Source: Starkeya sp. ORNL1
GTDB taxonomy: Bacteria; Pseudomonadota; Alphaproteobacteria; Rhizobiales; Xanthobacteraceae
Length of the DNA: 64,000 bases
Direction of reading: 5' to 3'
Assembly: GCF_012971745.1 (NCBI RefSeq)
Contig: NZ_CP048834.1
Location: 2,418,001 to 2,482,000 of the forward strand
The notes under the pieces are model-generated. The model searched no databases. It worked only from the letters and a program-made list of their open reading frames with translations, and had not been told where the DNA came from. The position numbers and the translations under genes were made by a program. Shown in pieces: positions 1 to 64,000 of the stretch (position 1 is the first letter of the stretch; the number at the start of each line of letters is the position of its first letter).

Positions 1-29
1 GGGCGCGCCGCCGCGCCCGGCGAGCTTCG

Positions 30-653
30 CTACTGCTGTGCCTTGAGCCGGTGTCGATGCGCCGCCTGTTTCGCGCGGTTGCCGCAGATCGCCATGCTGC
101 ACCATCTGCGTGCGTGGCCTCGCGTATGATCGGCGAACATCAGCGTGCAGGCCGGACCCTCGCACGCCTTCACGTGCGAGAAGTCCTCCTCGCACACAAG
201 TTTCGCCAATGCTTCCCCGATCGGCAGAAGCAAAGCTTCCGGGGATCGCCACCGGCGCATCATCCGCAGTTCCAGACCACCTGCGCTTTCGTCATCGCGC
301 GCCACAATGCGCCCGAACCCTTCATCGCGTTCGAGCAGTCGGTTCAGCGGTTCCAGCTCGTGCAGATCCTTGGAGGTGAGCGCTCGTCCCTTGCGCACCC
401 GAACGAACCCCCTGAACCATTCGCGAAGGCCTCTCGCCTGAGCCGCCACATTGTCGAGCTCTCCGGGCATCGCCTGCGCCCTCAGAGTCTCGAGCGTGTC
501 GGCAGGCACGAGGCGCGCCTGTTCCAGCCACGCGACGAAACCGTCGCCGTCGTCGATCCAGTCGACCGGCGTATCCACCGGCGTGGCGACTGAATTCAGG
601 AAATCCAGGCCGAGCGCGTCGGCGAGGAATATGGCGGGCGGGCGGTGAGCCAT
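30..653 (-). CDS. CGNR zinc-finger transcriptional regulator
   Basis: A 207-residue protein with an N-terminal ABATE-like region and a C-terminal CGNR zinc finger. Visible ligands are C164 and C169 (CEGPAC), C185 and C190, the last inside the family signature CGNR at 190-193, followed by a basic tail (HRHR). These proteins are thought to be DNA-binding regulators with an N-terminal stress- or ligand-sensing part. I take the ATG at 653; a TTG nine codons upstream is also in frame. It is divergent from the TMEM175-like gene, with about 290 bp between them. The family call is firm, the target genes unknown. Confidence 0.85.
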   Translation of the reverse strand: MAHRPPAIFLADALGLDFLNSVATPVDTPVDWIDDGDGFVAWLEQARLVPADTLETLRAQAMPGELDNVAAQARGLREWFRGFVRVRKGRALTSKDLHELEPLNRLLERDEGFGRIVARDDESAGGLELRMMRRWRSPEALLLPIGEALAKLVCEEDFSHVKACEGPACTLMFADHTRGHARRWCSMAICGNRAKQAAHRHRLKAQQ

Positions 654-815
654 CGGGGCGGTCTCTCGGTAGGGAACCAATAAATAACCCCTCCAGGGGC
701 CATTGACAAGTTACAAATATCGATCGTAACCTTCACATAAGCTCTAGACAGGTTACTAACCGATGTGCCCGACGAGAGCGTCAGGGAGCGATGAGAGCCA
801 GGGAAGGAGCCGGAC

Positions 816-911
816 ATGTCCCGCAATGATGTGAGTGCGCCGGGCGTTGTCGTGGACCTCATACGTGCTGCGGTGCGCGAGGCATCGGCCGGCCAGAACT
901 CACGTCCGTGA
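816..911 (+). CDS. possible 31-residue small ORF
   Basis: An ATG follows a good Shine-Dalgarno (AAGGAG, spaced by 7 nt) in the gap between the CGNR regulator and the TMEM175-like gene. It encodes 31 residues beginning MSRNDVSAPGVVV and ends 34 bp before the next start. No family is recognised. It could be a leader peptide or the stub of a deleted gene. The call rests on the ribosome site alone. Confidence 0.25.
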   Translation: MSRNDVSAPGVVVDLIRAAVREASAGQNSRP

Positions 912-945
912 CGTGACTTATCAAGGCAAAGAGCGGGAGGTCGCC

Positions 946-1530
946 ATGCATGAAAGCAAGACCACTCCTGAGCGGCTCGGCGCATTCACCGACGCCGTGA
1001 TCGCGGTGATCATCACCATCATGGTGCTGGAGCTCGAGGCGCCCGAGGAAGCGACATTCGCGGCGTTGCTGCCGCTCTGGCCAACGGCGATAAGCTATGT
1101 GGTGAGCTACCTCTTCATTGCCATCATCTGGCTCAACCACCACCACCTGCTGCGCTTCGTCGGCCACACCACGCCGGCTCTGATCTGGGTCAACTTCGCC
1201 CATCTCTTCGGGATATCGCTCGTGCCGTTCGCAACCGCCTGGGTCGCGCGCACGCAAATGGCATCAGCGCCCGTGGTTACCTACGCCGCGATCTTCGTCT
1301 TCGTGAACCTGGCCTATATCGTGTTCGAGCGGCAGGTGCTGGGCCAGGCCGACGCCGCCCAGATGCCGGAGCGTGCGAGGCGCATGGCGAAGCGCCGGTC
1401 CTTTGCCACCCTGTCGATCTTCGCGAGCGCCATCGTCGTGGCTGTGTTCGCGCCGCGCGCCGGCTTCGCCCTGATCTGCTGCGCACTGTTGCCCTATCTC
1501 AGGCCGGAACCGCCCGGCGCGCGGGCATAG
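946..1530 (+). CDS. TMEM175-family (DUF1211) potassium channel-like membrane protein
   Basis: A 194-residue integral membrane protein. The first helix carries RLGAFTDAVIAV, matching the RxxxFSDxVxA signature of TMEM175/DUF1211 channels (here FTD instead of FSD), followed by the NHHH loop typical of bacterial members. Five or six hydrophobic segments are visible. Bacterial TMEM175 proteins form tetrameric K+-permeable channels in the inner membrane. I start at the ATG at 946, which has a GGGAGG ribosome site 6 nt upstream, rather than the longer open frame from 835. No operon partner is evident. Confidence 0.8.
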   Translation: MHESKTTPERLGAFTDAVIAVIITIMVLELEAPEEATFAALLPLWPTAISYVVSYLFIAIIWLNHHHLLRFVGHTTPALIWVNFAHLFGISLVPFATAWVARTQMASAPVVTYAAIFVFVNLAYIVFERQVLGQADAAQMPERARRMAKRRSFATLSIFASAIVVAVFAPRAGFALICCALLPYLRPEPPGARA

Positions 1531-1622
1531 ACGCCCACCCGTCGCCATCGCAAGGCATCGCACGCAGTTCCGCGAGGATGGCGAGTTCCGCGAGCAGCTG
1601 ACTGGCCATACTCAATCATAAA

Positions 1623-1651
1623 TAACCTGTTTGATATAATTTAATAGGTTA
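1623..1651. promoter_or_regulatory. promoter with inverted-repeat operator for the hydrolase gene
   Basis: An AT-rich patch holds a perfect -10 hexamer TATAAT (1635-1640) framed by the inverted repeat TAACCT (1623-1628) and AGGTTA (1646-1651). The hydrolase ATG follows at 1669 behind AGGAGA. A repressor site covering the -10 box is the simplest reading. No clear -35 hexamer is seen. Confidence 0.5.
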
Positions 1652-1668
1652 GCAGAAGGAGACGCGAC

Positions 1669-2523
1669 ATGACTGCCATCACCTATCGGACCGCCGACGT
1701 GGACGGCTTCAACATCTTCTATCGCGAGGCCGGACCACTGGACGCGCCCACGCTGCTGCTGCTTCACGGCTTCCCGAGCGCGGGCCATATGTTCCGGGAC
1801 CTCATTCCGCTCCTGGCCGACCGCTTCCACATCATCGCGCCCGATTTGCCGGGCTTCGGCCAGTCGGACATGCCGGCGCGGAGCGACTTCACCTACAGCT
1901 TCGATCATGTTGCCGACATCATCGACCGCTTCACCGAGGTGATCGGCCTGAAGCGCTACGCCGTCTATGTCTTCGACTATGGCGCACCGACCGGGTTCAG
2001 GCTCGCGGTGAAGCATCCGGACCGCATCACTGCGATCATCTCGCAGAACGGCAATGCCTATGAAGAGGGGCTGAGCGAAGGCTGGAGCCCGATCCGCGCT
2101 TATTGGCAGGAACCGTCAGCAGCCAATCGCGAGGCCTTGCGCGCCCTTCTCGCGCCGGAGGCGACGCGCTGGCAATACACCCACGGCGTCGCCGACGAGG
2201 CGGCGGTTTCGCCGGACGGCTACTCACTCGACAATTTCTACCTGGCCCGGCCCGGCGCCGACGAGATCCAGCTCGACCTGTTCGGCGACTACAAGAGCAA
2301 CGTCGCGCTTTACCCGGCCTTCCAGAACTACTTCCGCACACACAAGCCGCCCTTCCTCGCCGTGTGGGGCAAGAACGATCCGTTCTTCCTGCCGCCCGGC
2401 GCCGAGGCGTTCAAGCGCGACATCCCGAACGCAGTCGTACGCTTCTTCGACACCGGACATTTCGCGCTGGAGACGCATGCCGCGGAGATCGCGGCGGCGA
2501 TCCGCGACTTCCTCCCGCGCTGA
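1669..2523 (+). CDS. alpha/beta hydrolase (epoxide hydrolase/haloalkane dehalogenase type)
   Basis: A 284-residue cytoplasmic hydrolase. The oxyanion-hole motif HGFPSAGHMF is near residues 33-42. The nucleophile elbow is VFDYGAP with Asp103 rather than Ser, which marks the epoxide hydrolase/haloalkane dehalogenase branch rather than esterases. Asp237 (GKNDPFF) and His264 (TGHFALE) complete the triad. The variable cap lies between about 130 and 220. The substrate cannot be named; many close relatives are annotated simply as alpha/beta hydrolases. The start is set by AGGAGA 9 nt upstream. A broken SDR gene follows at 42 bp, probably once its operon partner. Confidence 0.85.
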   Translation: MTAITYRTADVDGFNIFYREAGPLDAPTLLLLHGFPSAGHMFRDLIPLLADRFHIIAPDLPGFGQSDMPARSDFTYSFDHVADIIDRFTEVIGLKRYAVYVFDYGAPTGFRLAVKHPDRITAIISQNGNAYEEGLSEGWSPIRAYWQEPSAANREALRALLAPEATRWQYTHGVADEAAVSPDGYSLDNFYLARPGADEIQLDLFGDYKSNVALYPAFQNYFRTHKPPFLAVWGKNDPFFLPPGAEAFKRDIPNAVVRFFDTGHFALETHAAEIAAAIRDFLPR

Positions 2524-2565
2524 GTTCGCAACCCTGCCCCGACCTCAAAATCAGGGAGACATCAC

Positions 2566-2761
2566 ATGTCGAAATCCGTTGCCATCATCACCGGGGCCAG
2601 CCAGGGCATTGGCCAATCCACGGCCTTCCCGAAGGAGGCGGGCATAGCGCGCTATGGCGAGCCGAATCGCAGAACTGATGGCATTCCTGGTGTCGCCGGG
2701 AGCGCGCTGGATGACCGGCTCGACGCTTCGGATGGATGGCGGCGAGGTCAAGTCGATCTGA
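2566..2761 (+). pseudogene. SDR-family oxidoreductase, internally deleted remnant
   Basis: The start codes for the SDR cofactor motif (MSKSVAIITGASQGIGQST, with TGxxxGxG). The frame then breaks down, and 2654-2761 in another frame codes for a canonical SDR C-terminus, including GARWMTGSTLRMDGG and the end VKSI-stop. About 170 central residues, including the YxxxK catalytic centre, are missing. The first frame continues open to 2817 but is not SDR-like after residue 21. This is a clear internal-deletion pseudogene. Confidence 0.8.
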
Positions 2762-2970
2762 GGCCGATCGCCCGCGCGGGGACGCGCCACCGAATGCGGC
2801 CTCGCACCCCGGTGTAGCAGCGCAGGACGGCGTGGTTGCGGGGACGTACCTGCGGCCTTCAGCTATAACGCTGGCGCGTGGGGGGCAGATCCGAACCGGG
2901 CCGTGAACCGTCCTTCGAAAGCCGCGTGAACACGGCCGTTCCGGATCGCGGGGCGCCCAGGGAGTCTTAC

Positions 2971-3609
2971 ATGCAATCAACAGCTTCCAATCTCCTGACC
3001 CTTGTGTCGATCGGGCTCGTTCAGGTCCTGGCGGTGATGTCACCGGGTCCAAGCTTTCTTATCGTGGCACGCACAGCCGTGGCCCGCTCACGCGCAGACG
3101 GCATCAAGGTCGCGCTTGGGTTGGGGGCTGGAACGGTCTTGTGGGCGGTCGCCGCGCTTCTCGGCCTGAACGTATTGTTTCGAGCCGTGCCTCCGCTTTT
3201 CGTCGCGATGAAGATTGTCGGCGCCCTTTTCCTGCTCTGGATCGCCTTTCAGATCTTCCGTCACGCGGCTGACCCGATCACCCTTGACGACGAAAAGAAA
3301 GATGCCGTTGCCAATCCGTTTATGAAAGGCCTCCTCACCCAGGTTTCCAATCCCAAGGTCGCTGTATTCTTTGGCTCGATCTTCATCGCCATGCTGCCGG
3401 CCCAAGTTCCGCTTTGGATGACGCTGGCACTGGTGGTTATCGTCTCCTTCAACGAGGTTTGGTGGTATTCCGTCGTAGCCCTGTTCTTCGGCTCGGGCCG
3501 TGTGCGCCGGTTCTACATCGACGCGAAGAAGTGGCTGGACCGAGCAACCGGACTGTTCCTTGGCGCGCTCGGCCTGCGGCTGCTTTGGGCCGCCCGGGAC
3601 GCGACCTGA
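2971..3609 (+). CDS. LysE/RhtB-family amino-acid exporter
   Basis: A 212-residue inner-membrane protein of the usual family length. It carries the LysE hallmark MSPGPSFLIVARTAV at about 23-37, then the glycine-rich second helix (GLGAGTVLWA) and the conserved QVSNPKVAVFF segment near 126. Six hydrophobic segments fit the LysE fold. Members export lysine, arginine, homoserine or threonine; which one cannot be told. The ATG at 2971 begins the first membrane segment, whereas the longer open frame from 2878 would add a non-hydrophobic tail. Confidence 0.88.
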   Translation: MQSTASNLLTLVSIGLVQVLAVMSPGPSFLIVARTAVARSRADGIKVALGLGAGTVLWAVAALLGLNVLFRAVPPLFVAMKIVGALFLLWIAFQIFRHAADPITLDDEKKDAVANPFMKGLLTQVSNPKVAVFFGSIFIAMLPAQVPLWMTLALVVIVSFNEVWWYSVVALFFGSGRVRRFYIDAKKWLDRATGLFLGALGLRLLWAARDAT

Positions 3610-3639
3610 GATCGCGCCGCGACCGCCAGGAGGCCCATT

Positions 3640-5172
3640 GTGCCCAGCCAAGACCAAGGTGAAGCCATCGCATTCCTGAATTCGGCCGCGGCTTTCGGCG
3701 GCGAAGAGCGCGACGTCCGGACCATCGTGACGCACATCTCCATCGTGCTGCTCATCGGCGCCCGGGCGATCAAGCTGAAGCGCGCCGTCCGCCTGCCCTA
3801 TGTCGACTTCTCGACGGCGGAACGCCGGCTTGCCACCTGCGAGCAGGAACTCCGCCTGAACCGCCGCACCGCGCCGATGCTCTATCGGGCGGTGCGGCGC
3901 ATCACGCGCGAGCCGGACGGCCGGCTCGCCTTGGATGGCAAAGGCGTGCTGGTCGACGCCGTCATCGAGATGGCGCGCTTCGACGAGAGTGGCCTGTTCG
4001 ACCGGATGGCGCTGGCGGGAGCGCTGACGCCGCCCTTGATGACGAAGCTCGCCGGCGGGATCGCGGCGTTCCATGCCGGCGCGGCGATCGCGGCCGATTG
4101 CGGCGGCGCCGCGCCAATGGCGGCAGTGCTCGACATCAATGAACGCGTGCTGGCGATGACCGAGATATTCCCCAGGGACGACGTCGTCCGCTTGATAGAG
4201 GCGTCCCGTGCCGCGCTCGCGGCCCATGCGGCCCGGCTCGACACCCGTGCCGGCGACGGCAAGGTCCGCCGCTGCCACGGTGATCTGCATCTGCGCAACA
4301 TCTGTCTGGTCGATGGCGAGCCGACCCTGTTCGATTGCCTGGAGTTCGACGAGGAACTCGCGACCACGGACGTGCTCTACGACCTCGCCTTCCTGCTGAT
4401 GGACCTCTGGCACCGCGGAATGGAGGGGTACGCCAACCTCGTCTTCAACCGCTATCTCGACGAGGCCGATGAAGAGGACGGCCTGCCTGCCCTGCCCTTG
4501 TTCATGGCGGTGCGTGCCACCGTACGTGCCCATGTCACCGCCGCCCAGGTCGCAGATGCGGGTGCCGAGGCGACGGCGCGACGGGAGGAAGCGCACGCCT
4601 ATTTCGCTCTCGCGCTGCGCCTTCTCGACCCGCGACCGGCCCGGCTGGTCGCCGTCGGCGGACTGTCCGGTTCCGGCAAATCGACCCTGGCGGCAGCGCT
4701 GGCCCCAGGGATCGGTCCGGCACCGGGAGCGCGCATTCTTGCGACCGATCGTATCCGCAAGCGCCTGTTCGGTGTCGCCGCGGAGACCCGGCTGCCACCT
4801 GACGCCTATCGGCCGAACGTCTCCGGACAGGTCTATGGCATTCTCGCCGCAAGGGCGGAAAGCGTCCTGAGCCTTGGCCATGGCGTGGTCGCCGACGCAG
4901 TGTTCGATCGTCCCGACGACCGGTCAAGGATTGCCGATCTCGCCTCGAGTGCCGGCGTTGCGTTCCACGGCCTGTGGCTGGAGGCCAGCCCGGAGCGGCT
5001 GCTGCGGCGTGTTGCCGATCGTCGCAACGACGCTTCGGACGCGACGCCGGACGTGGTGAAGGATCAGCTCGGCCGGCCACTCGGCGCCATCCAATGGCCG
5101 CGGCTTATCGCGGATGGCGATATGGGCGCGATCCGCGCCGCAGCCACCCGCATCATCGATGACGAGATTTGA
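3640..5172 (+). CDS. APH-like phosphotransferase fused to an AAA/zeta-type P-loop kinase
   Basis: A 510-residue two-domain protein. The N-terminal part is aminoglycoside-phosphotransferase-like, with the catalytic HGDLHLRN at 213-220 and the metal ligand FD at 231-232. The C-terminal part starts with the P-loop GLSGSGKS at 341-348 and has kinase-like features (ATDRIRKRLFG, later DAVFDRPDDR). This fused architecture is widespread in proteobacteria, often beside universal-stress or low-oxygen genes, but has no proven substrate. Translation starts at GTG 3640 behind AGGAGG. It converges on the aldehyde dehydrogenase across a strong hairpin. Confidence 0.82.
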   Translation: MPSQDQGEAIAFLNSAAAFGGEERDVRTIVTHISIVLLIGARAIKLKRAVRLPYVDFSTAERRLATCEQELRLNRRTAPMLYRAVRRITREPDGRLALDGKGVLVDAVIEMARFDESGLFDRMALAGALTPPLMTKLAGGIAAFHAGAAIAADCGGAAPMAAVLDINERVLAMTEIFPRDDVVRLIEASRAALAAHAARLDTRAGDGKVRRCHGDLHLRNICLVDGEPTLFDCLEFDEELATTDVLYDLAFLLMDLWHRGMEGYANLVFNRYLDEADEEDGLPALPLFMAVRATVRAHVTAAQVADAGAEATARREEAHAYFALALRLLDPRPARLVAVGGLSGSGKSTLAAALAPGIGPAPGARILATDRIRKRLFGVAAETRLPPDAYRPNVSGQVYGILAARAESVLSLGHGVVADAVFDRPDDRSRIADLASSAGVAFHGLWLEASPERLLRRVADRRNDASDATPDVVKDQLGRPLGAIQWPRLIADGDMGAIRAAATRIIDDEI

Positions 5173-5188
5173 TCGGCAGCATGACGGA

Positions 5189-5219
5189 GCGCGGCGCCCG
5201 TCTTCCTTGGGCGCCGCGC
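5189..5219. terminator. bidirectional hairpin between convergent genes
   Basis: Perfect 11-bp arms GCGCGGCGCCC (5189-5199) and GGGCGCCGCGC (5209-5219) around a 9-nt loop, between the stops of the kinase fusion (5172) and the aldehyde dehydrogenase (5227). There is no U-tract, so it may act with Rho or as a 3' stabiliser. Confidence 0.6.
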
Positions 5220-5226
5220 CATCGCG

Positions 5227-6747
5227 TCAGAACAGGCCGACAGCTTTCGTGGAATAGCTGACCAGCAGGTTCTTGGTTTCCTGATAGTGGTCCAGCATCA
5301 TCTTGTGGGTCTCGCGGCCGAAGCCCGAGGCCTTGTAGCCGCCGAACGCCGCATGGGCGGGATAGGCGTGGTAGCAATTGGTCCACACCCGCCCGGCCTG
5401 GATGGCCCGGCCGACGCGGTAGGCGGTGGTACCGTTGCGCGACCACACGCCGGCGCCGAGGCCGTACTCGGTGTCATTGCCGATGCGGATCGCGTCCTCG
5501 ACGGTCTTGAAGGTGGTGACCGACAGCACCGGGCCGAAGATCTCCTCCTGGAAGATCCGCATGCTGTTATTGCCGGTGAACACGGTCGGCTTGACGAAAT
5601 AGCCGTTCTCCAGATCGCCGCCGAGATGGGCCCGCTCGCCGCCGGTCAGGCATCGGGCGCCTTCCTGCTTGCCGATGTCGATATAGCCCAGGATCTTGGT
5701 CAGCTGGTCTGCGGAGGCCTGCGCGCCCATCTGCGTCGCCGGATCGAGCGGATCGCCGACCCTGATCCTGGCGACGCGAGCCACCGCACGCTCCATGAAC
5801 TTCTCGAAGATGGATTCCTGCACCAGCGCCCGCGAGGGACAGGTGCAGACCTCGCCCTTGTTGAAGGCGAACAGCGCGAAGCCTTCCAGCGCCTTGTCGA
5901 GGAAATCGTCGTCATCGTCCATGACGTCGGCCATGAAGATGTTGGGCGACTTGCCGCCGAGTTCCATCGTCTGCGGGATCAGGTGCTCGGCGGCATAGTG
6001 CATGATCTGCCGGCCGGTGGAGGTCTCGCCGGTGAAGGAGACCTTGGAGATGCGCGGATTGGCGGCGATCGCCTGGCCGACCGAACCGCCCGGTCCCGTC
6101 ACCACGTAGAGCACGCCGGGAGGCAGGATATCGGCAGTGAGACCGGCGAGGATCAGCAGCGAGAGCGGCGTGTTGGAGGCCGGCTTGATGACCGTGCAAT
6201 TGCCGGCGGCGAGCGCCGGGGCGATCTTCCACGCCGCCATCAGCAGCGGGAAGTTCCACGGGATGATCTGGCCGACGACGCCGATCGGCTCCTTGAAATG
6301 ATAGGCGACGGTGTCAGCGTCGATCTGCGAGATCGCGCCCTCCTCGGCCCGCACGCAGCCGGCGAAATAGCGGAAATGGTCGATCGCCAGCGGCACGTCG
6401 GCGCCCCTGGTCTCGCGGATCGGCTTGCCATTGTCGAGCGTCTCGGCAAGCGCCAGCAGCTCGAGATTCTCCTCCATGCGGTCGGCGACCTTGTTCAGGA
6501 GCAGTGACCGCTCGGCCGGCGACAGGCGGGCCCAGCCATCCTTGGCCTTGTAGGCGGCGTCGAGCGCGGTTTCCACGTCGGCGGGACCCGACTTCGCCAC
6601 CTCGACCAGACGCTGGCCGTTGATCGGGCTAAGATCGGTGAAATATTCTCCACTTGAGGGAGCCACCCATCGTCCACCGATAAAGTTATCGTAACGCTGA
6701 GGAAGCTTTCCTTTCGAGCGAACCAGTTCGATGGCATGTTGAGACAT
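5227..6747 (-). CDS. NAD-dependent aldehyde dehydrogenase (acetaldehyde dehydrogenase II type)
   Basis: A 506-residue enzyme, the length typical of the AcoD/ExaC/AldB group. It oxidises aldehydes such as acetaldehyde to acids with NAD+. Visible are the cofactor motif [12 protein letters not shown] near 163-174, the general base in MELGGKSP (Glu262) and the catalytic cysteine in [10 protein letters not shown] (301-303), the CTCPSR variant specific to this group. The start is ATG 6747 with AAAGGA upstream; the longer frame to 6786 adds an unconserved tail. A TTGATCTCGCTCAA box at 6825-6838 lies about 80 bp upstream, suggesting FNR-type control along with the alcohol dehydrogenase stub on the other side. 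Confidence 0.9.
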
Positions 6748-6824
6748 CGCGTTATCCTTTCGCGGGAACTCGCGGCCGATTTCCAAGTCGCCAGGGCAGG
6801 CTATGTCATGAGCCGAAACTGGCC

Positions 6825-6838
6825 TTGATCTCGCTCAA
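6825..6838. promoter_or_regulatory. FNR/FixK-like box upstream of aldehyde dehydrogenase
   Basis: TTGATCTCGCTCAA: one perfect half-site (TTGAT) and one imperfect half-site (CTCAA for ATCAA). It lies about 85 bp before the aldehyde dehydrogenase ATG and 25 bp from a second box on the same intergenic stretch. Confidence 0.5.
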
Positions 6839-6862
6839 CAGGCGGGATTGCAGGCAGCTCCG

Positions 6863-6876
6863 TTGATCCGGGTCAA
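6863..6876. promoter_or_regulatory. FNR/FixK-like box upstream of alcohol dehydrogenase stub
   Basis: TTGATCCGGGTCAA, matching TTGAT-N4-(A/G)TCAA. Its centre lies about 61 bp upstream of the stub ATG at 6931, compatible with activation at -41.5. The same sequence recurs at 12968-12981 before arcD. Confidence 0.65.
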
Positions 6877-6930
6877 AGCGCATGCCGGCCGGTGCGCCTA
6901 GCCTGCCTTCATCGACGAAGGAGCTCGGCT

Positions 6931-7032
6931 ATGGCCAATAGGATGAAGGCTGCGGTGGTGCGTGCGTTCGGCAAGCCGCTGGCGATCGAGGCCACTGTCC
7001 GAACGCCAAGGGTTGCGGCCGGGGCGGCATAG
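6931..7032 (+). pseudogene. alcohol dehydrogenase N-terminal stub
   Basis: A 33-codon ORF. Its first 20 residues (MANRMKAAVVRAFGKPLAIE) match the N-terminus of zinc alcohol dehydrogenases of the AdhA/AdhP type, after which it diverges and stops. The catalytic and cofactor domains are gone. It retains a ribosome site (AAGGAG) and an upstream FNR-like box. The HlyD-family gene begins 41 bp later, so the old adh promoter may now drive the exporter operon. Confidence 0.75.
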
Positions 7033-7073
7033 GCGCGATTATCCCGCTATCTTCCGTGAGGAGATCCTCGAGC

Positions 7074-8111
7074 ATGCCGCGCCATCGTCGCCGCCTCCCG
7101 CTCGCCATCCTGATCCTTTCCGTGGCGCTCACCGCGGCCGGCCCGGCCGCTGCTGCGCCCGACGAGCCCAACCTCGGCGGGCGCCTGCGGGCCCTGTGGG
7201 ACCGGGTCGGCGGCAAGCGGTTGCCGCAAGACATCGTCTCCACCAATGGCCGCATCGAAGCCGAGCAGGTCCTGGTCGCCGCGAAGCTCGCCGGCCGGGT
7301 GGCGCAGGTGCTTGCCTCCGAGGGCCAGACGGTGGAAGCCGGTGCCGTGGTGGCGCGCATGGACACCTCCGAGCTCGAGGCGCAGCTCGCCGGCGCGGAT
7401 GCGCAGGTACGGCGCGCCGACAAGGCGATAGCCGAGGCCGACGCCGCCATCGTGCAGCGCGACGCCGAACGTGTCCTCGCGCGACAGGAGCACGAACGCG
7501 CCGCGACCCTGAAGGAGCGCGGCTACGGCACGGAACAGCAGCTCGATCTGCGGCAGAGCCAGCTCAACGTCACCGAGGCCGCTCACCGCGCGGCGCTCGC
7601 CGGCCTCGACGAGGCGCACGCGGCCGCCGATGCCGCCCGCGCCGATGTCGCGCGCATCCGCTCGCTGCTGGACGATTCCGTATTGAAGGCGCCGCGGCGC
7701 GGCCGGGTCGAATACAAGCTGGTGCAATCCGGCGAAGTGGTCGCGGCGGGTGCGCCGATCGTCACGCTGCTGGACCTGTCCGACGTCTATATGACGGTCT
7801 TCCTGCCGGCACGCGTCGCCGGCCGCCTGGCGCTGGGCGACGAGGCGCGCATCGTGCTCGATCCGGCGCCGGACTATGTGGTGCCGGCAACCGTCTCCTT
7901 CGTCGCCGCCGGCGCGCAATTCACACCGAAATCGGTGGAGACCGCGGACGAGCGCGAGAAGCTGATGTTCCGCGTCAAGCTCACCATCGCGCCCGAGCTG
8001 CTCAAGCAATATGAGGATCGGGTGAAGACCGGCGTGCGCGGCCTCGCCTATGTGCGCACCAGCCGCACTACCGAGTGGCCGGCCGAGCTGGCCGTGAAGC
8101 TGCCGCAATGA
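7074..8111 (+). CDS. HlyD-family periplasmic adaptor (YhiI-like)
   Basis: A 345-residue membrane-fusion protein with an N-terminal signal or anchor (about 1-28, [16 protein letters not shown], Ala-rich end). It has a lipoyl-like half ([23 protein letters not shown]), a helical hairpin rich in Ala, Glu and Arg (about 100-200) and the matching barrel half ([20 protein letters not shown]). It links the inner-membrane ABC exporter encoded just downstream to an outer-membrane channel. The start is ATG 7074 with GAGGAG upstream; GTG 7056 is an alternative. Its stop overlaps the next start by ATGA, so the three genes form one operon. Confidence 0.88.
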
Positions 8112-10831
8112 GTGATGCCGTCATCGCGTTCGACGGCGTCGCCCACCATTATGGCAAGACCGTCGCGCTGGACACGATCGATATCGCGGTTCCCGCCGGC
8201 TGCATGGCCGGCCTCATCGGTCCGGATGGGGTCGGCAAATCGACCCTGCTCTCCATCGCCGCCGGCGTCACCCGAATCCAGCGCGGGAGCGTCCATGTGC
8301 TCGGCGAGGATATGGACCAGGCATCGCCGCGCCGCGCCGTCGGCGCCCGCATCGCCTATATGCCGCAAGGCCTCGGCCGCAACCTCTATCCGACGCTGAG
8401 CGTCGCGGAGAACCTCGACTTCTTCGGCCGGCTGTTCGGGCAGGGTGCGCAGGAACGCCGCGCCCGCATCGACGAATTGCTGTTGGCGACCGGCCTCGCG
8501 CCGTTCCGCGAGCGCCCGGCCGGCAAGCTCTCCGGCGGCATGAAGCAGAAGCTCGGCATCTGCGCGGCGCTGATCCACGATCCCGACCTCGTCATACTCG
8601 ACGAGCCGACCACCGGCATCGATCCGCTGTCGCGCCGGCAGTTCTGGGAACTGATGGCGGACATGCGCGCCCGCCGGCCCGGCATGAGCGTCATCGTCGC
8701 CACCGCCTATATGGAGGAGGCCGAGCGCTTCGACTGGCTCGCCGCCATGAATGGCGGGCGCATCATCGCCACCGGCACCCCGCAGGAGATCCTGCGGCAG
8801 GCGGGCGAGGCGACGCTGGAGCGCGCCTTCGTCGCGCTGCTGCCGGAAGCCGAGCGCGCCGTCGACGTACCGCTGCCGGACATTGCGCGCGTGGTGCATG
8901 ACGGCGCGCCGGCCATCGAGGCGGAGGGGCTCACCCGGCGCTTCGGCAGGTTCGTCGCGGTGGACCATGTGAACTTCCGCATCGAGAAAGGCGAGATCTT
9001 CGGCTTCCTCGGCTCCAATGGCAGCGGCAAGAGCACCACCATGAAGATGCTCACCGGCCTGTTGCCGGCGAGCGAGGGCGAGGCCCGCCTGTTCGGCCAG
9101 CCGCTCGACGGACGGGACATGGAGACCCGCCGGCGCGTCGGCTACATGTCGCAGGCCTTCTCGCTCTATGCCGAGCTTACGGTGCGGCAGAATCTGGTGC
9201 TGCACGCCCAGTTGTTCCAGATCGCTAACATCGAGGCCCGCGTCGCCGAGATGCTGGCGCGCTTCGACCTGGAGACGGTCGCCGACGTGCGCCCGGAGAG
9301 CCTGCCGCTCGGCATCCGCCAGCGGCTGCAGCTGGCGGTCGCGGTGATCCACCGGCCGGAGATACTGATCCTCGACGAGCCGACATCGGGCGTCGATCCC
9401 GTTGCCCGCGACACATTCTGGCGCACGCTGATCGAGCTCTCCCGCCAGGACGGCGTCACCATCTTCCTGTCCACCCATTTCATGAACGAAGCCGAGCTCT
9501 GCGACCGCATCTCGCTCATGCATGCCGGCAAGGTGCTCGCCGTCGGCAGCCCGGCGGAGCTGAAGCAGGCGCGCGGCATGACCTCGCTCGAGGAGGTCTT
9601 CATCGCCGTGCTTGAGGAGGCCGGCATGGGACGCGACGCGGCGACGGGGCGCGAGGCCGCTGCTCCGGCCCGCGAACGCCCGGCGGCCCCTGCCCGGCAG
9701 CGGCGTTTCGATCCGGGCCGGCTCTGGGCCTATGCGCGGCGGGAGACGCTGGAGATCCTGCGCGACCCGGCCCGCCTCGCCTTCGCCCTGCTCGGTCCGG
9801 CGCTGCTGCTGCTCACCTTCGGCTACGGCATCTCCTTCGATGTCGAACATTTGCCCTACGCCGTGCTCGACCAGGACCAGAGCGCGCAGAGCCGGCAATT
9901 GCTGGAGAGCTTCCAGGGCTCGCGCTATTTCGACGAGCACGCGGCGATAGGCTCGTCCGACGAACTCGACGCCCGGATGAAGAGCGGCGAACTGACGGTC
10001 GCGATCGAGGTGCCGTCCGGCTTCGGCAAGGATCTGCTGCGCGACCTCCGGCCGGAAGTCGGCGTCTGGCTCGACGGCGCCATGCCGTTTCGCGCCGAGA
10101 CCACGCGCGGCTACATCACCGGGCTGGCACAGACCTATCTCGCCGATGACACCATGCGCCGCACCGGCAGCGACGCCGCACCGTTCCCGATCGGGATCGA
10201 GACGCGCTTCCGCTACAATCAGGCCTTCAAGAGCGTGAACGCGATCGTGCCCAGCGTCATCGTGCTGATGCTGGTGCTGATCCCCTCCATCATGGCCGCG
10301 CTCGGCGTGGTCAAGGAGAAGGAAACCGGCTCGATCACCAATTTCCAGTCGACCCCGGTTACCAAGGTCGAGTTCCTGCTCGGCAAGCAACTGCCCTATG
10401 CGGCCATCGCCTTCATCAGCTTCCTGACGCTGGTGCTGCTGGCGCTGTTCGTGTTCGGCGTGCCGCTCAAGGGCTCGTTCGCCACGCTTGTGGTCGGCTC
10501 GCTGTTCTATGTCGTCGCCACCACCGGCTTCGGCCTGTTCGTGTCGAGCTTCGTGTCGAGCCAGGTGGCGGCGATCTTCGCCACCGCCATCATCGCCATC
10601 GTGCCGGCGGTCAATTTCTCCGGGCTGCTGGTGCCGGTGTCCTCGCTCTCCGGCGGGGCGCGGCTGATGGGCCTCGCCTTTCCGGCGGCGTGGTACCAGC
10701 CGGTGAGTGTTGGCGTGTTCGCCAAGGGCCTCGGCTTCGCCGATCTCTGGCCCAATATCGCGGTGCTCGGCCTGTTCGCCCTCGGCTTCATCGGCGCGGC
10801 GATGGCAGCGCTGCGCAAGCGGAGCGCCTGA
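8108..10831 (+). CDS. rbbA: RbbA-type fused ABC transporter (ATPase-ATPase-permease)
   Basis: A 907-residue fusion of two ABC ATPases and one ABC-2 permease. The first Walker A is GPDGVGKST (38-46) with signature LSGGMKQK and Walker [12 protein letters not shown]. The second is GSNGSGKST with a degenerate signature (LPLGIRQR) and [11 protein letters not shown]. The C-terminal third has an ABC-2 permease layout with a large periplasmic loop and about six helices. This order matches E. coli RbbA/YhiH, reported both as a ribosome-associated ATPase and as an exporter component. With the HlyD adaptor and the second permease it most likely exports a hydrophobic compound; the substrate is unknown. 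Confidence 0.85.
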
Positions 10832-10832
10832 C

Positions 10833-11954
10833 ATGATCGCCCGTCTCGCCCGCATCCTGCGCCTCGGCATCAAGGAGCTCTACAGTCTCAAGGCCGATCC
10901 GGTACTGATGGCGCTGATCGTCTACACCTTCACCATCGCGGTCTATACGGTGGCGACCGGGGCGAAGTTCGAAGTGGAGAATGCCGCCGTCGCGATCGTG
11001 GACGAGGATCACTCGATGCTCTCGCAGCGGTTGCGCGACGCGCTGCTGCAGCCCTTCTTCAAGGAGCCGGTGCTCATCGGTGCCGACGAGATCGACGCCG
11101 TGATGGATTCCGGGCGGTTCGTCTTCGTCATCGAGTTCCCGCCGAAGTTCGAGCAGGACGTGATCGCCGGCCGCCGCCCCTCGGTGCAGATCAACATCGA
11201 CGCGACCGCGATGTCGCAGGCCGGGAACGGCGCGTCCTACATCCAGAACATCCTGTTGCAGGAAGTGGCGGCGGCCTTCCCAAGCCTCGCCCAGGCGCAG
11301 GCCGTCGACCTCGTCGTGCGCGCCAAGTTCAACCCCAACCTCAAGTCCGCCTGGTTTACCGCGGTCATGCAGGTCATCAACAACGTCACCATGATGGCGG
11401 TGATATTGTCCGGCGCCGCGCTCATCCGCGAACGCGAGCACGGCACCATCGAGCACCTGCTGGTCATGCCGGTGACCCCGGTCGAGATCATGCTCGCCAA
11501 GATCTGGGCGAACGGCCTCGTCATCGTCGTGGCATCGACGCTGTCGCTGCTCGTCGTGGTCGAGCGGCTGCTCGGCGTTCCGGTAGCCGGCTCGATCCCG
11601 CTGTTCGTCTTCGCCAGCACCTTCTATTTGTTCTCGGTGACCGCGCTCGGCATCCTCGTCGCCACGCTTTCGACCTCGATGGCGCAGTTCGGCCTCATCG
11701 TCATGCCGGTGCTGATCATGATGAACCTCCTGTCGGGCAGCACGACGCCGATGGAGAGCATGCCGGAATGGCTCCAGCAGGTGATGCAGTTCTCGCCCTC
11801 GACGCACTTCGTCGCGCTGTCGCAGGCGATCCTCTATCGGGGTGCGGGACTGGCCGTCATATGGCCGCAGTTGCTGGCGCTCGTCGCCATCGGCGCCGCC
11901 TTTTTCACCCTGGCGCTGCTGCGCTTCCGCAAGGCACTGCTCAGCGCGCAGTGA
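10833..11954 (+). CDS. ABC-2 type permease (YhhJ-like)
   Basis: A 373-residue inner-membrane permease. One N-terminal helix (about 24-42), a periplasmic domain of about 150 residues and five C-terminal helices follow the YhhJ/YadH ABC-2 pattern, with the conserved EREHGTIEHLLVMPVTPVEI segment before the transmembrane block. It is encoded 1 bp after the RbbA-like stop and completes a HlyD-RbbA-permease operon equivalent to yhiI-rbbA-yhhJ. The GTG/ATG choice is clear because ATG 10833 opens the conserved frame. Confidence 0.85.
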   Translation: MIARLARILRLGIKELYSLKADPVLMALIVYTFTIAVYTVATGAKFEVENAAVAIVDEDHSMLSQRLRDALLQPFFKEPVLIGADEIDAVMDSGRFVFVIEFPPKFEQDVIAGRRPSVQINIDATAMSQAGNGASYIQNILLQEVAAAFPSLAQAQAVDLVVRAKFNPNLKSAWFTAVMQVINNVTMMAVILSGAALIREREHGTIEHLLVMPVTPVEIMLAKIWANGLVIVVASTLSLLVVVERLLGVPVAGSIPLFVFASTFYLFSVTALGILVATLSTSMAQFGLIVMPVLIMMNLLSGSTTPMESMPEWLQQVMQFSPSTHFVALSQAILYRGAGLAVIWPQLLALVAIGAAFFTLALLRFRKALLSAQ

Positions 11955-11979
11955 GTGCGAGGCTGTTTACGGCATCTCC

Positions 11980-12058
11980 TTGTGCCGGGGATCTCGTTCC
12001 CCGACAGCACGTCAGAAGCCGAGATGGCCGGCACAAGGCCGGCCATGACGTGGGAAAT
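11980..12058. repeat. dispersed palindromic repeat, copy 1
   Basis: Contains GATGGCCGGCACAAGGCCGG followed by CCATGACG, with self-complementary arms (ATGGCCGGC against GCCGGCCAT). Related copies are at about 22981-23045 and 62089-62180. It lies in the gap between the convergent ABC permease and CBS genes. Confidence 0.6.
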
Positions 12059-12101
12059 GGCCGGCCTGACCGGCCACGAAATCGCGCATGCGGCCACGCC
12101 G

Positions 12102-12791
12102 TCAGTCTTCCGCGTAGCTTCGCACCAGCAGCCTGTCCTCGACGTGCTTCACGCCGGCGATGTTCTTTGCCAGCACGATGAGGCCCCTGCGCTGGTCTTC
12201 GGAGACCGCGCGGCCGAGCAGTTCGACGGTTCCGTCGCGCACCGCCGTCACGATGCAGAGCGAATGCGCCCAGGGCTCGCGCTTCATCTGCGCGTCGAGA
12301 TCCATCTGGATTTCGTGGTCGCTCCGCGCGCCGCGGCCGGGTTCGTCCCGCTTGGCGCGCACCAGCGCCTGCACCAGATCGGCGCGACTGACGATGCCCG
12401 CCAGCCTGCCGCCGGCCAGCACCGGCACCCGCTTGATGCCCGCCTTGTCCAGCAGGCTCGCTATGTTTTCCAGCGGGGTCGTCTCGTCCACGCTCAACAC
12501 GTGCCGCGTCATCACATCGCTGGCCTTCTGGCCGTGCGACTTGACGTAGTCCTGGGCGAGAATGTCATTCCCGGCGAACAGCAGCAGCCACCAGGAACGC
12601 CGGCGCTCGGTCGCGGTCTCCCGCCGATGCAGGAGGTCGCCTTCACTCACGATACCGACGAGATGGCCCTCGCGGTCGACCACCGGCACCGCGCTGATGG
12701 CATTTGTGGCAAGCGTTTCGGCGATCTCCTTCACGGACGTGTCCGGATGGACCGTGACAACGTCCCTGGTCATGATGTCAGCTGCGTTCAT
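12102..12791 (-). CDS. CBS-CBS-BON domain protein
   Basis: A 229-residue cytoplasmic protein. The first CBS motif (DIMTRDVVTVHPDTSV) spans about 5-60 and the second (DVMTRHVLSVDETTPL) about 94-150. A C-terminal BON-like segment (HSLCIVTAVRDGTVELLGRAV) covers about 175-225. CBS pairs bind adenosine nucleotides; the CBS-BON layout recalls hypoxic-response proteins. The ATG at 12791 starts the conserved domain. It is divergent from the arginine deiminase operon across two FNR-type boxes, so anaerobic induction is likely. Confidence 0.85.
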   Translation of the reverse strand: MNAADIMTRDVVTVHPDTSVKEIAETLATNAISAVPVVDREGHLVGIVSEGDLLHRRETATERRRSWWLLLFAGNDILAQDYVKSHGQKASDVMTRHVLSVDETTPLENIASLLDKAGIKRVPVLAGGRLAGIVSRADLVQALVRAKRDEPGRGARSDHEIQMDLDAQMKREPWAHSLCIVTAVRDGTVELLGRAVSEDQRRGLIVLAKNIAGVKHVEDRLLVRSYAED

Positions 12792-12851
12792 GGCTTTCCT
12801 CCACCTTTTCAATTTGACGTCGTTGTTTTCAATTGGTGCCCCGCCTGCGCC

Positions 12852-12879
12852 CTCCGCATTGATCATGATCAATGCGGAG
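12852..12879. promoter_or_regulatory. 28-bp perfect palindrome containing an FNR box
   Basis: The core TTGATCATGATCAA (12859-12872) is a perfect FNR/FixK consensus, and the palindrome extends a further 7 bp on each side (CTCCGCA and TGCGGAG). It lies 61 bp upstream of the CBS-BON ATG and 165 bp upstream of arcD. Because it is fully symmetric it could serve either direction. Confidence 0.8.
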
Positions 12880-12967
12880 CGTCCGGGCGCTCGGCCGGCA
12901 CGATTTCAGCCCTGACAACTTGCGATGGCGCGCTCTCGTCTTGGCGGGTCTACGTCGTGAGGCGCGA

Positions 12968-12981
12968 TTGATCCGGGTCAA
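12968..12981. promoter_or_regulatory. FNR/FixK-like box upstream of arcD
   Basis: TTGATCCGGGTCAA, identical to the box at 6863-6876, about 63 bp before the arcD ATG. It is a good candidate for the main anaerobic activator site of the arc operon, as ANR is for arcDABC in Pseudomonas. Confidence 0.7.
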
Positions 12982-13002
12982 CGTGGCGATGACCGATCCG
13001 GT

Positions 13003-13033
13003 CTCCAATGCGGTCAACCAGTCCGCATTGGAG
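13003..13033 (+). promoter_or_regulatory. hairpin overlapping the arcD ribosome-binding site
   Basis: Perfect 11-bp arms CTCCAATGCGG (13003-13013) and CCGCATTGGAG (13023-13033) around a 9-nt loop. The 3' arm contains the first half of the Shine-Dalgarno GGAGGAGG (13030-13037), and the arcD ATG is at 13044. In mRNA this would partly mask the ribosome site. The arms share CCGCATTG with the outer arms of the 28-bp palindrome. Confidence 0.6.
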
Positions 13034-13043
13034 GAGGCGATCA

Positions 13044-14513
13044 ATGGTCACGACAGACTTCGATGTACCCGCATCAAAAACGGCTGCGACCACTGGCGGC
13101 CGCAAGCTGCGGCTCGGCGCGCTCACCGCGCTGGTCATCGGCTCGATGGTGGGATCCGGCGTCTTCAGCCTGCCGCAGAACATGGCGGCGGGCGCCGGGC
13201 CGCTCGCTATCCTCATCGGCTGGGCGATCACCGCTGTCGGCATGCTGGCGCTGGTCTTCGTCTATCAGTCGCTTGCCGTCCGCAAGCCGCAGCTCGACGC
13301 CGGCCCCTATGCCTATGCCAAGGCCGGCTTCGGTGCCTTTGTCGGCTTCAACAGCGCCTGGGGTTACTGGATCAGCGCCTGGGTCGGCAACGTCTCCTAC
13401 GCCGTCGTGGTGTTCAGCGCGCTGTCCTATTTCTTCCCGGCCTTCGGCGACGGCAACACCTGGCAGGCGGTGCTGGGCGGCTCGATCATGCTGTGGATCG
13501 TCCACGGCCTGATCCTCTCCGGCCTGCGACAGGCGGCGATCGTCAACCTGATCGTCACCGTGGCCAAGATCGCGCCGATCGTGCTGTTCGTCGGCATCGT
13601 CGCGGTGGCATTCAAGCTCGACGTCTTCTCGCTCGACCTCACCGGCATGGGCAACGCCGATCTCGGCACCATCGCCGCGCAGGTCAAGAGCACCATGCTG
13701 GTCACGCTGTGGGTGTTCATCGGCATCGAGGGCGCGAGCGTGTTCTCGGCGCGGGCGGAGCGCCGGCGCGACATCTCGGCGGCGACGATCCTCGGCTTCT
13801 TCACCTGCCTCGCGCTCTACGCCCTGGTCTCGCTGCTCTCGCTCGGCATCCTGACGCAGCCGGATCTCGCCGCGCTCAAGAACCCCTCCATGGCCGGCGT
13901 GCTGGAGCATGTGGTCGGCCCCTGGGGCGCGGTGCTCATCAATATCGCGCTCGTCGTCTCGGTGCTCGGCGCCTTCCTGAGCTGGACGCTGCTGGCGGCC
14001 GAGATCCCGCACGCCGCAGCGCGCGACGGCACCATGCCGAAATTCTTCGGCCACGAGAGCGCCCGTGGCGTTCCGTCAGCCTCGCTGCTGGTCACCAACG
14101 CCCTGGTGCAGGTCTTCCTGATCATCACCCTGTTCGCGCAGAGCACCTATCAGGCGCTGTTCTCGATCGCGTCGGCGGCGATCCTGGTGCCCTACATCTT
14201 CTCCGGAGCCTATGCCGCCAAGCTCGCAATGACCGGCGAGAGCTACCATGCGGGAGAGGCGCGCACCGGCGCGATGCTGCTCGGGCTGCTCGCCACCGTC
14301 TACGGCCTCTGGCTCGTCTATGCCGCCGGCCCCGCCTACCTCTTCATGTGCGCCGTGCTCTACGCGGTCGGCATCCCCTTCTACATCTGGGCCCGGCGGG
14401 AGACCGCGCAGCGGACCTTCCATCCGGCCGAAGCGATCCTTGCGCTCGCGCTTCTCGCGGTCGGCATCTTCGCCGCCTACGAGATGTGGACCGGCGCTGT
14501 CAGCCCGCTTTGA
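13044..14513 (+). CDS. arcD: arginine:ornithine antiporter-like APC permease
   Basis: A 489-residue transporter with twelve predicted helices. It begins with the basic amino-acid/polyamine antiporter signature ([20 protein letters not shown], about 25-44) and has [15 protein letters not shown] further on. In the arginine deiminase pathway ArcD exchanges external arginine for internal ornithine. It heads arcD-arcA-arcB-arcC, with arcA 11 bp downstream. The start is ATG 13044 behind GGAGGAGG, which is partly buried in an mRNA hairpin. Upstream FNR-type boxes suggest low-oxygen induction. Confidence 0.88.
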
Positions 14514-14524
14514 TTGGACAGATC

Positions 14525-15733
14525 ATGACCACGCTTGGTGTTCACTCCGAGGTGGGCCGGCTCCGCGAGGTGCTGGTCCATCGCCCCGACCTCAGCCTGC
14601 GCCGCCTCACCCCGGCCAATTGCCGCGCCCTGCTGTTCGACGACGTGCTCTGGGTCAAGCGGGCCCGCCAAGAGCACGACGTCTTCGTCGATGCGCTGCG
14701 CGAGCGCGGCGTGGTGGTGCAGGATCTCGGCGACATGCTGGCCGAGACCATGGCCCAGCCCGAGGCCCGCAACTGGCTGCTCGATCGCCGCCTGGATCCG
14801 GCGGTGGTGGACTGGGACCTGGCGGACGAATTGCGCAGCTGGCTCGACGCCATGCCCGCCGCCGAACTGTCGACCTTCCTGGTCGGCGGCATCGCGCGTG
14901 CCGAGCTGCCCTTCACGCCGGCGGACCTCAGCGGGCGAGCCCTGGCGCCGCAGGACTTCGTCCTGCCGCCGCTGCCCAACCAGCTCTTCACCCGCGACAG
15001 CTCCTGCTGGATCTATCGCACGGTGAACGTCAACGCCATGTACTGGCCGGCGCGACGGCCGGAAGCAGCCAATGTGGAAGCCATCTACCGCTTCCATCCG
15101 CGCTTCCGCGACCGGGACTTCACCCTGCTGTCCGAGCCCGGCGGCGCCACGCTCGAAGGCGGCGACGTCATGCCGGTGGGCGGCGGCGTCGTGCTGGTCG
15201 GCATGGGCGAGCGCACCACGCCGCAGGCGGTGAGCGCGCTGGCGAAGCAACTCTTCGCTGCCGGCACCGCTACGCGCGTGGTCGCGGCACTGATGCCGCG
15301 CGACCGCAGCTACATGCATCTCGACACCGTGTTCACCTTCTGCGACCGCGATCTGGTGACGCTCTACCCTCAGGTGGTCGACCGCATCCGCACCTTCTCG
15401 CTGCGGCCGGGCTCCAATGAGGGCACGATCGAGGTGGTGGAGGAGATGGCGCCATTCACCGCCGTCGTCGCCGAGGCGCTCGGGCTGAAGACGCTGCGCG
15501 TCGTCGCCACCGGCGGCGACAGCTACGAGGCGGAACGCGAGCAATGGGACGACGGCAACAATGTCATCGCCGTCGAGCCCGGCGTCGTCATCGGCTACGA
15601 CCGCAACGTCTACACCAACACGCTGCTGCGCCGCGCCGGGATCGAGGTCATCACGGTGGACAGCGCCGAGCTCAGCCGCGGCCGCGGCGGCGGGCATTGC
15701 ATGACCTGCCCGCTCATCCGCGACGCCATCTGA
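14525..15733 (+). CDS. arcA: arginine deiminase
   Basis: A 402-residue guanidino-modifying enzyme converting L-arginine to citrulline and ammonia. Visible family motifs are [10 protein letters not shown] (substrate-binding FTRD), [21 protein letters not shown], the catalytic His region ([12 protein letters not shown]) and the C-terminal nucleophile in [10 protein letters not shown]. Length and motifs agree with bacterial ArcA. The same frame stays open upstream through arcD because of high GC, but the ATG at 14525, right after the arcD stop, starts the conserved sequence ([17 protein letters not shown]). Confidence 0.93.
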
Positions 15734-15751
15734 CCCTTCGGAGCAACCGCA

Positions 15752-16753
15752 ATGCCGATCAACCTCCATGGGCGCAGCGTGCTGACGCTCGACGACTTCA
15801 CCCCCGCCGAGATCCGCTTCCTGCTGCGCCTCGCCGCTGAGCTCAAGAGCGCCAAGACCGGCGGCTTCGAAGAGCCGCGCCTGACGCGCAAGAACATCGC
15901 GCTGATCTTCGAGAAGGACTCCACCCGGACCCGCACCGGCTTCGAGGTGGCGGCCTATGACCAGGGCGCGCACGTGACCTATCTCGGGCCGAGCGGCAGC
16001 CAGATCGGCCACAAGGAATCGATGAAGGACACCGCCCGCGTGCTTGGGCGCATCTATGACGCCATCGAGTATCGCGGCTTCGGCCAGGGCGTGGTGGAGA
16101 CGCTGGCCGCCCACGCCGGGGTGCCGGTCTATAACGGGCTCACGGACGAGTCGCACCCGACCCAGACGCTGGCCGACTTCATGACGATGCGGGAATTCAC
16201 CCACAAGCATCTCTCCGACATGGCGGTGACCTTCCTCGGCGACGGCCGCAACAATGTCGCGCGCTCGCTGGCGATCGGCGCCGCCAAGGTCGGCATCGAC
16301 ATGCGGATCGCCGCGCCCCGCGCACTGTGGCCGGACCCGGCCTTCATCGAGCATCTCGATGCTCTGGGACAGGCAAGCGGGGCGCGCTTCACGCTCACCG
16401 AGAAGGTCGAGGATGCGGTCAGGGGCGCCGACTTCCTCTACACCGATGTCTGGCTCTCGATGGGCGAGGATGAGAGCGCGTGGGGCGAGCGCATCCGCCT
16501 GCTCGAACCCTACCGGGTCACGCCGGCGGTGATGGCGGCGACACGCAACCCCTACGCCAAGTTCATGCATTGCCTGCCGGCGTTCCATGACACCGGGACC
16601 GAGGTCGGCGCCGACATCTCCAAGCGGTTCGGCATCGACTGCATGGAGGTGTCCGACGCGGTCTTCGAATCCCCGGCCTCGATCGTGTTCGACCAGGCCG
16701 AGAACCGCATGCACACCATCAAGGCGATCCTCGTCGCCACCATCGGGGGCTGA
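15752..16753 (+). CDS. arcB: catabolic ornithine carbamoyltransferase
   Basis: A 333-residue enzyme that, in this operon, phosphorolyses citrulline to ornithine and carbamoyl phosphate. The carbamoyl-phosphate loop STRTR is at 57-61, HPTQTLADF near 130, the ornithine loop in [11 protein letters not shown] and the active-site HCLPAFHD near the C-terminus. Its place between arcA and arcC points to the catabolic rather than biosynthetic role, although sequence alone does not separate ArcB from ArgF. It is 18 bp after arcA and 2 bp before arcC. Confidence 0.92.
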
Positions 16754-16755
16754 GC

Positions 16756-17697
16756 ATGCGCATCGTCGTCGCGCTGGGCGGCAATGCGCTGCTGCGCCGG
16801 GGAGAACCGCTGACCGCGGAGAACCAGCGCGCCAATATCCGGCGCGCGGCGCAGGCGCTGGCCGAGCTGGTCGAAGCCGGTCATTCGCTGATCATCACCC
16901 ATGGCAACGGCCCGCAGGTCGGCCTGCTCGCTTTGCAGGCGGCGGCTGGCCCCGCGGACGGCGCCTATCCGCTCGACGTACTCGGTGCCGAGAGCGAGGG
17001 GATGATCGGCTATCTCATCGAGCAGGAGCTTGGCGGCCTGCTGCGCGGCAGGCTGATCGCGACGCTGCTGACGCAGGTGCGCGTGGCCGCCGACGATCCG
17101 GCGTTCAGCCGCCCGACCAAGCCGATCGGCCCGGTCTATGACGAGGCAACCGCTCGCCATCTCGCGCGGGAGCGCAAATGGCAGGTCGCCGCCGATGGCG
17201 CCGGCTGGCGCCGCGTCGTGGCTTCCCCGAGGCCGCTGCAGATCATGGAGGCGCGCGTCATATCCATGCTGGTGGAGCAGGGCGTGCTCGTCATCTGCGC
17301 GGGCGGCGGCGGCATCCCGGTGGTCGAGCGCATCGACGGCAGCCTGGCCGGCGTCGAGGCGGTGATCGACAAGGATTTCGCCAGCGCCCTGCTGGCAACC
17401 GAGCTCGGCGCCGACATGCTGCTGCTGCTGACCGATGTCGATGCCGTCTATCTCGACTATGGCACCCCGGCTGCACGCGCGATCCGGCGGGCGAACCCGG
17501 CGGCGCTGGCAAGCGGCAGCTTCCCGGCCGGTTCCATGGGGCCGAAGATCGCGGCGGCGTGCGAATTCGCCAGCGGCACCGGACGGCCGGCTGCCATCGG
17601 CCAGCTCGGCGATGCGCTTGCCATCGTCCGCGGCGAGCGGGGCACGCGGATCGACAGCTCCGCGCCTGCCGGCATCGAGCTCGGCGGGGCCGACTGA
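16756..17697 (+). CDS. arcC: carbamate kinase
   Basis: A 313-residue amino-acid-kinase-fold enzyme making ATP from carbamoyl phosphate, the energy-yielding last step of the arginine deiminase pathway. It starts with the family signature [16 protein letters not shown] and has [13 protein letters not shown] near 51-63, CAGGGGIPV and the C-terminal [16 protein letters not shown]. The length matches ArcC. It closes the arcDABC operon and begins 2 bp after the arcB stop. Confidence 0.93.
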
Positions 17698-17735
17698 ATG
17701 CATGCGCCGCGATGCGCCTCGCGGCATTGTCGCAT

Positions 17736-17749
17736 TTGACCGAGATCAA
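17736..17749. promoter_or_regulatory. FNR/FixK-like box upstream of BON protein
   Basis: TTGACCGAGATCAA: one half-site perfect (ATCAA), the other TTGAC. It is about 86 bp upstream of the BON-protein ATG and 39 bp after the arcC stop. Confidence 0.6.
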
Positions 17750-17834
17750 CGCGGCCGGTGCCGGCTTTTGATCTGCTCACCGCGTCGATGATTGCTCAGG
17801 CCGGGCCATTCACGCCCAGCATCGGAGAAATATC

Positions 17835-18260
17835 ATGAGGCTCAACGAACTGCGCCAACAGATCATGGACGGGCTCGCGCGTGAACACAGCGCGGATGAG
17901 GCGAGCATCAATGTCGCGTTCGACGGCCAAACCGTGACGCTGACCGGCCATGTCAGGTCCCAGGCCGGCCAGATCGCCGCCGAGGACATCGTCCGGAAGA
18001 CCGCCGGCGACTGCGTCATCGTCAACCTCATCAAGATCGAGCCGCGCGTTCACGCCGAGAACATCCGTCGCCGCATCGGCGACGCACTGCGGCAAGCGGC
18101 CGAGGAAAGCGCCGGTGCGCTTAAGATCGAGGTGAAGGGCAACAGCGTGACGCTCGAGGGCAAGGTACACGATGCGCGTGAGCGCCAGGCCATCCGCCAC
18201 GCCGCCGCGACAACGCCCGGTGTCTCCTCGGTCGACGACCGGCTGTCCGTCACGTCGTAA
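17835..18260 (+). CDS. tandem BON-domain protein
   Basis: A 141-residue protein made of two BON repeats (about 3-70 and 72-139), each with the pattern of a helix followed by VxVxFDGQxVTLTGHVRS or IEVKGNSVTLEGKVHD. BON domains are found in osmotically induced periplasmic proteins and bind membranes or phospholipids, but no signal peptide is seen here, so it may be cytoplasmic like the BON part of the CBS-BON protein at 12.1 kb. A TTGACCGAGATCAA box upstream suggests the same low-oxygen control. Confidence 0.85.
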   Translation: MRLNELRQQIMDGLAREHSADEASINVAFDGQTVTLTGHVRSQAGQIAAEDIVRKTAGDCVIVNLIKIEPRVHAENIRRRIGDALRQAAEESAGALKIEVKGNSVTLEGKVHDARERQAIRHAAATTPGVSSVDDRLSVTS

Positions 18261-18278
18261 CCACGGCACCCTCATCGG

Positions 18279-19223
18279 TCAGGGCATCATCGCCGCCTTG
18301 CGCCGATCCGACACCAGCCTGGCGAGCGCGGTGGACGCCAGCCGCGCTTTGAGCGAATCCGACCGGCTGGTCAAAATGATCGGCACGCGCGCGCCGAGCA
18401 CGAGGCCGGCGGGATCGGCGCCTGCCAGATAGATGAGCTGCTTCGCCAGCATGTTGCCGGCCTCGAGGTCGGGCACGACGAGGATGTCGGGTTGCCCGGC
18501 GACCGCCGAGACGATCTGCTTGATGCGCGCCGCGTCGAAGCTGATGGCGTTGTCGAAGGCCAGCGGCCCGTCGACCTTGGCGCCGGTGATCTGCCCGCGC
18601 ATCGCCATCACCATCAGCGCCGCGGCATCGATGGTTGCGGGCATCGCCGGATTGACGGTTTCAACCGCGGCCAGCACCGCCACCAGCGGCTCGGCGACGC
18701 CGAGCACATGGAGGAAGTCGATGGCGTTCTGGCAGATGTCCCGTTTCTCCGCCAAACCCGGCTGGATGTTGACCGCGGCGTCGGTGATGATCAGCGGCTT
18801 CGGATAGGCCGGCACGTCCAGCGCATAGACATGGCTGACCCGCCACTCGGTGCGCAGGCCCGATGGCGGCGCGACCACCGCGCCCAGCAGTTCGTCGGTA
18901 TGCAGGCTGCCCTTCATCAGCGCATCCACCTTCCCGGCCGCGGCAAGCGCGACGGCATGTGCCGCGGCGGCGTGGCTGTGCTCGGTCGGCTCGATGCGGA
19001 TACCGGCGAGCGATAGTCCCGCCTGGCGAGCGGCGGCGCCGATCTTGTGCTCCGGGCCGACCAGCACTGGCTCGATCAGACCTTCGTCGCGCGCCTCGAT
19101 GGCGGCCGAGACCGCCGCCGCATCGCAGGGATGGACGATCGCGGTCGGCATTGGCGGCAACTCTCGCGCCCTTTGCACGAAGTGCTCGAAGCGTCCGTGC
19201 CGGCGCGTCGCAATGTCGTCCAT
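18279..19223 (-). CDS. pta: phosphate acetyl/butyryltransferase
   Basis: A 314-residue single-domain enzyme transferring an acetyl or butyryl group between CoA and phosphate. Family segments include LVGPEHKIG, the catalytic region ALMKGSLHTDELL, and GPLAFDNAISF near 225. It is the short (Ptb/EutD-like) form without the N-terminal regulatory domain of E. coli Pta. Gene neighbours and a shared FNR-type box at 19327-19340 suggest a fermentative role producing acyl phosphate for ATP synthesis; no acetate kinase gene follows in this window. The acetyl versus butyryl preference cannot be settled by eye. Confidence 0.85.
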   Translation of the reverse strand: MDDIATRRHGRFEHFVQRARELPPMPTAIVHPCDAAAVSAAIEARDEGLIEPVLVGPEHKIGAAARQAGLSLAGIRIEPTEHSHAAAAHAVALAAAGKVDALMKGSLHTDELLGAVVAPPSGLRTEWRVSHVYALDVPAYPKPLIITDAAVNIQPGLAEKRDICQNAIDFLHVLGVAEPLVAVLAAVETVNPAMPATIDAAALMVMAMRGQITGAKVDGPLAFDNAISFDAARIKQIVSAVAGQPDILVVPDLEAGNMLAKQLIYLAGADPAGLVLGARVPIILTSRSDSLKARLASTALARLVSDRRKAAMMP

Positions 19224-19326
19224 CCCGATCTCCTGCGCGCGATGAGATGCCCGAGCGTAGCGCGCAATGCCGCCGACGCCAGTGTGCCGGCCGGAGCAAA
19301 GATGATGGCGGGAGGCTCAAGCGCCA

Positions 19327-19340
19327 TTGATCAGAATCAA
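19327..19340. promoter_or_regulatory. FNR/FixK box between pta and ccoN
   Basis: TTGATCAGAATCAA, a perfect TTGAT-N4-ATCAA. It is 69 bp before the ccoN ATG and 104 bp before pta on the other strand, so it probably activates ccoNOQP and could also act on pta. Confidence 0.85.
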
Positions 19341-19408
19341 TGAGAGCTGGGACGGCTTGCCTAGTTTGCCTCCGCAAGACCGCAAAGCCGCGCCTTTCGG
19401 AGAGCACG

Positions 19409-21103
19409 ATGAAGACCGAGTTGTCGCCCAGCCCGGGCGTGAGCCCACCAGTCACCTCCGGCAAGCAACTGACATTGGGCGAGGCGGGTCTCGCCTTCCT
19501 GTTCGCCCTGCTGGCGCTCGGCTCGCTGCTTGTCGCAGCCGGCACCCATGACGATGGCTATGCGTTCCACGCCTATCTGTCGGCGCTGGCCAGCCTCATC
19601 ACGGTGTTCGCGGTGCTGAACCGCTATGTCGACCGGCCGGCGGCGCTGCCGCCGCTCGAGATCGACGGCAAGCCGAACTATAATTTCGGGCCGGTGAAGT
19701 TCGCCACCATCGCCGCGATGGTGTGGGGCATTGCCGGCTTCCTGGTCGGTGTCGTCATCGCCTTCCAGCTCGCCTTCCCGGCGCTGAACCTCGATCTCGC
19801 CTGGACCGCCTTCGGCCGGCTGCGCCCGCTGCACACTTCGGCGGTGATCTTCGCCTTTGGCGGCAACGTGCTGATCGCCACCTCCTTCTATGTGGTGCAG
19901 CGGACCTGCCGGGCGCGGCTCGTCGGCGACCTCGCGCCCTGGTTCGTCGTGCTGGGCTACAATTTCTTCATTCTGCTGGCCGGCACCGGCTATCTGCTCG
20001 GCATCACCCAAGGCAAGGAATACGCCGAGCCGGAATGGTACGCCGACCTCTGGCTGACCATCGTGTGGGTCACCTATTTCGTCGTCTTCATCGGCACCAT
20101 CTGGCGGCGCAAGGAACCCCACATCTATGTGGCCAACTGGTTCTACCTCGCCTTCATCGTCACCATCGCGGTGCTGCACCTCGGCAATAACGCCGCCATC
20201 CCGGTGTCGATCTACTCGCCGAAATCCTACATCGTCTGGTCGGGCGTGCAGGATGCCATGGTGCAATGGTGGTACGGCCACAATGCCGTCGGCTTCTTCC
20301 TCACCGCCGGCTTCCTCGCCATCATGTATTACTTCATCCCGAAGCGGGCGAACCGGCCGGTCTATAGCTACCGGCTCTCCATCATCCATTTCTGGGCGCT
20401 GATCTTCCTGTATATCTGGGCCGGCCCGCACCATCTGCACTACACCGCGCTGCCCGACTGGGCGCAGACGCTGGGCATGACCTTCTCGATCATGCTGTGG
20501 ATGCCGAGCTGGGGCGGCATGATCAACGGCCTGATGACGTTGTCCGGAGCGTGGGACAAGCTGCGCACCGACCCGGTGCTGCGCTTCATGGTGGTCTCGG
20601 TCGCCTTCTACGGCATGGCCACCTTCGAAGGCCCGATGATGTCGGTGAAGGCGGTGAACTCGCTCAGCCATTACACCGACTGGACCATCGGCCATGTCCA
20701 TGCCGGCGCACTCGGCTGGGTCGCCTATATCTCGTTCGGCGCGATCTATTGCCTGGTGCCGTGGCTCTGGCACCGCCGCGAGATGTATTCGCTCAAGCTG
20801 ATCAACTGGCACTTCTGGATCTCGACACTCGGCATCGTCTTCTACATCTCGGCGATGTGGGTGTCCGGCATCCTCCAGGGACTGATGTGGCGCGCTTATA
20901 CCTCGCTCGGCTTCCTCGAATACTCTTTCATCGAGACCGTGGAAGCGATGCATCCGTTCTACGTCATCCGCGCCACCGGCGGCGTGCTGTTCCTCGTGGG
21001 AGCGCTGCTGATGGCCTTCAATGTCTGGATGACCATCCGCGAACCGGAGGAGCAGGCCGAAAGCGCCGCGGCTGCCGGTCCCGCCCTCGTGCCGGCCGAA
21101 TAG
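19409..21103 (+). CDS. ccoN: cbb3-type cytochrome c oxidase subunit I
   Basis: A 564-residue catalytic subunit with twelve or more hydrophobic segments. Haem and copper ligands are recognisable in [14 protein letters not shown] (low-spin haem His), [15 protein letters not shown] (CuB His with the catalytic Tyr in TM7), [13 protein letters not shown] (CuB His pair) and [14 protein letters not shown] (haem ligands). It reduces O2 to water at low oxygen. The start is ATG 19409 behind CGGAGAG; the upstream open frame is not conserved. It is the first gene of ccoNOQP under a perfect FNR/FixK box. Confidence 0.95.
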
Positions 21104-21112
21104 GAGGCCCCC

Positions 21113-21865
21113 ATGGCAACCGCCACGCAGAAGAAATCCATCTGGGCCCGGCACGCCTTCTTCGAGAAGAACTCGCTCTGGCTGGTGTTCGGCATCCTCA
21201 TCGTCATCGCCATTGGCGGGCTCGTCGAGATCGTGCCGCTGTTCTACCTGAAGAGCACGATCGAGCAGGTCTCGGGCGTGCGTCCCTGGACGCCCTTGGA
21301 ACTCGCCGGTCGCAACATCTATGTGCGCGAGGGCTGCTACAACTGCCATAGCCAGATGATCCGCCCGCTGCGTGACGAGGTGGAGCGCTACGGCCACTAC
21401 TCGCTGGCCGCCGAGAGCATGTATGACCGGCCGTTCCAGTGGGGCTCCAAGCGCACCGGGCCGGACCTTGCCCGCGTCGGCAACAAATATTCCGACGAGT
21501 GGCAGCGCCAGCATCTCGCTGATCCGCGCTCGGTGGTGCCCGGCTCGATCATGCCCGGCTATCCGTTCCTGGCGCAGAACCGGCTCGATACCTCCTCGAT
21601 CGGCGACGACATCAAGGTGAACGCCACGCTCGGCGTGCCCTACAGCGCCGAGATGATCGACAGCGCCATCGCCGACCTGCGCACCCAGGCGACGCAGGAC
21701 GCCGACGCCCGCGCTTTGCAGAAGCGCTACCCCGGCGCCCAGGCCCGCGACTTCGACGGCGATCCCCGGACGATCTCCGAGGCCGATGCGCTGATCGCCT
21801 ATCTCCAGGCGCTCGGCACCATGGTCGACTTCAAGCTCTATGACGACAAGGCGAACGTGCGCTGA
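21113..21865 (+). CDS. ccoO: cbb3-type cytochrome c oxidase subunit II
   Basis: A 250-residue monohaem cytochrome c subunit. One N-terminal membrane anchor (about 22-42, [21 protein letters not shown]) is followed by the haem site [14 protein letters not shown] and the distal Met ligand region ([11 protein letters not shown]). It passes electrons from CcoP to CcoN. The length and the motif order are normal for alphaproteobacterial CcoO. It starts 9 bp after ccoN. Confidence 0.95.
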
Positions 21866-21875
21866 GGAGGCACCG

Positions 21876-22031
21876 ATGGACGAGACCTACCGTGCCTTTG
21901 CCGAGTTCGCCCAGACCTGGGGGCTCCTCTATTTCGTCGGCGTCTTCCTGTGCGTGCTCGCCTATGCGCTCGCGCCCAAGCGCAAGCGCCAGTTCGACGA
22001 CGCCGCCCGCATGCCGCTGAGCGAGGACTGA
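21876..22031 (+). CDS. ccoQ: cbb3 oxidase small subunit CcoQ
   Basis: A 51-residue single-helix protein. The helix (WGLLYFVGVFLCVLAYALAP) is followed by the basic KRKRQFDDAARMPL tail typical of CcoQ. It stabilises the cbb3 complex. ATG 21876 sits behind GAGGAGG, between ccoO and ccoP with gaps of 10 and 2 bp. Confidence 0.92.
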   Translation: MDETYRAFAEFAQTWGLLYFVGVFLCVLAYALAPKRKRQFDDAARMPLSED

Positions 22032-22033
22032 GC

Positions 22034-22924
22034 ATGACCGATACGCATCCGCACAGAAATGCGAACGAGGTCGACACCGTCAGCGGCGTGTCGACGACCG
22101 GCCATGAGTGGGACGGCATCCGCGAACTGAACAACCCGCTGCCGCGCTGGTGGCTGTGGAGCTTCTATGCCTGCATCGTCTGGTCCGTCGGCTATTGGGT
22201 GGTCTATCCCGCCTGGCCGCTGGTCAGCACCTACACGTCGGGCATGCTCGGCTGGAATTCGCGCGAGGCGGTGCAGGTCCAGCTCGCCGATCTGCGAGCC
22301 CAGCGCGCCGCCTTCGCCGGCAAGCTGGAGGCGGCCTCGCTCCAGGAGATCGAGCAGAACCCGGAACTGCTCGCCTTCGCCCGAGCGCAGGGCCGCGCCG
22401 CATTCGGCGACAATTGCGCGCCGTGCCATGGCGCGGGCGGTGGCGGCGCCAAGGGCTATCCCAACCTGAACGATGACGACTGGCTCTGGGGCGGCACGCT
22501 GGACCAGATCCACGCCACCATCAGCCACGGCGCCCGCTCGGCCGATCCGAACGCGCACATGGGCGACATGCCGGCCTTCGGGCGCGACGGCATCCTGCCC
22601 CGCGCCGAGGTGCTCGCCGCCGCCGACTATGTACGCTCCATCGCCGGCCTGCCGCCGGCGCCGGATGCGCAGATCGAGAAGGGCAAGGAGGTGTTCGCCG
22701 CCAATTGCGCCGCCTGCCACGGCGCGGAGGGCAAGGGCAATCCGGAGCTCGGCGCGCCTAACCTCACCGACGCCATCTGGCTCTACGGCTCCGACCGCGC
22801 CACCATCGTCGCCGGCATCACCAACGGCCGCGGCGCCACCATGCCGGCCTGGACCGGCCGCCTCGACGAGGGGACGATCAAGGCGCTGACCGTATACGTG
22901 CACACGCTGGGTGGCGGGCAGTAA
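22034..22924 (+). CDS. ccoP: cbb3-type cytochrome c oxidase subunit III (dihaem)
   Basis: A 296-residue dihaem cytochrome c. The N-terminal part holds the WDGIRELNNPLPRWWLW motif and one transmembrane helix (about 45-66), then two CXXCH haem sites, CAPCHG near 134 and CAACHG near 227, each with downstream Met ligands (MGDMPAF; MPAWTGRL). It accepts electrons from cytochrome bc1 or soluble cytochrome c and feeds CcoO. The last 55 bp are echoed by a relic at about 30768-30825. Confidence 0.95.
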   Translation: MTDTHPHRNANEVDTVSGVSTTGHEWDGIRELNNPLPRWWLWSFYACIVWSVGYWVVYPAWPLVSTYTSGMLGWNSREAVQVQLADLRAQRAAFAGKLEAASLQEIEQNPELLAFARAQGRAAFGDNCAPCHGAGGGGAKGYPNLNDDDWLWGGTLDQIHATISHGARSADPNAHMGDMPAFGRDGILPRAEVLAAADYVRSIAGLPPAPDAQIEKGKEVFAANCAACHGAEGKGNPELGAPNLTDAIWLYGSDRATIVAGITNGRGATMPAWTGRLDEGTIKALTVYVHTLGGGQ

Positions 22925-22980
22925 GCGGTCGTGTAGCCGGCTGCGTTCCGGGAGCCCGACCGGTCAATCGTCGTTCGACC

Positions 22981-23045
22981 GAAATCCCCGGCCTCGTGCC
23001 GGGGATTTCGATTCAGGACGGCACAAGGCCGACCATGACGCGGGA
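22981..23045. repeat. dispersed palindromic repeat, copy 2, acting as intergenic hairpin
   Basis: Arms GAAATCCCCGGC (22981-22992) and GCCGGGGATTTC (22998-23009) pair perfectly around 5 nt. They are followed by GGCACAAGGCCGACCATGACG, related to the copies at 12.0 and 62.1 kb. It sits between convergent ccoP and the M32 peptidase gene and may terminate both. Confidence 0.6.
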
Positions 23046-23051
23046 AACGGC

Positions 23052-24545
23052 CTACTCCGCGCCGAGATAGCGTCGGGCGAGATGCGCCTTGAACACGCTC
23101 GCATCGAGCGGGCGGCCAGTGGCGCGGGTCAGCAGTTCGTCGGTCTCGAAGCGCGAGCCCTGCGCATGGATGTTGCTGCGCAGCCAGCCGACCAGCGGCG
23201 CGAAGTCGCCGCGGGCGATGCCCGGCAGCGTGTCGGGCTCGGCACGGCAGGCCGCGTCGAACAGCTGGGCGGCGGTCATCGCGCCGAGCGTGTAGGTCGG
23301 GAAATAGCCCCAGCCGCCGCTCGGCCAATGGATATCCTGCAGGCAGCCGAGCCGGTCATTGGGCGGGGTGATGCCGAGCAGTTCCTGCATCCCGGCGTTC
23401 CACGCGGCCGGCAGTTCGGCGAGCGGCATGGCATCGGCGATCAGCGCCTTCTCCAGCCGGTAGCGCAGGATCACGTGTGCCGGATAGGTCACCTCGTCGG
23501 CATCGACCCTGGTGAAACCGCGCTCCACCCTCGTGTAGCGCCGCCATAGCGCATCGGCTTCCCACGCCGGCCCCGAAGCGCCGAAAGCCTCGCGCATCAG
23601 TGGCGCGGCGAAGGCGAGGAATTCACGGCTGCGGCAGGCCTGCATCTCCATCAGCAGCGACTGGCTCTCATGGATGCTCATGCCGCGGGCGTGCCCGACC
23701 GGCTGGCTCATATGGGCGGCGGGGCGACCCTGCTCATAGAGCGCGTGGCCGGTCTCGTGGATCACGCCCATCAGCGCCTTGCTGAAATCGGCTTCGTCAT
23801 AGCGGGTGGTGATGCGCACGTCATTGTCGGCACCGCCGCAGAACGGGTGGGTCGAGATGTCGAGCCGCCCGCGGTCGAAGTCGTAGCCGAGCGCCGTCAT
23901 GATCTTCAGGCCCAGCCGGCGCTGCGCCTCGACCGGGAACGGCCCTTCAAGCGGCGGCAACTCCGGACGGCGTGCCTGCGCGGCGAGCGCTTCCTCGGCG
24001 AAGCCCGGCAGGAAGCCGGCAAGGTCGTCGAACAGCGCGTCGATCTTCGCGGAGCGTCCGCCCGGCTCGTAGTCGTTGAGCAGGGCGTCATAGGCGGAAA
24101 GGCCGAGCTTCTCGCCCTTGGCCACGCCGGCCTCGCGCTGCAGCTTCAGGACCTCGGTGAGAAGCGGCAGCAGGCCGACGAAATCGGAATCGGCACGCGC
24201 CTGCCGCCACGCCATCTCGCAGGCCGAGGTCGCCTTGCTGGAGGCTTCCACCAGATCGGCCGGCAATGCGGTCTGCACGGTCCACGCCCGCCGGATCTCG
24301 CGCAGATTGGCTCGCTCCCACTCCGAGAGGCTGTCGCTCGTCTCCGCCTCGCCTAGCCAGTCCCCGATGCGCGGATCGACCGCCATCTCGTGCTGGAGCA
24401 CCCGCAGCAGTGCCATGCTCTCCGCTCGGCTGCCGGCGGCGCCCTTCGGCATCATGGCGTCGTTGTCCCATTGCAGGATGCCGATGGCGTTGCCCATCGC
24501 CGCGATGCGGCCGAAATGGCTGGAGAGCGAGGCATAGGCGGTCAT
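23052..24545 (-). CDS. M32-family (thermostable) carboxypeptidase
   Basis: A 497-residue metallocarboxypeptidase releasing C-terminal residues from peptides in the cytoplasm. The zinc motif is HETGH (within IHETGHALYEQG), the M32 variant of HExxH, with the downstream metal Glu in IHESQSLLMEMQ. DNDVRITTRY and the C-terminal WHSGGWGYFPTYTLG-like segment (here HWPSGGWGYFPTYTLGAM) are also M32 hallmarks. The start is ATG 24545 (MTAYASLSSHFG); the 37 extra codons of the open frame are basic and not family-like. It is divergent from frmA. Confidence 0.92.
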   Translation of the reverse strand: MTAYASLSSHFGRIAAMGNAIGILQWDNDAMMPKGAAGSRAESMALLRVLQHEMAVDPRIGDWLGEAETSDSLSEWERANLREIRRAWTVQTALPADLVEASSKATSACEMAWRQARADSDFVGLLPLLTEVLKLQREAGVAKGEKLGLSAYDALLNDYEPGGRSAKIDALFDDLAGFLPGFAEEALAAQARRPELPPLEGPFPVEAQRRLGLKIMTALGYDFDRGRLDISTHPFCGGADNDVRITTRYDEADFSKALMGVIHETGHALYEQGRPAAHMSQPVGHARGMSIHESQSLLMEMQACRSREFLAFAAPLMREAFGASGPAWEADALWRRYTRVERGFTRVDADEVTYPAHVILRYRLEKALIADAMPLAELPAAWNAGMQELLGITPPNDRLGCLQDIHWPSGGWGYFPTYTLGAMTAAQLFDAACRAEPDTLPGIARGDFAPLVGWLRSNIHAQGSRFETDELLTRATGRPLDASVFKAHLARRYLGAE

Positions 24546-24795
24546 GGCGTGCATTCTCCGGGTACGAAGCTGTCGGCGGCGCGCCGCCTCCGTCTCATCT
24601 GCATGATGCCGCCGATTGGCGGCACGATGGCGGCTATCCCTGCGTGTATAGGGCAACGGCCCTCGCCGTCACGCGCCGCGCGCCCGGATGGCCACGATCA
24701 AACTAGGGATGGATGAGCCTGCCGACATCACCTATGTCTACGTCACAATCCGACCTGCCCGGTCTTTTTCCCCATCACAGAGAGAAGCCCGCTCC

Positions 24796-25923
24796 ATGAA
24801 GTCGCGTGCCGCCGTCGCCTGGGAAGCCAAGAAGCCGCTGACCATCGAGACCATCGAGATCGGCGGGCCGAAGCCCGGCGAGGTGCTGGTCGAAATCATG
24901 GCGACGGGGGTGTGCCATACCGATGCCTACACCCTCGACGGTCTCGATTCGGAGGGCAAGTTCCCCGCGATCCTCGGTCATGAGGGTGCCGGCATCGTGC
25001 GCGAAATCGGCGCAGGGGTGACCTCGCTGAAGGTGGGCGATCACGTCATCCCGCTCTACACGCCGGAATGCCGGCAGTGCAAAACCTGCCTGTCGCAGCG
25101 CTCCAATTTGTGCACCTCGATCCGCGCCACCCAGGGCCAGGGCCTGATGCCGGACCGCACCTCACGCTTCTCCTGTGATGCAGTGAATGGCCGAGGCTCG
25201 GAGATCTTCCATTACATGGGCTGCTCGACCTTCTCGAACTTCACCGTGCTGCCGGAGATCGCGCTCGCCAAGGTGCGCGAGGACGCCCCGTTCGACAAGA
25301 TCTGCTACATCGGCTGCGGCGTCACCACCGGTATCGGCGCGGTGGTCTACACCGGCAAGGTGTGGCCGGGCGCGAATGTGGTGGTGTTCGGCCTGGGCGG
25401 CATCGGCCTCAATGTGATCCAGGGCGCGCGGATGGTCGGCGCCGACAAGATCATCGGCGTCGACATCAATCCCGCCAAGGTGGCGATGGCCACGAAGTTC
25501 GGCATGACCGACTTCATCAACCCGAAGGATGTCGGCAACGACAAGGTGGTCTCCGCGATCCAGGACCTGACCGACGGCGGCGCCGATTTCACCTTCGACT
25601 GCACCGGCAATGTGAACGTGATGCGCCAGGCGCTGGAAGCCTGCCACCGCGGCTGGGGCACCAGCATCGTCATCGGCGTGGCGCCGGCCGGCGCGGAGAT
25701 CTCCACCCGCCCGTTCCAGCTCGTCACTGGCCGCAACTGGCGCGGCAGCGCCTTTGGCGGCGCGCGCGGGCGCACCGACGTGCCGAAGATCGTCGACTGG
25801 TACATGGAGGGCAAGATCAACATCGACGACCTGATCACCCACACCATGCCGCTCGATGAGATCAACACCGCCTTCGAGCTGATGCACGAAGGCAAGTCGA
25901 TCCGCTCGGTGGTGATCTATTGA
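24796..25923 (+). CDS. frmA: S-(hydroxymethyl)glutathione dehydrogenase / class III alcohol dehydrogenase
   Basis: A 375-residue zinc enzyme oxidising the formaldehyde-glutathione adduct to S-formylglutathione with NAD+, also able to reduce S-nitrosoglutathione. Visible are the catalytic zinc ligands (GVCHTDAYTLDG, GHEGAGIV), the four-cysteine structural zinc lobe (ECRQCKTCLSQRSNLC), the Rossmann motif GLGGIGLNV and the class III marker TGRNWRGSAFGG. ATG 24796 opens the conserved sequence. The stop overlaps the fghA start (TGATG), so the two detoxification steps are translated together. The GSNO activity fits the nearby NO-defence genes. Confidence 0.95.
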   Translation: MKSRAAVAWEAKKPLTIETIEIGGPKPGEVLVEIMATGVCHTDAYTLDGLDSEGKFPAILGHEGAGIVREIGAGVTSLKVGDHVIPLYTPECRQCKTCLSQRSNLCTSIRATQGQGLMPDRTSRFSCDAVNGRGSEIFHYMGCSTFSNFTVLPEIALAKVREDAPFDKICYIGCGVTTGIGAVVYTGKVWPGANVVVFGLGGIGLNVIQGARMVGADKIIGVDINPAKVAMATKFGMTDFINPKDVGNDKVVSAIQDLTDGGADFTFDCTGNVNVMRQALEACHRGWGTSIVIGVAPAGAEISTRPFQLVTGRNWRGSAFGGARGRTDVPKIVDWYMEGKINIDDLITHTMPLDEINTAFELMHEGKSIRSVVIY

Positions 25924-26768
25924 TGGGTGATCTACCGATGGAGACGGTCTCCAAGGCGACGTCGCACGGCGGCGTGCAGGGGGTCTACCGGCACGCGTCC
26001 ACCGTCACCGGCACGCAGATGACCTTCGCGGTCTTCGTGCCGCCGCAGGCTGAGCACTCGCCCGTGCCGGTGCTGTGGTATCTGTCCGGCCTCACCTGCA
26101 CCCATGCCAATGTCATGGAGAAGGGCGAATACCGCGCGGCGGCGGCCGAGCATGGCGTGATCATTGTCGCGCCGGATACCAGCCCCCGTGGCGTCGACGT
26201 GCCGGACGAACCGGAGAACTGGCAGTTCGGCAGCGGCGCCGGCTTCTATCTCGATGCCACGCAGGAGCCCTATGCCGCGCACTACCGGATGTATTCCTAC
26301 ATCGTCGAGGAACTCACCGCGCTGATCGCGGCGCAGTTCCCGGCGGACATGAGCCGGCAAGGCATTTTCGGCCATTCCATGGGCGGGCACGGCGCGCTCA
26401 CCATCGCGCTGAAGCATCCGGACCGCTTCAAGAGCTGCTCGGCCTTCGCGCCGATCGTGCAGCCGTCGACGGCGGACTGGTCCCGTCCGGCGCTGACGAA
26501 GTATCTCGGCGCGGACGAAGCTTCCTGGCGCGCCTACGACGCCGTCGCACTGATCGAGGACGGCAAGCGCTTTCCCGAATTCCTGGTCGACCAGGGTGCC
26601 GCCGATCCCTTCCTCGCCACCGGCCTGCGCCCGGAACTGCTGGACGACGCCTGCCGGGCCGCGGGAATTCCCCTCGCCCTGAACATGCGCGAGGGATACG
26701 ACCATTCCTATTATTTCATCTCGACCTTCATGGCCGACCACGTAGCATGGCACGCCCGGCGCCTCTAG
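25923..26768 (+). CDS. fghA: S-formylglutathione hydrolase
   Basis: About 281 residues, esterase-D fold. It hydrolyses S-formylglutathione to formate and glutathione, completing formaldehyde oxidation after FrmA. Motifs: VLWYLSGLTCTHANVMEK near 50, the nucleophile in FGHSMGGHGAL and the catalytic His in the C-terminal GYDHSYYFISTF. Possible starts are ATG 25923 (overlapping the frmA stop), ATG 25938 and TTG 25920; I prefer the overlap, but 25938 gives the more usual N-terminus. Confidence 0.93.
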   Translation: MGDLPMETVSKATSHGGVQGVYRHASTVTGTQMTFAVFVPPQAEHSPVPVLWYLSGLTCTHANVMEKGEYRAAAAEHGVIIVAPDTSPRGVDVPDEPENWQFGSGAGFYLDATQEPYAAHYRMYSYIVEELTALIAAQFPADMSRQGIFGHSMGGHGALTIALKHPDRFKSCSAFAPIVQPSTADWSRPALTKYLGADEASWRAYDAVALIEDGKRFPEFLVDQGAADPFLATGLRPELLDDACRAAGIPLALNMREGYDHSYYFISTFMADHVAWHARRL

Positions 26769-26880
26769 AGCCCTAGTCGATCGGATGGAAACAGCCGAAC
26801 GACAAGAAAGCGCTCTAGATTCAATAGACTGGAGCAATTCCTCTTCGATCAGATGATTCCATCTGATCGGGAAATGCTCT
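26769..26880. repeat. palindromic intergenic repeat
   Basis: Inverted arms CGATCAGATG (26846-26855) and CATCTGATCG (26860-26869) lie within a stretch framed by CTAGAGC-like and GCTCTAG motifs, including AAGCGCTCTAG near 26805-26815 and TGCTCTAG at the end. Such elements are common in Hyphomicrobiales genomes. It lies between convergent fghA and the Rrf2 regulator and may help terminate both. Confidence 0.55.
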
Positions 26881-27319
26881 AGCTCCGCTCGACTTCCGGT
26901 TCCGCTATGGCGAACAGCTGGCGCAGCGCGGAGCGGCGCACCAGCAGGTCGGCAACCGTGTATTTGTCGAGCACGCCGAGGAAAGCACGGGTCGCCTCGG
27001 CGAGAATGCCGGGGAGACCGCAGGCGGGGGAAATCAGACAGCCTTCGCAATCGACGAGCTGGAAGCCGGCCTCGGTGTGGCGGACGAGTTCGCCCAGATT
27101 GATCTGATCGGCCGGGCGCGCCAGCCGAACGCCGCCATTGCGGCCACGCACAGTCTCGACATAGCCAGCGTGCCCGAGATCCTGCACCACCTTCATCAGG
27201 TTCGGATGCGACAGGTCGTAGACCCGCGCGATCTCGAGGATCGACGCCAGCCTCCCCTCATGGGTGCCGAGGTGGATCACCACCCGCATCGCGTAGTCGG
27301 TGTAGCGTGTCAGCTTCAT
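26879..27319 (-). CDS. Rrf2-family regulator, NsrR-like
   Basis: A 146-residue winged-helix regulator starting MKLTRYTDYAMRVVIHL. Three cysteines sit where Rrf2 proteins hold an Fe-S cluster: C91, C94 and C100 (CEGCLISPAC). The C-terminal half (LPGILAEATRAFLGVLDKYTVADL) is NsrR-like. It is divergent from a truncated globin and flavohaemoglobin, both NO-defence genes, so NO-sensing repression of that operon is the likely role. The cysteine spacing (CxxC-x5-C) differs from E. coli NsrR, so an RirA/IscR-like or other sensor function is not excluded. Confidence 0.78.
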   Translation of the reverse strand: MKLTRYTDYAMRVVIHLGTHEGRLASILEIARVYDLSHPNLMKVVQDLGHAGYVETVRGRNGGVRLARPADQINLGELVRHTEAGFQLVDCEGCLISPACGLPGILAEATRAFLGVLDKYTVADLLVRRSALRQLFAIAEPEVERS

Positions 27320-27384
27320 GCCGCGCGCCTCTGTCGCGAGTCGATAACATTCATTCTTATTGCATGTTTTCCATTGCGCCGATA

Positions 27385-27403
27385 CATTCAGATCAGATGA
27401 ATG
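27385..27403. promoter_or_regulatory. candidate NsrR-type operator
   Basis: Inverted repeat CATTCA (27385-27390), 7-nt spacer, TGAATG (27398-27403), ending 12 bp before the globin ATG. A second, looser CATTCATTC motif lies near 27349-27357. The spacing and A/T-rich half-sites resemble Rrf2/NsrR sites but are not the exact enterobacterial consensus. Confidence 0.45.
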
Positions 27404-27415
27404 ATTAGGTGAAGC

Positions 27416-27841
27416 ATGGATGCCGCGCCTCCCCTGGATGAAGCCGTTCTCCCGGCGCTCCTTGCCCGGTTCTATGAGAAGGTGCGGCGGGACGACGAGC
27501 TCGGTCCGCTCTTCAACGATGCCGTCCACGACTGGACCGATCACCTCCAGCGGCTCGGGGATTTCTGGTCCTCCGTCATGCTGACGAGCGGACGCTACAA
27601 GGGAAATCCTGTCGTCATCCATCTCCTGCACGCCCACCGCATCACGCCGGAGCTGTTCGAGCGCTGGCTGGCGCTGTGGACGGAAACCACCTCCGAAATG
27701 CTGCCCCGCGAGGTCGCGGCGGCGATGCAGGTCAAGGCACGCCGGATCGCCGAGACGCTCAAGAGCGCCCTGCGACTGCGGGCGACGCCGGCGACCGACC
27801 CGGCCGGAGAGACGCCAAGGCTGGTCGGTCTCGCCGGATAA
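27416..27841 (+). CDS. group III truncated haemoglobin
   Basis: A 141-residue globin of the short 2-on-2 type. The B-helix region LLARFYEKVRRDDELGPLF, then WTDHLQRLGDFWSSVML and the F-helix HLLHAHRITPELFERWLALW (proximal His) match group III truncated haemoglobins such as Campylobacter Ctb. These bind NO and O2 and protect under low oxygen. It is 29 bp upstream of flavohaemoglobin and shares its promoter; the Rrf2 regulator is divergent. Confidence 0.82.
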   Translation: MDAAPPLDEAVLPALLARFYEKVRRDDELGPLFNDAVHDWTDHLQRLGDFWSSVMLTSGRYKGNPVVIHLLHAHRITPELFERWLALWTETTSEMLPREVAAAMQVKARRIAETLKSALRLRATPATDPAGETPRLVGLAG

Positions 27842-27870
27842 TCCCCGCTCGTCTGGAAGGAATAGTTGAA

Positions 27871-29085
27871 ATGACACATCCGCTCAGCGCGGAAGCGATC
27901 GCGCTCGTCAAGGCGACAGTCCCCGCTCTGGCCGAGCACGGCCCGGCCATCACCCGGACGATGTACCGGCGATTGTTCGAACGCGAGGACATCCGGGCGC
28001 TGTTCAACCAGGCAAACCAGGGCGACGGCGGCACGCAGGTCCACGCGCTGGCGGCGGCGGTCCTCGCCTATGCGCGGAACATCGACAATCTCGGCGCGCT
28101 GGCTTCCGCGGTCGAGCGGATCGCCCACAAGCACGTCGGCTATCATATCCTGCCGGAGCACTATCCCTTCGTCGCCGAGGCGCTGCTCGGCGCCATCTCC
28201 GAAGTGCTCGGCGAGGCTGCGACGCCCGACATCATCAAGGCCTGGGGCGAAGCCTACTGGTTCCTGGCCGAGATCCTGAAAGGCCGGGAGGCAACGATCC
28301 GCGAGGAGATCGAGCAGCTCGAGGGCGGGTGGGATGGCTGGCGTCCGTTCGTCGTCGCCGACAAGGTCCGCGAGAGCAGCGTCATCACCTCGCTCGTCCT
28401 GCGCCCGGCCGACGGCAAGCCGGTGCTGAGGCACAGGCCCGGCCAGTACCTGACCTTGCGCTTCGGCCCCGCCGGAGAGCCGGCGATGAAGCGCAACTAT
28501 TCGATCTCGTGCGCGCCGAACGGGGATCACTACCGGATTTCGGTGAAGCGGGAGGCGAGCGGCAAGGGCGGCTCGCGCTTCCTGCACGACCATGTCGGCG
28601 TCGGCGACGTGTTTGAAGTGACGCCCCCGGCAGGCGAATTCTTCCTGCCCGAAGCGCCGCAGCGGCCGGTGGTGCTGCTGTCCGGCGGCGTCGGGCTCAC
28701 GCCGATGGTCAGCATGATCGAGACCATCGCGGCGGAGCATCCCGGGCTCGAGGCGCACTATGTCCACGGCACCATGAGCAGCGCCACGCATGCGATGGAC
28801 GATCACGTCCGCTCGCTCGCGCAGCGGCACGGGCGGATCACCATCGCCAATTTCTACAGCGAACCGCAGGCGGGCGACGCACCCGGCGAGACCCATGACA
28901 TCACCGGCTTCATCACCACGGACTGGCTGAGTGCCAACACCCCGCTACACGCCGCGGACATCTTCCTGTGCGGCCCGCGGCCGTTCCTGCGGAGCATGGT
29001 GCGCGATCTGCAGACGGTCGGCGTGCCCGCGGACCGCATCCACTTCGAGTTCTTCGGCCCGACCGACGAACTGCTGGCCGCCTGA
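27871..29085 (+). CDS. hmp: flavohaemoglobin nitric oxide dioxygenase
   Basis: A 404-residue three-domain enzyme converting NO to nitrate with O2 and NAD(P)H. The globin domain (1-140) has the proximal His in HKHVGYHILPEHYP, the FAD domain carries RNYSISCAPNGDHYRISVKRE and the NAD domain has LLSGGVGLTPMVSM and FLCGPRPFLRSM. The length is typical. ATG 27871 has AAGGAA upstream, though about 10 nt away. It follows the truncated globin in one operon, and the stop is followed by a strong hairpin. Confidence 0.95.
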   Translation: MTHPLSAEAIALVKATVPALAEHGPAITRTMYRRLFEREDIRALFNQANQGDGGTQVHALAAAVLAYARNIDNLGALASAVERIAHKHVGYHILPEHYPFVAEALLGAISEVLGEAATPDIIKAWGEAYWFLAEILKGREATIREEIEQLEGGWDGWRPFVVADKVRESSVITSLVLRPADGKPVLRHRPGQYLTLRFGPAGEPAMKRNYSISCAPNGDHYRISVKREASGKGGSRFLHDHVGVGDVFEVTPPAGEFFLPEAPQRPVVLLSGGVGLTPMVSMIETIAAEHPGLEAHYVHGTMSSATHAMDDHVRSLAQRHGRITIANFYSEPQAGDAPGETHDITGFITTDWLSANTPLHAADIFLCGPRPFLRSMVRDLQTVGVPADRIHFEFFGPTDELLAA

Positions 29086-29096
29086 CAGGCCGGACG

Positions 29097-29124
29097 ATCG
29101 CGCGGGCGGCATCGCCCGCGCGAT
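29097..29124. terminator. strong hairpin after hmp
   Basis: Perfect 12-bp arms ATCGCGCGGGCG (29097-29108) and CGCCCGCGCGAT (29113-29124) around a 4-nt loop, between convergent hmp and the DUF488 gene. No U-tract is present. Confidence 0.65.
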
Positions 29125-29151
29125 TGCACCGGATCGCCGGCCGTCAGGTCC

Positions 29152-29514
29152 CTAGTGGTGCGCCAGCAGGTAGTCTCGCAGCGCGACGGCCTGGTTGTGC
29201 TCGGTGTCGTGCGCGCCGTAGAGCAAGGTCACCCTGCCCTTCCCGCGCAGCTCCCGCAGCTCGGCGAGCCCATCCTGATCCTGCTCCAGCTCCGCATGAT
29301 AGCGCCGGCGGAACTCATCCCAGCGTTCCGGCTCATGCCCGAACCATTTGCGCAACTCGGTGCTAGGCGAGACGTCCTTCAGCCAGAGCGTGAGCGCGGC
29401 GGCCTCCTTGGTCACGCCGCGCGGCCAGACCCGGTCGACGAGCACCCGCGCACCGTCACCCGCCTCCGCCGGCTCATAGATGCGCTTGATGCGCAGGTCG
29501 TTCTGCGAGGCCAT
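29152..29514 (-). CDS. DUF488 family protein
   Basis: A 120-residue protein of the DUF488 family, recognised by RIYEPAEAGDGARVLVDRVWPRGVTKE, by the lysine-tryptophan segment LWLKDVSPSTELRKWFGHEPERWDEFR and by VTLLYGAHDTEHNQA near the end. The fold is unrelated to known enzymes that I can name and the function is unknown; many bacteria carry one copy. The start is ATG 29514; the longer frame to 29568 lacks conservation. Confidence 0.85.
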   Translation of the reverse strand: MASQNDLRIKRIYEPAEAGDGARVLVDRVWPRGVTKEAAALTLWLKDVSPSTELRKWFGHEPERWDEFRRRYHAELEQDQDGLAELRELRGKGRVTLLYGAHDTEHNQAVALRDYLLAHH

Positions 29515-29594
29515 GATCGCCCCTCCATTGCGCCGGACATGCCATGCGCCTGATGGAGCGAAGCCCATGTCGGCCCGCAGCGCAACAGGACGGC

Positions 29595-30647
29595 TCAGCG
29601 CCAGCCCATGGCGGGTGCCACATGCGTGAGGATCGCCTCGATGACGTGGGCGTTGTACGCGACCCCGAGCTGGTTCGGCACGGTGAGCAGCAGCGTATCG
29701 GCCTCGGCAATGGCCTCGTCCGCCTTCAGCTGCTCAACGAGCCTGTCCGGCTCGGCCGCATAGGAGCGGCCGAAGATCGCCCGCGTGCGCTCATCGATAT
29801 AGCCGATCGAATCCGCCTCCTGCCCCGAGCGGCCGAAATAGGTGCGATCCTCATCGCTCACCAGGGCAAAGATGCTGCGGCTGACCGACACGCGCGGCTG
29901 GCGTGCATGGCCCGCTTCCTTCCAGGCTGAACGATAGGCGCGGATCTGCTTCGCCTGCTGGATATGCAGGGGCTCCCCGCTCTCGTCTTCCTTCAGCGTC
30001 GAGCTTTGCAGGTTCATCCCCAGCTTCGCCGCCCAGACCGCGGTGGCGTTCGAGGATGCGCCCCACCAGATCCGCTCGCGCAGCCCTTCGGCATGCGGCT
30101 CGATGCGCAGCAGGCCCGGCGGGTTCGCGAACATCGGGCGCGGATTGGGTTCTGCGAAGCCCTGGCCCTTCAACAGGTCGAGGAACACTTCGGCGTGGTG
30201 CCGGCCCATGTCGGCGTCGCTCTGCCCCTCGGCCGGGGCGTAGCCGAAATAGCGCCAGCCATCGATCACCTGCTCGGGCGAGCCGCGGCTGATGCCGAGC
30301 TGCAGGCGCCCGCCGGCAATGAGGTCCGCCGCGCCGGCGTCCTCCACCATGTACATCGGGTTCTCGTAGCGCATGTCGATGACCGCGGTGCCGATCTCGA
30401 TCCGGCTGGTCTTCGCGCCGACCGCCGCGAGCAGCGGAAACGGCGAGGCGAGCTGGCGCGCGAAATGGTGGACACGAAAATACGCCCCGTCTGCCCCCAG
30501 CTCTTCGGCGGCGACGGCAAGCTCGATGGACTGCAGCAGCGTGTCGGCGGCCGAGCGGGTCTGCGAATGATTGGTGGGGGACCAATGGCCGAAGGAGAGG
30601 AAACCGATCTTCTTCACGTGCACCCCGGGGATAGCGGTTGCGGACAA
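29595..30647 (-). CDS. LLM-class flavin-dependent oxidoreductase
   Basis: About 350 residues, bacterial-luciferase-like TIM barrel. Family segments are KKIGFLSFGHWSP at the N-terminus, FRVHHFARQLASPFPLLAAVG, RIEIGTAVIDMRYENP and LQLGISRGSPEQVIDGWRYFGY. It is expected to use FMNH2 to oxygenate a small molecule; the substrate is unknown. The start is uncertain: the open frame begins with TTG 30647, and GTG 30623 or 30617 would place KKIGF nearer the N-terminus. A decayed partial copy in the same orientation lies at 37.9-38.35 kb, on the other side of the RiPP locus. Confidence 0.88.
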   Translation of the reverse strand: MSATAIPGVHVKKIGFLSFGHWSPTNHSQTRSAADTLLQSIELAVAAEELGADGAYFRVHHFARQLASPFPLLAAVGAKTSRIEIGTAVIDMRYENPMYMVEDAGAADLIAGGRLQLGISRGSPEQVIDGWRYFGYAPAEGQSDADMGRHHAEVFLDLLKGQGFAEPNPRPMFANPPGLLRIEPHAEGLRERIWWGASSNATAVWAAKLGMNLQSSTLKEDESGEPLHIQQAKQIRAYRSAWKEAGHARQPRVSVSRSIFALVSDEDRTYFGRSGQEADSIGYIDERTRAIFGRSYAAEPDRLVEQLKADEAIAEADTLLLTVPNQLGVAYNAHVIEAILTHVAPAMGWR

Positions 30648-30767
30648 GCTTTCTTAGCTAGCCGACAGCTAATCGCAGGCTCGCAATTTGCGATCCCTCA
30701 CCGATCCGCAATTTTGCAGAACAGATGCCGCACCGATGCAGTGATCCCTCGAACTGATCGTCGGCGC

Positions 30768-30825
30768 GACGAGGGGCCTTCAAGGCGCTGACGGTATTTG
30801 TGCTCACGCCGGGTTGGGGGGTCGT
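30768..30825 (+). pseudogene. relic of a ccoP 3' end
   Basis: About 55 bp align with the last codons of ccoP at 22864-22921: shared blocks are CGACGAGGGG, TCAAGGCGCTGAC, GTAT and CACGC-GGGT. In frame it still reads KALTVFVLTPGWG against KALTVYVHTLGGG in CcoP. No stop follows in place and nothing upstream is ccoP-like. Confidence 0.6.
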
Positions 30826-30877
30826 TGAGCAGGCGGCGTGCCGATCGAACCCAACCTCGCTACCATTGCCAATCGCC

Positions 30878-30909
30878 GGAAAAGCGAAAGGGCCGCTCGC
30901 GCGGCCCCT
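30878..30909 (-). terminator. terminator of the precursor-peptide array
   Basis: Arms GGGCCGC (30890-30896) and GCGGCCC (30901-30907) with a 4-nt loop. On the minus strand the hairpin is followed by TTTCGCTTTT, as in a Rho-independent terminator. It lies 28 bp past the stop of the last precursor gene. Confidence 0.75.
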
Positions 30910-30934
30910 CGCAATCATCCAACGAACGTCCTGA

Positions 30935-31036
30935 TCAGGTCGGCTTGGCCTTCTTGCCGGAAAAGTTCGCACCCGCGGTCACCGCGGAAAGTGTCTCCCG
31001 CTTAACAAGAAGCGGAGTCATATAGACCTTGCTCAT
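30935..31036 (-). CDS. RiPP precursor peptide A
   Basis: 33 residues. The leader begins MSKVYMTPLLVKRE and has the YxxPxL recognition motif at Y5-P8-L10 (here YMTPLL). The invariant segment VTAGANFSGKK is at 19-29, followed by AKPT. It is the most distal gene of the array, 23 bp after precursor B, with AGGA upstream. In place of the Gly usual at position 14 it has Glu (KRETLSA). No family name is known to me; the peptide is identified by its eight relatives and by nearby RiPP maturases. Confidence 0.82.
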   Translation of the reverse strand: MSKVYMTPLLVKRETLSAVTAGANFSGKKAKPT

Positions 31037-31059
31037 GCTGATGTCCTGTTCAAGTCCGG

Positions 31060-31164
31060 CTACGCCGGAGGCTTGCCCTTCTTGCCGGAGAAATTCGCAC
31101 CCGCGGTTACAGCTGAAAGCTGCCCGGATTTCGCCAACGTCGGGCGTGTATAGATCTTTCTCAT
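31060..31164 (-). CDS. RiPP precursor peptide B
   Basis: 34 residues: leader MRKIYTRPTLAKSGQLSA with Y5, P8, L10 and G14, the invariant VTAGANFSGKK at 19-29, then GKPPA. This is the YxxPxLxxxG pattern of lasso-peptide leaders with Thr at the penultimate leader position (T20, if cleavage falls after TA). A good ribosome site (AAGGAG) precedes ATG 31164. Confidence 0.85.
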   Translation of the reverse strand: MRKIYTRPTLAKSGQLSAVTAGANFSGKKGKPPA

Positions 31165-31253
31165 GCCAGCTCCTTGAGTAAAGACTGCGGAATGTTGTTC
31201 CGCCAACATTCCGACCGGCGTTTCGTCTCATTTAAAGGCCAGATCCACTGCTA

Positions 31254-31358
31254 CTACGGAGCGGGCTTGGCCTTCTTTCCGGAAAAATTGGCGCCCGCGG
31301 TGACAGCAGAAAGCTGCCCGGAACGCATCAGTGTCGGACGTGCATAGGATTTCTTCAT
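31254..31358 (-). CDS. RiPP precursor peptide C
   Basis: 34 residues: leader MKKSYARPTLMRSGQLSA, the invariant VTAGANFSGKK, tail AKPAP. AAGGAG precedes ATG 31358. Synonymous codons in the invariant block (GTC ACC GCG GGC GCC AAT TTT) differ from those of its neighbours, so it is not a fresh duplicate. Confidence 0.85.
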   Translation of the reverse strand: MKKSYARPTLMRSGQLSAVTAGANFSGKKAKPAP

Positions 31359-31450
31359 AGGAACTCCTTGGTTGCCGCACTAGAGCGCCCTCCCCAGGCG
31401 CTCCATCATCTAATCGAAGATAACGAGATCCAACTTCATGGACTCCGTCA

Positions 31451-31546
31451 TCAATTCGGGGCCGCCTTGCCCTTCTTGCCGGAGAAATTTGCCCCGGCTG
31501 TCACGGTGGAAAGCTTTCCCCCATCGCCAACACAGGACGCACATAT
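31451..31546 (-). pseudogene. degenerate RiPP precursor copy D
   Basis: The 3' half still encodes LSTVTAGANFSGKK followed by GKAAPN and a stop. The 5' half would read YVRPVLA in another frame: one or two bases have been lost or gained near the G-run at about 31517-31522, and no start codon or ribosome site remains at the expected place. This is a frame-broken member of the array. Confidence 0.7.
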
Positions 31547-31603
31547 GGCCCCTGCACAGGAGCGCCCCAGGTGGCGATCAGAACCGACCCATCGTCTTGA
31601 TGG

Positions 31604-31705
31604 CTATTCGATCTTGCCCTTCTTGCCGGAGAAATTCGCGCCGGCAGTAACGGCGGAAAGCTGTCCGGACTTCACCAATGCCGGACGAGTATATGACTTC
31701 TTCAT
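31604..31705 (-). CDS. RiPP precursor peptide E
   Basis: 33 residues: leader MKKSYTRPALVKSGQLSA, the invariant VTAGANFSGKK, tail GKIE. GAGGAGG lies 4 nt before ATG 31705. It shares its leader with peptide F but has the GK-I-acidic tail also seen in peptide I, the copy at the far end of the locus. Confidence 0.85.
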   Translation of the reverse strand: MKKSYTRPALVKSGQLSAVTAGANFSGKKGKIE

Positions 31706-31759
31706 ATGACCTCCTCAGGTGTAGGACCAAAACTTCGTCGGGTTGACGCCGTCGTCAGA

Positions 31760-31861
31760 TCAGAGCGGCTTGGCCTTCTTGCCGGAAAAGTTTGCGCCGG
31801 CAGTAACGGCGGAAAGCTGACCGGACTTTACCAGTGCCGGACGAGTATATGACTTCTTCAT
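31760..31861 (-). CDS. RiPP precursor peptide F
   Basis: 33 residues: leader MKKSYTRPALVKSGQLSA (identical to E), the invariant VTAGANFSGKK, tail AKPL. The upstream sequence including GAGGAG and the TCATATG context is nearly the same as for E, pointing to a local duplication of this pair. Confidence 0.85.
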   Translation of the reverse strand: MKKSYTRPALVKSGQLSAVTAGANFSGKKAKPL

Positions 31862-31910
31862 ATGAGCTCCTCAGGTGTAGGATCAAAGCTTCGTCGGGCT
31901 TACGCCTTGA

Positions 31911-32015
31911 CTAGGTTGTCGGCTTGGCCTTCTTGCCGGAAAAGTTCGCGCCCGCGGTCACCGCGGAAAGCTGGCCGGATCTCGTGACGACCGGACGTGC
32001 GTACGGCTTTTTCAT
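31911..32015 (-). CDS. RiPP precursor peptide G
   Basis: 34 residues: leader MKKPYARPVVTRSGQLSA, the invariant VTAGANFSGKK, tail AKPTT. GAGGAG precedes ATG 32015. It has Val rather than Leu at position 10 of the YxxPx(L/V) motif. Confidence 0.85.
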   Translation of the reverse strand: MKKPYARPVVTRSGQLSAVTAGANFSGKKAKPTT

Positions 32016-32111
32016 ATGCGCTCCTCAGCGTAAGGCCAGACAACGCCGTCCGCCGGCGATGCGACCATCTGGTTGCCAGCGATGAAAACGAGCGGAGAGC
32101 GTGCCTCGCCG

Positions 32112-32216
32112 CTACCCGACCGGCTTGGCCTTCTTGCCGGAAAAATTCGCGCCAGCGGTCACGGCGGACAGACGCCCGCTCTTTTCGAGTCGCGGCGTTA
32201 CGTAGAGCTTCTTCAT
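32112..32216 (-). CDS. RiPP precursor peptide H
   Basis: 34 residues: leader MKKLYVTPRLEKSGRLSA, the invariant VTAGANFSGKK, tail AKPVG. It is the promoter-proximal gene of the array, head to head with the AMP-ligase operon across 252 bp. The ribosome site is weak (GGGGG about 10 nt upstream). Confidence 0.85.
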   Translation of the reverse strand: MKKLYVTPRLEKSGRLSAVTAGANFSGKKAKPVG

Positions 32217-32309
32217 TGCAAGTGCCCCCACTTACCCCGACAGTTCGGGAATATGACAAAGCTATCGAGGCACTCCTCAACGTCAATGTGTGACGACCCG
32301 AACGCCTTG

Positions 32310-32334
32310 ATGACGCGCGGGAAAGGTGCGTCAT
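32310..32334. promoter_or_regulatory. inverted repeat in the divergent RiPP promoter region
   Basis: ATGACGC (32310-32316) and GCGTCAT (32328-32334) with an 11-nt spacer, midway between precursor H and the AMP-ligase gene. TGTGACGA also occurs twice as a direct repeat nearby (about 32289 and 32335). It is a plausible operator for co-ordinate control of both transcripts; no regulator gene lies in the locus. Confidence 0.4.
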
Positions 32335-32468
32335 GTGACGAAAATAACACGCTCGCCGGTAGCCTTGTATGTGATCGACGTGACAACGGAGATAGACATC
32401 CCTCCACCGCAAATGCCAGTTTTCCGGTGGTCGGCCCTTTCAGACGAGCATGAAGTGCCAAGATTCGC

Positions 32469-33887
32469 ATGCCATCGGTTTCACTCCATGACCTGAATAC
32501 CTTCCCGAGCGCGGCAACACTTGTCGATGTACGGCAAGGTACGTCGCTCTCCCGCGACGAATTGCTGGGGGAAGTGCGCCGGCGCGCGCAGTCGCTGCGC
32601 GAGGCGGGCGTCGAGGCGGGTAGCAGCGTCGTCGTGGGACAGGCGAGCGCGGTGGACTATATCGTCGATCTCTTCGCCCTGTGGTCGCTCGGCGCCATGG
32701 CCGTGGCCGTCGAGCCGAACCTCACCGCCTCCGAACAATCCCTCGTGGCCGAGTCGGTCGGTGCCTTGCTGTGGCGCGGCGAAGATCGCAGGGAGATCGG
32801 AAGCACAAGACCGGAAAAGGGAAGCACGACATCGGATGAGGGCGACGCCCTGGTGCTGCTGACCTCGGGCACGACCGGACGACCCAAGGGGGTTGTCCAT
32901 AGTTGCCACAGTCTCAACAGCCGCATCGAAGCCAATCTCCAGGCGATAGGCCCCGACGACCTCGCCAACACCCTGCTGGTGCTTCCGATCCATTTCGGGC
33001 ACGGCCTGATCGGCAACACGCTGACCGCGCTCGCCGCGGGCGGCACTGTCCATCTGTGGCCCGGCCCGTCCGTGGCGGAGATGAAGGAATTCCCCGCCCT
33101 GGTCGACAACGCTCAGATGTCGTTCATGAGCTCGGTGCCAGCATTCTGGCGAATCGCGCTGCGGGTCGCGCAACGGCCCGCTCGTTCGTTCGCCCGCGTG
33201 CATGTGGGATCGGCGCCGCTGTCGGCGGTGCTGTGGGGACAGATCGCCGATTGGTGCGGCACGCGCCGGGTGTTCAACATGTACGGCATGAGCGAGGCCG
33301 CGAACTGGATTGCCGGAGCATCGATCGAGGACAATGGCGGCGATGGCTTTGTCGGGCGCCCATGGGGCGGCGCCTTCGCGGTGCTGGATGGTTCCGGGGC
33401 GATCAGCCCGTCGGGGTCGGGAGAGGTGCTGGTGCGCAGCCCCTCGATGATGAGCCGCTATTTCGGCCTTCCACAGGAGACGGCGGCCACCTTCGTCGAT
33501 GGATGGCTGAAGACCGGCGACATTGGCCAGCTCGCCGCGGACGGCAACCTTACCCTCGTCGGCAGGTCGAAAAGCGAAATCAATCGAGCGGGCGCGAAGA
33601 TATTGGCGGAAGAGATCGACATGCTGCTGGAGCATCATCCCTTGGTCGTGGAGGCCTGCGCGTTCGGCATGCCGGATGCCGTCGCCGGTGAAGTCGTTGC
33701 CGCGGCGGTCGTGGCGCGCGAGCCCGGCCTCACCGAGGATGACTTGCGCGCCTGGTGCCGCGAGCGATGCCGGCGCGATGCGGTCCCGGCACGGCTGTTC
33801 TTTTTCGACAGCCTGCCGCGGAACGATCGCGGCAAGGTTTCCCGCATCGCAGTGCGCGAGCGCGCGCTCGGCTCCGTGGTGCGCTGA
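32469..33887 (+). CDS. AMP-forming ligase (ANL superfamily) of the RiPP locus
   Basis: A 472-residue acyl/aryl adenylating enzyme. Core motifs: LLTSGTTGRPKGVV (130-143), VHVGSAPLS, MYGMSEAANW, LKTGDIGQLA, RSKSEINRAGAKI and the C-terminal catalytic lysine in NDRGKV (K456). It would activate a carboxylic acid as AMP ester and load it on CoA or, more likely, on the carrier protein encoded two genes downstream. The stop overlaps the GNAT start (TGATG). The substrate is not predictable by eye. It faces away from the precursor array across a shared promoter region. Confidence 0.85.
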   Translation: MPSVSLHDLNTFPSAATLVDVRQGTSLSRDELLGEVRRRAQSLREAGVEAGSSVVVGQASAVDYIVDLFALWSLGAMAVAVEPNLTASEQSLVAESVGALLWRGEDRREIGSTRPEKGSTTSDEGDALVLLTSGTTGRPKGVVHSCHSLNSRIEANLQAIGPDDLANTLLVLPIHFGHGLIGNTLTALAAGGTVHLWPGPSVAEMKEFPALVDNAQMSFMSSVPAFWRIALRVAQRPARSFARVHVGSAPLSAVLWGQIADWCGTRRVFNMYGMSEAANWIAGASIEDNGGDGFVGRPWGGAFAVLDGSGAISPSGSGEVLVRSPSMMSRYFGLPQETAATFVDGWLKTGDIGQLAADGNLTLVGRSKSEINRAGAKILAEEIDMLLEHHPLVVEACAFGMPDAVAGEVVAAAVVAREPGLTEDDLRAWCRERCRRDAVPARLFFFDSLPRNDRGKVSRIAVRERALGSVVR

Positions 33888-34468
33888 TGGCGAAATCAGC
33901 TCATCCTGCCATCGGCACGCCGATCCAAACCGAGCGATTCCTGCTCAAGCCCATCGGACGGCTGGAGACATTCCGCATCAGCTATCCGTGGAACCAGGAT
34001 CCCGAAGTGATGCGCGAGTATTCCGGCTCGGGCGAAGGGCGCGGCCGTCTCCAGTGGTACCGGCACATGCCGCGCGAGAACCGGAAGAACAAGTTCGCGC
34101 ACGCCATTTATCCGATCGGGGCGGAGCAGCCGATCGGCCTGCACTTCATCGAGATCAAGCCCTACAAGACCGCCTACCTCACCATCGTGATCCAGGACCG
34201 CGCCTGGTGGGGCAAGGGCGCTGTATTGGAGATCCGGCAGAAGGTCTTCGACCACGTGATCGAGCACAGTGACGTCGAAAAATTCTCCGGCTTCGTCAAT
34301 TCCCGGAATTTCCCCTCGATATTCAACTACCAGAAGCTTGGCTTCAAGCACGTCGGTACCATGCAACGCACCAAGTTCGATCCGACCACCGGCACCATTT
34401 ACGACACGATGATCTTCGAGATGTTTCGCCACGAGTGGCAAGCGCGGAAGTCGCCGGGCAATGGTTAA
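33887..34468 (+). CDS. GNAT-family acyltransferase of the RiPP locus
   Basis: A 193-residue RimJ/RimL-like N-acyltransferase. The acyl-donor loop is in IQDRAWWGKGAV (about 100-111), and the C-terminal SRNFPSIFNYQKLGFKHVG is the usual GNAT beta-bulge region. Wedged between an acyl-activating ligase and an acyl carrier protein, it is the obvious candidate to move an acyl group to an amine. The conserved lysines of the precursor core are likely targets, since Lys acylation by GNATs is known in some RiPPs (albusnodin, selidamides). It is translationally coupled on both sides. Confidence 0.8.
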   Translation: MAKSAHPAIGTPIQTERFLLKPIGRLETFRISYPWNQDPEVMREYSGSGEGRGRLQWYRHMPRENRKNKFAHAIYPIGAEQPIGLHFIEIKPYKTAYLTIVIQDRAWWGKGAVLEIRQKVFDHVIEHSDVEKFSGFVNSRNFPSIFNYQKLGFKHVGTMQRTKFDPTTGTIYDTMIFEMFRHEWQARKSPGNG

Positions 34469-34703
34469 TTCGCATCTGGCCGAGGCCAAGGGCCTGATCG
34501 CAGGCTGCGTCAATCAACCCGCTGCTGCCGTCGCCGACGATGCCGCCATCGGCACGCTGGAGGGCTGGGACAGCATCGCCCACATCTCCATCGTGCTGGC
34601 GATCGAAGCGCGCGTCGGGCGAAACCTGACGAGCGACGAGATCATCGCCGTCACCGGCGTTGCCAGCGTGGCCGACATCCTCAAGCAGGCGGATGGCCCA
34701 TGA
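34461..34703 (+). CDS. acyl carrier protein of the RiPP locus
   Basis: An 80-residue carrier protein. The phosphopantetheine attachment Ser38 is in EGWDSIAHISIVLAIE, followed by the usual fourth-helix pattern (LTSDEIIAVTGVASVADIL). It overlaps the GNAT stop by 8 bp and the nucleotidyltransferase start by 4 bp, so all four genes are coupled. It would hold the acyl group made by the AMP ligase. A dedicated ACP is unusual beside lasso-type B1/B2 genes. Confidence 0.85.
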   Translation: MVNSHLAEAKGLIAGCVNQPAAAVADDAAIGTLEGWDSIAHISIVLAIEARVGRNLTSDEIIAVTGVASVADILKQADGP

Positions 34704-35719
34704 CCAGGCAGCGGAGTTCCCTCGCGCCCGACGAGAAGCGGCTGCTCTGCTTCCACGCAGACCCGCGGAACCCGCCGCCGGAGACGCTCGACTGGCCGGA
34801 GCCGATGTTCGAGCGCATCCTCGATGCTGCGCAGGATCATGGCGTGCTCGCCATCGTCTGGCGAAAGCTGCGCGGCCCGTCCCGGGCGGCCGCGTCGAGC
34901 GAGGGCTTCAGGAAGCGGCTGGCACGCATCGAGGAGGAGCATACGCTCGGCGTCGGCCAATCCATGCTGCTCCGGCACCATGCCGCCCGCATCTCGAAAT
35001 TGCTGCGCGAACAGGGCATTCCGGCCGAGATCGTGAAGGGGCCGGTGTTCGCCGATCACCTCTACGAGCACCCGTCGGACCGGCCTTTCACCGACATCGA
35101 CATACTCGCCGACGTGAATGATCTCCTGCGCATCGGCGGCGTGGTGGAAGCCTGCGGCTTCGAGCGCGACGCCAAGGCCTGGGACAATTCGGAGCGGTAC
35201 CAGGAGTATAAATGGTACCTGCGCGGCAACGACTCCATCATGGTCGAAGTGCAGGGCAACATGGTGCATTACCCTGCCCTGCGGCGCCGGCTGTCCTTCG
35301 GCTATGCCGAGTTGAAGGCGGCCAGCCCGGGCGATGAGCAATCCGCGGTCGCGATGCTGCTGATCGCGGTGGTGCATGCGCTGGGCGGGCACAAATTCCA
35401 CCGGCTGCTGTTCGCCGTGGATATCGCCCAGGCGGCGCGCCGGATCAGCGATCCCAGGGAAATGGTCCGCGCGGCCGAAAGGCTCGGCGCCGCGCTCGAG
35501 GTCCGCACCGCGCTCAGCGTGACCTCCCGGCTGTTCCAAGATGCCGGGATCGAGGCGCTCGCCCATCATTTCCCCGAGGGCCCGAGGGCGAGGCTGGGCC
35601 AGCGGCTGATGAACGAAGATTCCGTGCTGGATGCCATGCCGAAGACCAGCCGGGCCTCCCATCTGCGCCGCCACGGCTTCCGCTGGCTGCAGATGCTGGG
35701 GCCCGGCGCGCAGTCCTAG
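34700..35719 (+). CDS. nucleotidyltransferase-like protein (NTP_transf_5 type)
   Basis: A 339-residue protein of the family often found with PqqD-like and HPr-kinase-like genes in RiPP loci. The nucleotidyltransferase core is near 105-150: GIPAEIVKGPVFADHLY, then RPFTDIDILAD, with the metal ligands Asp132 and Asp134. The C-terminal half is helical. Its substrate and its role in peptide maturation are unknown; modification of the peptide with a nucleotide or sugar-nucleotide, or regulation, are open. It ends 28 bp before the converging kinase gene. Confidence 0.75.
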   Translation: MTRQRSSLAPDEKRLLCFHADPRNPPPETLDWPEPMFERILDAAQDHGVLAIVWRKLRGPSRAAASSEGFRKRLARIEEEHTLGVGQSMLLRHHAARISKLLREQGIPAEIVKGPVFADHLYEHPSDRPFTDIDILADVNDLLRIGGVVEACGFERDAKAWDNSERYQEYKWYLRGNDSIMVEVQGNMVHYPALRRRLSFGYAELKAASPGDEQSAVAMLLIAVVHALGGHKFHRLLFAVDIAQAARRISDPREMVRAAERLGAALEVRTALSVTSRLFQDAGIEALAHHFPEGPRARLGQRLMNEDSVLDAMPKTSRASHLRRHGFRWLQMLGPGAQS

Positions 35720-35747
35720 GACCGCTTTCGTTCGGACGGACCGGGCG

Positions 35748-36752
35748 TCAGTCGATTGAACCCGACACCGCCGCGAGGATCCGCGCGGGCACATTCTCCT
35801 GGTCCGCGCCGATGCGCAGCTCGAACACCGGCGAGGAGGCGATCAGCCGCGCCAGCTGGGTCCAGCGCCTCGCCTGGTGCTCCAGCACGCCGGTCCGGCT
35901 GCCCCGCACATTGTCGGCCGCCAGCGCCGCCAGCGCCTCGGCCTTGTTCAGGCGGGCGACGCCGCCCGGCTGGTCGGTGCGCGAGAGCATGAACACCCCG
36001 ACCACGGCGCGCGGGCGCGCATCCTCGATCCGGACGAGCGTGGCCAGCGTGTGGAGCGGCACTTCCTGCTCGTTCTCGCTGTCCCATTGCCCGGTGAGCG
36101 AAGGGGCCAGCCACGGCAGCATGCGCGCGGTGTTGGCATGCACCTTGAGATAGCGCGGTATGCCCCACGCCGACATGCCCGCCTCGGTGGGCGCCAGCAC
36201 CATGGCATCATCCGAGCAGAGGCCGAAGCCGGCACGGGCGAGGTTCAGTGCCGTGGTGGTCTTGCCGGTGCCGCTCGCCGCATAGAGCAGCACGAGATCA
36301 TCGGTGCCCGGCAGCGTGAGCCCCGCGGCATGCACGCTGGCCTGGCCGAACGAATCGATCGCGGCCTCAAGCGCCAGCATGCCGGCGGTCCCGGCGGCCC
36401 GGATCTCCGCGCCATCCAGCGTCGTGAGGTCGGCCACGCGGCCGGAGGGCTGGATGTGCAGCGAGACATCGTCGGCAAGCAGGAGCAGATCGTCCTCGCC
36501 CTTGAACAGCGTGTAATCGCCATCGTCGAGCACCGGGCCCGCATAGACGAGCTGGTCGGCGGAGCGGGCGGCATGGAGTGGGCCGCGGCTCACGCGGATG
36601 CGGAAGTCCGGCGTTCCCTGCTGCCGGGCGCGCAGCGCCCCGACGAAGGCCTCCAGATGCCCGATCGCGGCCTCGCTGTCGGCCTCGATCTGCAGCACAT
36701 GGCCGCCCAGCACATATTGGCGAATCACCTGTTCCATCTGCACCGCGGTCAC
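35748..36752 (-). CDS. HPr-kinase-like protein of the RiPP locus
   Basis: A 334-residue P-loop protein. Walker A is ASGTGKTT (159-166), followed by LCSDDAMVL (Asp181-Asp182), as in HprK/PEP-carboxykinase-like kinases. Members in lasso loci such as paeninodin phosphorylate the precursor on Ser. The invariant core here has a single Ser (S5 of GANFSG) that could be a target. The start overlaps the B2 stop by ATGA, making it the last gene of the minus-strand maturase operon. Confidence 0.8.
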   Translation of the reverse strand: MTAVQMEQVIRQYVLGGHVLQIEADSEAAIGHLEAFVGALRARQQGTPDFRIRVSRGPLHAARSADQLVYAGPVLDDGDYTLFKGEDDLLLLADDVSLHIQPSGRVADLTTLDGAEIRAAGTAGMLALEAAIDSFGQASVHAAGLTLPGTDDLVLLYAASGTGKTTTALNLARAGFGLCSDDAMVLAPTEAGMSAWGIPRYLKVHANTARMLPWLAPSLTGQWDSENEQEVPLHTLATLVRIEDARPRAVVGVFMLSRTDQPGGVARLNKAEALAALAADNVRGSRTGVLEHQARRWTQLARLIASSPVFELRIGADQENVPARILAAVSGSID

Positions 36753-37159
36753 ACGCGATGGACGTGGATGGTCACCATGTCCGGATCCTTGTCACTCAGC
36801 ACCGGCACATTGTCGATGCATACCCAGCAATGCGCGGCGAGCGCCGGAGCGTTCAGCGAATCGGGCTTGATGCCGAACCGCAGCTCGGGCTTCAGCCCGG
36901 CCTGCGCCATGTAGCCGAAGGCCAGCAGGCCCTGCCGCAGGCACTTGCGGTCGCGCATCAGGATGGGATTGCGCGTCGCCTTGCGCACCGCCCGGCTGAT
37001 ATAGTGCGCCGGCAGGCCGCTATAGAGCCGGTTCGGCCGGCTCGGAACCACCGCCAGCACATCCTCGAACGACTTGCCGGCGAGCTGGAACGGCAGGAGC
37101 CGCGCCGCGAGCCAGAGCTCGGCGCGAAACCTCACCCTTGTGGCCAGCGACAGCGGCAT
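36749..37159 (-). CDS. lasso-peptide B2-type leader protease
   Basis: A 136-residue transglutaminase-fold cysteine protease. The catalytic Cys73 is in MRDRKCLRQGLLAFGYMAQAG, His110 in ALAAHCWVCIDN and the likely Asp is Asp116, the normal B2 order and spacing (C-LxxGLxxxxxL; AHxWV). It should cut precursor leaders after the conserved Thr-x, here after VTA, freeing Gly-1. It is 8 bp after the PqqD-like gene, a split B1/B2 pair as in many proteobacterial lasso loci. Confidence 0.85.
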   Translation of the reverse strand: MPLSLATRVRFRAELWLAARLLPFQLAGKSFEDVLAVVPSRPNRLYSGLPAHYISRAVRKATRNPILMRDRKCLRQGLLAFGYMAQAGLKPELRFGIKPDSLNAPALAAHCWVCIDNVPVLSDKDPDMVTIHVHRV

Positions 37160-37167
37160 GGTCCTGC

Positions 37168-37458
37168 TCAGTTGACCCGCCGGATGATCTGCTCGTCCAG
37201 CAGCTGGCTCGCCAGCCCGCCGAAATCATCCGAGAGCGTCGCCGAATCGGCTTCGAACTCGACGCCGAGCAGTTCGATCACCTCCGAGAAGGTGCGCTGC
37301 CCGTCGAGCTTCGACAGGAACGCCTCGGTCGTCTCGTTGCAAGTGTAGAGCTGGCCGGTGTCGGTGAGCAGCACCACCGCCCCATCGCCGACCGACTGCA
37401 TGGAAGCGTGGTCCCGGAGCGTGAACACGGCGGACGAATCAATAGCTGGCATGAGCAT
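37168..37458 (-). CDS. PqqD-like RiPP recognition element (lasso B1-type)
   Basis: A 96-residue PqqD-fold protein: strands in VGDGAVVLLTDTGQLYTCNETTEAFL, then helices (FSEVIELLGVEFEADSATLSDDFGGLASQLLDEQIIRRV). Such proteins bind the YxxP motif of leader peptides and bring them to the B2 protease. ATG 37458 has GGAG 5 nt upstream; ATG 37452 and TTG 37461 are alternatives. It follows precursor I in the same operon. Confidence 0.82.
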   Translation of the reverse strand: MLMPAIDSSAVFTLRDHASMQSVGDGAVVLLTDTGQLYTCNETTEAFLSKLDGQRTFSEVIELLGVEFEADSATLSDDFGGLASQLLDEQIIRRVN

Positions 37459-37562
37459 CAAGTCTCCGCTGCCATCGGCTCCCTCGGGGGCCGCAGGCGG
37501 CGCAATGGATGAACCGGCCCGACAAGTCGAGCCGATTCACCAACATGAACTGTAGGCGCGGC

Positions 37563-37664
37563 TTAGTCGATCTTGCCCTTCTTGCCGGAGAAATTGGCTC
37601 CGGCCGTAACAATCGACAAGATCTGAGCCCTGATCAGCTTCGGCGTCTCATAAGTCTTCCGCAT
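37563..37664 (-). CDS. RiPP precursor peptide I, heading the maturase operon
   Basis: 33 residues: leader MRKTYETPKLIRAQILSI with Y5, P8 and L10 but Ala for G13-14, the invariant VTAGANFSGKK, tail GKID. GGGGGA precedes it; a second ATG two codons upstream (37670) is closer to that site. It lies 105 bp before the PqqD-like gene and reads into it. Its leader is the most diverged of the nine, yet its core block is unchanged. Confidence 0.85.
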   Translation of the reverse strand: MRKTYETPKLIRAQILSIVTAGANFSGKKGKID

Positions 37665-37869
37665 AATCATTCCCCCAAATGGTTAGCCAGATGAGGATCA
37701 ATTCATTGAAGGCGCTCCGTCAACCGTACCTGAGTAGTCACCCCCATCTTCCGGGAGGGGTGTTGCACGGGCGCCGCGCGGCTATCAACTTGCTGCACCG
37801 CGGCATTTGGCTCGCGAAGGGAATTGCGATGCGGCTGCCTCGACGCATTGCCCCAGCGATATGATCTAA

Positions 37870-38351
37870 AGACCGGCCGGTATCTCCAGCCCGCACCACT
37901 GACGTCAAGTTGCAGGCGCCTGCCAGCGATAAGGTCCGCCGCGCCGGCGTCCTCGACCATGTACATCGGGTTCACGTAGCGCATGTCGATGACTGCAGCG
38001 CCGATCTCAATCCGGCTGGCCTTCGCACCAACCGCCGCGAGCAGCAGAAAGGGCGAGGCGAGCTAGTGCGCGAAATGGTGGACACGGAAATACGCCCCGT
38101 CCGCCCTCAGCTCTTAGGCGGCGACGGCAAGTTCGATGGACTGCAGCAGCGTGGCGGTGGCCGAGCGGGTCTGCGAATGGGTGGAGGGCGACCAATGGCC
38201 GAAGGAGAGGAAACCGATCTTCTTCGAGTGGGCACCGGGGAATTGCGTGACGGGCATGGGTTCTGGTGCCCCGTCAGTTGATCGCCGGCGTGCGATTTGT
38301 GATGCCTCGCGATCCGCAATTTTGCAGAACCGATGACGCATCAATGCAGTG
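37870..38351 (-). pseudogene. decayed partial copy of the LLM flavin oxidoreductase gene
   Basis: Aligns with 30301-30743, that is, the 5' part of the intact gene at 29595-30647 and about 95 bp upstream of it. Readable pieces are KKIGFLSFGHWSPS, LLQSIELAVAA-stop and RYVNPMYMVEDAGAADLIAG. At least two nonsense changes (AA-stop-E, FAH-stop-L) and a deletion before GWRY are present, and the remaining two thirds are gone. Same strand as the intact copy. Confidence 0.85.
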
Positions 38352-38462
38352 GCCCTTCGCGTGGTTGGTTGGAGGTTTCCGGTTCTGACTGCCCCTAGAT
38401 GCGCTCAACCCGACGATCCCACCAAGTGCTTGCCGGCTCAATTGAGACCACAACGGAAGCGA

Positions 38463-39194
38463 TCAGGCTGGCGGACCCTGAAGGGCAGCGAAGTGAAATC
38501 CCATCTTTTCGTCGTCCGAGAAGAATTGCGATACGCCGTCCAGCCTAATCGATGACAGGAGTTTATTGTCCAGGCAATCGGCTAGATGTAAGTGTTGCTC
38601 ATCGTCCGGCCGCGAAAACCGTGAGTGCTGCCACCAGGTACTGGGAAAGTAGAATTTTGCCATTAATAAACCGAAGCTCTTGGGCGAAAGCTTGCGGGCA
38701 GATGGCCAACGGTCTTCGCCTGACATGCCAATATGGAAGTGGGCGCCCGGATGCTGAACATTCCGATATTGTGACCCGCTGTACTCGAAACGAACCCGCG
38801 GAATGAAGATTTTCGAGGGGATTTCGGTGAGGAGTTCGGAAAATTCCTCATCGCTCAGAAGTCCTTCGTCACGTTCCTTTTCGAGATCTCGATAGAATTC
38901 GATCGCTTCTGGGGAGCCGCTTAACCTCGGGTTTGGATAGTAGGCTAGTGCATATTCGGACGGGCTCATGTGGGAGAACTGGAAGTAGGAAAAGTCGGTA
39001 AGCAGAAGATTATAGTGAGATAGCGAAAGTCCGCGGTCATAGACTGCGGTATAATCCTTGGTGGTGAGATTAAGCTTATTGAATTCCATCGACCGAGGCA
39101 ATGAAATCTCATAGACGGTCGAGCGCCATAAATCTTGCTCAACGAAGAAGTTTATCGCGGATCGAATGCTGGCGTTGAACTCGCCGATTTCCAT
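38463..39194 (-). CDS. DUF2290-like protein, helicase partner
   Basis: A 243-residue protein resembling DUF2290. Recognisable pieces are the start (FNASIRSAINFFVEQDLW), FSYFQFSHMSPSEYALAYYPNPRL, IPRVRFEYSGSQYRNVQHPGAHFHIG and the C-terminal FGLLMAKFYFPSTWW. Two His pairs (HFH, QHLHL) might bind metal. Function unknown. Its ATG abuts the stop of the upstream helicase gene with no gap, so the two proteins are made together. Base composition is visibly lower in GC than the flanks, suggesting transfer. Confidence 0.7.
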   Translation of the reverse strand: MEIGEFNASIRSAINFFVEQDLWRSTVYEISLPRSMEFNKLNLTTKDYTAVYDRGLSLSHYNLLLTDFSYFQFSHMSPSEYALAYYPNPRLSGSPEAIEFYRDLEKERDEGLLSDEEFSELLTEIPSKIFIPRVRFEYSGSQYRNVQHPGAHFHIGMSGEDRWPSARKLSPKSFGLLMAKFYFPSTWWQHSRFSRPDDEQHLHLADCLDNKLLSSIRLDGVSQFFSDDEKMGFHFAALQGPPA

Positions 39195-41288
39195 TCACTC
39201 TTCCTCGATTAATCGGGCCATGTCCTCGTCCGACAGCTTTAGTTCTTGTTTCATGCGCTCCACTCGGCGCTTTGCTTCGATGATGCGGGCATGCTTTTCT
39301 TCGAGGCCGCGTTGGATGGTATTAAGACTCGTCATGTCCGGCATGGTGAAATGAATCCTCGGACTCCGGGCGAGCGCCGTGGCTACCTCTTGGGCAAGAT
39401 TCGAGAACGTCTTGCTGCGATAACCGAAAATCCGAAGCCACCCTTTGGTGCGGGTGAACGCGACAAATAGCTTGTTGCGGCCGGTTCTGGTCTCGAGAAC
39501 CGCGGCGTCTGCGCCCAGCACAATGACTACCGCCGCCTCGTTTCCCTTTGCCCGGTAGACCGTGCTCAAGGTGACTTTGCCCTCAATTCGAAAAGCTGGC
39601 TCGCTGTAGGGGTCATTTATAATGTTGTTGCAGGATATTTCCGCTTCGATCAGGGATTTGGAAAGCTTCGCGAAATATGTCCTGGCTGATTTGTCGTCTA
39701 GGCACACAATGAGAATGTCGTCCGCCTTCAGGCCTTTACCGACGAAGGAACGGACTTCCGCCGCAGCAAGAGCGACCTCTTCGTCGATGTCATCCGCGGC
39801 GACAATTTCCACCAGCTTCACGTCATGAGGGGTTTCCAGTGTACTCGGGCTGTTTATAGTCGGCCTTTCGACGGTACATTCGCTGCCGACGGTGAAGTCG
39901 CCGTCCACAACGTCGTAGCCTACATCTTCCCAGTGCTTGGCATTTTCGAGCATCTGAACCGTCTTCCGATAGACGCCGAAGCCTATCGCATGGGCCAGCA
40001 CTAGAACGTCCCTTTGATTGCGATAAGCGCGCTGAAGGACAAAGTCATTCGTGTCAGTGCCTGCCGGGAGGCTCCGGGTGAGCGAGATTCTTGGTTGTCC
40101 GTCGCGATCGCTGCCAAAAAGCTGGTCTGGTTCGCGTACTTTAACGTCAAACACGTTCTGAAGCTCGTCGTAGGCCCAGATGATCTGCTTTTCATCTCGC
40201 CCTCCTTTCGCAAGGAAAAAGCACATCTGATAAAAGCTATCCGGGAAGTCCTGGCCTTCATCAACCAGTATGACATCATAGTAAGGGGTGAGGGCGCCAG
40301 CTTTGACAAGTTCGCGGCATACTGTCCCGAATGGGTCTGCCACACCGCGAACATCGCTGAAAGTCCGTGGCGCCAAACCCTCACGAATGCTTGCGTCGCG
40401 ATAAACGCCCGGCACGTTTGCGCGGCCCCATCCGTGCCGCACATGTACGTTCTCCCAATTCGGATCGACCTCCGCGAAATGGCGATGAAAACGCGTTATC
40501 AAGCGTTCGATGATGTCGCGTAGGCTACGGGTGTAATAGGTGATGAGTATCTTGGCATCGGGATTTTCAATGTGGGCTAATGCCGCCTTCATGGCCAGGA
40601 TTACCGTCTTGCCTGTCCCGGCAAGACCTCTGATCCGCTGGGGACCACGAATGGCAGTCAGCGCGACTGATCGTTGCGTCGCATCGAAATTGTAGATTAC
40701 GGCTTCGAGGTCGTGAAACGCGCGTGCCACCGGATGGAGTTCATCGTCATCCTCAATTTCCGACAACTGCCCGAGCGCTTTGGAGCCTTCGATGATGGCC
40801 TGCACCTCTGCGTGCTGCTCGGCAGTTAGGGGGCCACTTTCTTCCTTAAGAAGGCGAACGAGTTCGCCCTCGTTATGAACAAGTTCCACCTCATCTTCGC
40901 TCAGATCGTCCTCGCTCAGGTTGGGAGCATAGACCACCGGAACGACGTCGAAGATGAGACGTCGGCGCTTTTTCAGCTGAAGGCTCTTGCCCATCAGCGA
41001 TTCAGTTGACGCGGCTGCTTGTAAAATACTTAGAGCGTCTCGGCGCACGTCCTTGGCATTGTCGGAGAGCGAAATTTTGACCAGCTTGACGCCATGAACA
41101 TTGCTAAAAATCGTTAGATCGGCGCTGTGTGTGCGGCCATCGTAATCTTTGACCTTAGGCCATCCCGCATAGAGAATGATCTGGTCGTCGACCGAATAAA
41201 CCTCACCATCGCGGATTTTCTTGATTACTTGCGCCGCGATGCTGCTGGTCGGTTGTCGGCTGACGGTTGGAATGTAGGATATGGCCAT
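39195..41288 (-). CDS. superfamily 1 (UvrD-like) helicase
   Basis: A 697-residue helicase. Walker A is GLAGTGKT (221-228), motif II VDEGQDF, motif IV/V region AYRNQRDVLVLAHAIGFG and TVYRAKGNEAAVVIV, motif VI KLFVAFTRTKGWLRIFG. The first 80 residues (ILYAGWPKVKDYDGRTHSAD and VKLVKIS) recall a NERD-like nuclease fold but lack the E-x-K pair, so that part is probably inactive. The C-terminus is coiled-coil-like, rich in charged residues. Coupled with a DUF2290 gene, it forms a compact two-gene module of the sort seen in defence islands. Confidence 0.82.
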   Translation of the reverse strand: MAISYIPTVSRQPTSSIAAQVIKKIRDGEVYSVDDQIILYAGWPKVKDYDGRTHSADLTIFSNVHGVKLVKISLSDNAKDVRRDALSILQAAASTESLMGKSLQLKKRRRLIFDVVPVVYAPNLSEDDLSEDEVELVHNEGELVRLLKEESGPLTAEQHAEVQAIIEGSKALGQLSEIEDDDELHPVARAFHDLEAVIYNFDATQRSVALTAIRGPQRIRGLAGTGKTVILAMKAALAHIENPDAKILITYYTRSLRDIIERLITRFHRHFAEVDPNWENVHVRHGWGRANVPGVYRDASIREGLAPRTFSDVRGVADPFGTVCRELVKAGALTPYYDVILVDEGQDFPDSFYQMCFFLAKGGRDEKQIIWAYDELQNVFDVKVREPDQLFGSDRDGQPRISLTRSLPAGTDTNDFVLQRAYRNQRDVLVLAHAIGFGVYRKTVQMLENAKHWEDVGYDVVDGDFTVGSECTVERPTINSPSTLETPHDVKLVEIVAADDIDEEVALAAAEVRSFVGKGLKADDILIVCLDDKSARTYFAKLSKSLIEAEISCNNIINDPYSEPAFRIEGKVTLSTVYRAKGNEAAVVIVLGADAAVLETRTGRNKLFVAFTRTKGWLRIFGYRSKTFSNLAQEVATALARSPRIHFTMPDMTSLNTIQRGLEEKHARIIEAKRRVERMKQELKLSDEDMARLIEEE

Positions 41289-41783
41289 TAAGCGCTCTCA
41301 TGCGAAGGTCCGCGAAGGTATGAGTATGAGCTGACGGTCGCAAGCCCTCGTTGAGGGCCGTGTGTTCACTCGATATGTGTCCTTTCGGTCACGTCAGCAA
41401 CCCGCTTTCAAATTGTCAGGATTGCATTCTAACGGCCAGCATGACGTGCGAAGCCGAATGTCCGCTGACGACCCGATGTCTGTCCTTGGTGCTGACGCGA
41501 AGGTCGGCTCTTGGCGGCGCAGTGCGGACGGTGTTGATCAGGTCCTGCTGTGACAGGCGCTTCATTGCATGCCCGCAAGGCCTGGGGGCTCGATGATTGA
41601 GGACCCAGCCACCTCGGCGGGGGCAAGCCCCTGCCGAGGTAGGTCACTCGACCGTCACGGCCCGAGCATTTGGAGGGCCGTCTGGGAGTCGCCTCGTTGA
41701 GCGCAACTCGTCGATCAAAGTCTAGCTTATTGCAGCGAACAATGTCCAATGGGCGGTTGCCATAGTGGAGGTTCAGAATCCCA
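41289..41783. other. intergenic region with hairpin
   Basis: About 495 bp without a convincing gene between divergent helicase and DUF6602-like genes. It contains one strong inverted repeat, ACCTCGGCGGGGGC (41611-41624) and GCCCCTGCCGAGGT (41627-41640), with one mismatch and a 2-nt loop. Short open frames here show no ribosome site or family resemblance. Confidence 0.5.
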
Positions 41784-42539
41784 ATGCCGCTGCCTCGCTC
41801 CCCGTATCTAAACGCACGATTCGCCGCGGCAATTGAACACTTCGGCGCCGATCTAAAATCCTCTGCGGGCATCACCCATTCGGTCGTCAAAGGTAGTGAG
41901 CGGGAACAGAGCCTGACAAAGTTTATGCGGGAGCGCCTCCCCGACCGGTTCGGGGTCACCACGGGCGAAGTCGTCGATCTGAACGGTGAGACGGCGCCGC
42001 AACTTGATATTCTTATTTACGACCGATACGCCGACTTTCCTTTTAACAGTGGGAATCAGTCCATCCTCGCGGCAGAGGCACTCTTGGCCAGCGTGGAGAT
42101 CAAATCCAAGCTGACGTCGTCTGAACTCAGAAAATGCGCGGGCGCGGCCCGAAAGCTTCGGCAACTGAGGCCATACAATCGCGAATTGGGCGCCCGCGAT
42201 GTAGGAAAGTTTGACGATGGCAAGAAGCGGGCGCGGTATATGCACTGTGTCTTTGCGTTCGACACTGATTTGACTGCCCCGAGATGGCCCCAGAACGAGG
42301 TCAAGCGGTTCGACAATGAAGTCGGCTCTGAGCATCTGATCGACGCCTTGTATATCTTAGGACGCGGTGTTGTGAACTTCAACTACCGAAAGGCGCGCTC
42401 CGAGGATGATAGCGGGGGTGCCATCACCAGCTTCTACTTTACCGTCCTAAATTTCGTATTACGCGAAGCGGATCGTCGCCAACCGACACCCTACGATCGG
42501 TACGTGACCCACAACGTGAGGAGCTGGAGAGATATCTAG
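41784..42539 (+). CDS. DUF6602-like protein with PD-(D/E)XK nuclease motif
   Basis: A 251-residue protein. After a helical start with GSEREQSL it shows GEVVDLNGETAPQLDILIYD and SVEIKSKL: Asp75 followed 30 residues later by Glu105-Ile-Lys107, the D...ExK layout of restriction-like nucleases. Later segments (ARYMHCVFAFDTD, GVVNFNYRK) fit DUF6602 proteins as I remember them. It is alone, at lower GC than the oxidase genes, and next to the helicase module. A DNA-degrading defence role is inferred, not shown. Confidence 0.62.
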   Translation: MPLPRSPYLNARFAAAIEHFGADLKSSAGITHSVVKGSEREQSLTKFMRERLPDRFGVTTGEVVDLNGETAPQLDILIYDRYADFPFNSGNQSILAAEALLASVEIKSKLTSSELRKCAGAARKLRQLRPYNRELGARDVGKFDDGKKRARYMHCVFAFDTDLTAPRWPQNEVKRFDNEVGSEHLIDALYILGRGVVNFNYRKARSEDDSGGAITSFYFTVLNFVLREADRRQPTPYDRYVTHNVRSWRDI

Positions 42540-42887
42540 TTCAGGTGGCCCCGCCCATTTCGGTGAGGAACATTGGCTTCGTGCGCATTCCGAGGGGACG
42601 TCCCAGCTTCCCTCGACGTTCCTCGGCAAGGGAGTAATCTCTACGTTCAGCCAGCACAATCGCGTCGAGCACGTCTGCTCACAAGCTGGGATCCGATGAC
42701 CGCTTGTGGCGCAGCGGACCATTACCGAGATTGGATTCGTTGCGAGAGATTGACGCGCTGATCGAAGGAGAGGCACCTAGCGCTCCGTCAGTGCAAATCG
42801 ACACCGATTGCCCTCCCCCGTCATTGCTCCAGATCAACGCGCTCCGCTCCTTTCCATGGTGTCTCCGCAATAGCCGGAGCCGCCTTT
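42540..42887. other. gap between nuclease-like gene and ccoG
   Basis: 348 bp without a gene. The only feature seen is the FNR-like box at 42824-42837. GC rises from the island level to the backbone level across this stretch, so the island border probably lies here. Confidence 0.4.
42824..42837. promoter_or_regulatory. FNR/FixK-like box upstream of ccoG
   Basis: TTGCTCCAGATCAA: the right half-site is perfect (ATCAA), the left has one change (TTGCT). The centre is 57 bp upstream of the ccoG ATG, a spacing like the ccoN and arcD boxes. Confidence 0.55.
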
Positions 42888-44387
42888 ATGAATCTCGCCA
42901 CCGCCGACAAGCCGCCACCCAGGACCGTCGCGCCCGCACCCGACATCGCGGACGAGGACGACCTGCCGCTCTATGAGGCGCGCCGGCGCATCTATCCGAT
43001 CGCGGTGCGCGGGCGGTTTCGGACCATCAAGTGGGTGATCCTCGCGGTCACGCTCGGCATCTATTATTTCCTGCCGTTCGTGCGCTGGGACCGCGGGCCG
43101 AATGCGCCCTCGCAGGCGGTGCTGGTCGATTTCCCGAACAGCCGGTTCTATTTCTTCTTCATCGAGATCTGGCCGCAGGAATTCTACTACCTCACCGGCC
43201 TCTTGATCCTCGCCGCTTTGGTGCTGTTCTTCATGAACGCGGTCGCCGGGCGGGTGTGGTGCGGGTATCTGTGCCCGCAGACGGTGTGGACCGATCTGTT
43301 CCAGTCCATCGAGCGCATGGTGGAGGGCGATCCGCGCGAGCGGCGTGAGAAGCTGAAGCACGCCTCGAAGTTGCAGCGCGCCTTCGAGGCCGCGGCCAAG
43401 CACGTGCTCTGGCTGATGGTGGCGTGGTGGACCGGCGGCGCCTGGGTGCTCTATTTCGCCGATGCGCCGACGCTGGCCATGCAACTGCTCACCGGCACCG
43501 CGCCCGGCGTCGCCTATCTGTGGATCGGCATCCTCACCGCCACCACCTACGTGCTCGCCGGCCACATGCGCGAGCAGGTCTGCACCTATATGTGCCCGTG
43601 GCCGCGCATCCAGGCCGCGCTCACCGACGAATACGCCCTAAACGTCACCTATCGCTATGATCGCGGCGAGCCGCGCGGCTCCTTCAAGAAGACGCAGGCC
43701 CTCAAGCTGGAAGGCCTGCCGGCCGGTGATTGCGTCGATTGCAAGCAGTGCGTCGCCGCCTGCCCCACCGGGGTCGACATACGCGAGGGCGCGCAGCTCG
43801 GCTGCATCCAGTGCGGCCTGTGCATCGATGCCTGCGACACGGTGATGGCCAAGCTGATGCGGCCGACCGGCCTCATTGCCTATGACACCGACATGAACGT
43901 GCAGGCGCGCATGCAGGGCAAGCCCGAGCAGCGCCGCGTGGCCCGCCCGCGCACGCTGCTCTATGCCGCGCTCATCCTCGTCACCGGCGGCATCATGCTG
44001 GTGAGCCTCGCAACGCGTGCCAATGAGACGCTCGCCGTCATCCATGACCGCAACCCGCTGTTCGTGCGGCTGTCGGATGGGGCGATCCGCAACGCCTACA
44101 CCATCCGCATCGTCAACAAGGAGCTGGCCGCCCGCCGCTTCTCGGTGGCGGTGGAGGGCGTGCCCGGAGCAAGGCTCGAAGTGGTGGGCGAGGCGCACAT
44201 GCCCGCCGGCGCTACCGAGGCCTTGCCGGTGCTCACGGTCGGCCCGGACCAGACCTTCGAGGCGCGCGTGCTGGTCTCCACCCATGCGCCGCTGCCAATG
44301 GGGGCCTCGCTCACCGCCACCTTCCGCATCACCGATCTCGACAGCCAGGTGGTGGCCACCGCGCCCGACCACTTCAAGGGACCCTGA
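42888..44387 (+). CDS. ccoG: cbb3 oxidase assembly protein CcoG (FixG-like ferredoxin)
   Basis: A 499-residue membrane protein with about five helices and two 4Fe-4S clusters: CVDCKQCVAACPTG and CIQCGLCIDACD. Other family segments are RVWCGYLCPQTVWTDLF and QVCTYMCPWPRIQ. CcoG reduces Cu(II) to Cu(I) for delivery to the oxidase. The C-terminal domain is an Ig-like periplasmic fold. It heads ccoGHIS, separated from its usual neighbour ccoNOQP by 20 kb. Confidence 0.94.
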   Translation: MNLATADKPPPRTVAPAPDIADEDDLPLYEARRRIYPIAVRGRFRTIKWVILAVTLGIYYFLPFVRWDRGPNAPSQAVLVDFPNSRFYFFFIEIWPQEFYYLTGLLILAALVLFFMNAVAGRVWCGYLCPQTVWTDLFQSIERMVEGDPRERREKLKHASKLQRAFEAAAKHVLWLMVAWWTGGAWVLYFADAPTLAMQLLTGTAPGVAYLWIGILTATTYVLAGHMREQVCTYMCPWPRIQAALTDEYALNVTYRYDRGEPRGSFKKTQALKLEGLPAGDCVDCKQCVAACPTGVDIREGAQLGCIQCGLCIDACDTVMAKLMRPTGLIAYDTDMNVQARMQGKPEQRRVARPRTLLYAALILVTGGIMLVSLATRANETLAVIHDRNPLFVRLSDGAIRNAYTIRIVNKELAARRFSVAVEGVPGARLEVVGEAHMPAGATEALPVLTVGPDQTFEARVLVSTHAPLPMGASLTATFRITDLDSQVVATAPDHFKGP

Positions 44388-44398
44388 GGAGGAACGCC

Positions 44399-44890
44399 AT
44401 GCCCGTGCCCACTTCGCCCGCGGTCTCCGGCCGCCCGATTACTGGCCGCCTCGTGCTGGCCTGCCTGGTCGGCTTCTTCGGCGTGATCTTCATCGCCAAC
44501 GGCATCCTCGTGCGTGCGGCGCTGTCGAGCTTCGGCGGGGTGGAGACGGACAGCGCCTATCAGGCCGGCCTCGTCTTCAAGCGCGACGAGGCGGAGGCGG
44601 CGGCGCAGGCGGCGCGGCACTGGAAGGTGGACGTCCATCTCGACGCCGCCAACCTCGACGTGCGCGCCGCCGGGCCGGACGGCACGCCCCTCGCCGGCCT
44701 CGACCTCGTCGCGCGGCTGCACCACCCCTATGACAGCCGCCTCGACGAGGAGATCCCGGTGCGCGCAGTGGCGGCGGGTGCCTGGCGCGGCGCGCCGGAC
44801 GCGGTGCCGGGCCAATGGGACCTGGTGGTCGAGCTCTACAAGGACGGCGAGCGGCAGTTCCGCTCCATCAACCGGATCATGCTGAAGTGA
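44399..44890 (+). CDS. ccoH: cbb3 oxidase assembly protein CcoH (FixH)
   Basis: A 163-residue single-pass membrane protein. The N-terminal helix (GRLVLACLVGFFGVIFIANGILV) is followed by the FGGVETDSAYQAGL motif and a periplasmic beta-rich domain, typical of FixH. It helps assemble CcoN with CcoO and CcoP. It starts 11 bp after ccoG with GAGGA upstream and is followed by ccoI after 7 bp. Confidence 0.9.
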   Translation: MPVPTSPAVSGRPITGRLVLACLVGFFGVIFIANGILVRAALSSFGGVETDSAYQAGLVFKRDEAEAAAQAARHWKVDVHLDAANLDVRAAGPDGTPLAGLDLVARLHHPYDSRLDEEIPVRAVAAGAWRGAPDAVPGQWDLVVELYKDGERQFRSINRIMLK

Positions 44891-44897
44891 GGTTCCC

Positions 44898-47129
44898 ATG
44901 GCCGCGCTGACCGCCATCGCACCGCCCCGCTCCCGCCCGCCGCTGCCGGTCCGCGAGGTGGCGGCGGACTATTCCGCCTGCCTGCGTCGCATGGACGGCG
45001 GAGGCACCGGCATGGATTTCGCCGTCGAGGGCATCGACTGCGCCGCCTGCATCAACGAGATCGAGGATGCGGTGGCCGTGCTTCCCGGTGTCGAGCAGGC
45101 GCGGCTGAACTACACCTCCCATCGCCTGGCCATCGTGTGGCGCTCCGAGGCGCTGGCGAACCCGCCCGCGGTGTTCGGCGCGCTCGCCACTGCGGGCTAT
45201 CGCGCCCATCCGTTCGAGACCGGCAGCGCCGAGGAGATCGAGTCCGCCCGCGCCCGGCATCTGCTGCGCTGCCTCGCGGTGGCCGGCTTCGCGGCGATGA
45301 ACATCATGCTGCTCTCGGTCTCGGTGTGGTCGGGCAATGTCACCGACATCACCCCCGAGACGCGCGACCTGTTCCATTGGCTCTCCGCACTGATCGCACT
45401 GCCGGCCGCGGCCTATGCCGGCCAGCCCTTCTTCCAGAGCGCGCTCAGGGCCATCAAGGCGCGCGCGCTCAACATGGACGTGCCGATCTCGCTCGGCGTG
45501 CTCCTCGCGCTGGCCGTCTCGGTCTATGAGACGCTGAACCATGCCGAGCATGCCTATTTCGACTCGGCTATCATGCTACTCTTCTTCCTGCTCACCGGCC
45601 GCTATCTCGAACACGCCATGCGCCGGCGCACCCGCGCGGAAGCCGGCAACCTCGCCGCACTGAAGGCTGCGCTGGCCAATCGCGTCGAGCCCGACGGCGC
45701 CATCGTCGCCATGCCGGCGGCGGCGGTGAAGCCGGGCGATATCGTGCTGGTGCGCCCGGGCGAGCGCGTGCCGGTCGACGGCATCGTGCTCTCCGGCGTC
45801 GCCGGGGTGGATGAGAGCCTCGTCACCGGCGAGACGCTGCCGCGCGCCTTCACCGCGGGCGCCACGATCCATGCCGGCAGCCTGGTGCATGACGGCACGC
45901 TGCACATCCGCACCACCGCCGCCGGCACCGGCACCTTCATCGAGGAAGTCGAGCGCCTGCTGGAAAACGCCGCGAGCGCGAAGAGCGGCTATGTGCGCCT
46001 CGCCGACCGCGCCGCCCGGCTCTATGCGCCGGTGGTGCACGCCACCGCCGCGCTGTCGCTCGCCGGCTGGCTGATCGCCGGCGCTTCCCTGCACGATGCG
46101 GTGCTGATCGCCGTCGCCGTGCTCATCATCACCTGCCCCTGCGCGCTGGCGCTCGCGGTGCCGGCGGTGCAGGTGGTGGCAGCCGGAGCGCTGATGCGGC
46201 GCGGCGTCCTGCTGAACTCGGGCGACGCGCTGGAGCGCCTTGCCGAGGTCGACACCGTGGTGCTCGACAAGACCGGAACACTGACATTGCCGGAGCCCGG
46301 CTTGAGCAATGCTGAAGCCGTGCCAGGGCATTTGCTGGAGATTGCCGCGCGGCTCGCAATGTCCAGCCGCCATCCGCTCGCCCGGGCGATTGCCGCCGCG
46401 TTGCCCGATGCCCGCCCCTACGAGATCGTGCGCGAATATCCCGGCGCCGGCATCGAGGCGCAGGTCGGTGCGCTCACCGCGCGGCTCGGCAGCCCGGATT
46501 TCTGCGGCGCTGCCGATCTCGCCACCGATGCCGACGGCTCGCTGATCGCCGTTCGCCTCGGCGAGGAGCGCGCCATTCTCGCGGTGCGCCAGCAGCTCAG
46601 GCCCGACGCGGCGGAAACCGTGGAGCGCCTGCGCGCCGCCGGCGCGGGCCTGTCCATACTCTCCGGCGACCGCGACGCAGCGGTGGCCCCGGTCGCCGCG
46701 GCGCTCGGCATCGGCAGCTGGCGCGGCGGCGCGCGGCCGGCCGAGAAGATCGCCGTGCTCGACATGCTGAGGGCCACGGGTCACCAGGCGCTGATGGTCG
46801 GCGACGGGTTGAACGACGCGCCCTCGCTCGCCAGCGCCTATGTCTCGATGTCGCCGATCACCGCCGCGGACGTCACCCAGGCGCAGGCCGATGCGGTGTT
46901 CCTGGGCGCCAGGCTGGCGCCGGTCGCCGACGCCGTCGCCGTTGCGCGGCGGGCGAGACTGTTGATGCGGCAGAACCTGCTGATTGCCGTCATCTACAAT
47001 CTGTTTGCCGTGCCGCTGGCCGTCGCCGGGCTGGTGACGCCGCTGATCGCCGCGCTCGCCATGTCCGGCTCGTCCGCCATCGTCACGCTGAACGCGCTGC
47101 GCGCGAATGCGGGAAAGGATGCACCATGA
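44898..47129 (+). CDS. ccoI: cbb3-associated copper P-type ATPase CcoI (FixI)
   Basis: A 743-residue P1B-type ATPase. The N-terminal metal-binding domain has CAAC at 48-51 (GIDCAACINEIE), the translocation motif is CPCALALAVP, the phosphorylation site DKTGTLTLPEPG, and the hinge GDGLNDAPSL. FixI/CcoI exports Cu(I) across the membrane for loading into cbb3 oxidase rather than for copper resistance. The operon position between ccoH and ccoS supports that subtype. Confidence 0.93.
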   Translation: MAALTAIAPPRSRPPLPVREVAADYSACLRRMDGGGTGMDFAVEGIDCAACINEIEDAVAVLPGVEQARLNYTSHRLAIVWRSEALANPPAVFGALATAGYRAHPFETGSAEEIESARARHLLRCLAVAGFAAMNIMLLSVSVWSGNVTDITPETRDLFHWLSALIALPAAAYAGQPFFQSALRAIKARALNMDVPISLGVLLALAVSVYETLNHAEHAYFDSAIMLLFFLLTGRYLEHAMRRRTRAEAGNLAALKAALANRVEPDGAIVAMPAAAVKPGDIVLVRPGERVPVDGIVLSGVAGVDESLVTGETLPRAFTAGATIHAGSLVHDGTLHIRTTAAGTGTFIEEVERLLENAASAKSGYVRLADRAARLYAPVVHATAALSLAGWLIAGASLHDAVLIAVAVLIITCPCALALAVPAVQVVAAGALMRRGVLLNSGDALERLAEVDTVVLDKTGTLTLPEPGLSNAEAVPGHLLEIAARLAMSSRHPLARAIAAALPDARPYEIVREYPGAGIEAQVGALTARLGSPDFCGAADLATDADGSLIAVRLGEERAILAVRQQLRPDAAETVERLRAAGAGLSILSGDRDAAVAPVAAALGIGSWRGGARPAEKIAVLDMLRATGHQALMVGDGLNDAPSLASAYVSMSPITAADVTQAQADAVFLGARLAPVADAVAVARRARLLMRQNLLIAVIYNLFAVPLAVAGLVTPLIAALAMSGSSAIVTLNALRANAGKDAP

Positions 47130-47275
47130 ACGTCATCCTCTATCTCCTGCCGATGGCGCTCGGGCTCGGCCTCACCGGTCTCGTCGCCTTCCTCTGGTCG
47201 CTGCGCACCGGCCAGTATGACGACATGGAGGGCGCCGCCGTGCGTGTCCTCGAAGACGATGATGTGAGGCGGTGA
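47126..47275 (+). CDS. ccoS: cbb3 oxidase maturation protein CcoS (FixS)
   Basis: A 49-residue single-helix protein: start MNVILYLLPMALGLGLTGLV, then AFLWSLRTGQYDDMEG, the FixS signature (WSxxxGQYDDLEG), and an acidic-basic tail. It overlaps the ccoI stop by ATGA and the following MFS start by TGATG. CcoS is needed for haem and copper insertion into CcoN. Confidence 0.92.
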   Translation: MNVILYLLPMALGLGLTGLVAFLWSLRTGQYDDMEGAAVRVLEDDDVRR

Positions 47276-48399
47276 TGCCTCCCTTCGCTGGACCGGCCCG
47301 TGCCGGGCATCTCGGCTGCGCCTGCCCCGAAGACGGCGGGCTGCGGCTGCGCAAGGCGCTCCCCGAGGGCACGCTGCTCGCAGGCTTCGCGCTCGTGGTG
47401 CTGGCGCAGGCGCTCACCCTCGGCGTGCTGCCGCTCGCCGGCGCCATGATCGCGCCGCGCGCCGCACTCGCCGGCTGGCCGATGGCGGCGTTCTTGCTCG
47501 GCGCCGCGGCCGCAAGCTTCCCGGCCAGCCTGCTGCTCGACGCCTTCGGCCGCCGCGCCGCCTTCGCCATCGGGGCCGGGCTCGGCGTCGCCGGCGGGCT
47601 GGCGATCGCGCACGCCATCCTCGCGCAGGTTTTTCCGCTGCTGCTCATCGGCGCGATGTGGCTCGGCGCCGCGCAGGGCTTCGGCATGTTCTACCGCCAC
47701 GCCGCGGCTCTCGGTGCCGCCCATGGCCGCTCGGCAGCGGCGATTGGCCGGCTGCTCGCGGCCGGCGCCATCGCCGGCCTTCTCGGTCCCGTCCTCGCCC
47801 AGGGCGCCGAGCAGCTGTTCCTGCCCTATACGCTGGTCGGCACCGCACTGGTCGCGACAATCGCGCAGCTCGGCGTGCTTGCCGCCGCCGTGCTGCTGCC
47901 GGCCGCAAGCGCGGTGGTGACCGACGATAGCGCCGAGCCGGCGCCGGCCATGAGGCTGCGGGATCTCGCGCTTCCGACCCTGATCGGCGCCCTCGCATGG
48001 GCGGCGATGGCCTCCTCCATGGTCGCCGCGCCGCTGGGGTTGGCGACCTGCGGCGTTGCGGTCGGCAGCATCAGCGGCATCGTCGCCTGGCATGTCGTCG
48101 CGATGTACGCGCCGGCGCTCGCGGCCGGCATGCTGGCCGAGCGCCTGGGTGTCGTCCGCCTCGCCCTGGCGGGTGCGGGTATCGCGGTCGCGGCCGCCGT
48201 GGCGGCGCACGCGTCGAGCGGAATAGTCCCGCTGACCGCGGCCTTTCTCGCCGTCGGCGTGGGCTGGTCGGTGGCGACCTCGGCGACGACGGCCTGGCTC
48301 CACCGCGCGGCCACCCCGGCCCGCGCCCATCTGGGGTTCCATGACGGCCTGTTGCTGCTCGGCGCAACGGCCGGAGCGTTGCTGGCGAACGCAATTTAG
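47275..48399 (+). CDS. ccoA: CcoA-like MFS copper importer
   Basis: A 374-residue major-facilitator protein with about twelve helices. M245-A-S-S-M249 and H273-V-V-A-M277 give the MxxxM and HxxxM pairs that are diagnostic of CcoA, the copper importer needed for cbb3 assembly in Rhodobacter. The 28-residue spacing between the pairs is as I recall for R. capsulatus CcoA. The N-terminal CACPED segment is Cys-rich. The gene overlaps the ccoS stop, so it belongs to ccoGHIS. Possible start codons are ATG 47275 and GTG 47272. Confidence 0.8.
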   Translation: MPPFAGPARAGHLGCACPEDGGLRLRKALPEGTLLAGFALVVLAQALTLGVLPLAGAMIAPRAALAGWPMAAFLLGAAAASFPASLLLDAFGRRAAFAIGAGLGVAGGLAIAHAILAQVFPLLLIGAMWLGAAQGFGMFYRHAAALGAAHGRSAAAIGRLLAAGAIAGLLGPVLAQGAEQLFLPYTLVGTALVATIAQLGVLAAAVLLPAASAVVTDDSAEPAPAMRLRDLALPTLIGALAWAAMASSMVAAPLGLATCGVAVGSISGIVAWHVVAMYAPALAAGMLAERLGVVRLALAGAGIAVAAAVAAHASSGIVPLTAAFLAVGVGWSVATSATTAWLHRAATPARAHLGFHDGLLLLGATAGALLANAI

Positions 48400-48507
48400 C
48401 CGTATCACTGCCGTGCGTTGATCGGGCGCAATTCCCGACATCCATCGGTCATCGATCTGTCGTATCCGCACCGGATCTGCTCGCACGGCCAGCTGGAGGC
48501 GCTCCTT

Positions 48508-49593
48508 GTGCCGCGATTGACAGCCAGGAACCTGACCAAGACCTTCAATGGCCTTCCTGCCGTCGACCAGGTGAGCTTTGCCATTCCCGACGGAGCGTTC
48601 CTGGCGCTGCTTGGCCCCTCCGGATGCGGCAAGACCACGCTGCTGCGCATCATTGCCGGGCTCGAGCAGCCCGACCATGGCGAGCTTTTCTTCGACGATA
48701 TGGCCGTCGTCGGCCCCGGTGGCATGCTGCCGCCGGAAGCCCGCAAGCTCGGCATGGTGTTCCAGTCCTATGCGCTGTGGCCGAACATGACGGTGCGCGG
48801 CAATATCGAATTCGGGCTGCGGGCCCAGAAGCACCCGCCGGAGGAACGGCGGCGTCGGATCGCGGAGGTGCTGGAGGTGGTCGGCCTGAACGGCTTCGAG
48901 CTCCGTCGCCCGCACGAGCTTTCCGGCGGACAGCGCCAGCGGGTGGCGCTCGCCCGTTCGCTGGCCATGCGTCCGCGGCTGATCCTGCTCGACGAGCCGC
49001 TCGCCAATCTCGATGCGCATCTGCGCGAGGCGATGCTTGCCGAGTTCCGCCGCATCCACTCCGTCACCGGGGCGACCTTCATTTTCGTCACCCACGACCA
49101 GGAAGAAGCGATGGCCGTTGCCACCCATTTGGCGGTGATGAATCGCGGCGGGCTCGAGCAGGTCGGCACGCCGGAGGAACTTTACCTGCGCCCCGCGACC
49201 GAAATGGTGGCGCGGTTCATCGGCAAGGGCCGTACGCTGCCCGTCGAGGTTCTGGCGTCGGAAGCCGAGCTTTGCACCATCGGCCTGGCCGGCGCGGAGT
49301 TGAAGGTGCCGGGCCAGGCGCCTGTCGGGCCGGGCTGGTTGTGCCTGCACGCCCCCGACCTGAGGGCTGTGGCGGAGGACGGCCATCTGCGCTGCCAGGT
49401 GGTGAACCAGATCTTCCAGAACGGGTGCTATGCGAGCCAGCTCATGCCGCTCGGCATCGACACCGACACGATCAGCCTGCCGCTGCCCGGGCGCCTGCCG
49501 CAAGGGGCCGATGTCGAGATCACGATATCCGGCGGCTGGGTGATCCCGCGGCAAGCCTCGGCTTCCCTCGTCGGTGGATATGAATTCGCCTGA
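48508..49593 (+). CDS. ABC transporter ATPase (iron/2-aminoethylphosphonate type)
   Basis: A 361-residue ATPase. Walker A is GPSGCGKTTLLR, the Q-loop VFQSYALWPNMTV, signature LSGGQRQRVALARS and Walker B LILLDEPLANLDA; the C-terminal 120 residues form a TOBE-like regulatory domain. It energises uptake through the permease two genes on. The start is taken as GTG 48508 behind GGAGG because the frame before it is not conserved. Substrate candidates are Fe(III), phosphonate, thiamine or polyamine. Confidence 0.87.
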   Translation: MPRLTARNLTKTFNGLPAVDQVSFAIPDGAFLALLGPSGCGKTTLLRIIAGLEQPDHGELFFDDMAVVGPGGMLPPEARKLGMVFQSYALWPNMTVRGNIEFGLRAQKHPPEERRRRIAEVLEVVGLNGFELRRPHELSGGQRQRVALARSLAMRPRLILLDEPLANLDAHLREAMLAEFRRIHSVTGATFIFVTHDQEEAMAVATHLAVMNRGGLEQVGTPEELYLRPATEMVARFIGKGRTLPVEVLASEAELCTIGLAGAELKVPGQAPVGPGWLCLHAPDLRAVAEDGHLRCQVVNQIFQNGCYASQLMPLGIDTDTISLPLPGRLPQGADVEITISGGWVIPRQASASLVGGYEFA

Positions 49594-49704
49594 GATGCGC
49601 ATGACGGGAAGCGTCACCGCATCGTAATAGAACTGTGCTCGATGCATCGCACGTCGCCACTATCGACGGCGCCCCGAGCGTCCATACGCAGGAGATCAGC
49701 GGTC

Positions 49705-50682
49705 ATGTTGTTTCGTCGCGCCATTCTCTCCGCAGCGTTTCTCGCAGGCGCCATCCTTGCCGCCAATGCCGAGACGATCACCGTCTACACGTCGCAGCCG
49801 CAGGACCAGATGGCTGCCGTGATCGCGGCATTCAACAAGGACTATCCGGATATCAAGGTCGAGCTGTTCCGTTCCGGCACGACCGAGGTGATGGCCAAGC
49901 TCCAGGCCGAGCAGGTCGCCGGCAAGAGCCCCGCCGACGTGGTGCTGATCGCCGATACCGTCGCCATGACGCAGCTCAAGAATGACGGCCGGCTCTACGC
50001 GCTGAACGACCTGCCGACGGAGGGCATCGCGCCGGAGGTCATCGACAAGGACAAGACCTATTTCGGCACCAAGCTGATCACCACCGGCATCGTCTACAAC
50101 ACCAATCTGGTGAAGACGCCGCCCCGGTCGTGGAACGACCTGCTCGTGCCGGACGTCGCCAAGCGCCTCATCATGCCGAGCCCGCTCTATTCGGGCGCGG
50201 CGGTGATCCATCTCGGTACCATGCTCCAGCAGCCGGAGTTCGGCTGGACCTATTTCAAGACGCTCGCCGACAACGGCGCCGTCGCCGGCCAGGGCAACGG
50301 CACGGTGATCGAGGCGGTCGCCCGCGGCGAGAAGGCCTACGGCATCATCATCGAATACATGGCACTGAACGCCAAGGCGAAGGGCTCGCCGGTCGATTTC
50401 GTGTTTCCCAAGGAAGGCGTGAGCACCATCACCCAGCCGGTGGCGATCCTGAAGGGCACCGACGCGCTCGAAGCCGCCAAGACCTTCGTGAAATGGCAAC
50501 TCTCCCGGACCGCGCAGGAACAGGCCGCCAGCCAGGGCTATTTCCCGGTCCTCGAGGGTGTCGCGCCGCCGGCCGGCTACCCCAAGCCGAGTACCCTCAA
50601 GGTTTTGCCGGCGGACAGCAACGCGATGCTGCGCGACGACAAGAAGAACAAGGAAACCTTCGCCGACCTCTATGGCGGCTGA
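49705..50682 (+). CDS. periplasmic substrate-binding protein of the ABC importer
   Basis: A 325-residue secreted protein with a signal peptide (MLFRRAILSAAFLAGAILAA, cleavage after ANA). The mature part begins ETITVYTSQPQDQMAAVIAAF and has GTTEVMAKLQAE, both typical of the Fe(III)/2-aminoethylphosphonate extracellular binding family. The ligand cannot be decided: the iron-binding tyrosine pair is not obvious, which speaks slightly for phosphonate. It overlaps the permease start by 11 bp. Confidence 0.87.
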   Translation: MLFRRAILSAAFLAGAILAANAETITVYTSQPQDQMAAVIAAFNKDYPDIKVELFRSGTTEVMAKLQAEQVAGKSPADVVLIADTVAMTQLKNDGRLYALNDLPTEGIAPEVIDKDKTYFGTKLITTGIVYNTNLVKTPPRSWNDLLVPDVAKRLIMPSPLYSGAAVIHLGTMLQQPEFGWTYFKTLADNGAVAGQGNGTVIEAVARGEKAYGIIIEYMALNAKAKGSPVDFVFPKEGVSTITQPVAILKGTDALEAAKTFVKWQLSRTAQEQAASQGYFPVLEGVAPPAGYPKPSTLKVLPADSNAMLRDDKKNKETFADLYGG

Positions 50683-52387
50683 GGCACCAGGCGTCCCCAT
50701 CACGCCGGCGAACCGTCTCTGGACCGGCGAGCGGCTGCTGGTCGCTCTCGTCCTTGCCTATGTGCTCTTCACCACGTTCTGGCCGCTGGCACGGCTGTTT
50801 TCCGCCGGGCTGCAATCCGGCGAGGACGGGGCTTTCCTCGGCGTGATGCGCGAGACGCTGGCGAACCGGGCGACCGGCCGCGCCTTGTGGAACTCGCTCA
50901 TCACCTCCGGCCTTTCCGCGCTGATTTCGGCGGTCCTCGGGGTCGCGCTCGCACTCGCCCTCAGCCTGCTCAGGCTGCGCACCCAGGCGGTGCTGGTGTT
51001 CCTGATCCTGACGCCGCTGATCGTGCCCTCGCAGACCATGGCGCTGGCGTGGATCGAGCTTTTCGGCTCCGGTTCGCCGGTTCTCGGCCCGCTCGGGCTG
51101 GCGCCCGCGCCGGGCACGGCCAATCCGCTCTATTCGGCCGGCGGTATCGCGCTGGTGATGGGCGTGGAGCACATGCCGCTGGTCTTCATCGCGACGCGCG
51201 CCGCCTTGCGCTCGGTACCGGCCGACCTGGTCGAGGCAGCGCGCATCCTCGGCATTCCCAACCGCCGGATCGGCACCGGCATCATCCTGCCGATCGCGCT
51301 GCCGTCGGTGCTGGCGGGCTCGCTGCTCGCCTTCACGGCGGCGATCGGCAATTTCGGCGTGCCCGCCCTGCTGGGCATTCCCGGCCGGGTGTCGGTGCTG
51401 ACCACTCTGATCTACCAGCGGCTCAACGGCTTCGGCGCTTCCGCGGCCGGACAGGTCGCGGTGCTGGCGATCCTCATGACCGCCATCGCCGCCGCAGCGC
51501 TCGTGCTGCGCCATGTCACGATGCGCCGCCTTTCCGCGCCGCTGCCGGCCGGCAAGCCGTTCGAGGCGACGCGCCGCGCGCCGGTGATCGAGGTGCTGAT
51601 CTGGGCGCTCGTGCTGCTGATCGCGATCGCCCCGTTGCTGGCGCTGACGATGACGGCGCTGCTTCCGGCCATCGGCGTGCGCTTCGGCCTCGACACGGTG
51701 AGCCTCGCCCAGTTCGCCCGCGTGCTCGGCAACGACGCAGTTCGCCGGGCCTTCGTCAATTCGCTTTTCCTGGCGGGTCTCTGCGCACTGATCTCGATGG
51801 TCGTCTCGGTACCCCTCGCCTATCTCGTCGTCCGGCGTCCGAACTGGCTCGTCAGGGCGATCGACGTGCTGGTGGAGGCGCCGTGGGTGGTGCCCGGTAC
51901 CGTCGTGGCGCTCGCAATGATCCTCGCCTTCCTCAAACCGCTGCCGCTGATCGGCGTATCGCTCTACGGCACCATGGCGATCCTGGTCGTCGCCTATCTC
52001 GCGCGGTTCCTGCCCTTGGTGTTGCGGCCGGTCACAGCGGCGGCGCAGACCGCGGACCCCGCGCTTGACGAGGCCGGCCGCATCGTCGGAGCGGGCCTGT
52101 GGAGGCGGTTGGCGTGGATTTTCCTCCCCCATGTCCTTCCTGCCGCCATCGCCGGCGCGATCCTCGTGCTCATGACGGCGCTGAACGAGCTGACGCTGTC
52201 GGCGCTGTTGTGGTCGTCGGGCAACGAGACCATCGGCGTCATGGTGTTCGCGCTGCAGTATGAGGGCAATTCAACGGCCGCCGCCGCGGTGGCGATGCTT
52301 TCCGCCGTGATGGTCTTCGCCATTTGCGGGCTGGCGAGCGCGTGCGCGCGCTGGCTCCCCGACAATGTGCTGCCGTGGCGGCGATGA
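50672..52387 (+). CDS. double-length ABC permease
   Basis: A 571-residue permease with two fused modules, each with six helices and an EAA loop (LVEAARILGIPNRRIGTGIILPIALPS; LDEAGRIVGAGLWRRLAWIFLPHVLPA). This duplicated form goes with FbpB/PhnU-type importers, so one chain supplies the whole channel. ATG 50672 lies inside the 3' end of the binding-protein gene, ensuring coupled translation. Confidence 0.87.
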   Translation: MAAEAPGVPITPANRLWTGERLLVALVLAYVLFTTFWPLARLFSAGLQSGEDGAFLGVMRETLANRATGRALWNSLITSGLSALISAVLGVALALALSLLRLRTQAVLVFLILTPLIVPSQTMALAWIELFGSGSPVLGPLGLAPAPGTANPLYSAGGIALVMGVEHMPLVFIATRAALRSVPADLVEAARILGIPNRRIGTGIILPIALPSVLAGSLLAFTAAIGNFGVPALLGIPGRVSVLTTLIYQRLNGFGASAAGQVAVLAILMTAIAAAALVLRHVTMRRLSAPLPAGKPFEATRRAPVIEVLIWALVLLIAIAPLLALTMTALLPAIGVRFGLDTVSLAQFARVLGNDAVRRAFVNSLFLAGLCALISMVVSVPLAYLVVRRPNWLVRAIDVLVEAPWVVPGTVVALAMILAFLKPLPLIGVSLYGTMAILVVAYLARFLPLVLRPVTAAAQTADPALDEAGRIVGAGLWRRLAWIFLPHVLPAAIAGAILVLMTALNELTLSALLWSSGNETIGVMVFALQYEGNSTAAAAVAMLSAVMVFAICGLASACARWLPDNVLPWRR

Positions 52388-52868
52388 ATCGAGGCGATGC
52401 CCGCACCGGTACGCGGGACGGCCATTGACGCTGCCGGCGGCAGGGCCTTCGGCGAACCCGACGCTGCAGTGAAAAAGCCGATCACGAGCGGCGGGCAGGC
52501 CGTCAATGGGCGGTAGCCAGATCCGCCTCCTCGTTAATCGGCGCCAGTCTCATCACCAATGCGCGATCTTGTGCAAAATCCGCCGAGGCCCTAATCGTCG
52601 CCGGATGACGAAGCGACGGCAGGTCAGCGTCGGGTTCATATCAATTTTAATTTCGACATAAATCATCCTGTAAAATCAAAATAGAACTATTCAACACAAT
52701 TCATTCGCAGCTTCTGCGTCCAACAAAGATAATTACAAAATCCTCAACATTTTCGATTCGTCTCATCTGGCGCGAAGATTTTTACATATTGACGAGACGT
52801 CACACTAATAGCTACCTTGCATCGCAACATACTGAGAATTTACCTTCTGCGTAAGCAACTCTAAGCGT
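52388..52868. other. AT-rich intergenic region at islet border
   Basis: 481 bp without a gene. GC drops sharply after about 52600, with A/T-rich tracts (TTTTAATTTC, ATAAATCATC, AAAATCAAAATAG) up to the aminotransferase start. It marks the left edge of a lower-GC insertion and holds the promoter for the two genes that follow. Confidence 0.6.
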
Positions 52869-54014
52869 GTGTGCTATACATTGAAAATACCGTTGATTAA
52901 TCCCGATCTGCCACGCATCGATCAGGTCAAAGACTCCTTCGACGAAATTTTGAGAAACGGGAAGATCACAAATTTCGGAAAATTTGTGAGGGATTTCGAA
53001 GCAAAGACGCATGAATACCTGGGCGTTGAAACGGTCTCCCTCTCATCTGGTACGGTCAGCCTCATTTTCGGGCTGCAGGCGCTGGGACTTCAGCCCGGAG
53101 AGAAAGTGATTATTCCGAGCTTCTCATTCGTCGCGACGGCCCAGGCGGTACTTTATGCCGGCGGCATTCCGATATTTGCCGAAGTCGAAGATGATCTGAA
53201 TGTTTCCATAGATGACGTCGAACGTCTGCTTTCCGAGCATGACGATGTCGGAGCCGTTATCGCCGTTCATATGTATGGGCTTCCGGCGAAGGCGTCGGAT
53301 CTCGAAAGAATAGTCTCCGCCGCGTCGGAACGTAGAAACAAGAAAATTTCCCTGATCTTTGACGCTGCGCACGCATTTGGCTCCGCGCAGGATGGCCGCA
53401 GGGTTGGCTCGTTCGGCGATATGGAGGTCTTTTCACTCTCCGCGACCAAGGTATTGGTAGCCGTTGAGGGCGGATTGGTTGCGACAAAGCATCCGGCGAC
53501 CGCAAATCGGATTCGCAACATGCGAAATTATGGAATTTCATCGAACTATAACGCTCACTTTTCCGGAGTTAATGGGAAAATGAGTGAATTCCACGCCATT
53601 ATTGGACTACACAATATTCAACACATTGACGAATTACTCGAGATTCGCCAGGTAAAAGCACGTAACTTCCGGAAAATTATAGCCGAAAATACGCAATTCG
53701 GGTTGATCGAATGGCCGGAAGACACCATTCACACCATCAAGGATTTCACGGTCCTTGTTCCCGAGGAAAGCGACCCCGGCTATCGCGATCGCCTCACGCG
53801 CTATCTCGGCGACAACGGGATCGAGACACGGTCTTACTTCTACCCGCCGATTCATGAGCAGGAATATTTCAAGACCTTCTCAACGCGAAAACTTCCCCAA
53901 ACTGAATCCTTATCGCGAAGAGTTTTGACCCTTCCTTTCTATACGAGCATTACCGACGAGCAAATGGGCTACGTAACTGAACACTTATGCCATTTTGAGC
54001 GTGAATTGTCATGA
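52869..54014 (+). CDS. DegT/DnrJ/EryC1/StrS-family PLP aminotransferase
   Basis: A 381-residue sugar aminotransferase. It has SLSSGTVSLIFGLQALGLQPGEKVI near 60-85, the PLP phosphate site, IFDAAHAFGSAQDG (PLP-binding Asp) and the catalytic lysine in FSLSATKVLVAVEGG. It would aminate a nucleotide-linked keto-sugar for surface polysaccharide. GTG 52869 opens the frame, but without a clear ribosome site; TTG 52881 is an alternative. Codon use is less GC-biased than in the neighbours. It overlaps the epimerase gene by ATGA. Confidence 0.85.
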   Translation: MCYTLKIPLINPDLPRIDQVKDSFDEILRNGKITNFGKFVRDFEAKTHEYLGVETVSLSSGTVSLIFGLQALGLQPGEKVIIPSFSFVATAQAVLYAGGIPIFAEVEDDLNVSIDDVERLLSEHDDVGAVIAVHMYGLPAKASDLERIVSAASERRNKKISLIFDAAHAFGSAQDGRRVGSFGDMEVFSLSATKVLVAVEGGLVATKHPATANRIRNMRNYGISSNYNAHFSGVNGKMSEFHAIIGLHNIQHIDELLEIRQVKARNFRKIIAENTQFGLIEWPEDTIHTIKDFTVLVPEESDPGYRDRLTRYLGDNGIETRSYFYPPIHEQEYFKTFSTRKLPQTESLSRRVLTLPFYTSITDEQMGYVTEHLCHFERELS

Positions 54015-55003
54015 ATATACTCGTAACAGGCGGGGCAGGATATCTCGGCTCTGTCCTTGTTCCCAATTTATTGATGCGCGGTCACAACGTTCGCGTCATT
54101 GACATCGGGTACTTCGGCCTCAGCCATTTGCGTGGATTAACGTCGCAAATGGAGTTGATTGGCAGTGATCTCACACGCATAAACTCCGATAAGAAGTTTC
54201 TTGAGGATCTCCTTGATAAGCAAGACTGCATCATCCATCTTGCTGCCCTGTCCAATGACCCTTCGGCAGAGGCATATCCGAGCCTGACCTATGCTTTGAA
54301 TTTTTATACGACATCGATTCTTGCCAAAGCCGCGAGGGATCGAGGTATCCGCTTCGTATTTGCCTCTTCCTGCTCGGTTTATGGCGAAAATGACGGCGAA
54401 CTCATTGAAACGTCGTCTGTAAACCCACGGACGATATACGCGCAGTCGAAGTACGATGCGGAGAATGAATTGCTCCGCCTGGCGTCCGCATCATGGCGGC
54501 CGGTGATCCTGAGATGCGGCACCCTGTTCGGCTTCTCCCGGCGCATGCGCTTCGACCTCGTCGTCAATGTTTTCAGCCTCTACAGCACGCTTCATAACCG
54601 GATCAGGGTTTTTGGCGACGGGCTTCAATGGCGCCCGTTTCTCAGCGTCCAGGACTGCGCGCGCGCCTTCATGCTCACTGCGGAGACGAAAAATCTCTCC
54701 TTCATGATCTATAATGTCGCGAACGAGAATCTGCGGATTTCCGAGGTCGCGAATACATTCAAGCGCATCAACCCATCCTTGCAGGTTACCTACGTTCCGA
54801 CCCAGGACCCGGATCAGCGCGACTACAGGGTTTCGGCGAAACGCATCGCCGATGAAGGGTTTTACCCCCACCTCAAGGTCGAGGCCGGCGCCAAGCGCGT
54901 TGCCAGCGCCATAACGCAAGGATTGATCAACGATCCGGAATCAAGCCGCCATAACAATCTGAAATGGCTAAGAGAACTGAATACGAAAGCCGAAGCTCTC
55001 TGA
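54011..55003 (+). CDS. NAD-dependent epimerase/dehydratase (extended SDR)
   Basis: A 330-residue extended SDR. The N-terminal TGGAGYLG is the NAD motif, then HLAALSNDPSAE, ASSCSVYGEND and the catalytic YAQSKYDAE (YxxxK), with later VFGDGLQWRPFLSVQDCARA. It most likely epimerises, reduces or dehydrates a nucleotide sugar together with the aminotransferase overlapping its start. The two genes lie alone, so the rest of the pathway must be elsewhere. Confidence 0.85.
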   Translation: MNILVTGGAGYLGSVLVPNLLMRGHNVRVIDIGYFGLSHLRGLTSQMELIGSDLTRINSDKKFLEDLLDKQDCIIHLAALSNDPSAEAYPSLTYALNFYTTSILAKAARDRGIRFVFASSCSVYGENDGELIETSSVNPRTIYAQSKYDAENELLRLASASWRPVILRCGTLFGFSRRMRFDLVVNVFSLYSTLHNRIRVFGDGLQWRPFLSVQDCARAFMLTAETKNLSFMIYNVANENLRISEVANTFKRINPSLQVTYVPTQDPDQRDYRVSAKRIADEGFYPHLKVEAGAKRVASAITQGLINDPESSRHNNLKWLRELNTKAEAL

Positions 55004-55074
55004 ATGCCCGGCGGCGCTACGGGTAGAAGCCTGACATGAGTAGGCGCCGTCCCTCGGTAATCCACGCGACGTAA

Positions 55075-55205
55075 TACAATCGGCGCTCCCGCTACGGTGG
55101 GATGGAGGCGTCCGACGCTCGCAAGCTGAAGACGATCGAGGGACGAGAACCCAAGCTCGAGAAACTCCTGGCGGAGTCGATGCTGGACGTCGCCCACGCT
55201 GCGCG
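55075..55205 (+). pseudogene. IS3-family transposase OrfA remnant
   Basis: Reads SRYGGMEASDARKLKTIEGR and then EPKLEKLLAESMLDV, matching the coiled-coil C-terminal part of IS3-type OrfA (usual form YGGMEVSDAKRLKxLExEN...LKKLLAE). Both the N-terminal HTH and OrfB are missing, and the frame runs on into unrelated sequence up to 55494. Confidence 0.7.
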
Positions 55206-55549
55206 AGGCTCTCGGAATGAATTCATGGCCCTCCCGGCCGGCGCAAGGATCAGCGGCGTTCTGATCGTTCCGGCCTGCATAGTTGCATCCGGTCTCGCGA
55301 GTGAGCCGGTGTTGCGGCCAGGCCAAGACGAGATCCGCGCGCGGCCCCTCCCGAATGATCCCTTGATGTTGTCGCGCACCCGGCACGATGCAAACGTGCA
55401 ACCGTTGCCTTCAGGGAGCCGAGATCATTGCGGAGGAGCCGGACGCTGGGCTCCACCCTCGGAAGCGCCCCTGTCAGCGAGTGCGCCGCCCTGATGCGGC
55501 CCTGTCGGATTTTTCAGATACCGCTATCGACCTAGGTCTTTGAGATAAT
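55206..55549. other. gene-poor stretch before tRNA-Arg
   Basis: 344 bp with no gene that I can support. Open frames on both strands lack ribosome sites. The position between an IS3 relic and a tRNA gene suggests remains of an old insertion. Confidence 0.4.
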
Positions 55550-55626
55550 TGGCGCGCCCGAAGAGATTCGAACTCCTGACCCCCAGATTCGTAGTCTGGT
55601 GCTCTATCCAGCTGAGCTACGGGCGC
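55550..55626 (-). tRNA. tRNA-Arg(ACG)
   Basis: 77 nt including an encoded CCA. Acceptor stem GCGCCCG pairs with CGGGCGC, the D-arm has AGCTCAGCTGGATAGAGCA, the anticodon stem CCAGA/TCTGG frames the loop CTACGAA with anticodon ACG, and the T-loop is GTTCGAATC. It reads away from the IS3 relic, whose side therefore faces the tRNA 3' end, the usual integration point. Confidence 0.95.
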
Positions 55627-55717
55627 TCTTTGCAGTCGCCGTGGCGGCGATGCGGCGGGGGTGAACCCCGCGAGGCCCGTCAGCTACCCCGTTTCGCCGA
55701 GCAATGCAATATCCCCG

Positions 55718-56998
55718 TCAGCGTATCTCGAAGGGAAGATTTGCCGTCGCCGCCGCCCCGCGCCCATCGCGCAACTCAATGAAGATGCGGTAGCGGCCCG
55801 GCGGCAGCGCGCCCACACTGGCCCCGGTGAGCCCTGATTTGTCCACAGAAGCGGGGAATGAGCGCGGGCGCTCCTCGGCGTCGCCACCGACGCTACGCAC
55901 CGTGCTCTCCGCCATGATCTCCCAGCGCGCATCCAGCGGATCGCCATCCGGATCGTTCGCGCTCAGCAGCACCGAGCCGCCCTGCCCGGCCGGCCAGGAG
56001 GCAAACGGCGCGTTCGGATCATGGGCGAAACGCAGCTCGGCAATGCGCGGCGCGTGGTTGCCGCCCGGCGTAGCGCCGCCCCAGTTTTCCGCCATCGCCT
56101 CCGCGGTCTCGGTCCATTCGCCGGTGGCTAGGCGCAGGCTGTGATAGGAGGGCGTCACTTCCTGCTTCTGCCCCCAGAGAAACACCAGCGTGCCGATATC
56201 GGCATCGCCCAGCGCCTTCAGATAGCGGCGGAACTCGATGGCCTTCTGGGTCGAGGTCAGCTCGTAGGGCGCGCCCCAGGGCGTGGTCGCGGCCTGCCAG
56301 TGGCCGCGCGCGCCCATCTCGGTGATGACGATCGGCCCCAGCCAGCCCTGCTCCCGCGCCCGGCTGCCGACGCTGTAGAGCCCGTCGCCATAGGCATTGA
56401 CGCCGAGCACATCGATGTGCGGCGCCAGTTCCTTCACCTTGCGGGCCTTGTCATTGCCGACCTCGGCGACGACGGCCATGGTGGGATGGGCGGGATCGAG
56501 AGCCTTCACCCGCCTGGCCGCCGCCTCGATGGCCGGCCAGATTAGCGTGTCGTCGCTGATGTCGACCTCCACCTCGTTGCCGATGCCCCACATCAGCAGC
56601 GCCGGATGGTCGCGGTATTTCCCGACGATGGCGGAGATCTCGGCGAGCTGGCGCTCGACGAAGGCACGGTCCTTGTAATCCGCGCCGAGCCGGGGGTGGC
56701 CGAGCCACAGCCCGGCAATCACCTTCAGCCCGGCCCGCTCGGCGGCGTCCAGCGCCGGGCCGGGATCGCCGCCATAGGTGCGGACCGTGGTGCCGCCGAG
56801 TTGCTTCAGCTCGATGAGCGGCCCGTCGCCGGCTGCGCCGCGCACCGGGAACGTCTTGCCGTCGACGATCACCCGGTCGCCTGAGATCGAGACGTTGGAG
56901 GCGGCGGCGGAGGCGATGGCACACGCGCTCACGAGACACGCGCCAAGAGCGGCGGCGACGAGGATCCGCCGAAATATTCCCGGAATTGCATCAGCCAT
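55718..56998 (-). CDS. glycoside-hydrolase-like (GH2/GH5 TIM-barrel) exported protein
   Basis: A 426-residue protein with a signal peptide (about 1-32, ILVAAALGACLVSACAIASA; the LVSAC could also be a lipobox). The TIM-barrel domain (35-320) has the acid/base in WGIGNEVEV and the nucleophile in ITEMGARG, the two Glu residues of clan GH-A. The last 110 residues form an Ig-like domain (APRIAELRFAHDPNAP; GGSVLLSANDPDGDPLDARW). The substrate is unknown; a role in glucan processing is inferred. It overlaps the histidine kinase stop by 8 bp. Confidence 0.78.
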   Translation of the reverse strand: MADAIPGIFRRILVAAALGACLVSACAIASAAASNVSISGDRVIVDGKTFPVRGAAGDGPLIELKQLGGTTVRTYGGDPGPALDAAERAGLKVIAGLWLGHPRLGADYKDRAFVERQLAEISAIVGKYRDHPALLMWGIGNEVEVDISDDTLIWPAIEAAARRVKALDPAHPTMAVVAEVGNDKARKVKELAPHIDVLGVNAYGDGLYSVGSRAREQGWLGPIVITEMGARGHWQAATTPWGAPYELTSTQKAIEFRRYLKALGDADIGTLVFLWGQKQEVTPSYHSLRLATGEWTETAEAMAENWGGATPGGNHAPRIAELRFAHDPNAPFASWPAGQGGSVLLSANDPDGDPLDARWEIMAESTVRSVGGDAEERPRSFPASVDKSGLTGASVGALPPGRYRIFIELRDGRGAAATANLPFEIR

Positions 56999-58532
56999 GC
57001 GCGCGTCGCATGCGGCGGGCTTCGAGGTCCACCGGCCGGTCCGGCACGGTGAGCTGGAAGGTGGCGCCGATGGTGCCGGTCACCAGCCTTATGTCGCCGC
57101 CATGGGCGCGCATCAGCTCAGCGGCGATGGCGAGGCCGAGCCCGGTGCCGCCGCGACGGGTGGAGCCGTGGAACGGCTCGAACAGATGCGCCTGCGCCCG
57201 CTCCGGCACGCCCGGCCCGGTATCGGCCACCTCGATCACCACGGTGGCGCCCTCGCGCCGGCCGGTGACGCGGATCTGGTCGCGGTCGGGGTCGTTCGGT
57301 GCCCGCGCCGCCAGCGCCTCGCCGGCATTGCGGCTGAGGTTCAGCAGCACGCGGAACAGCTGGTCGGGATCGGCATCGACCGTCAGGCCGCGCTCCACCG
57401 ATTCGACGAAGCGGATGGTGGGGGCGTCCGGCGTCTCCTGCCCGGCCTCGCTGAGGCCCAGCGTGTCGCGCACGTCGCGCACCAGGCTCGCGACCTCGAC
57501 CATGCGGCGCTCCGGCGGCGGCTCCTGGGCGCGGCCATAGGCCAGCGTGTGCTCGCAATAGGCGATGGCGCGGTCGAGCGCGACGACCAGCTTCGGCGCG
57601 AAGCGCTGCACCGCAGGGTCGCGTATGGCGGCGAGGCGGTCGGAGATCAGCTGCACCGAGGAGAGCAGATTGCGCAGGTCGTGATTGATCTTCGACACGG
57701 CGAGGCCGAGCGCGGCGAGGTGGTTCTTCTGCTGCAGCGTATCGGCGATCTGGCTCTGCATGACGACGAATTCGCGCTCGGCCTGGCCGATCTCGTCGAG
57801 CCGTCGCGGCTCTTCCGGCGGCACCGGCGAGCTCTCCGGGCTTTCGCGGAAGGCGATCATGCGCTGGGTGAGCCGGCGCATCGGGCGCACGAACATCATG
57901 GCGAGACCGAAATAGACCAATGCCGCGGTAAGCGCGGAGATCGCCAGCGAGACCAGCAGGATGTTGCGCGAGAATTGCAGCATCGCCTTTCGCAGCGGTG
58001 TCTCGTTGATCACGATCTCGACGAAGCCGCCGCCGCGCGGCGGGGTGCCGACGGCGCGGATGATGCGGCCGTCGCCGGCGAACAGCGTGTCGAATGCCTC
58101 GGACACCGCGGTGAGCGGGCCGATGTCACGCAGATCGGTATGGTGCGAAACGTCCGGCGGCATGTCGGAGCTGGCGAGCAGCCGGCGGGTATTGTCGCGC
58201 TTCAGGGCGACGGTAATGGCGCCGACGCTGTGCAGCAGTTCGCGGGTGAGCTGTGGCGAGACCATGCCGTCGGGTGCGGCATCGAGCACGAGGGCCGCGG
58301 TGCGGGCGCCGGCGAGGCGGTCGGAGATCCAGTTCAGGCGATAGACGGCAATGGAGGGCACATAGATCATCACCTCAGCCAGCAGCACGAAGGCGAGGGT
58401 GAAGAGCAGCAGTTTGCCGGACAGGCCAATATGCGGCAGGCGGCGCTTGCGCACGCGCGGCGCCCCCTCCGGCGGCGGGTCGCCCGCCGGGAAGGATTCG
58501 GTCCGGTTCACAGGTTCCGAACGGGCGTCCAT
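56991..58532 (-). CDS. sensor histidine kinase
   Basis: A 514-residue membrane kinase. Two transmembrane segments (about 38-58 and 195-215) flank a periplasmic sensor of about 130 residues, then a HAMP-like linker, the H-box SKINHDLRNLL, and ATPase motifs N (NLSRNAGEAL), G1 (VADTGPGVP) and G2 (GGTGLGLAIA). The start is ATG 58532. No response regulator is adjacent, so its partner is elsewhere. It is in one operon with the downstream glycosidase-like gene, perhaps sensing the cell envelope. Confidence 0.9.
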   Translation of the reverse strand: MDARSEPVNRTESFPAGDPPPEGAPRVRKRRLPHIGLSGKLLLFTLAFVLLAEVMIYVPSIAVYRLNWISDRLAGARTAALVLDAAPDGMVSPQLTRELLHSVGAITVALKRDNTRRLLASSDMPPDVSHHTDLRDIGPLTAVSEAFDTLFAGDGRIIRAVGTPPRGGGFVEIVINETPLRKAMLQFSRNILLVSLAISALTAALVYFGLAMMFVRPMRRLTQRMIAFRESPESSPVPPEEPRRLDEIGQAEREFVVMQSQIADTLQQKNHLAALGLAVSKINHDLRNLLSSVQLISDRLAAIRDPAVQRFAPKLVVALDRAIAYCEHTLAYGRAQEPPPERRMVEVASLVRDVRDTLGLSEAGQETPDAPTIRFVESVERGLTVDADPDQLFRVLLNLSRNAGEALAARAPNDPDRDQIRVTGRREGATVVIEVADTGPGVPERAQAHLFEPFHGSTRRGGTGLGLAIAAELMRAHGGDIRLVTGTIGATFQLTVPDRPVDLEARRMRRAHG

Positions 58533-58838
58533 CTCACCACTACCTAGGCGCCCGCAACGCGGTTCGCCATATCGTGATCGGTGAGGTCGCACATTTTATT
58601 GGCGCGAGCGTGGCGGACGTGCAGGAACGGCCTGCCCGAGCACCCTCTTCGTTCATGTCCGCGGGATGACGGAACGATTGACTTGGCGCCACCCCACCCC
58701 TATAAGCCCGCCAACCTCGGACGCTCGGCGACCGGGTTGCCCCCCGCTTTTGCGTAGGCGCGTCGCGAGAAATCGCGGAGCCCGCGCGTCGAAAGGGCAG
58801 CCGGCCCAGGCGGAACAAACAACTGCGGAGACTGACCC

Positions 58839-58973
58839 GTGAAGCGCACTTATCAACCCAGCAAGCTCGTGCGCAAGCGTCGCCACGGCTTCCGTGCGCG
58901 CATGGCGACCCGTAACGGCCGCAAGATCATCGCCGCCCGTCGGTCGCACGGCCGCAAGCGCCTGTCCGCCTGA
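58839..58973 (+). CDS. rpmH: 50S ribosomal protein L34
   Basis: 44 residues: starts (G)TG-coded [20 protein letters not shown] and ends [18 protein letters not shown], the complete L34. The GTG start at 58839 follows GCGGAG. It is the first gene of the conserved rpmH-rnpA-yidC block, 48 bp before rnpA. Confidence 0.97.
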
Positions 58974-59021
58974 TCTCGACGGAGCGCGCTCGCCACCCCA
59001 GCCTGAGGAGCGGCGCCTACC

Positions 59022-59414
59022 ATGGACCGGCTCGTCAAGCGCAAGGACTTCCTCGCCGCCGCTGCGGCGCTGCGGGCGAACTCCGGTCCGATGCTGCTGC
59101 AAGCCCGCGAACGCGGTGACAATGGCAGCCTGCGCATCGGCCTCACGGTTTCCAAGAAGCAGGGCAATGCGGTGGAGCGTAACCGCATCCGCCGCCGGCT
59201 GCGCGCCGCGGTGCGCGACGCCCTGCCGCGTGCCGGCCGCCCCGGTTTCGATTATGTGATCGTCGCCCGGCGGGCCGTCATAAGCGCGCGCTTCGCCGAC
59301 CTTATACGCGACCTGGAACGGGGAATCGCCCGCCTGCACGCAGGCGGCCGGCACAAGCGGGAGGCCGCCCCCAGCCGCCCGCGCGCCGACGGAGTAGCTG
59401 CGCATGACGAGTGA
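59022..59414 (+). CDS. rnpA: ribonuclease P protein component
   Basis: A 130-residue basic protein. The RNR-like signature KKQGNAVERNRIRRRLRAA (about 45-63) and the closing VIVARRAV are the RnpA hallmarks. It supports RNase P RNA in maturing tRNA 5' ends. The C-terminus extends about 15 residues beyond the E. coli form and overlaps the yidC start by 11 bp. Confidence 0.95.
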   Translation: MDRLVKRKDFLAAAAALRANSGPMLLQARERGDNGSLRIGLTVSKKQGNAVERNRIRRRLRAAVRDALPRAGRPGFDYVIVARRAVISARFADLIRDLERGIARLHAGGRHKREAAPSRPRADGVAAHDE

Positions 59415-61248
59415 AAACCGCAACATGATCCTGGCGATCGTGCTGTCGATGGCGGTCCTGGTCGCCTGGCAGTACTTCTCCGGCATTCCGGAAATGGAGC
59501 GCCAGCGCCAGGCCGCGCAGCAACAGCAGGCGCAGCAGCAGGCCGCCCAGCAGCAGGCGCCCGGCACTGAAACCTCCGCCCAGGTCCCCGGCGCACAGGC
59601 TCCCGCCCCGGCCAGCGGCACGCCGCCGACCACCGCGCCGGCGGTGGCGAAGGCTCTCACCCGTGCGGAAGCGCTCGCGCTGTCGCCGCGCGTCGCCATC
59701 GACACGCCGCGCGTCGTCGGTACCGTTGCGCTGAAGGGCGGGCGCATCGACGACCTGTCGCTGAAGGATTATCGCGAGACGGTCGACCCGAAGAGCCCGA
59801 TCATCGTGCTGCTCTCGCCCTCCGGCGGGCCGACGCCGTTCTATGCCGAGTTCGGCTGGGTCAGCGGCGCCAATAATGTGAAGGTGCCGACCTCGGAGAC
59901 GGTGTGGACCGCCCCGGCCGGCGCCACCCTCACCAACAAGACCCCGCTGGTGCTGACCTGGGACAATGGCGCGGGCCTGACCTTCCGCCGCACGGTCTCG
60001 GTCGACGACAATTACATGTTCGACGTGAAGGACGAGGTGCAGAACACCGGCACCGCTCCGGTCAGCCTCAACCCCTTCGCGCTGATCTCGCGCCACGGCA
60101 CGCCGCACACGCTGGGCTACTACATCCTGCATGAGGGCCTGATCGGCGTCACCTCGGACGCCGGCCTGCACGAGATCAAGTACAAGGACATCGCCGAGAA
60201 GAAGAGCGAGACCTTCCCCTCCACCGGCGGCTGGCTCGGCATCACCGACAAATATTGGGCGGCGACCGTCATCCCCGGCAATGAGGAGAAGGTGCAGGCG
60301 CGCTTCTCCGCCTCGACGCTCGGCACCGACTTCGCCTACCAGACCGATTTCCTCGGCGACACCGTCACCATCGCGCCGGGCGCCACCGCCGCCGCCGGCG
60401 GCCGGCTGTTCGCCGGTGCCAAGGAAGTGCGCGTCGTCGACGGCTACAAGAGCTCGCTCGGCATCGACCGCTTCGACCTGCTGATCGACTGGGGCTGGTT
60501 CTATTTCATCACCAAGCCGCTCTTCCTGCTGATCGACTGGATCTACAAGGGCGTCGGCAATTTCGGCGTCGCCATCCTGATCGTCACCGTGCTGATCAAG
60601 GGCCTGTTCTTCCCGCTCGCCAACAAGAGCTACGCCTCGATGGCGAAAATGAAGGCGGTGCAGCCGGAGATCCAGGCGCTGCGCGAGCGCTTTGGCGACG
60701 ACAAGGTGAAGCTCCAGCAGGAGATGATGGAGATCTACAAGAAGGAGAAGATCAACCCGATCGCGGGCTGTCTTCCCATCCTGATCCAGATCCCCGTGTT
60801 CTTCGCGCTCTACAAGACGCTGTTCGTCACCATCGAAATGCGGCACGCGCCGTTCTTCGGCTGGATCAAGGACCTCTCGGCGCCCGACCCCACCACCATC
60901 TTCAACCTGTTCGGCCTGATCCCGTGGGATCCCGGCCAGGTGCCGGTGATCGGCCACTTCCTGCTGCTCGGCGTCTGGCCGATCATCATGGGCATGACGA
61001 TGTGGGCGCAGATGAAGCTCAACCCGGCCCCGCCGGATCCGACGCAGAAGATGATCTTCGACTGGATGCCGCTGATCTTCACCTTCATGCTGGGCTCGTT
61101 CGCCTCCGGCCTCGTCATCTACTGGGCCTGGAACAACACGCTCTCGGTGCTCCAGCAGTCCATCATCATGCGCCGCAACGGCGTGAAGGTGGAATTGTGG
61201 GACAATGTGCGTGAGCTGTTCGGCCGCAAGAAGCCGAAGGCGACATGA
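59404..61248 (+). CDS. yidC: membrane protein insertase YidC
   Basis: A 614-residue insertase. After the first helix (MILAIVLSMAVLVAWQYF) comes a Gln/Ala-rich linker (about 38-75), a large periplasmic beta domain, then the conserved five-helix core beginning near 365 (FYFITKPLFLLIDWIYK) with KMKAVQPEIQALRERFGDDK and CLPILIQIPVFFALYKTL. It inserts membrane proteins alone or with Sec, including oxidase subunits. It overlaps yihA by 4 bp. Confidence 0.96.
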   Translation: MTSENRNMILAIVLSMAVLVAWQYFSGIPEMERQRQAAQQQQAQQQAAQQQAPGTETSAQVPGAQAPAPASGTPPTTAPAVAKALTRAEALALSPRVAIDTPRVVGTVALKGGRIDDLSLKDYRETVDPKSPIIVLLSPSGGPTPFYAEFGWVSGANNVKVPTSETVWTAPAGATLTNKTPLVLTWDNGAGLTFRRTVSVDDNYMFDVKDEVQNTGTAPVSLNPFALISRHGTPHTLGYYILHEGLIGVTSDAGLHEIKYKDIAEKKSETFPSTGGWLGITDKYWAATVIPGNEEKVQARFSASTLGTDFAYQTDFLGDTVTIAPGATAAAGGRLFAGAKEVRVVDGYKSSLGIDRFDLLIDWGWFYFITKPLFLLIDWIYKGVGNFGVAILIVTVLIKGLFFPLANKSYASMAKMKAVQPEIQALRERFGDDKVKLQQEMMEIYKKEKINPIAGCLPILIQIPVFFALYKTLFVTIEMRHAPFFGWIKDLSAPDPTTIFNLFGLIPWDPGQVPVIGHFLLLGVWPIIMGMTMWAQMKLNPAPPDPTQKMIFDWMPLIFTFMLGSFASGLVIYWAWNNTLSVLQQSIIMRRNGVKVELWDNVRELFGRKKPKAT

Positions 61249-61931
61249 CCAACGACACCACTACCGGCGAGGAGCCCTCCTCGCCGGACGCCTTCTCGGC
61301 CGAGGAGATCGAGGCCGGGCGCAAGCTGTTCGCCGGCGAGTGGAACTTCATCGCCGCCGCGCCGACCGTCGACGTGCTGCCCGGCATGGCCGGCATCGAG
61401 ATCGCGCTCGCCGGGCGCTCCAATGTCGGCAAGTCGACCCTCGTCAATGCGCTGACCGGCCGCAAGGCGCTGGCCCGCACCTCGGTAACGCCGGGGCGCA
61501 CCCAGGAACTGATCTTCTTCCGCCTCGGCCCGCAGCTGACCCTCGTGGACATGCCGGGCTACGGCTTCGCCAAGGCGCCGAAGGAGAAGGTCGAGGCCTG
61601 GACCGACACCATCCACGCCTATCTGCGCGGCCGGGCCAATCTCGCTCGCGTCTTCGTGCTGATCGATTCCAGGCACGGGTTGAAGCCGATCGATCTCGGC
61701 GTGCTCGACGGGCTCGACAAGGCGGCGGTGTCCTACGCCATCGTGCTGACCAAGGCCGACCAGCTCAAGAAGGGCGAACTGGAAACGCGCATCGCCGAGA
61801 CCCAGGCGGCGCTGGCGCGCCGGCCGGCGGCCTTCCCCATCGTGTTCCCGACCTCGAGCCGCGACGGCGAAGGCATCGCCGACCTGCGCGCCGCCGTGGT
61901 GCGGCTGCTGGCCGAGCGCGGGCTGGGCTGA
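61245..61931 (+). CDS. engB: ribosome biogenesis GTPase YihA/YsxC (EngB)
   Basis: A 228-residue GTPase. G1 is GRSNVGKST (within IALAGRSNVGKSTLVNAL), G2 SVTPGRTQE, G3 DMPGYGFA, G4 TKADQL and G5 TSSRDGEG. It acts in assembly of the large ribosomal subunit. The N-terminal 50 residues are acidic and variable, as in other alphaproteobacteria. It is coupled to yidC by ATGA. Confidence 0.95.
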   Translation: MTNDTTTGEEPSSPDAFSAEEIEAGRKLFAGEWNFIAAAPTVDVLPGMAGIEIALAGRSNVGKSTLVNALTGRKALARTSVTPGRTQELIFFRLGPQLTLVDMPGYGFAKAPKEKVEAWTDTIHAYLRGRANLARVFVLIDSRHGLKPIDLGVLDGLDKAAVSYAIVLTKADQLKKGELETRIAETQAALARRPAAFPIVFPTSSRDGEGIADLRAAVVRLLAERGLG

Positions 61932-61941
61932 CTGCCGATAG

Positions 61942-62222
61942 CCACGTCATCCTGAGGCGCGCGCGTCAGCGAGCCTCGAACGATGCTCCAATAGGGCAAC
62001 CGGCAACGAGCATCGTTCGAGGCTCGGGCCTTGCCCGAGCACCCCAGAGCCTGGTTCGTAATTCGACCATGGCAAGTGAAATGCGCCATTTCCCCTGTCA
62101 TGGCCGGCCTTGTGCCGGCCATCTCGGTCTCTGACGCGCTGCCCTGAATCGAGATCCCCGGCACAAGGCCGGGAATGACGCTCGTTCTTGCAATTGCGGG
62201 TCAGCCTCTCAGGATGACGTGG
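61942..62222. repeat. 281-bp MITE-like composite repeat
   Basis: Perfect 15-bp terminal inverted repeats CCACGTCATCCTGAG (61942-61956) and CTCAGGATGACGTGG (62208-62222). Inside are a second inverted repeat with 18-bp arms, GAGCCTCGAACGATGCTC (61971-61988) and its complement at 62008-62025, and a copy of the GGCCGG-CACAAGG element (about 62089-62180) also found at 12.0 and 23.0 kb. No coding capacity. Confidence 0.75.
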
Positions 62223-62303
62223 TTCCGGTATCCTTGATCGAGGTCATGGCCCCCGCCGCTGCCGCGGGAGACCTTCTCCGCACATGCAAGCGAGGAGATT
62301 GCC

Positions 62304-63377
62304 ATGCCGAAGATGAAGGCCGCCATCTTTGTCGAGCCCGGGCGCATCGTGCTCGACGAGAAGCCTGTCCCCGACGTCGGCCCGCTCGACGCCCTGATCC
62401 GCGTCACCACCACCACGATCTGCGGCACCGACGTGCATATTCTCAAGGGCGAATATCCGGTGGCGAAGGGGCTCACCATCGGCCACGAGCCGGTCGGCAT
62501 CATCGAGAAGCTGGGCTCGTCGGTGAGCGGCTATCGCGAAGGCCAGCGCGTCATTGTCGGCGCCATCACGCCGAGCGGGCATTCCTATGCCTGCCTGTGC
62601 GGCTGCGGCTCGCAGGACGGCGCCGGCACCAGGCACGGCTTCAAGGCCATGGGCGGCTGGAAGTTCGGCAACACCATAGACGGCACGCAGGCCGAATATG
62701 TGCTGGTGCCCGACGCGCTCGCCAATCTCTCGCCGGTGCCGGACCATCTCTCCGACGAGGAGGTGCTGATGTGTCCGGACATCATGTCGACCGGCTTCTC
62801 GGGCGCGGAGAGCGCGGAAATCCGCATCGGCGACACCGTGGCGGTGTTCGCGCTGGGGCCGATCGGGTTGTGCGCGGTGGCGGGTGCGAAGCTGAAGGGC
62901 GCCACCACCATCATCGGCGTCGACACGGTCCCCGAGCGGCTTGCCATCGCCAGGCGGCTCGGCGCCGACCATGTGGTCGACTTCCGCGCCGGCGATCCGG
63001 TGGAGCAGATCATGGCGCTGACCGATGGCCGCGGCGTCGATGCCTCGATCGAGGCGCTCGGCACGCAGCCGACCTTCGAGGCCGCGCTCAAGGTGCTGCG
63101 GCCCGGCGGCACGCTCTCCAGCCTCGGCGTCTATTCCGGCGACCTGACGATCCCGCTCGGCGCTTTCGCTGCCGGGCTCGGCGACCACAAGATCGTCACC
63201 ACGCTCTGCCCCGGCGGCAAGGAGCGCATGCGACGGCTGATGGATGTGGTGGCGTCCGGCCGGGTCGACCTCAAGCCGCTGGTGACGCACCGCTTCAAGC
63301 TGGACGAGATCGAGGCCGCGTACGACCTGTTCGCGCATCAGCGCGACGGCGTGCTGAAGGTGGCCATCACGCCTTGA
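62304..63377 (+). CDS. zinc-dependent alcohol dehydrogenase (MDR family)
   Basis: A 357-residue medium-chain dehydrogenase. Catalytic zinc ligands are in TICGTDVHILKG and GHEPVGII, and the nucleotide motif is ALGPIGLCAVAGAKLKGA. The structural zinc lobe is altered: ITPSGHSYACLCGCGSQDG, with Cys spacing unlike the usual CxxCxxCx7C, as in the isopropanol dehydrogenase-like group. It starts MPKMKAAIFVEPGRIVLDEK. The likely substrates are short secondary alcohols or ketones, but this is not certain. Confidence 0.85.
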   Translation: MPKMKAAIFVEPGRIVLDEKPVPDVGPLDALIRVTTTTICGTDVHILKGEYPVAKGLTIGHEPVGIIEKLGSSVSGYREGQRVIVGAITPSGHSYACLCGCGSQDGAGTRHGFKAMGGWKFGNTIDGTQAEYVLVPDALANLSPVPDHLSDEEVLMCPDIMSTGFSGAESAEIRIGDTVAVFALGPIGLCAVAGAKLKGATTIIGVDTVPERLAIARRLGADHVVDFRAGDPVEQIMALTDGRGVDASIEALGTQPTFEAALKVLRPGGTLSSLGVYSGDLTIPLGAFAAGLGDHKIVTTLCPGGKERMRRLMDVVASGRVDLKPLVTHRFKLDEIEAAYDLFAHQRDGVLKVAITP

Positions 63378-63426
63378 AGGTCCCCCTCCCCCTCGCGGGC
63401 CCGCGAGCGGGGGAGGCAAATACTGG

Positions 63427-63891
63427 TCAGGCCGCGTCGGAGGCGGCGGTGCCGGTCAATATGGCGTGAATGACGGAGGGGTCGCGTGTCATGCGCAGCT
63501 TGTTGGCGACCTCATGGTCGCGCAGCAGGCGGGCGATGCGGGCGAGCGCCTTCAGGTGGTCGGCGCCGGCCGCCTCGGGCGCCAGCAGCAGGAAGATGAG
63601 GTCCACCGGCTCGCCGTCCAGCGCCTCGAAATCGATCGGCCTGTCGAGCCGGGCGAAGATGCCGAACAGCCGGTCCATCTTGGCGAGCTTGCCGTGGGGG
63701 ATGGCGATGCCGTTCCCCACCCCGGTGGAGCCGAGCCGCTCGCGCTGGTTCAGCGTTTCGAAGATCTCGCGCTCGTCGCGTTTCAGGAGCTCTGCGGCGC
63801 GAGCCGAGAGCTCCTGCAGCGCCTGCTTCTTGCTGCCGACCCGCAGCGCAGGGAAGACCGACGCCGTGGTCAGTATGTCATTGAGGGGCAT
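63427..63891 (-). CDS. ptsN: nitrogen-regulatory PTS IIA-like protein
   Basis: A 154-residue EIIA-Ntr. The phosphorylated His is in GIAIPHGKL (about 64-72), preceded by NQRERLGSTGVGN and followed by the LIFLLLAPEAAGADHLKALARIARLL segment, all standard for PtsN. It takes part in the PTS-Ntr phosphorelay tied to nitrogen and potassium balance. In many alphaproteobacteria hpf lies just upstream; the window ends before that can be checked. Confidence 0.93.
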   Translation of the reverse strand: MPLNDILTTASVFPALRVGSKKQALQELSARAAELLKRDEREIFETLNQRERLGSTGVGNGIAIPHGKLAKMDRLFGIFARLDRPIDFEALDGEPVDLIFLLLAPEAAGADHLKALARIARLLRDHEVANKLRMTRDPSVIHAILTGTAASDAA

Positions 63892-64000
63892 GGGCGCTCA
63901 CCAGGTGATCGGCGCCTTCGCGCCCGCGCGTGAAAGCGCCGCCGCCGGGCCGCTTAAGGCCCGTGGCGACGGCAGTGCTGAACATATGAGGGCTCAATTG
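63892..64000. other. window edge, no gene called
   Basis: 109 bp upstream of ptsN. There is a small inverted motif (GGGCCGCTTAAGGCCC, near 63946-63961) that could be a hairpin between ptsN and the gene before it. No coding call is made. Confidence 0.3.

Follow-up and report, generated by a model that had tools for sequence, protein, structure and literature searches.

The closest described kind to the locus analyzed here is the linear polyphosphorylated peptides (LPPs) of Bacillota (Popov et al. 2026, PMC13381572), which are stated to be restricted to Bacillota. As they are presented there, LPP clusters share with this locus a discrete RRE, an HprK-like kinase, an NTP transferase and the lack of a macrolactam cyclase, as well as YxxP leaders with variable cores and a patchy spread. 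Peculiar to LPPs are a signal-peptidase-I-like leader peptidase and an MsbA-like transporter, in contrast to the B2 peptidase found here, and a leader of the form YxxPxVLxHQxIxFETxxS as against YxxPxLxKxxxLSxVTA (PMC13381572). The genome studied gave no match at E <= 0.01 to TIGR02228 (the SpI-like, SipW/archaeal-type peptidase), B2 being present instead, and the word part "acyl" is absent from the main text on LPPs (PMC13381572). The phosphorylated lasso peptides paeninodin, pseudomycoidin (PsmK/PsmN) and Bsf likewise combine, in the accounts cited, a kinase, a lasso RRE and a leader peptidase as here, two of the three also with a nucleotidyltransferase, and the Bsf leader carries the same YxxPxL but with Ile at position -2 (PMC9266682, PMC10368454). 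These lassos, however, have a cyclase and a ring-forming acidic residue, neither of which was found at our locus (PMC9266682, PMC10368454). Four of the seven enzyme genes described below (B1, B2, the kinase and the "nucleotidyltransferase", NTF) constitute the known phosphorylated-lasso set.

The locus lies in a 64,000-nucleotide stretch from Starkeya sp. ORNL1 (the window), and its features are collected in the table.

Table. Precursor and enzyme genes of the locus, with positions in the window
Feature	Position	Strand	Remarks
Precursor 1, core GANFSGKKAKPT	30935..31036	-	ATG start
Precursor 2, core GANFSGKKGKPPA	31060..31164	-	ATG start
Precursor 3, core GANFSGKKAKPAP	31254..31358	-	ATG start
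Precursor 4, broken	31451..31557	-	YVRPVL leader part and VTAGANFSGKKGK part in different frames, both pieces within these positions; frame change in leader
Precursor 5, core GANFSGKKGKIE	31604..31705	-	ATG start
Precursor 6, core GANFSGKKAKPL	31760..31861	-	ATG start
Precursor 7, core GANFSGKKAKPTT	31911..32015	-	ATG start
Precursor 8, core GANFSGKKAKPVG	32112..32216	-	ATG start
Ninth precursor, core GANFSGKKGKID	37563..37664	-	ATG start; apart from array of eight
AMP-dependent acid ligase (ANL family)	32469..33887	+	PF00501 159.7 bits, PF13193 54.9 bits
GNAT N-acyltransferase, RimL/RimJ-like	33887..34468	+	PF13302 38.7 bits
Acyl carrier protein (ACP)	34461..34703	+	PF00550 15 bits, under cut-off 20.8
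NTP_transf_5 "nucleotidyltransferase" (NTF)	34700..35719	+	PF14907 93.6 bits; D132, D134 conserved
HprK-like kinase	35748..36752	-	Weak HprK matches under cut-offs; His141, Lys164, Asp181, Asp182 conserved
Lasso-type leader peptidase B2	36749..37159	-	NF033537 57 bits (cut-off 33); Cys73, His110 conserved
PqqD-like RRE, B1	37168..37461	-	PF05402 34.2 bits (cut-off 23.4); NF033530 27.7, under cut-off 70

Coordinates and translations confirm the preliminary description of eight tandem minus-strand mini-genes (seven intact, one broken) and a ninth with a common block. This block, V-T-A-G-A-N-F-S-G-K-K-[A/G]-K, is present in 9/9 window precursors when the broken copy, which was omitted from every count, is included. 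The variable tail reported past the block exists, although at 2-4 residues rather than 2-5, and the differing Val codons (GTG, GTA, GTC and GTT) were all found in copies of the block. Six intact precursors are preceded by AGGA or GGAG and two (precursor 8 and the ninth) by GGGGG. A scan for promoters and terminators yielded nothing exceeding shuffles. The figure of nine holds for the locus but is not the total for the genome, which has at other places five more copies with the GANFSGKK core and three with a core of another type, one of these three being a weak match (E 0.0027). The core is strongly constrained by purifying selection within this lineage, as had been proposed from the codon differences: pN/pS is 0.019 for the core against 0.40 for the leader among the 13 intact copies of this genome, and 0.038 for the 8-residue core with 0.40 for the leader among 25 copies from two genomes. 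The block termed invariant is constant in this lineage but variable elsewhere, and consists of the leader end (VTA) and the core.

On comparison of the sequences, the boundary between leader (YxxPxL...LSxVTA) and core (GANFSGKK...) is placed inside the shared block. The leader, of about 21 residues and consensus YxxPxLxKxxxLSxVTA, is of the lasso type with Thr at -2, a residue found in all window copies; among 101 anchored precursors Ala(-1) occurs in 99 and Thr(-2) in 84. Between genera the cores, mostly of 6-17 residues, differ completely, and what persists is the leader together with a Ser/Thr at core position 4/5. If cleavage after T-A is assumed, 57/68 non-redundant cores have a Ser/Thr at position 4 or 5 (over 20,000 shuffles the mean was 29.8 and the maximum 43), and 68/68 have one within the first ten positions. 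This set supersedes an earlier one of 40 cores, in which 30 had Ser/Thr at 4-5 and 1 of 20,000 shuffles reached 30. The first precursor candidates were required to fit a T.[GAS] pattern, and the leader profile built on them ignored the cores. Leader-profile matches scoring <15 (e.g. L033:4904-4993, L045:9327-9431), the peptide of the classic lasso locus L104 and the cut precursor of L040, which could not be anchored, were left out.

In its B1 RRE, B2 and Thr(-2) the locus agrees with lasso peptides, but the macrolactam cyclase C and a core combining Gly1 with D/E at 7-9 were not encountered at it; in sequence terms it resembles a lasso-peptide pathway without the ring-closing enzyme. An Asn-synthase-like lasso cyclase was found neither in the searched region of the window nor in view at related loci, and the two PF00733 genes of the genome are both far from the locus. 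The single Asn-synthase-like gene close to a full seven-gene locus, at L027, was considered as a lasso cyclase and rejected, as it clears the cut-off for ordinary asparagine synthase but not that for the lasso enzyme. GANFSGKK[AG]K has Gly1 and lacks D/E at 7-9; the latter feature occurs in 20/68 cores, and in 3/68 together with Gly1. In a kinase tree of 42 of 45 rows (those under 190 residues were excluded), 31 cyclase-free rows split from the cyclase-linked rows (98); one row, L105, has no cyclase in view and groups with cyclase rows. Regions L101, L105, L115 and L125 of the order survey could not be clearly assigned to either type. In one genus, five genomes have a classic lasso cluster at a distance of 12-29 kb from their cyclase-free set, and trans action of a cyclase is therefore conceivable there.

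Profile matches and recurrence at related loci support the reading of the locus as RiPP-type, with seven genes for maturation or acyl transfer. The B2 gene is the sole match of the genome to the NF033537 profile, and the His-Lys-Asp-Asp set of the kinase is the motif given for lasso kinases (PMC9266682). Across relatives the acid ligase keeps TSGTTGxPKG and K456, and the ACP, whose family is present in 24/26 loci, keeps W36-D37-S38 (WDS). The structural model of the GNAT (pLDDT 87) has GNATs as its best Foldseek matches, RimL ranking 10. A fold search with NTF gave no match at E <= 0.001 and weak ones to nucleotidyltransferases, and we infer for it a PsmN/LppN-like role. Searches of PDB sequences with B2 and NTF returned no matches, and Pfam identified no lanthionine synthetase among the seven genes.

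All seven genes occur together in other Alphaproteobacteria as well, in 13/25 loci fetched by GNAT and from several genera, and a fourteenth (L030) has six of them with B2 on another contig; L171 was dropped as a repeat of L030 and L050 as a spurious GNAT locus. Leader-type precursors are present in 10/13 full seven-gene loci. Among ten more GNAT genomes without an adjacent B2 set (L050 excluded), 4 hold a window-type B2-kinase-NTF set elsewhere; of the 24 GNAT-survey genomes, several of them partial, 5 gave no B2 and another had a cyclase-type B2 only. Precursor matches were obtained in 15/15 genomes probed, many of them distant from the main locus, and these scattered precursors are probably matured in trans. 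The ten genes adjoining scattered precursors have no common Pfam theme. A family-level search with one precursor over 198 genomes recovered its own genome and one weak match in a 372-codon frame, and plasmid and viral collections contained no relatives of the GNAT. No dedicated exporter recurs at the fetched loci, a generic ABC family being present in 8. Ligase-like matches near some cyclase-free loci resembled variant ligases; those examined are a protein like acetyl-CoA synthetase, a fusion of the MFS-acyltransferase-AMP-ligase kind and a further two AMP-binding enzymes, and were treated as probable neighbors.

Taken as a whole, the sequences make it somewhat probable that the locus specifies a cyclase-free relative of the phosphorylated-lasso pathway, yielding short linear peptides that are phosphorylated on Ser/Thr and acylated at the N terminus. 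Judging from family membership and conservation, B1 would bind the YxxPxL leader and the HprK-like kinase would phosphorylate the core Ser/Thr at 4-5 (Ser5 in GANFSGKK), for which core Ser3 phosphorylation, reported in the Bsf lasso (PMC10368454, PMC9266682) and in LPP (PMC13381572), offers a precedent. NTF might then add a sugar or nucleotide onto the phosphate, as proposed for the kinase/nucleotidyltransferase pair PsmK/PsmN (PMC9266682, PMC10368454). On the same grounds of family and conservation, B2 would cleave after T-A and free the N terminus, and the ligase could charge the ACP with an acid, from which the GNAT would pass the acyl group to the new alpha-amine, N-terminal lipidation by GNATs being described for microvionin and goadvionins (PMC13060382). 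A single maturase set would serve both the local array and the precursor genes dispersed over the chromosome. We advance more tentatively the possibility of an alphaproteobacterial RiPP class of N-acylated phospho(nucleotidyl/glycosyl)-linear peptides, in which the cyclase has been swapped for ligase-ACP-GNAT and which is fed in trans by scattered substrates, some of them, such as those of L166 and L175, bearing Peptidase_S74. That domain could presumably cut itself off the core, ahead of SDxRLK, by means of a Ser-Lys dyad.

The acyl acceptor might instead be the side chain of a core Lys, in a manner like that of selidamides, one of which is ascribed to a marine alphaproteobacterium (PMC13060382). 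The core of this lineage, Lys-rich and nearly invariant, is in keeping with this, but Lys is missing from 38/58 non-redundant cores of triad-bearing (ligase-GNAT-ACP) genomes, which makes the N terminus the simplest general acceptor, and the modeled resemblance of the GNAT to RimL, an alpha-N-acetyltransferase, also suits the alpha-amine; we regard side-chain acylation as quite unlikely, though conceivable in this species, whose core has Lys. A rather unlikely reading is that B1, B2, the kinase and NTF make a linear phospho(glyco)peptide next to an unrelated triad that acylates something else. In the order sample both GNAT and cyclase-free B2 set occur in 4 genomes, the B2 set only in 13, GNAT only in 4 and neither in 376. 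The absence of GNAT from 13/17 genomes with the B2 set implies that acylation is not integral to the wider cyclase-free B2 group; further, 4/8 strong GNAT genomes have no B2 match, two of them with ligase, GNAT and ACP together and two with GNAT and ACP only, gene order around the triad varies between loci, and in genome G554 the triad is ~130 kb from the B2 set. Against this, the triad adjoins the B2 set in the 13/25 loci noted above, its genes overlap the NTF gene in the window, and the association in the order sample gives a Fisher p of 1.5e-4, with a GNAT cut-off picked after seeing the matches.

Many near-identical substrate genes alongside an ATP-dependent ligase and a carrier protein could also suggest that the peptide acts as a scaffold or carrier for the assembly of a small molecule, which is then released. 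As it is the core rather than the leader on which constraint is strongest in this lineage, and cores differ freely between genera, this appears very improbable. The presence of B1, B2, Thr(-2) and Gly1 as in lassos, with one precursor copy broken, might be attributed to a decaying lasso cluster that has lost its cyclase. This is exceedingly improbable, given that the core is conserved in this lineage, that B2, the kinase, the ACP and the ligase have kept their catalytic residues across relatives, that D/E is missing at 7-9 here and that no lasso cyclase is in view at related loci.

The linear, phosphorylated and N-acylated product favored here would extend the cyclase-free phosphorylated lasso-type branch from Bacillota to Alphaproteobacteria, and would imply that the B1/B2 machinery for leaders can be turned to acyl capping and that a single maturase set can act on numerous dispersed substrates whose cores evolve freely. 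With its small parts, namely short cores and separate B1 and B2, the system lends itself directly to testing and might find use in peptide acylation. The preliminary view that no described class fits stands in so far as the combination was not found described in the open-licence literature, but has to be qualified by the cyclase-free Bacillota relative, LPP (PMC13381572). GNAT acylation of a ribosomal peptide is, going by the account in PMC13060382, common to this locus and to microvionin, goadvionins and lipoavitides (N-terminal) and selidamides (side chain). Those described GNAT-lipidated RiPPs are lanthipeptides, whereas here a lasso-type leader, B1/B2 and a kinase are present, and selidamide-type GNATs go with NHLP or Nif11 leaders, in contrast to the ~21-residue leader of our precursors (PMC13060382). 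The albusnodin-type acetylated lassos (PMC9266682; PDB 9iy3) also have a GNAT beside lasso genes; in these, as described, the acetyl group is on a Lys of the threaded lasso, whereas here the GNAT, with no cyclase alongside, comes with a ligase and ACP of its own (PMC9266682).

The seven intact and one broken minus-strand mini-genes, the ninth precursor and the seven enzyme genes of the preliminary description were all located in the window. The ligase, GNAT, ACP and NTP_transf_5 genes overlap at their ends, and the precursors are oriented like the kinase, B2 and B1 genes. Two repeat copies flank the cluster (window 30289-30588 and 37899-38198, 89% over 300 nt). They represent the 5' part of one oxidoreductase gene, which we take to be an LLM-like flavin oxidoreductase, the right-hand copy being a fragment; the repeats were looked for in the sister locus L026 and not found there.

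Precursor and enzyme genes of the window and related precursors (C1, contig of the window's genome; L, fetched loci)
Feature	Location	Strand or direction	Remarks
Precursor array	window 30935-37664	-	7 intact, 1 broken; 33-34 codons each; the range given is that of the whole locus
Ninth precursor, 7 enzyme genes	inside window 30935-37664
AMP-dependent ligase	window	as GNAT, ACP, NTP_transf_5	profile match
GNAT	window	as ligase	profile match
ACP	window	as ligase	weak profile score, motif present
NTP_transf_5	window	as ligase	profile match
HprK-like kinase	window	opposite to ligase	profile score below curated cut-offs
Lasso B2	window	opposite to ligase	profile score above cut-off
PqqD-like B1	window	opposite to ligase	profile match
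Second-type precursors	C1:1718047, 1565224, 214041 (L018:7436-7597, L023:7213-7377)		longer, Ser/Thr-rich tail after SSVT[AP]APVSRS
S74-bearing precursor	L166:4294-4611	-	PF13884 above cut-off
S74-bearing precursor	L175:3890-4213	-	PF13884 above cut-off
S74-bearing precursor	L044:11962-12363	+	PF13884 above cut-off
S74-bearing precursor	L129:7757-8152	-	PF13884 above cut-off

A scan with the GNAT alignment, each species being represented by one genome, recovered 25 loci, 13 of which carry the complete seven-gene set (L026-L029, L032-L038, L044, L046) and one, L030, six of the seven genes; a tandem pair of GNAT genes lies within one cluster at L030:10001-11111. An all-against-all comparison of 26 loci, the window among them, finds each of the seven families in 14 to 26; any further family either consists of shadow frames of these genes or is restricted to at most eight loci (the largest is a generic ABC ATPase). 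Precursors detected by the leader profile accompany the full set in 10 of the 13 loci. No lasso cyclase is in view at the window or at the full loci; the Asn-synthase-like gene near L027 was rejected as a candidate, being an ordinary asparagine synthase by profile cut-off. In the other ten genomes (leaving out L030 and the spurious L050), a B2-kinase-NTP_transf_5 set of the window's type occurs elsewhere in four (L031, L040, L041, L043), the sole B2 is cyclase-type in that of L039, and five (L042, L045, L047, L048, L049) gave no B2 match at E <= 1e-5. No full-length ligase is in view at L042, L045 and L049.

Within the window's order B2 is present in 26 of 397 genomes. Among the 30 regions surveyed around B2 matches, 11 have a lasso-type cyclase in their clusters, 16 have B1, B2, kinase and NTP_transf_5 genes resembling the window's with no cyclase of their own, and four fit neither type clearly; one region, L106, holds a cluster of each type. 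Five genomes of one genus carry classic lasso and cyclase-free clusters 12-29 kb apart. A kinase tree built from 42 rows by a quick method, and showing several long branches, splits the 31 cyclase-free rows from the remainder with support 98; it places the kinase of L105, where no cyclase is in view, on the cyclase side. The ligase-ACP-GNAT triad is dispersed within the cyclase-free group (seven changes, at least three forced). The cyclase-free set occurs in 17 genomes of the order sample (window's included), a strong GNAT in eight and both in four (Fisher p 1.5e-4, the GNAT cut-off of E <= 1e-30 having been chosen after the fact). As the four strong-GNAT genomes lacking a B2 match retain either ligase, GNAT and ACP together (two) or GNAT and ACP only, close to a contig end (two), the triad can serve other ends. 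The triads at L211 and L212 lie in such genomes with no leader-type precursor in the stretch, and hence likely act on another substrate.

Relatives in other genera share the leader MKKxYxxPxLxKRxxLSxVTA and no similarity past its end. The VTAGANFSGKK[A/G]K block, previously termed invariant, thus joins a leader end to a lineage-specific core: it is constant in the window's lineage, and its core part is not kept in other genera. The purifying selection proposed for it holds for the core, with a copy-to-copy pN/pS of 0.019 (13 copies, window's genome) and 0.038 (25 copies, two genomes) versus 0.40 in the leader; selection therefore keeps the core constant in this lineage. Among 101 anchored precursors Thr occupies position -2 in 84 and Ala position -1 in 99, a pattern that agrees with the Thr(-2) rule given for lasso leaders (PMC10368454).

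The window's genome has one B2 and, elsewhere, five more GANFSGKK-type precursors, one of which reads GASFSGKK, as well as three that belong to a second type. The second-type copy at C1:1718047 has a GANFSGKK copy about 400 nt downstream, and that at C1:214041, a weak match, is also directly upstream of one. By eye, a long upstream stretch is closely alike in three of the five outlying GANFSGKK copies and partly in two, and a hairpin-like repeat follows each, which gives them the look of independent transcription units. In 15 of 15 related genomes precursors are matched at E <= 0.01 (weakest 0.0075), in several spread over many contigs, with 21 matches in G583. The maturases of one genome would thus act on dispersed precursors in trans. 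At L164:4970-6747 ten tandem precursors, with mostly QxxS cores, lie away from maturases, flanked by a phage-type integrase gene on one side and an L,D-transpeptidase gene on the other; another precursor, at L181:4152-4403, has a long tail of GPGGPGG repeats. Four precursors combine the same leader type with a short core and a Peptidase_S74 domain beginning SD[IR]RLK. This domain might cleave itself, acting as a removable follower.

The single core feature found in common across genera is the position of Ser/Thr. The cores of 38 loci were reduced to 68 non-redundant ones, all of which have Ser/Thr among the first ten residues; 57 have it at position 4 or 5. Shuffling residues 1-9 within each core gave a mean of 29.8 and a maximum of 43 in 20,000 trials. 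This bias fits a kinase target, and the residue at 4/5 would be phosphorylated by the HprK-like kinase. The reported target of such kinases is a C-terminal core Ser in paeninodin (PMC9266682) and core Ser3 in the Bsf lasso (PMC10368454) and the linear polyphosphorylated peptides (LPPs; PMC13381572). This group also conserves the His-Lys-Asp-Asp residues described in lasso kinases (PMC9266682).

A large protein collection yielded few GNAT relatives: of 23 candidates, 10 reached E <= 1e-10, in a search requiring shared 5-residue words. The GNAT model (pLDDT 87) is nearest to RimL/RimJ/SpeG-type GNATs, RimL ranking 10 and a lasso acetyltransferase 32 among its structural matches, and for the ligase the best relatives of solved structure are enzymes that act on oxalate, salicylate and fatty acids. 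Since 38 of 58 cores of triad genomes lack Lys, the N terminus freed by leader removal is the simplest general acyl acceptor, which the GNAT would acylate; GNAT lipidation of N termini has precedents (PMC13060382). A distant GNAT paralogue lies in the window's own genome (L215, C1:1661382-1661912), and ligase and ACP are weakly matched in its vicinity.

We infer all chemical steps of this pathway, as well as the linear form of its product. No description of B1, B2, kinase and NTP_transf_5 with ligase, ACP and GNAT was found in open-licence literature, subscription papers lying mostly outside this scope; to that extent the initial view that the combination is not a described RiPP class stands. 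The nearest described kind is the LPPs of Bacillota (PMC13381572), which are linear, phosphorylated and cyclase-free. Their SipW-type SpI peptidase has no match in the window's genome. As the window's set differs from them in leader peptidase, leader and phylum, and adds an acyl arm, we class it as a variant related to the LPPs rather than a member of them.
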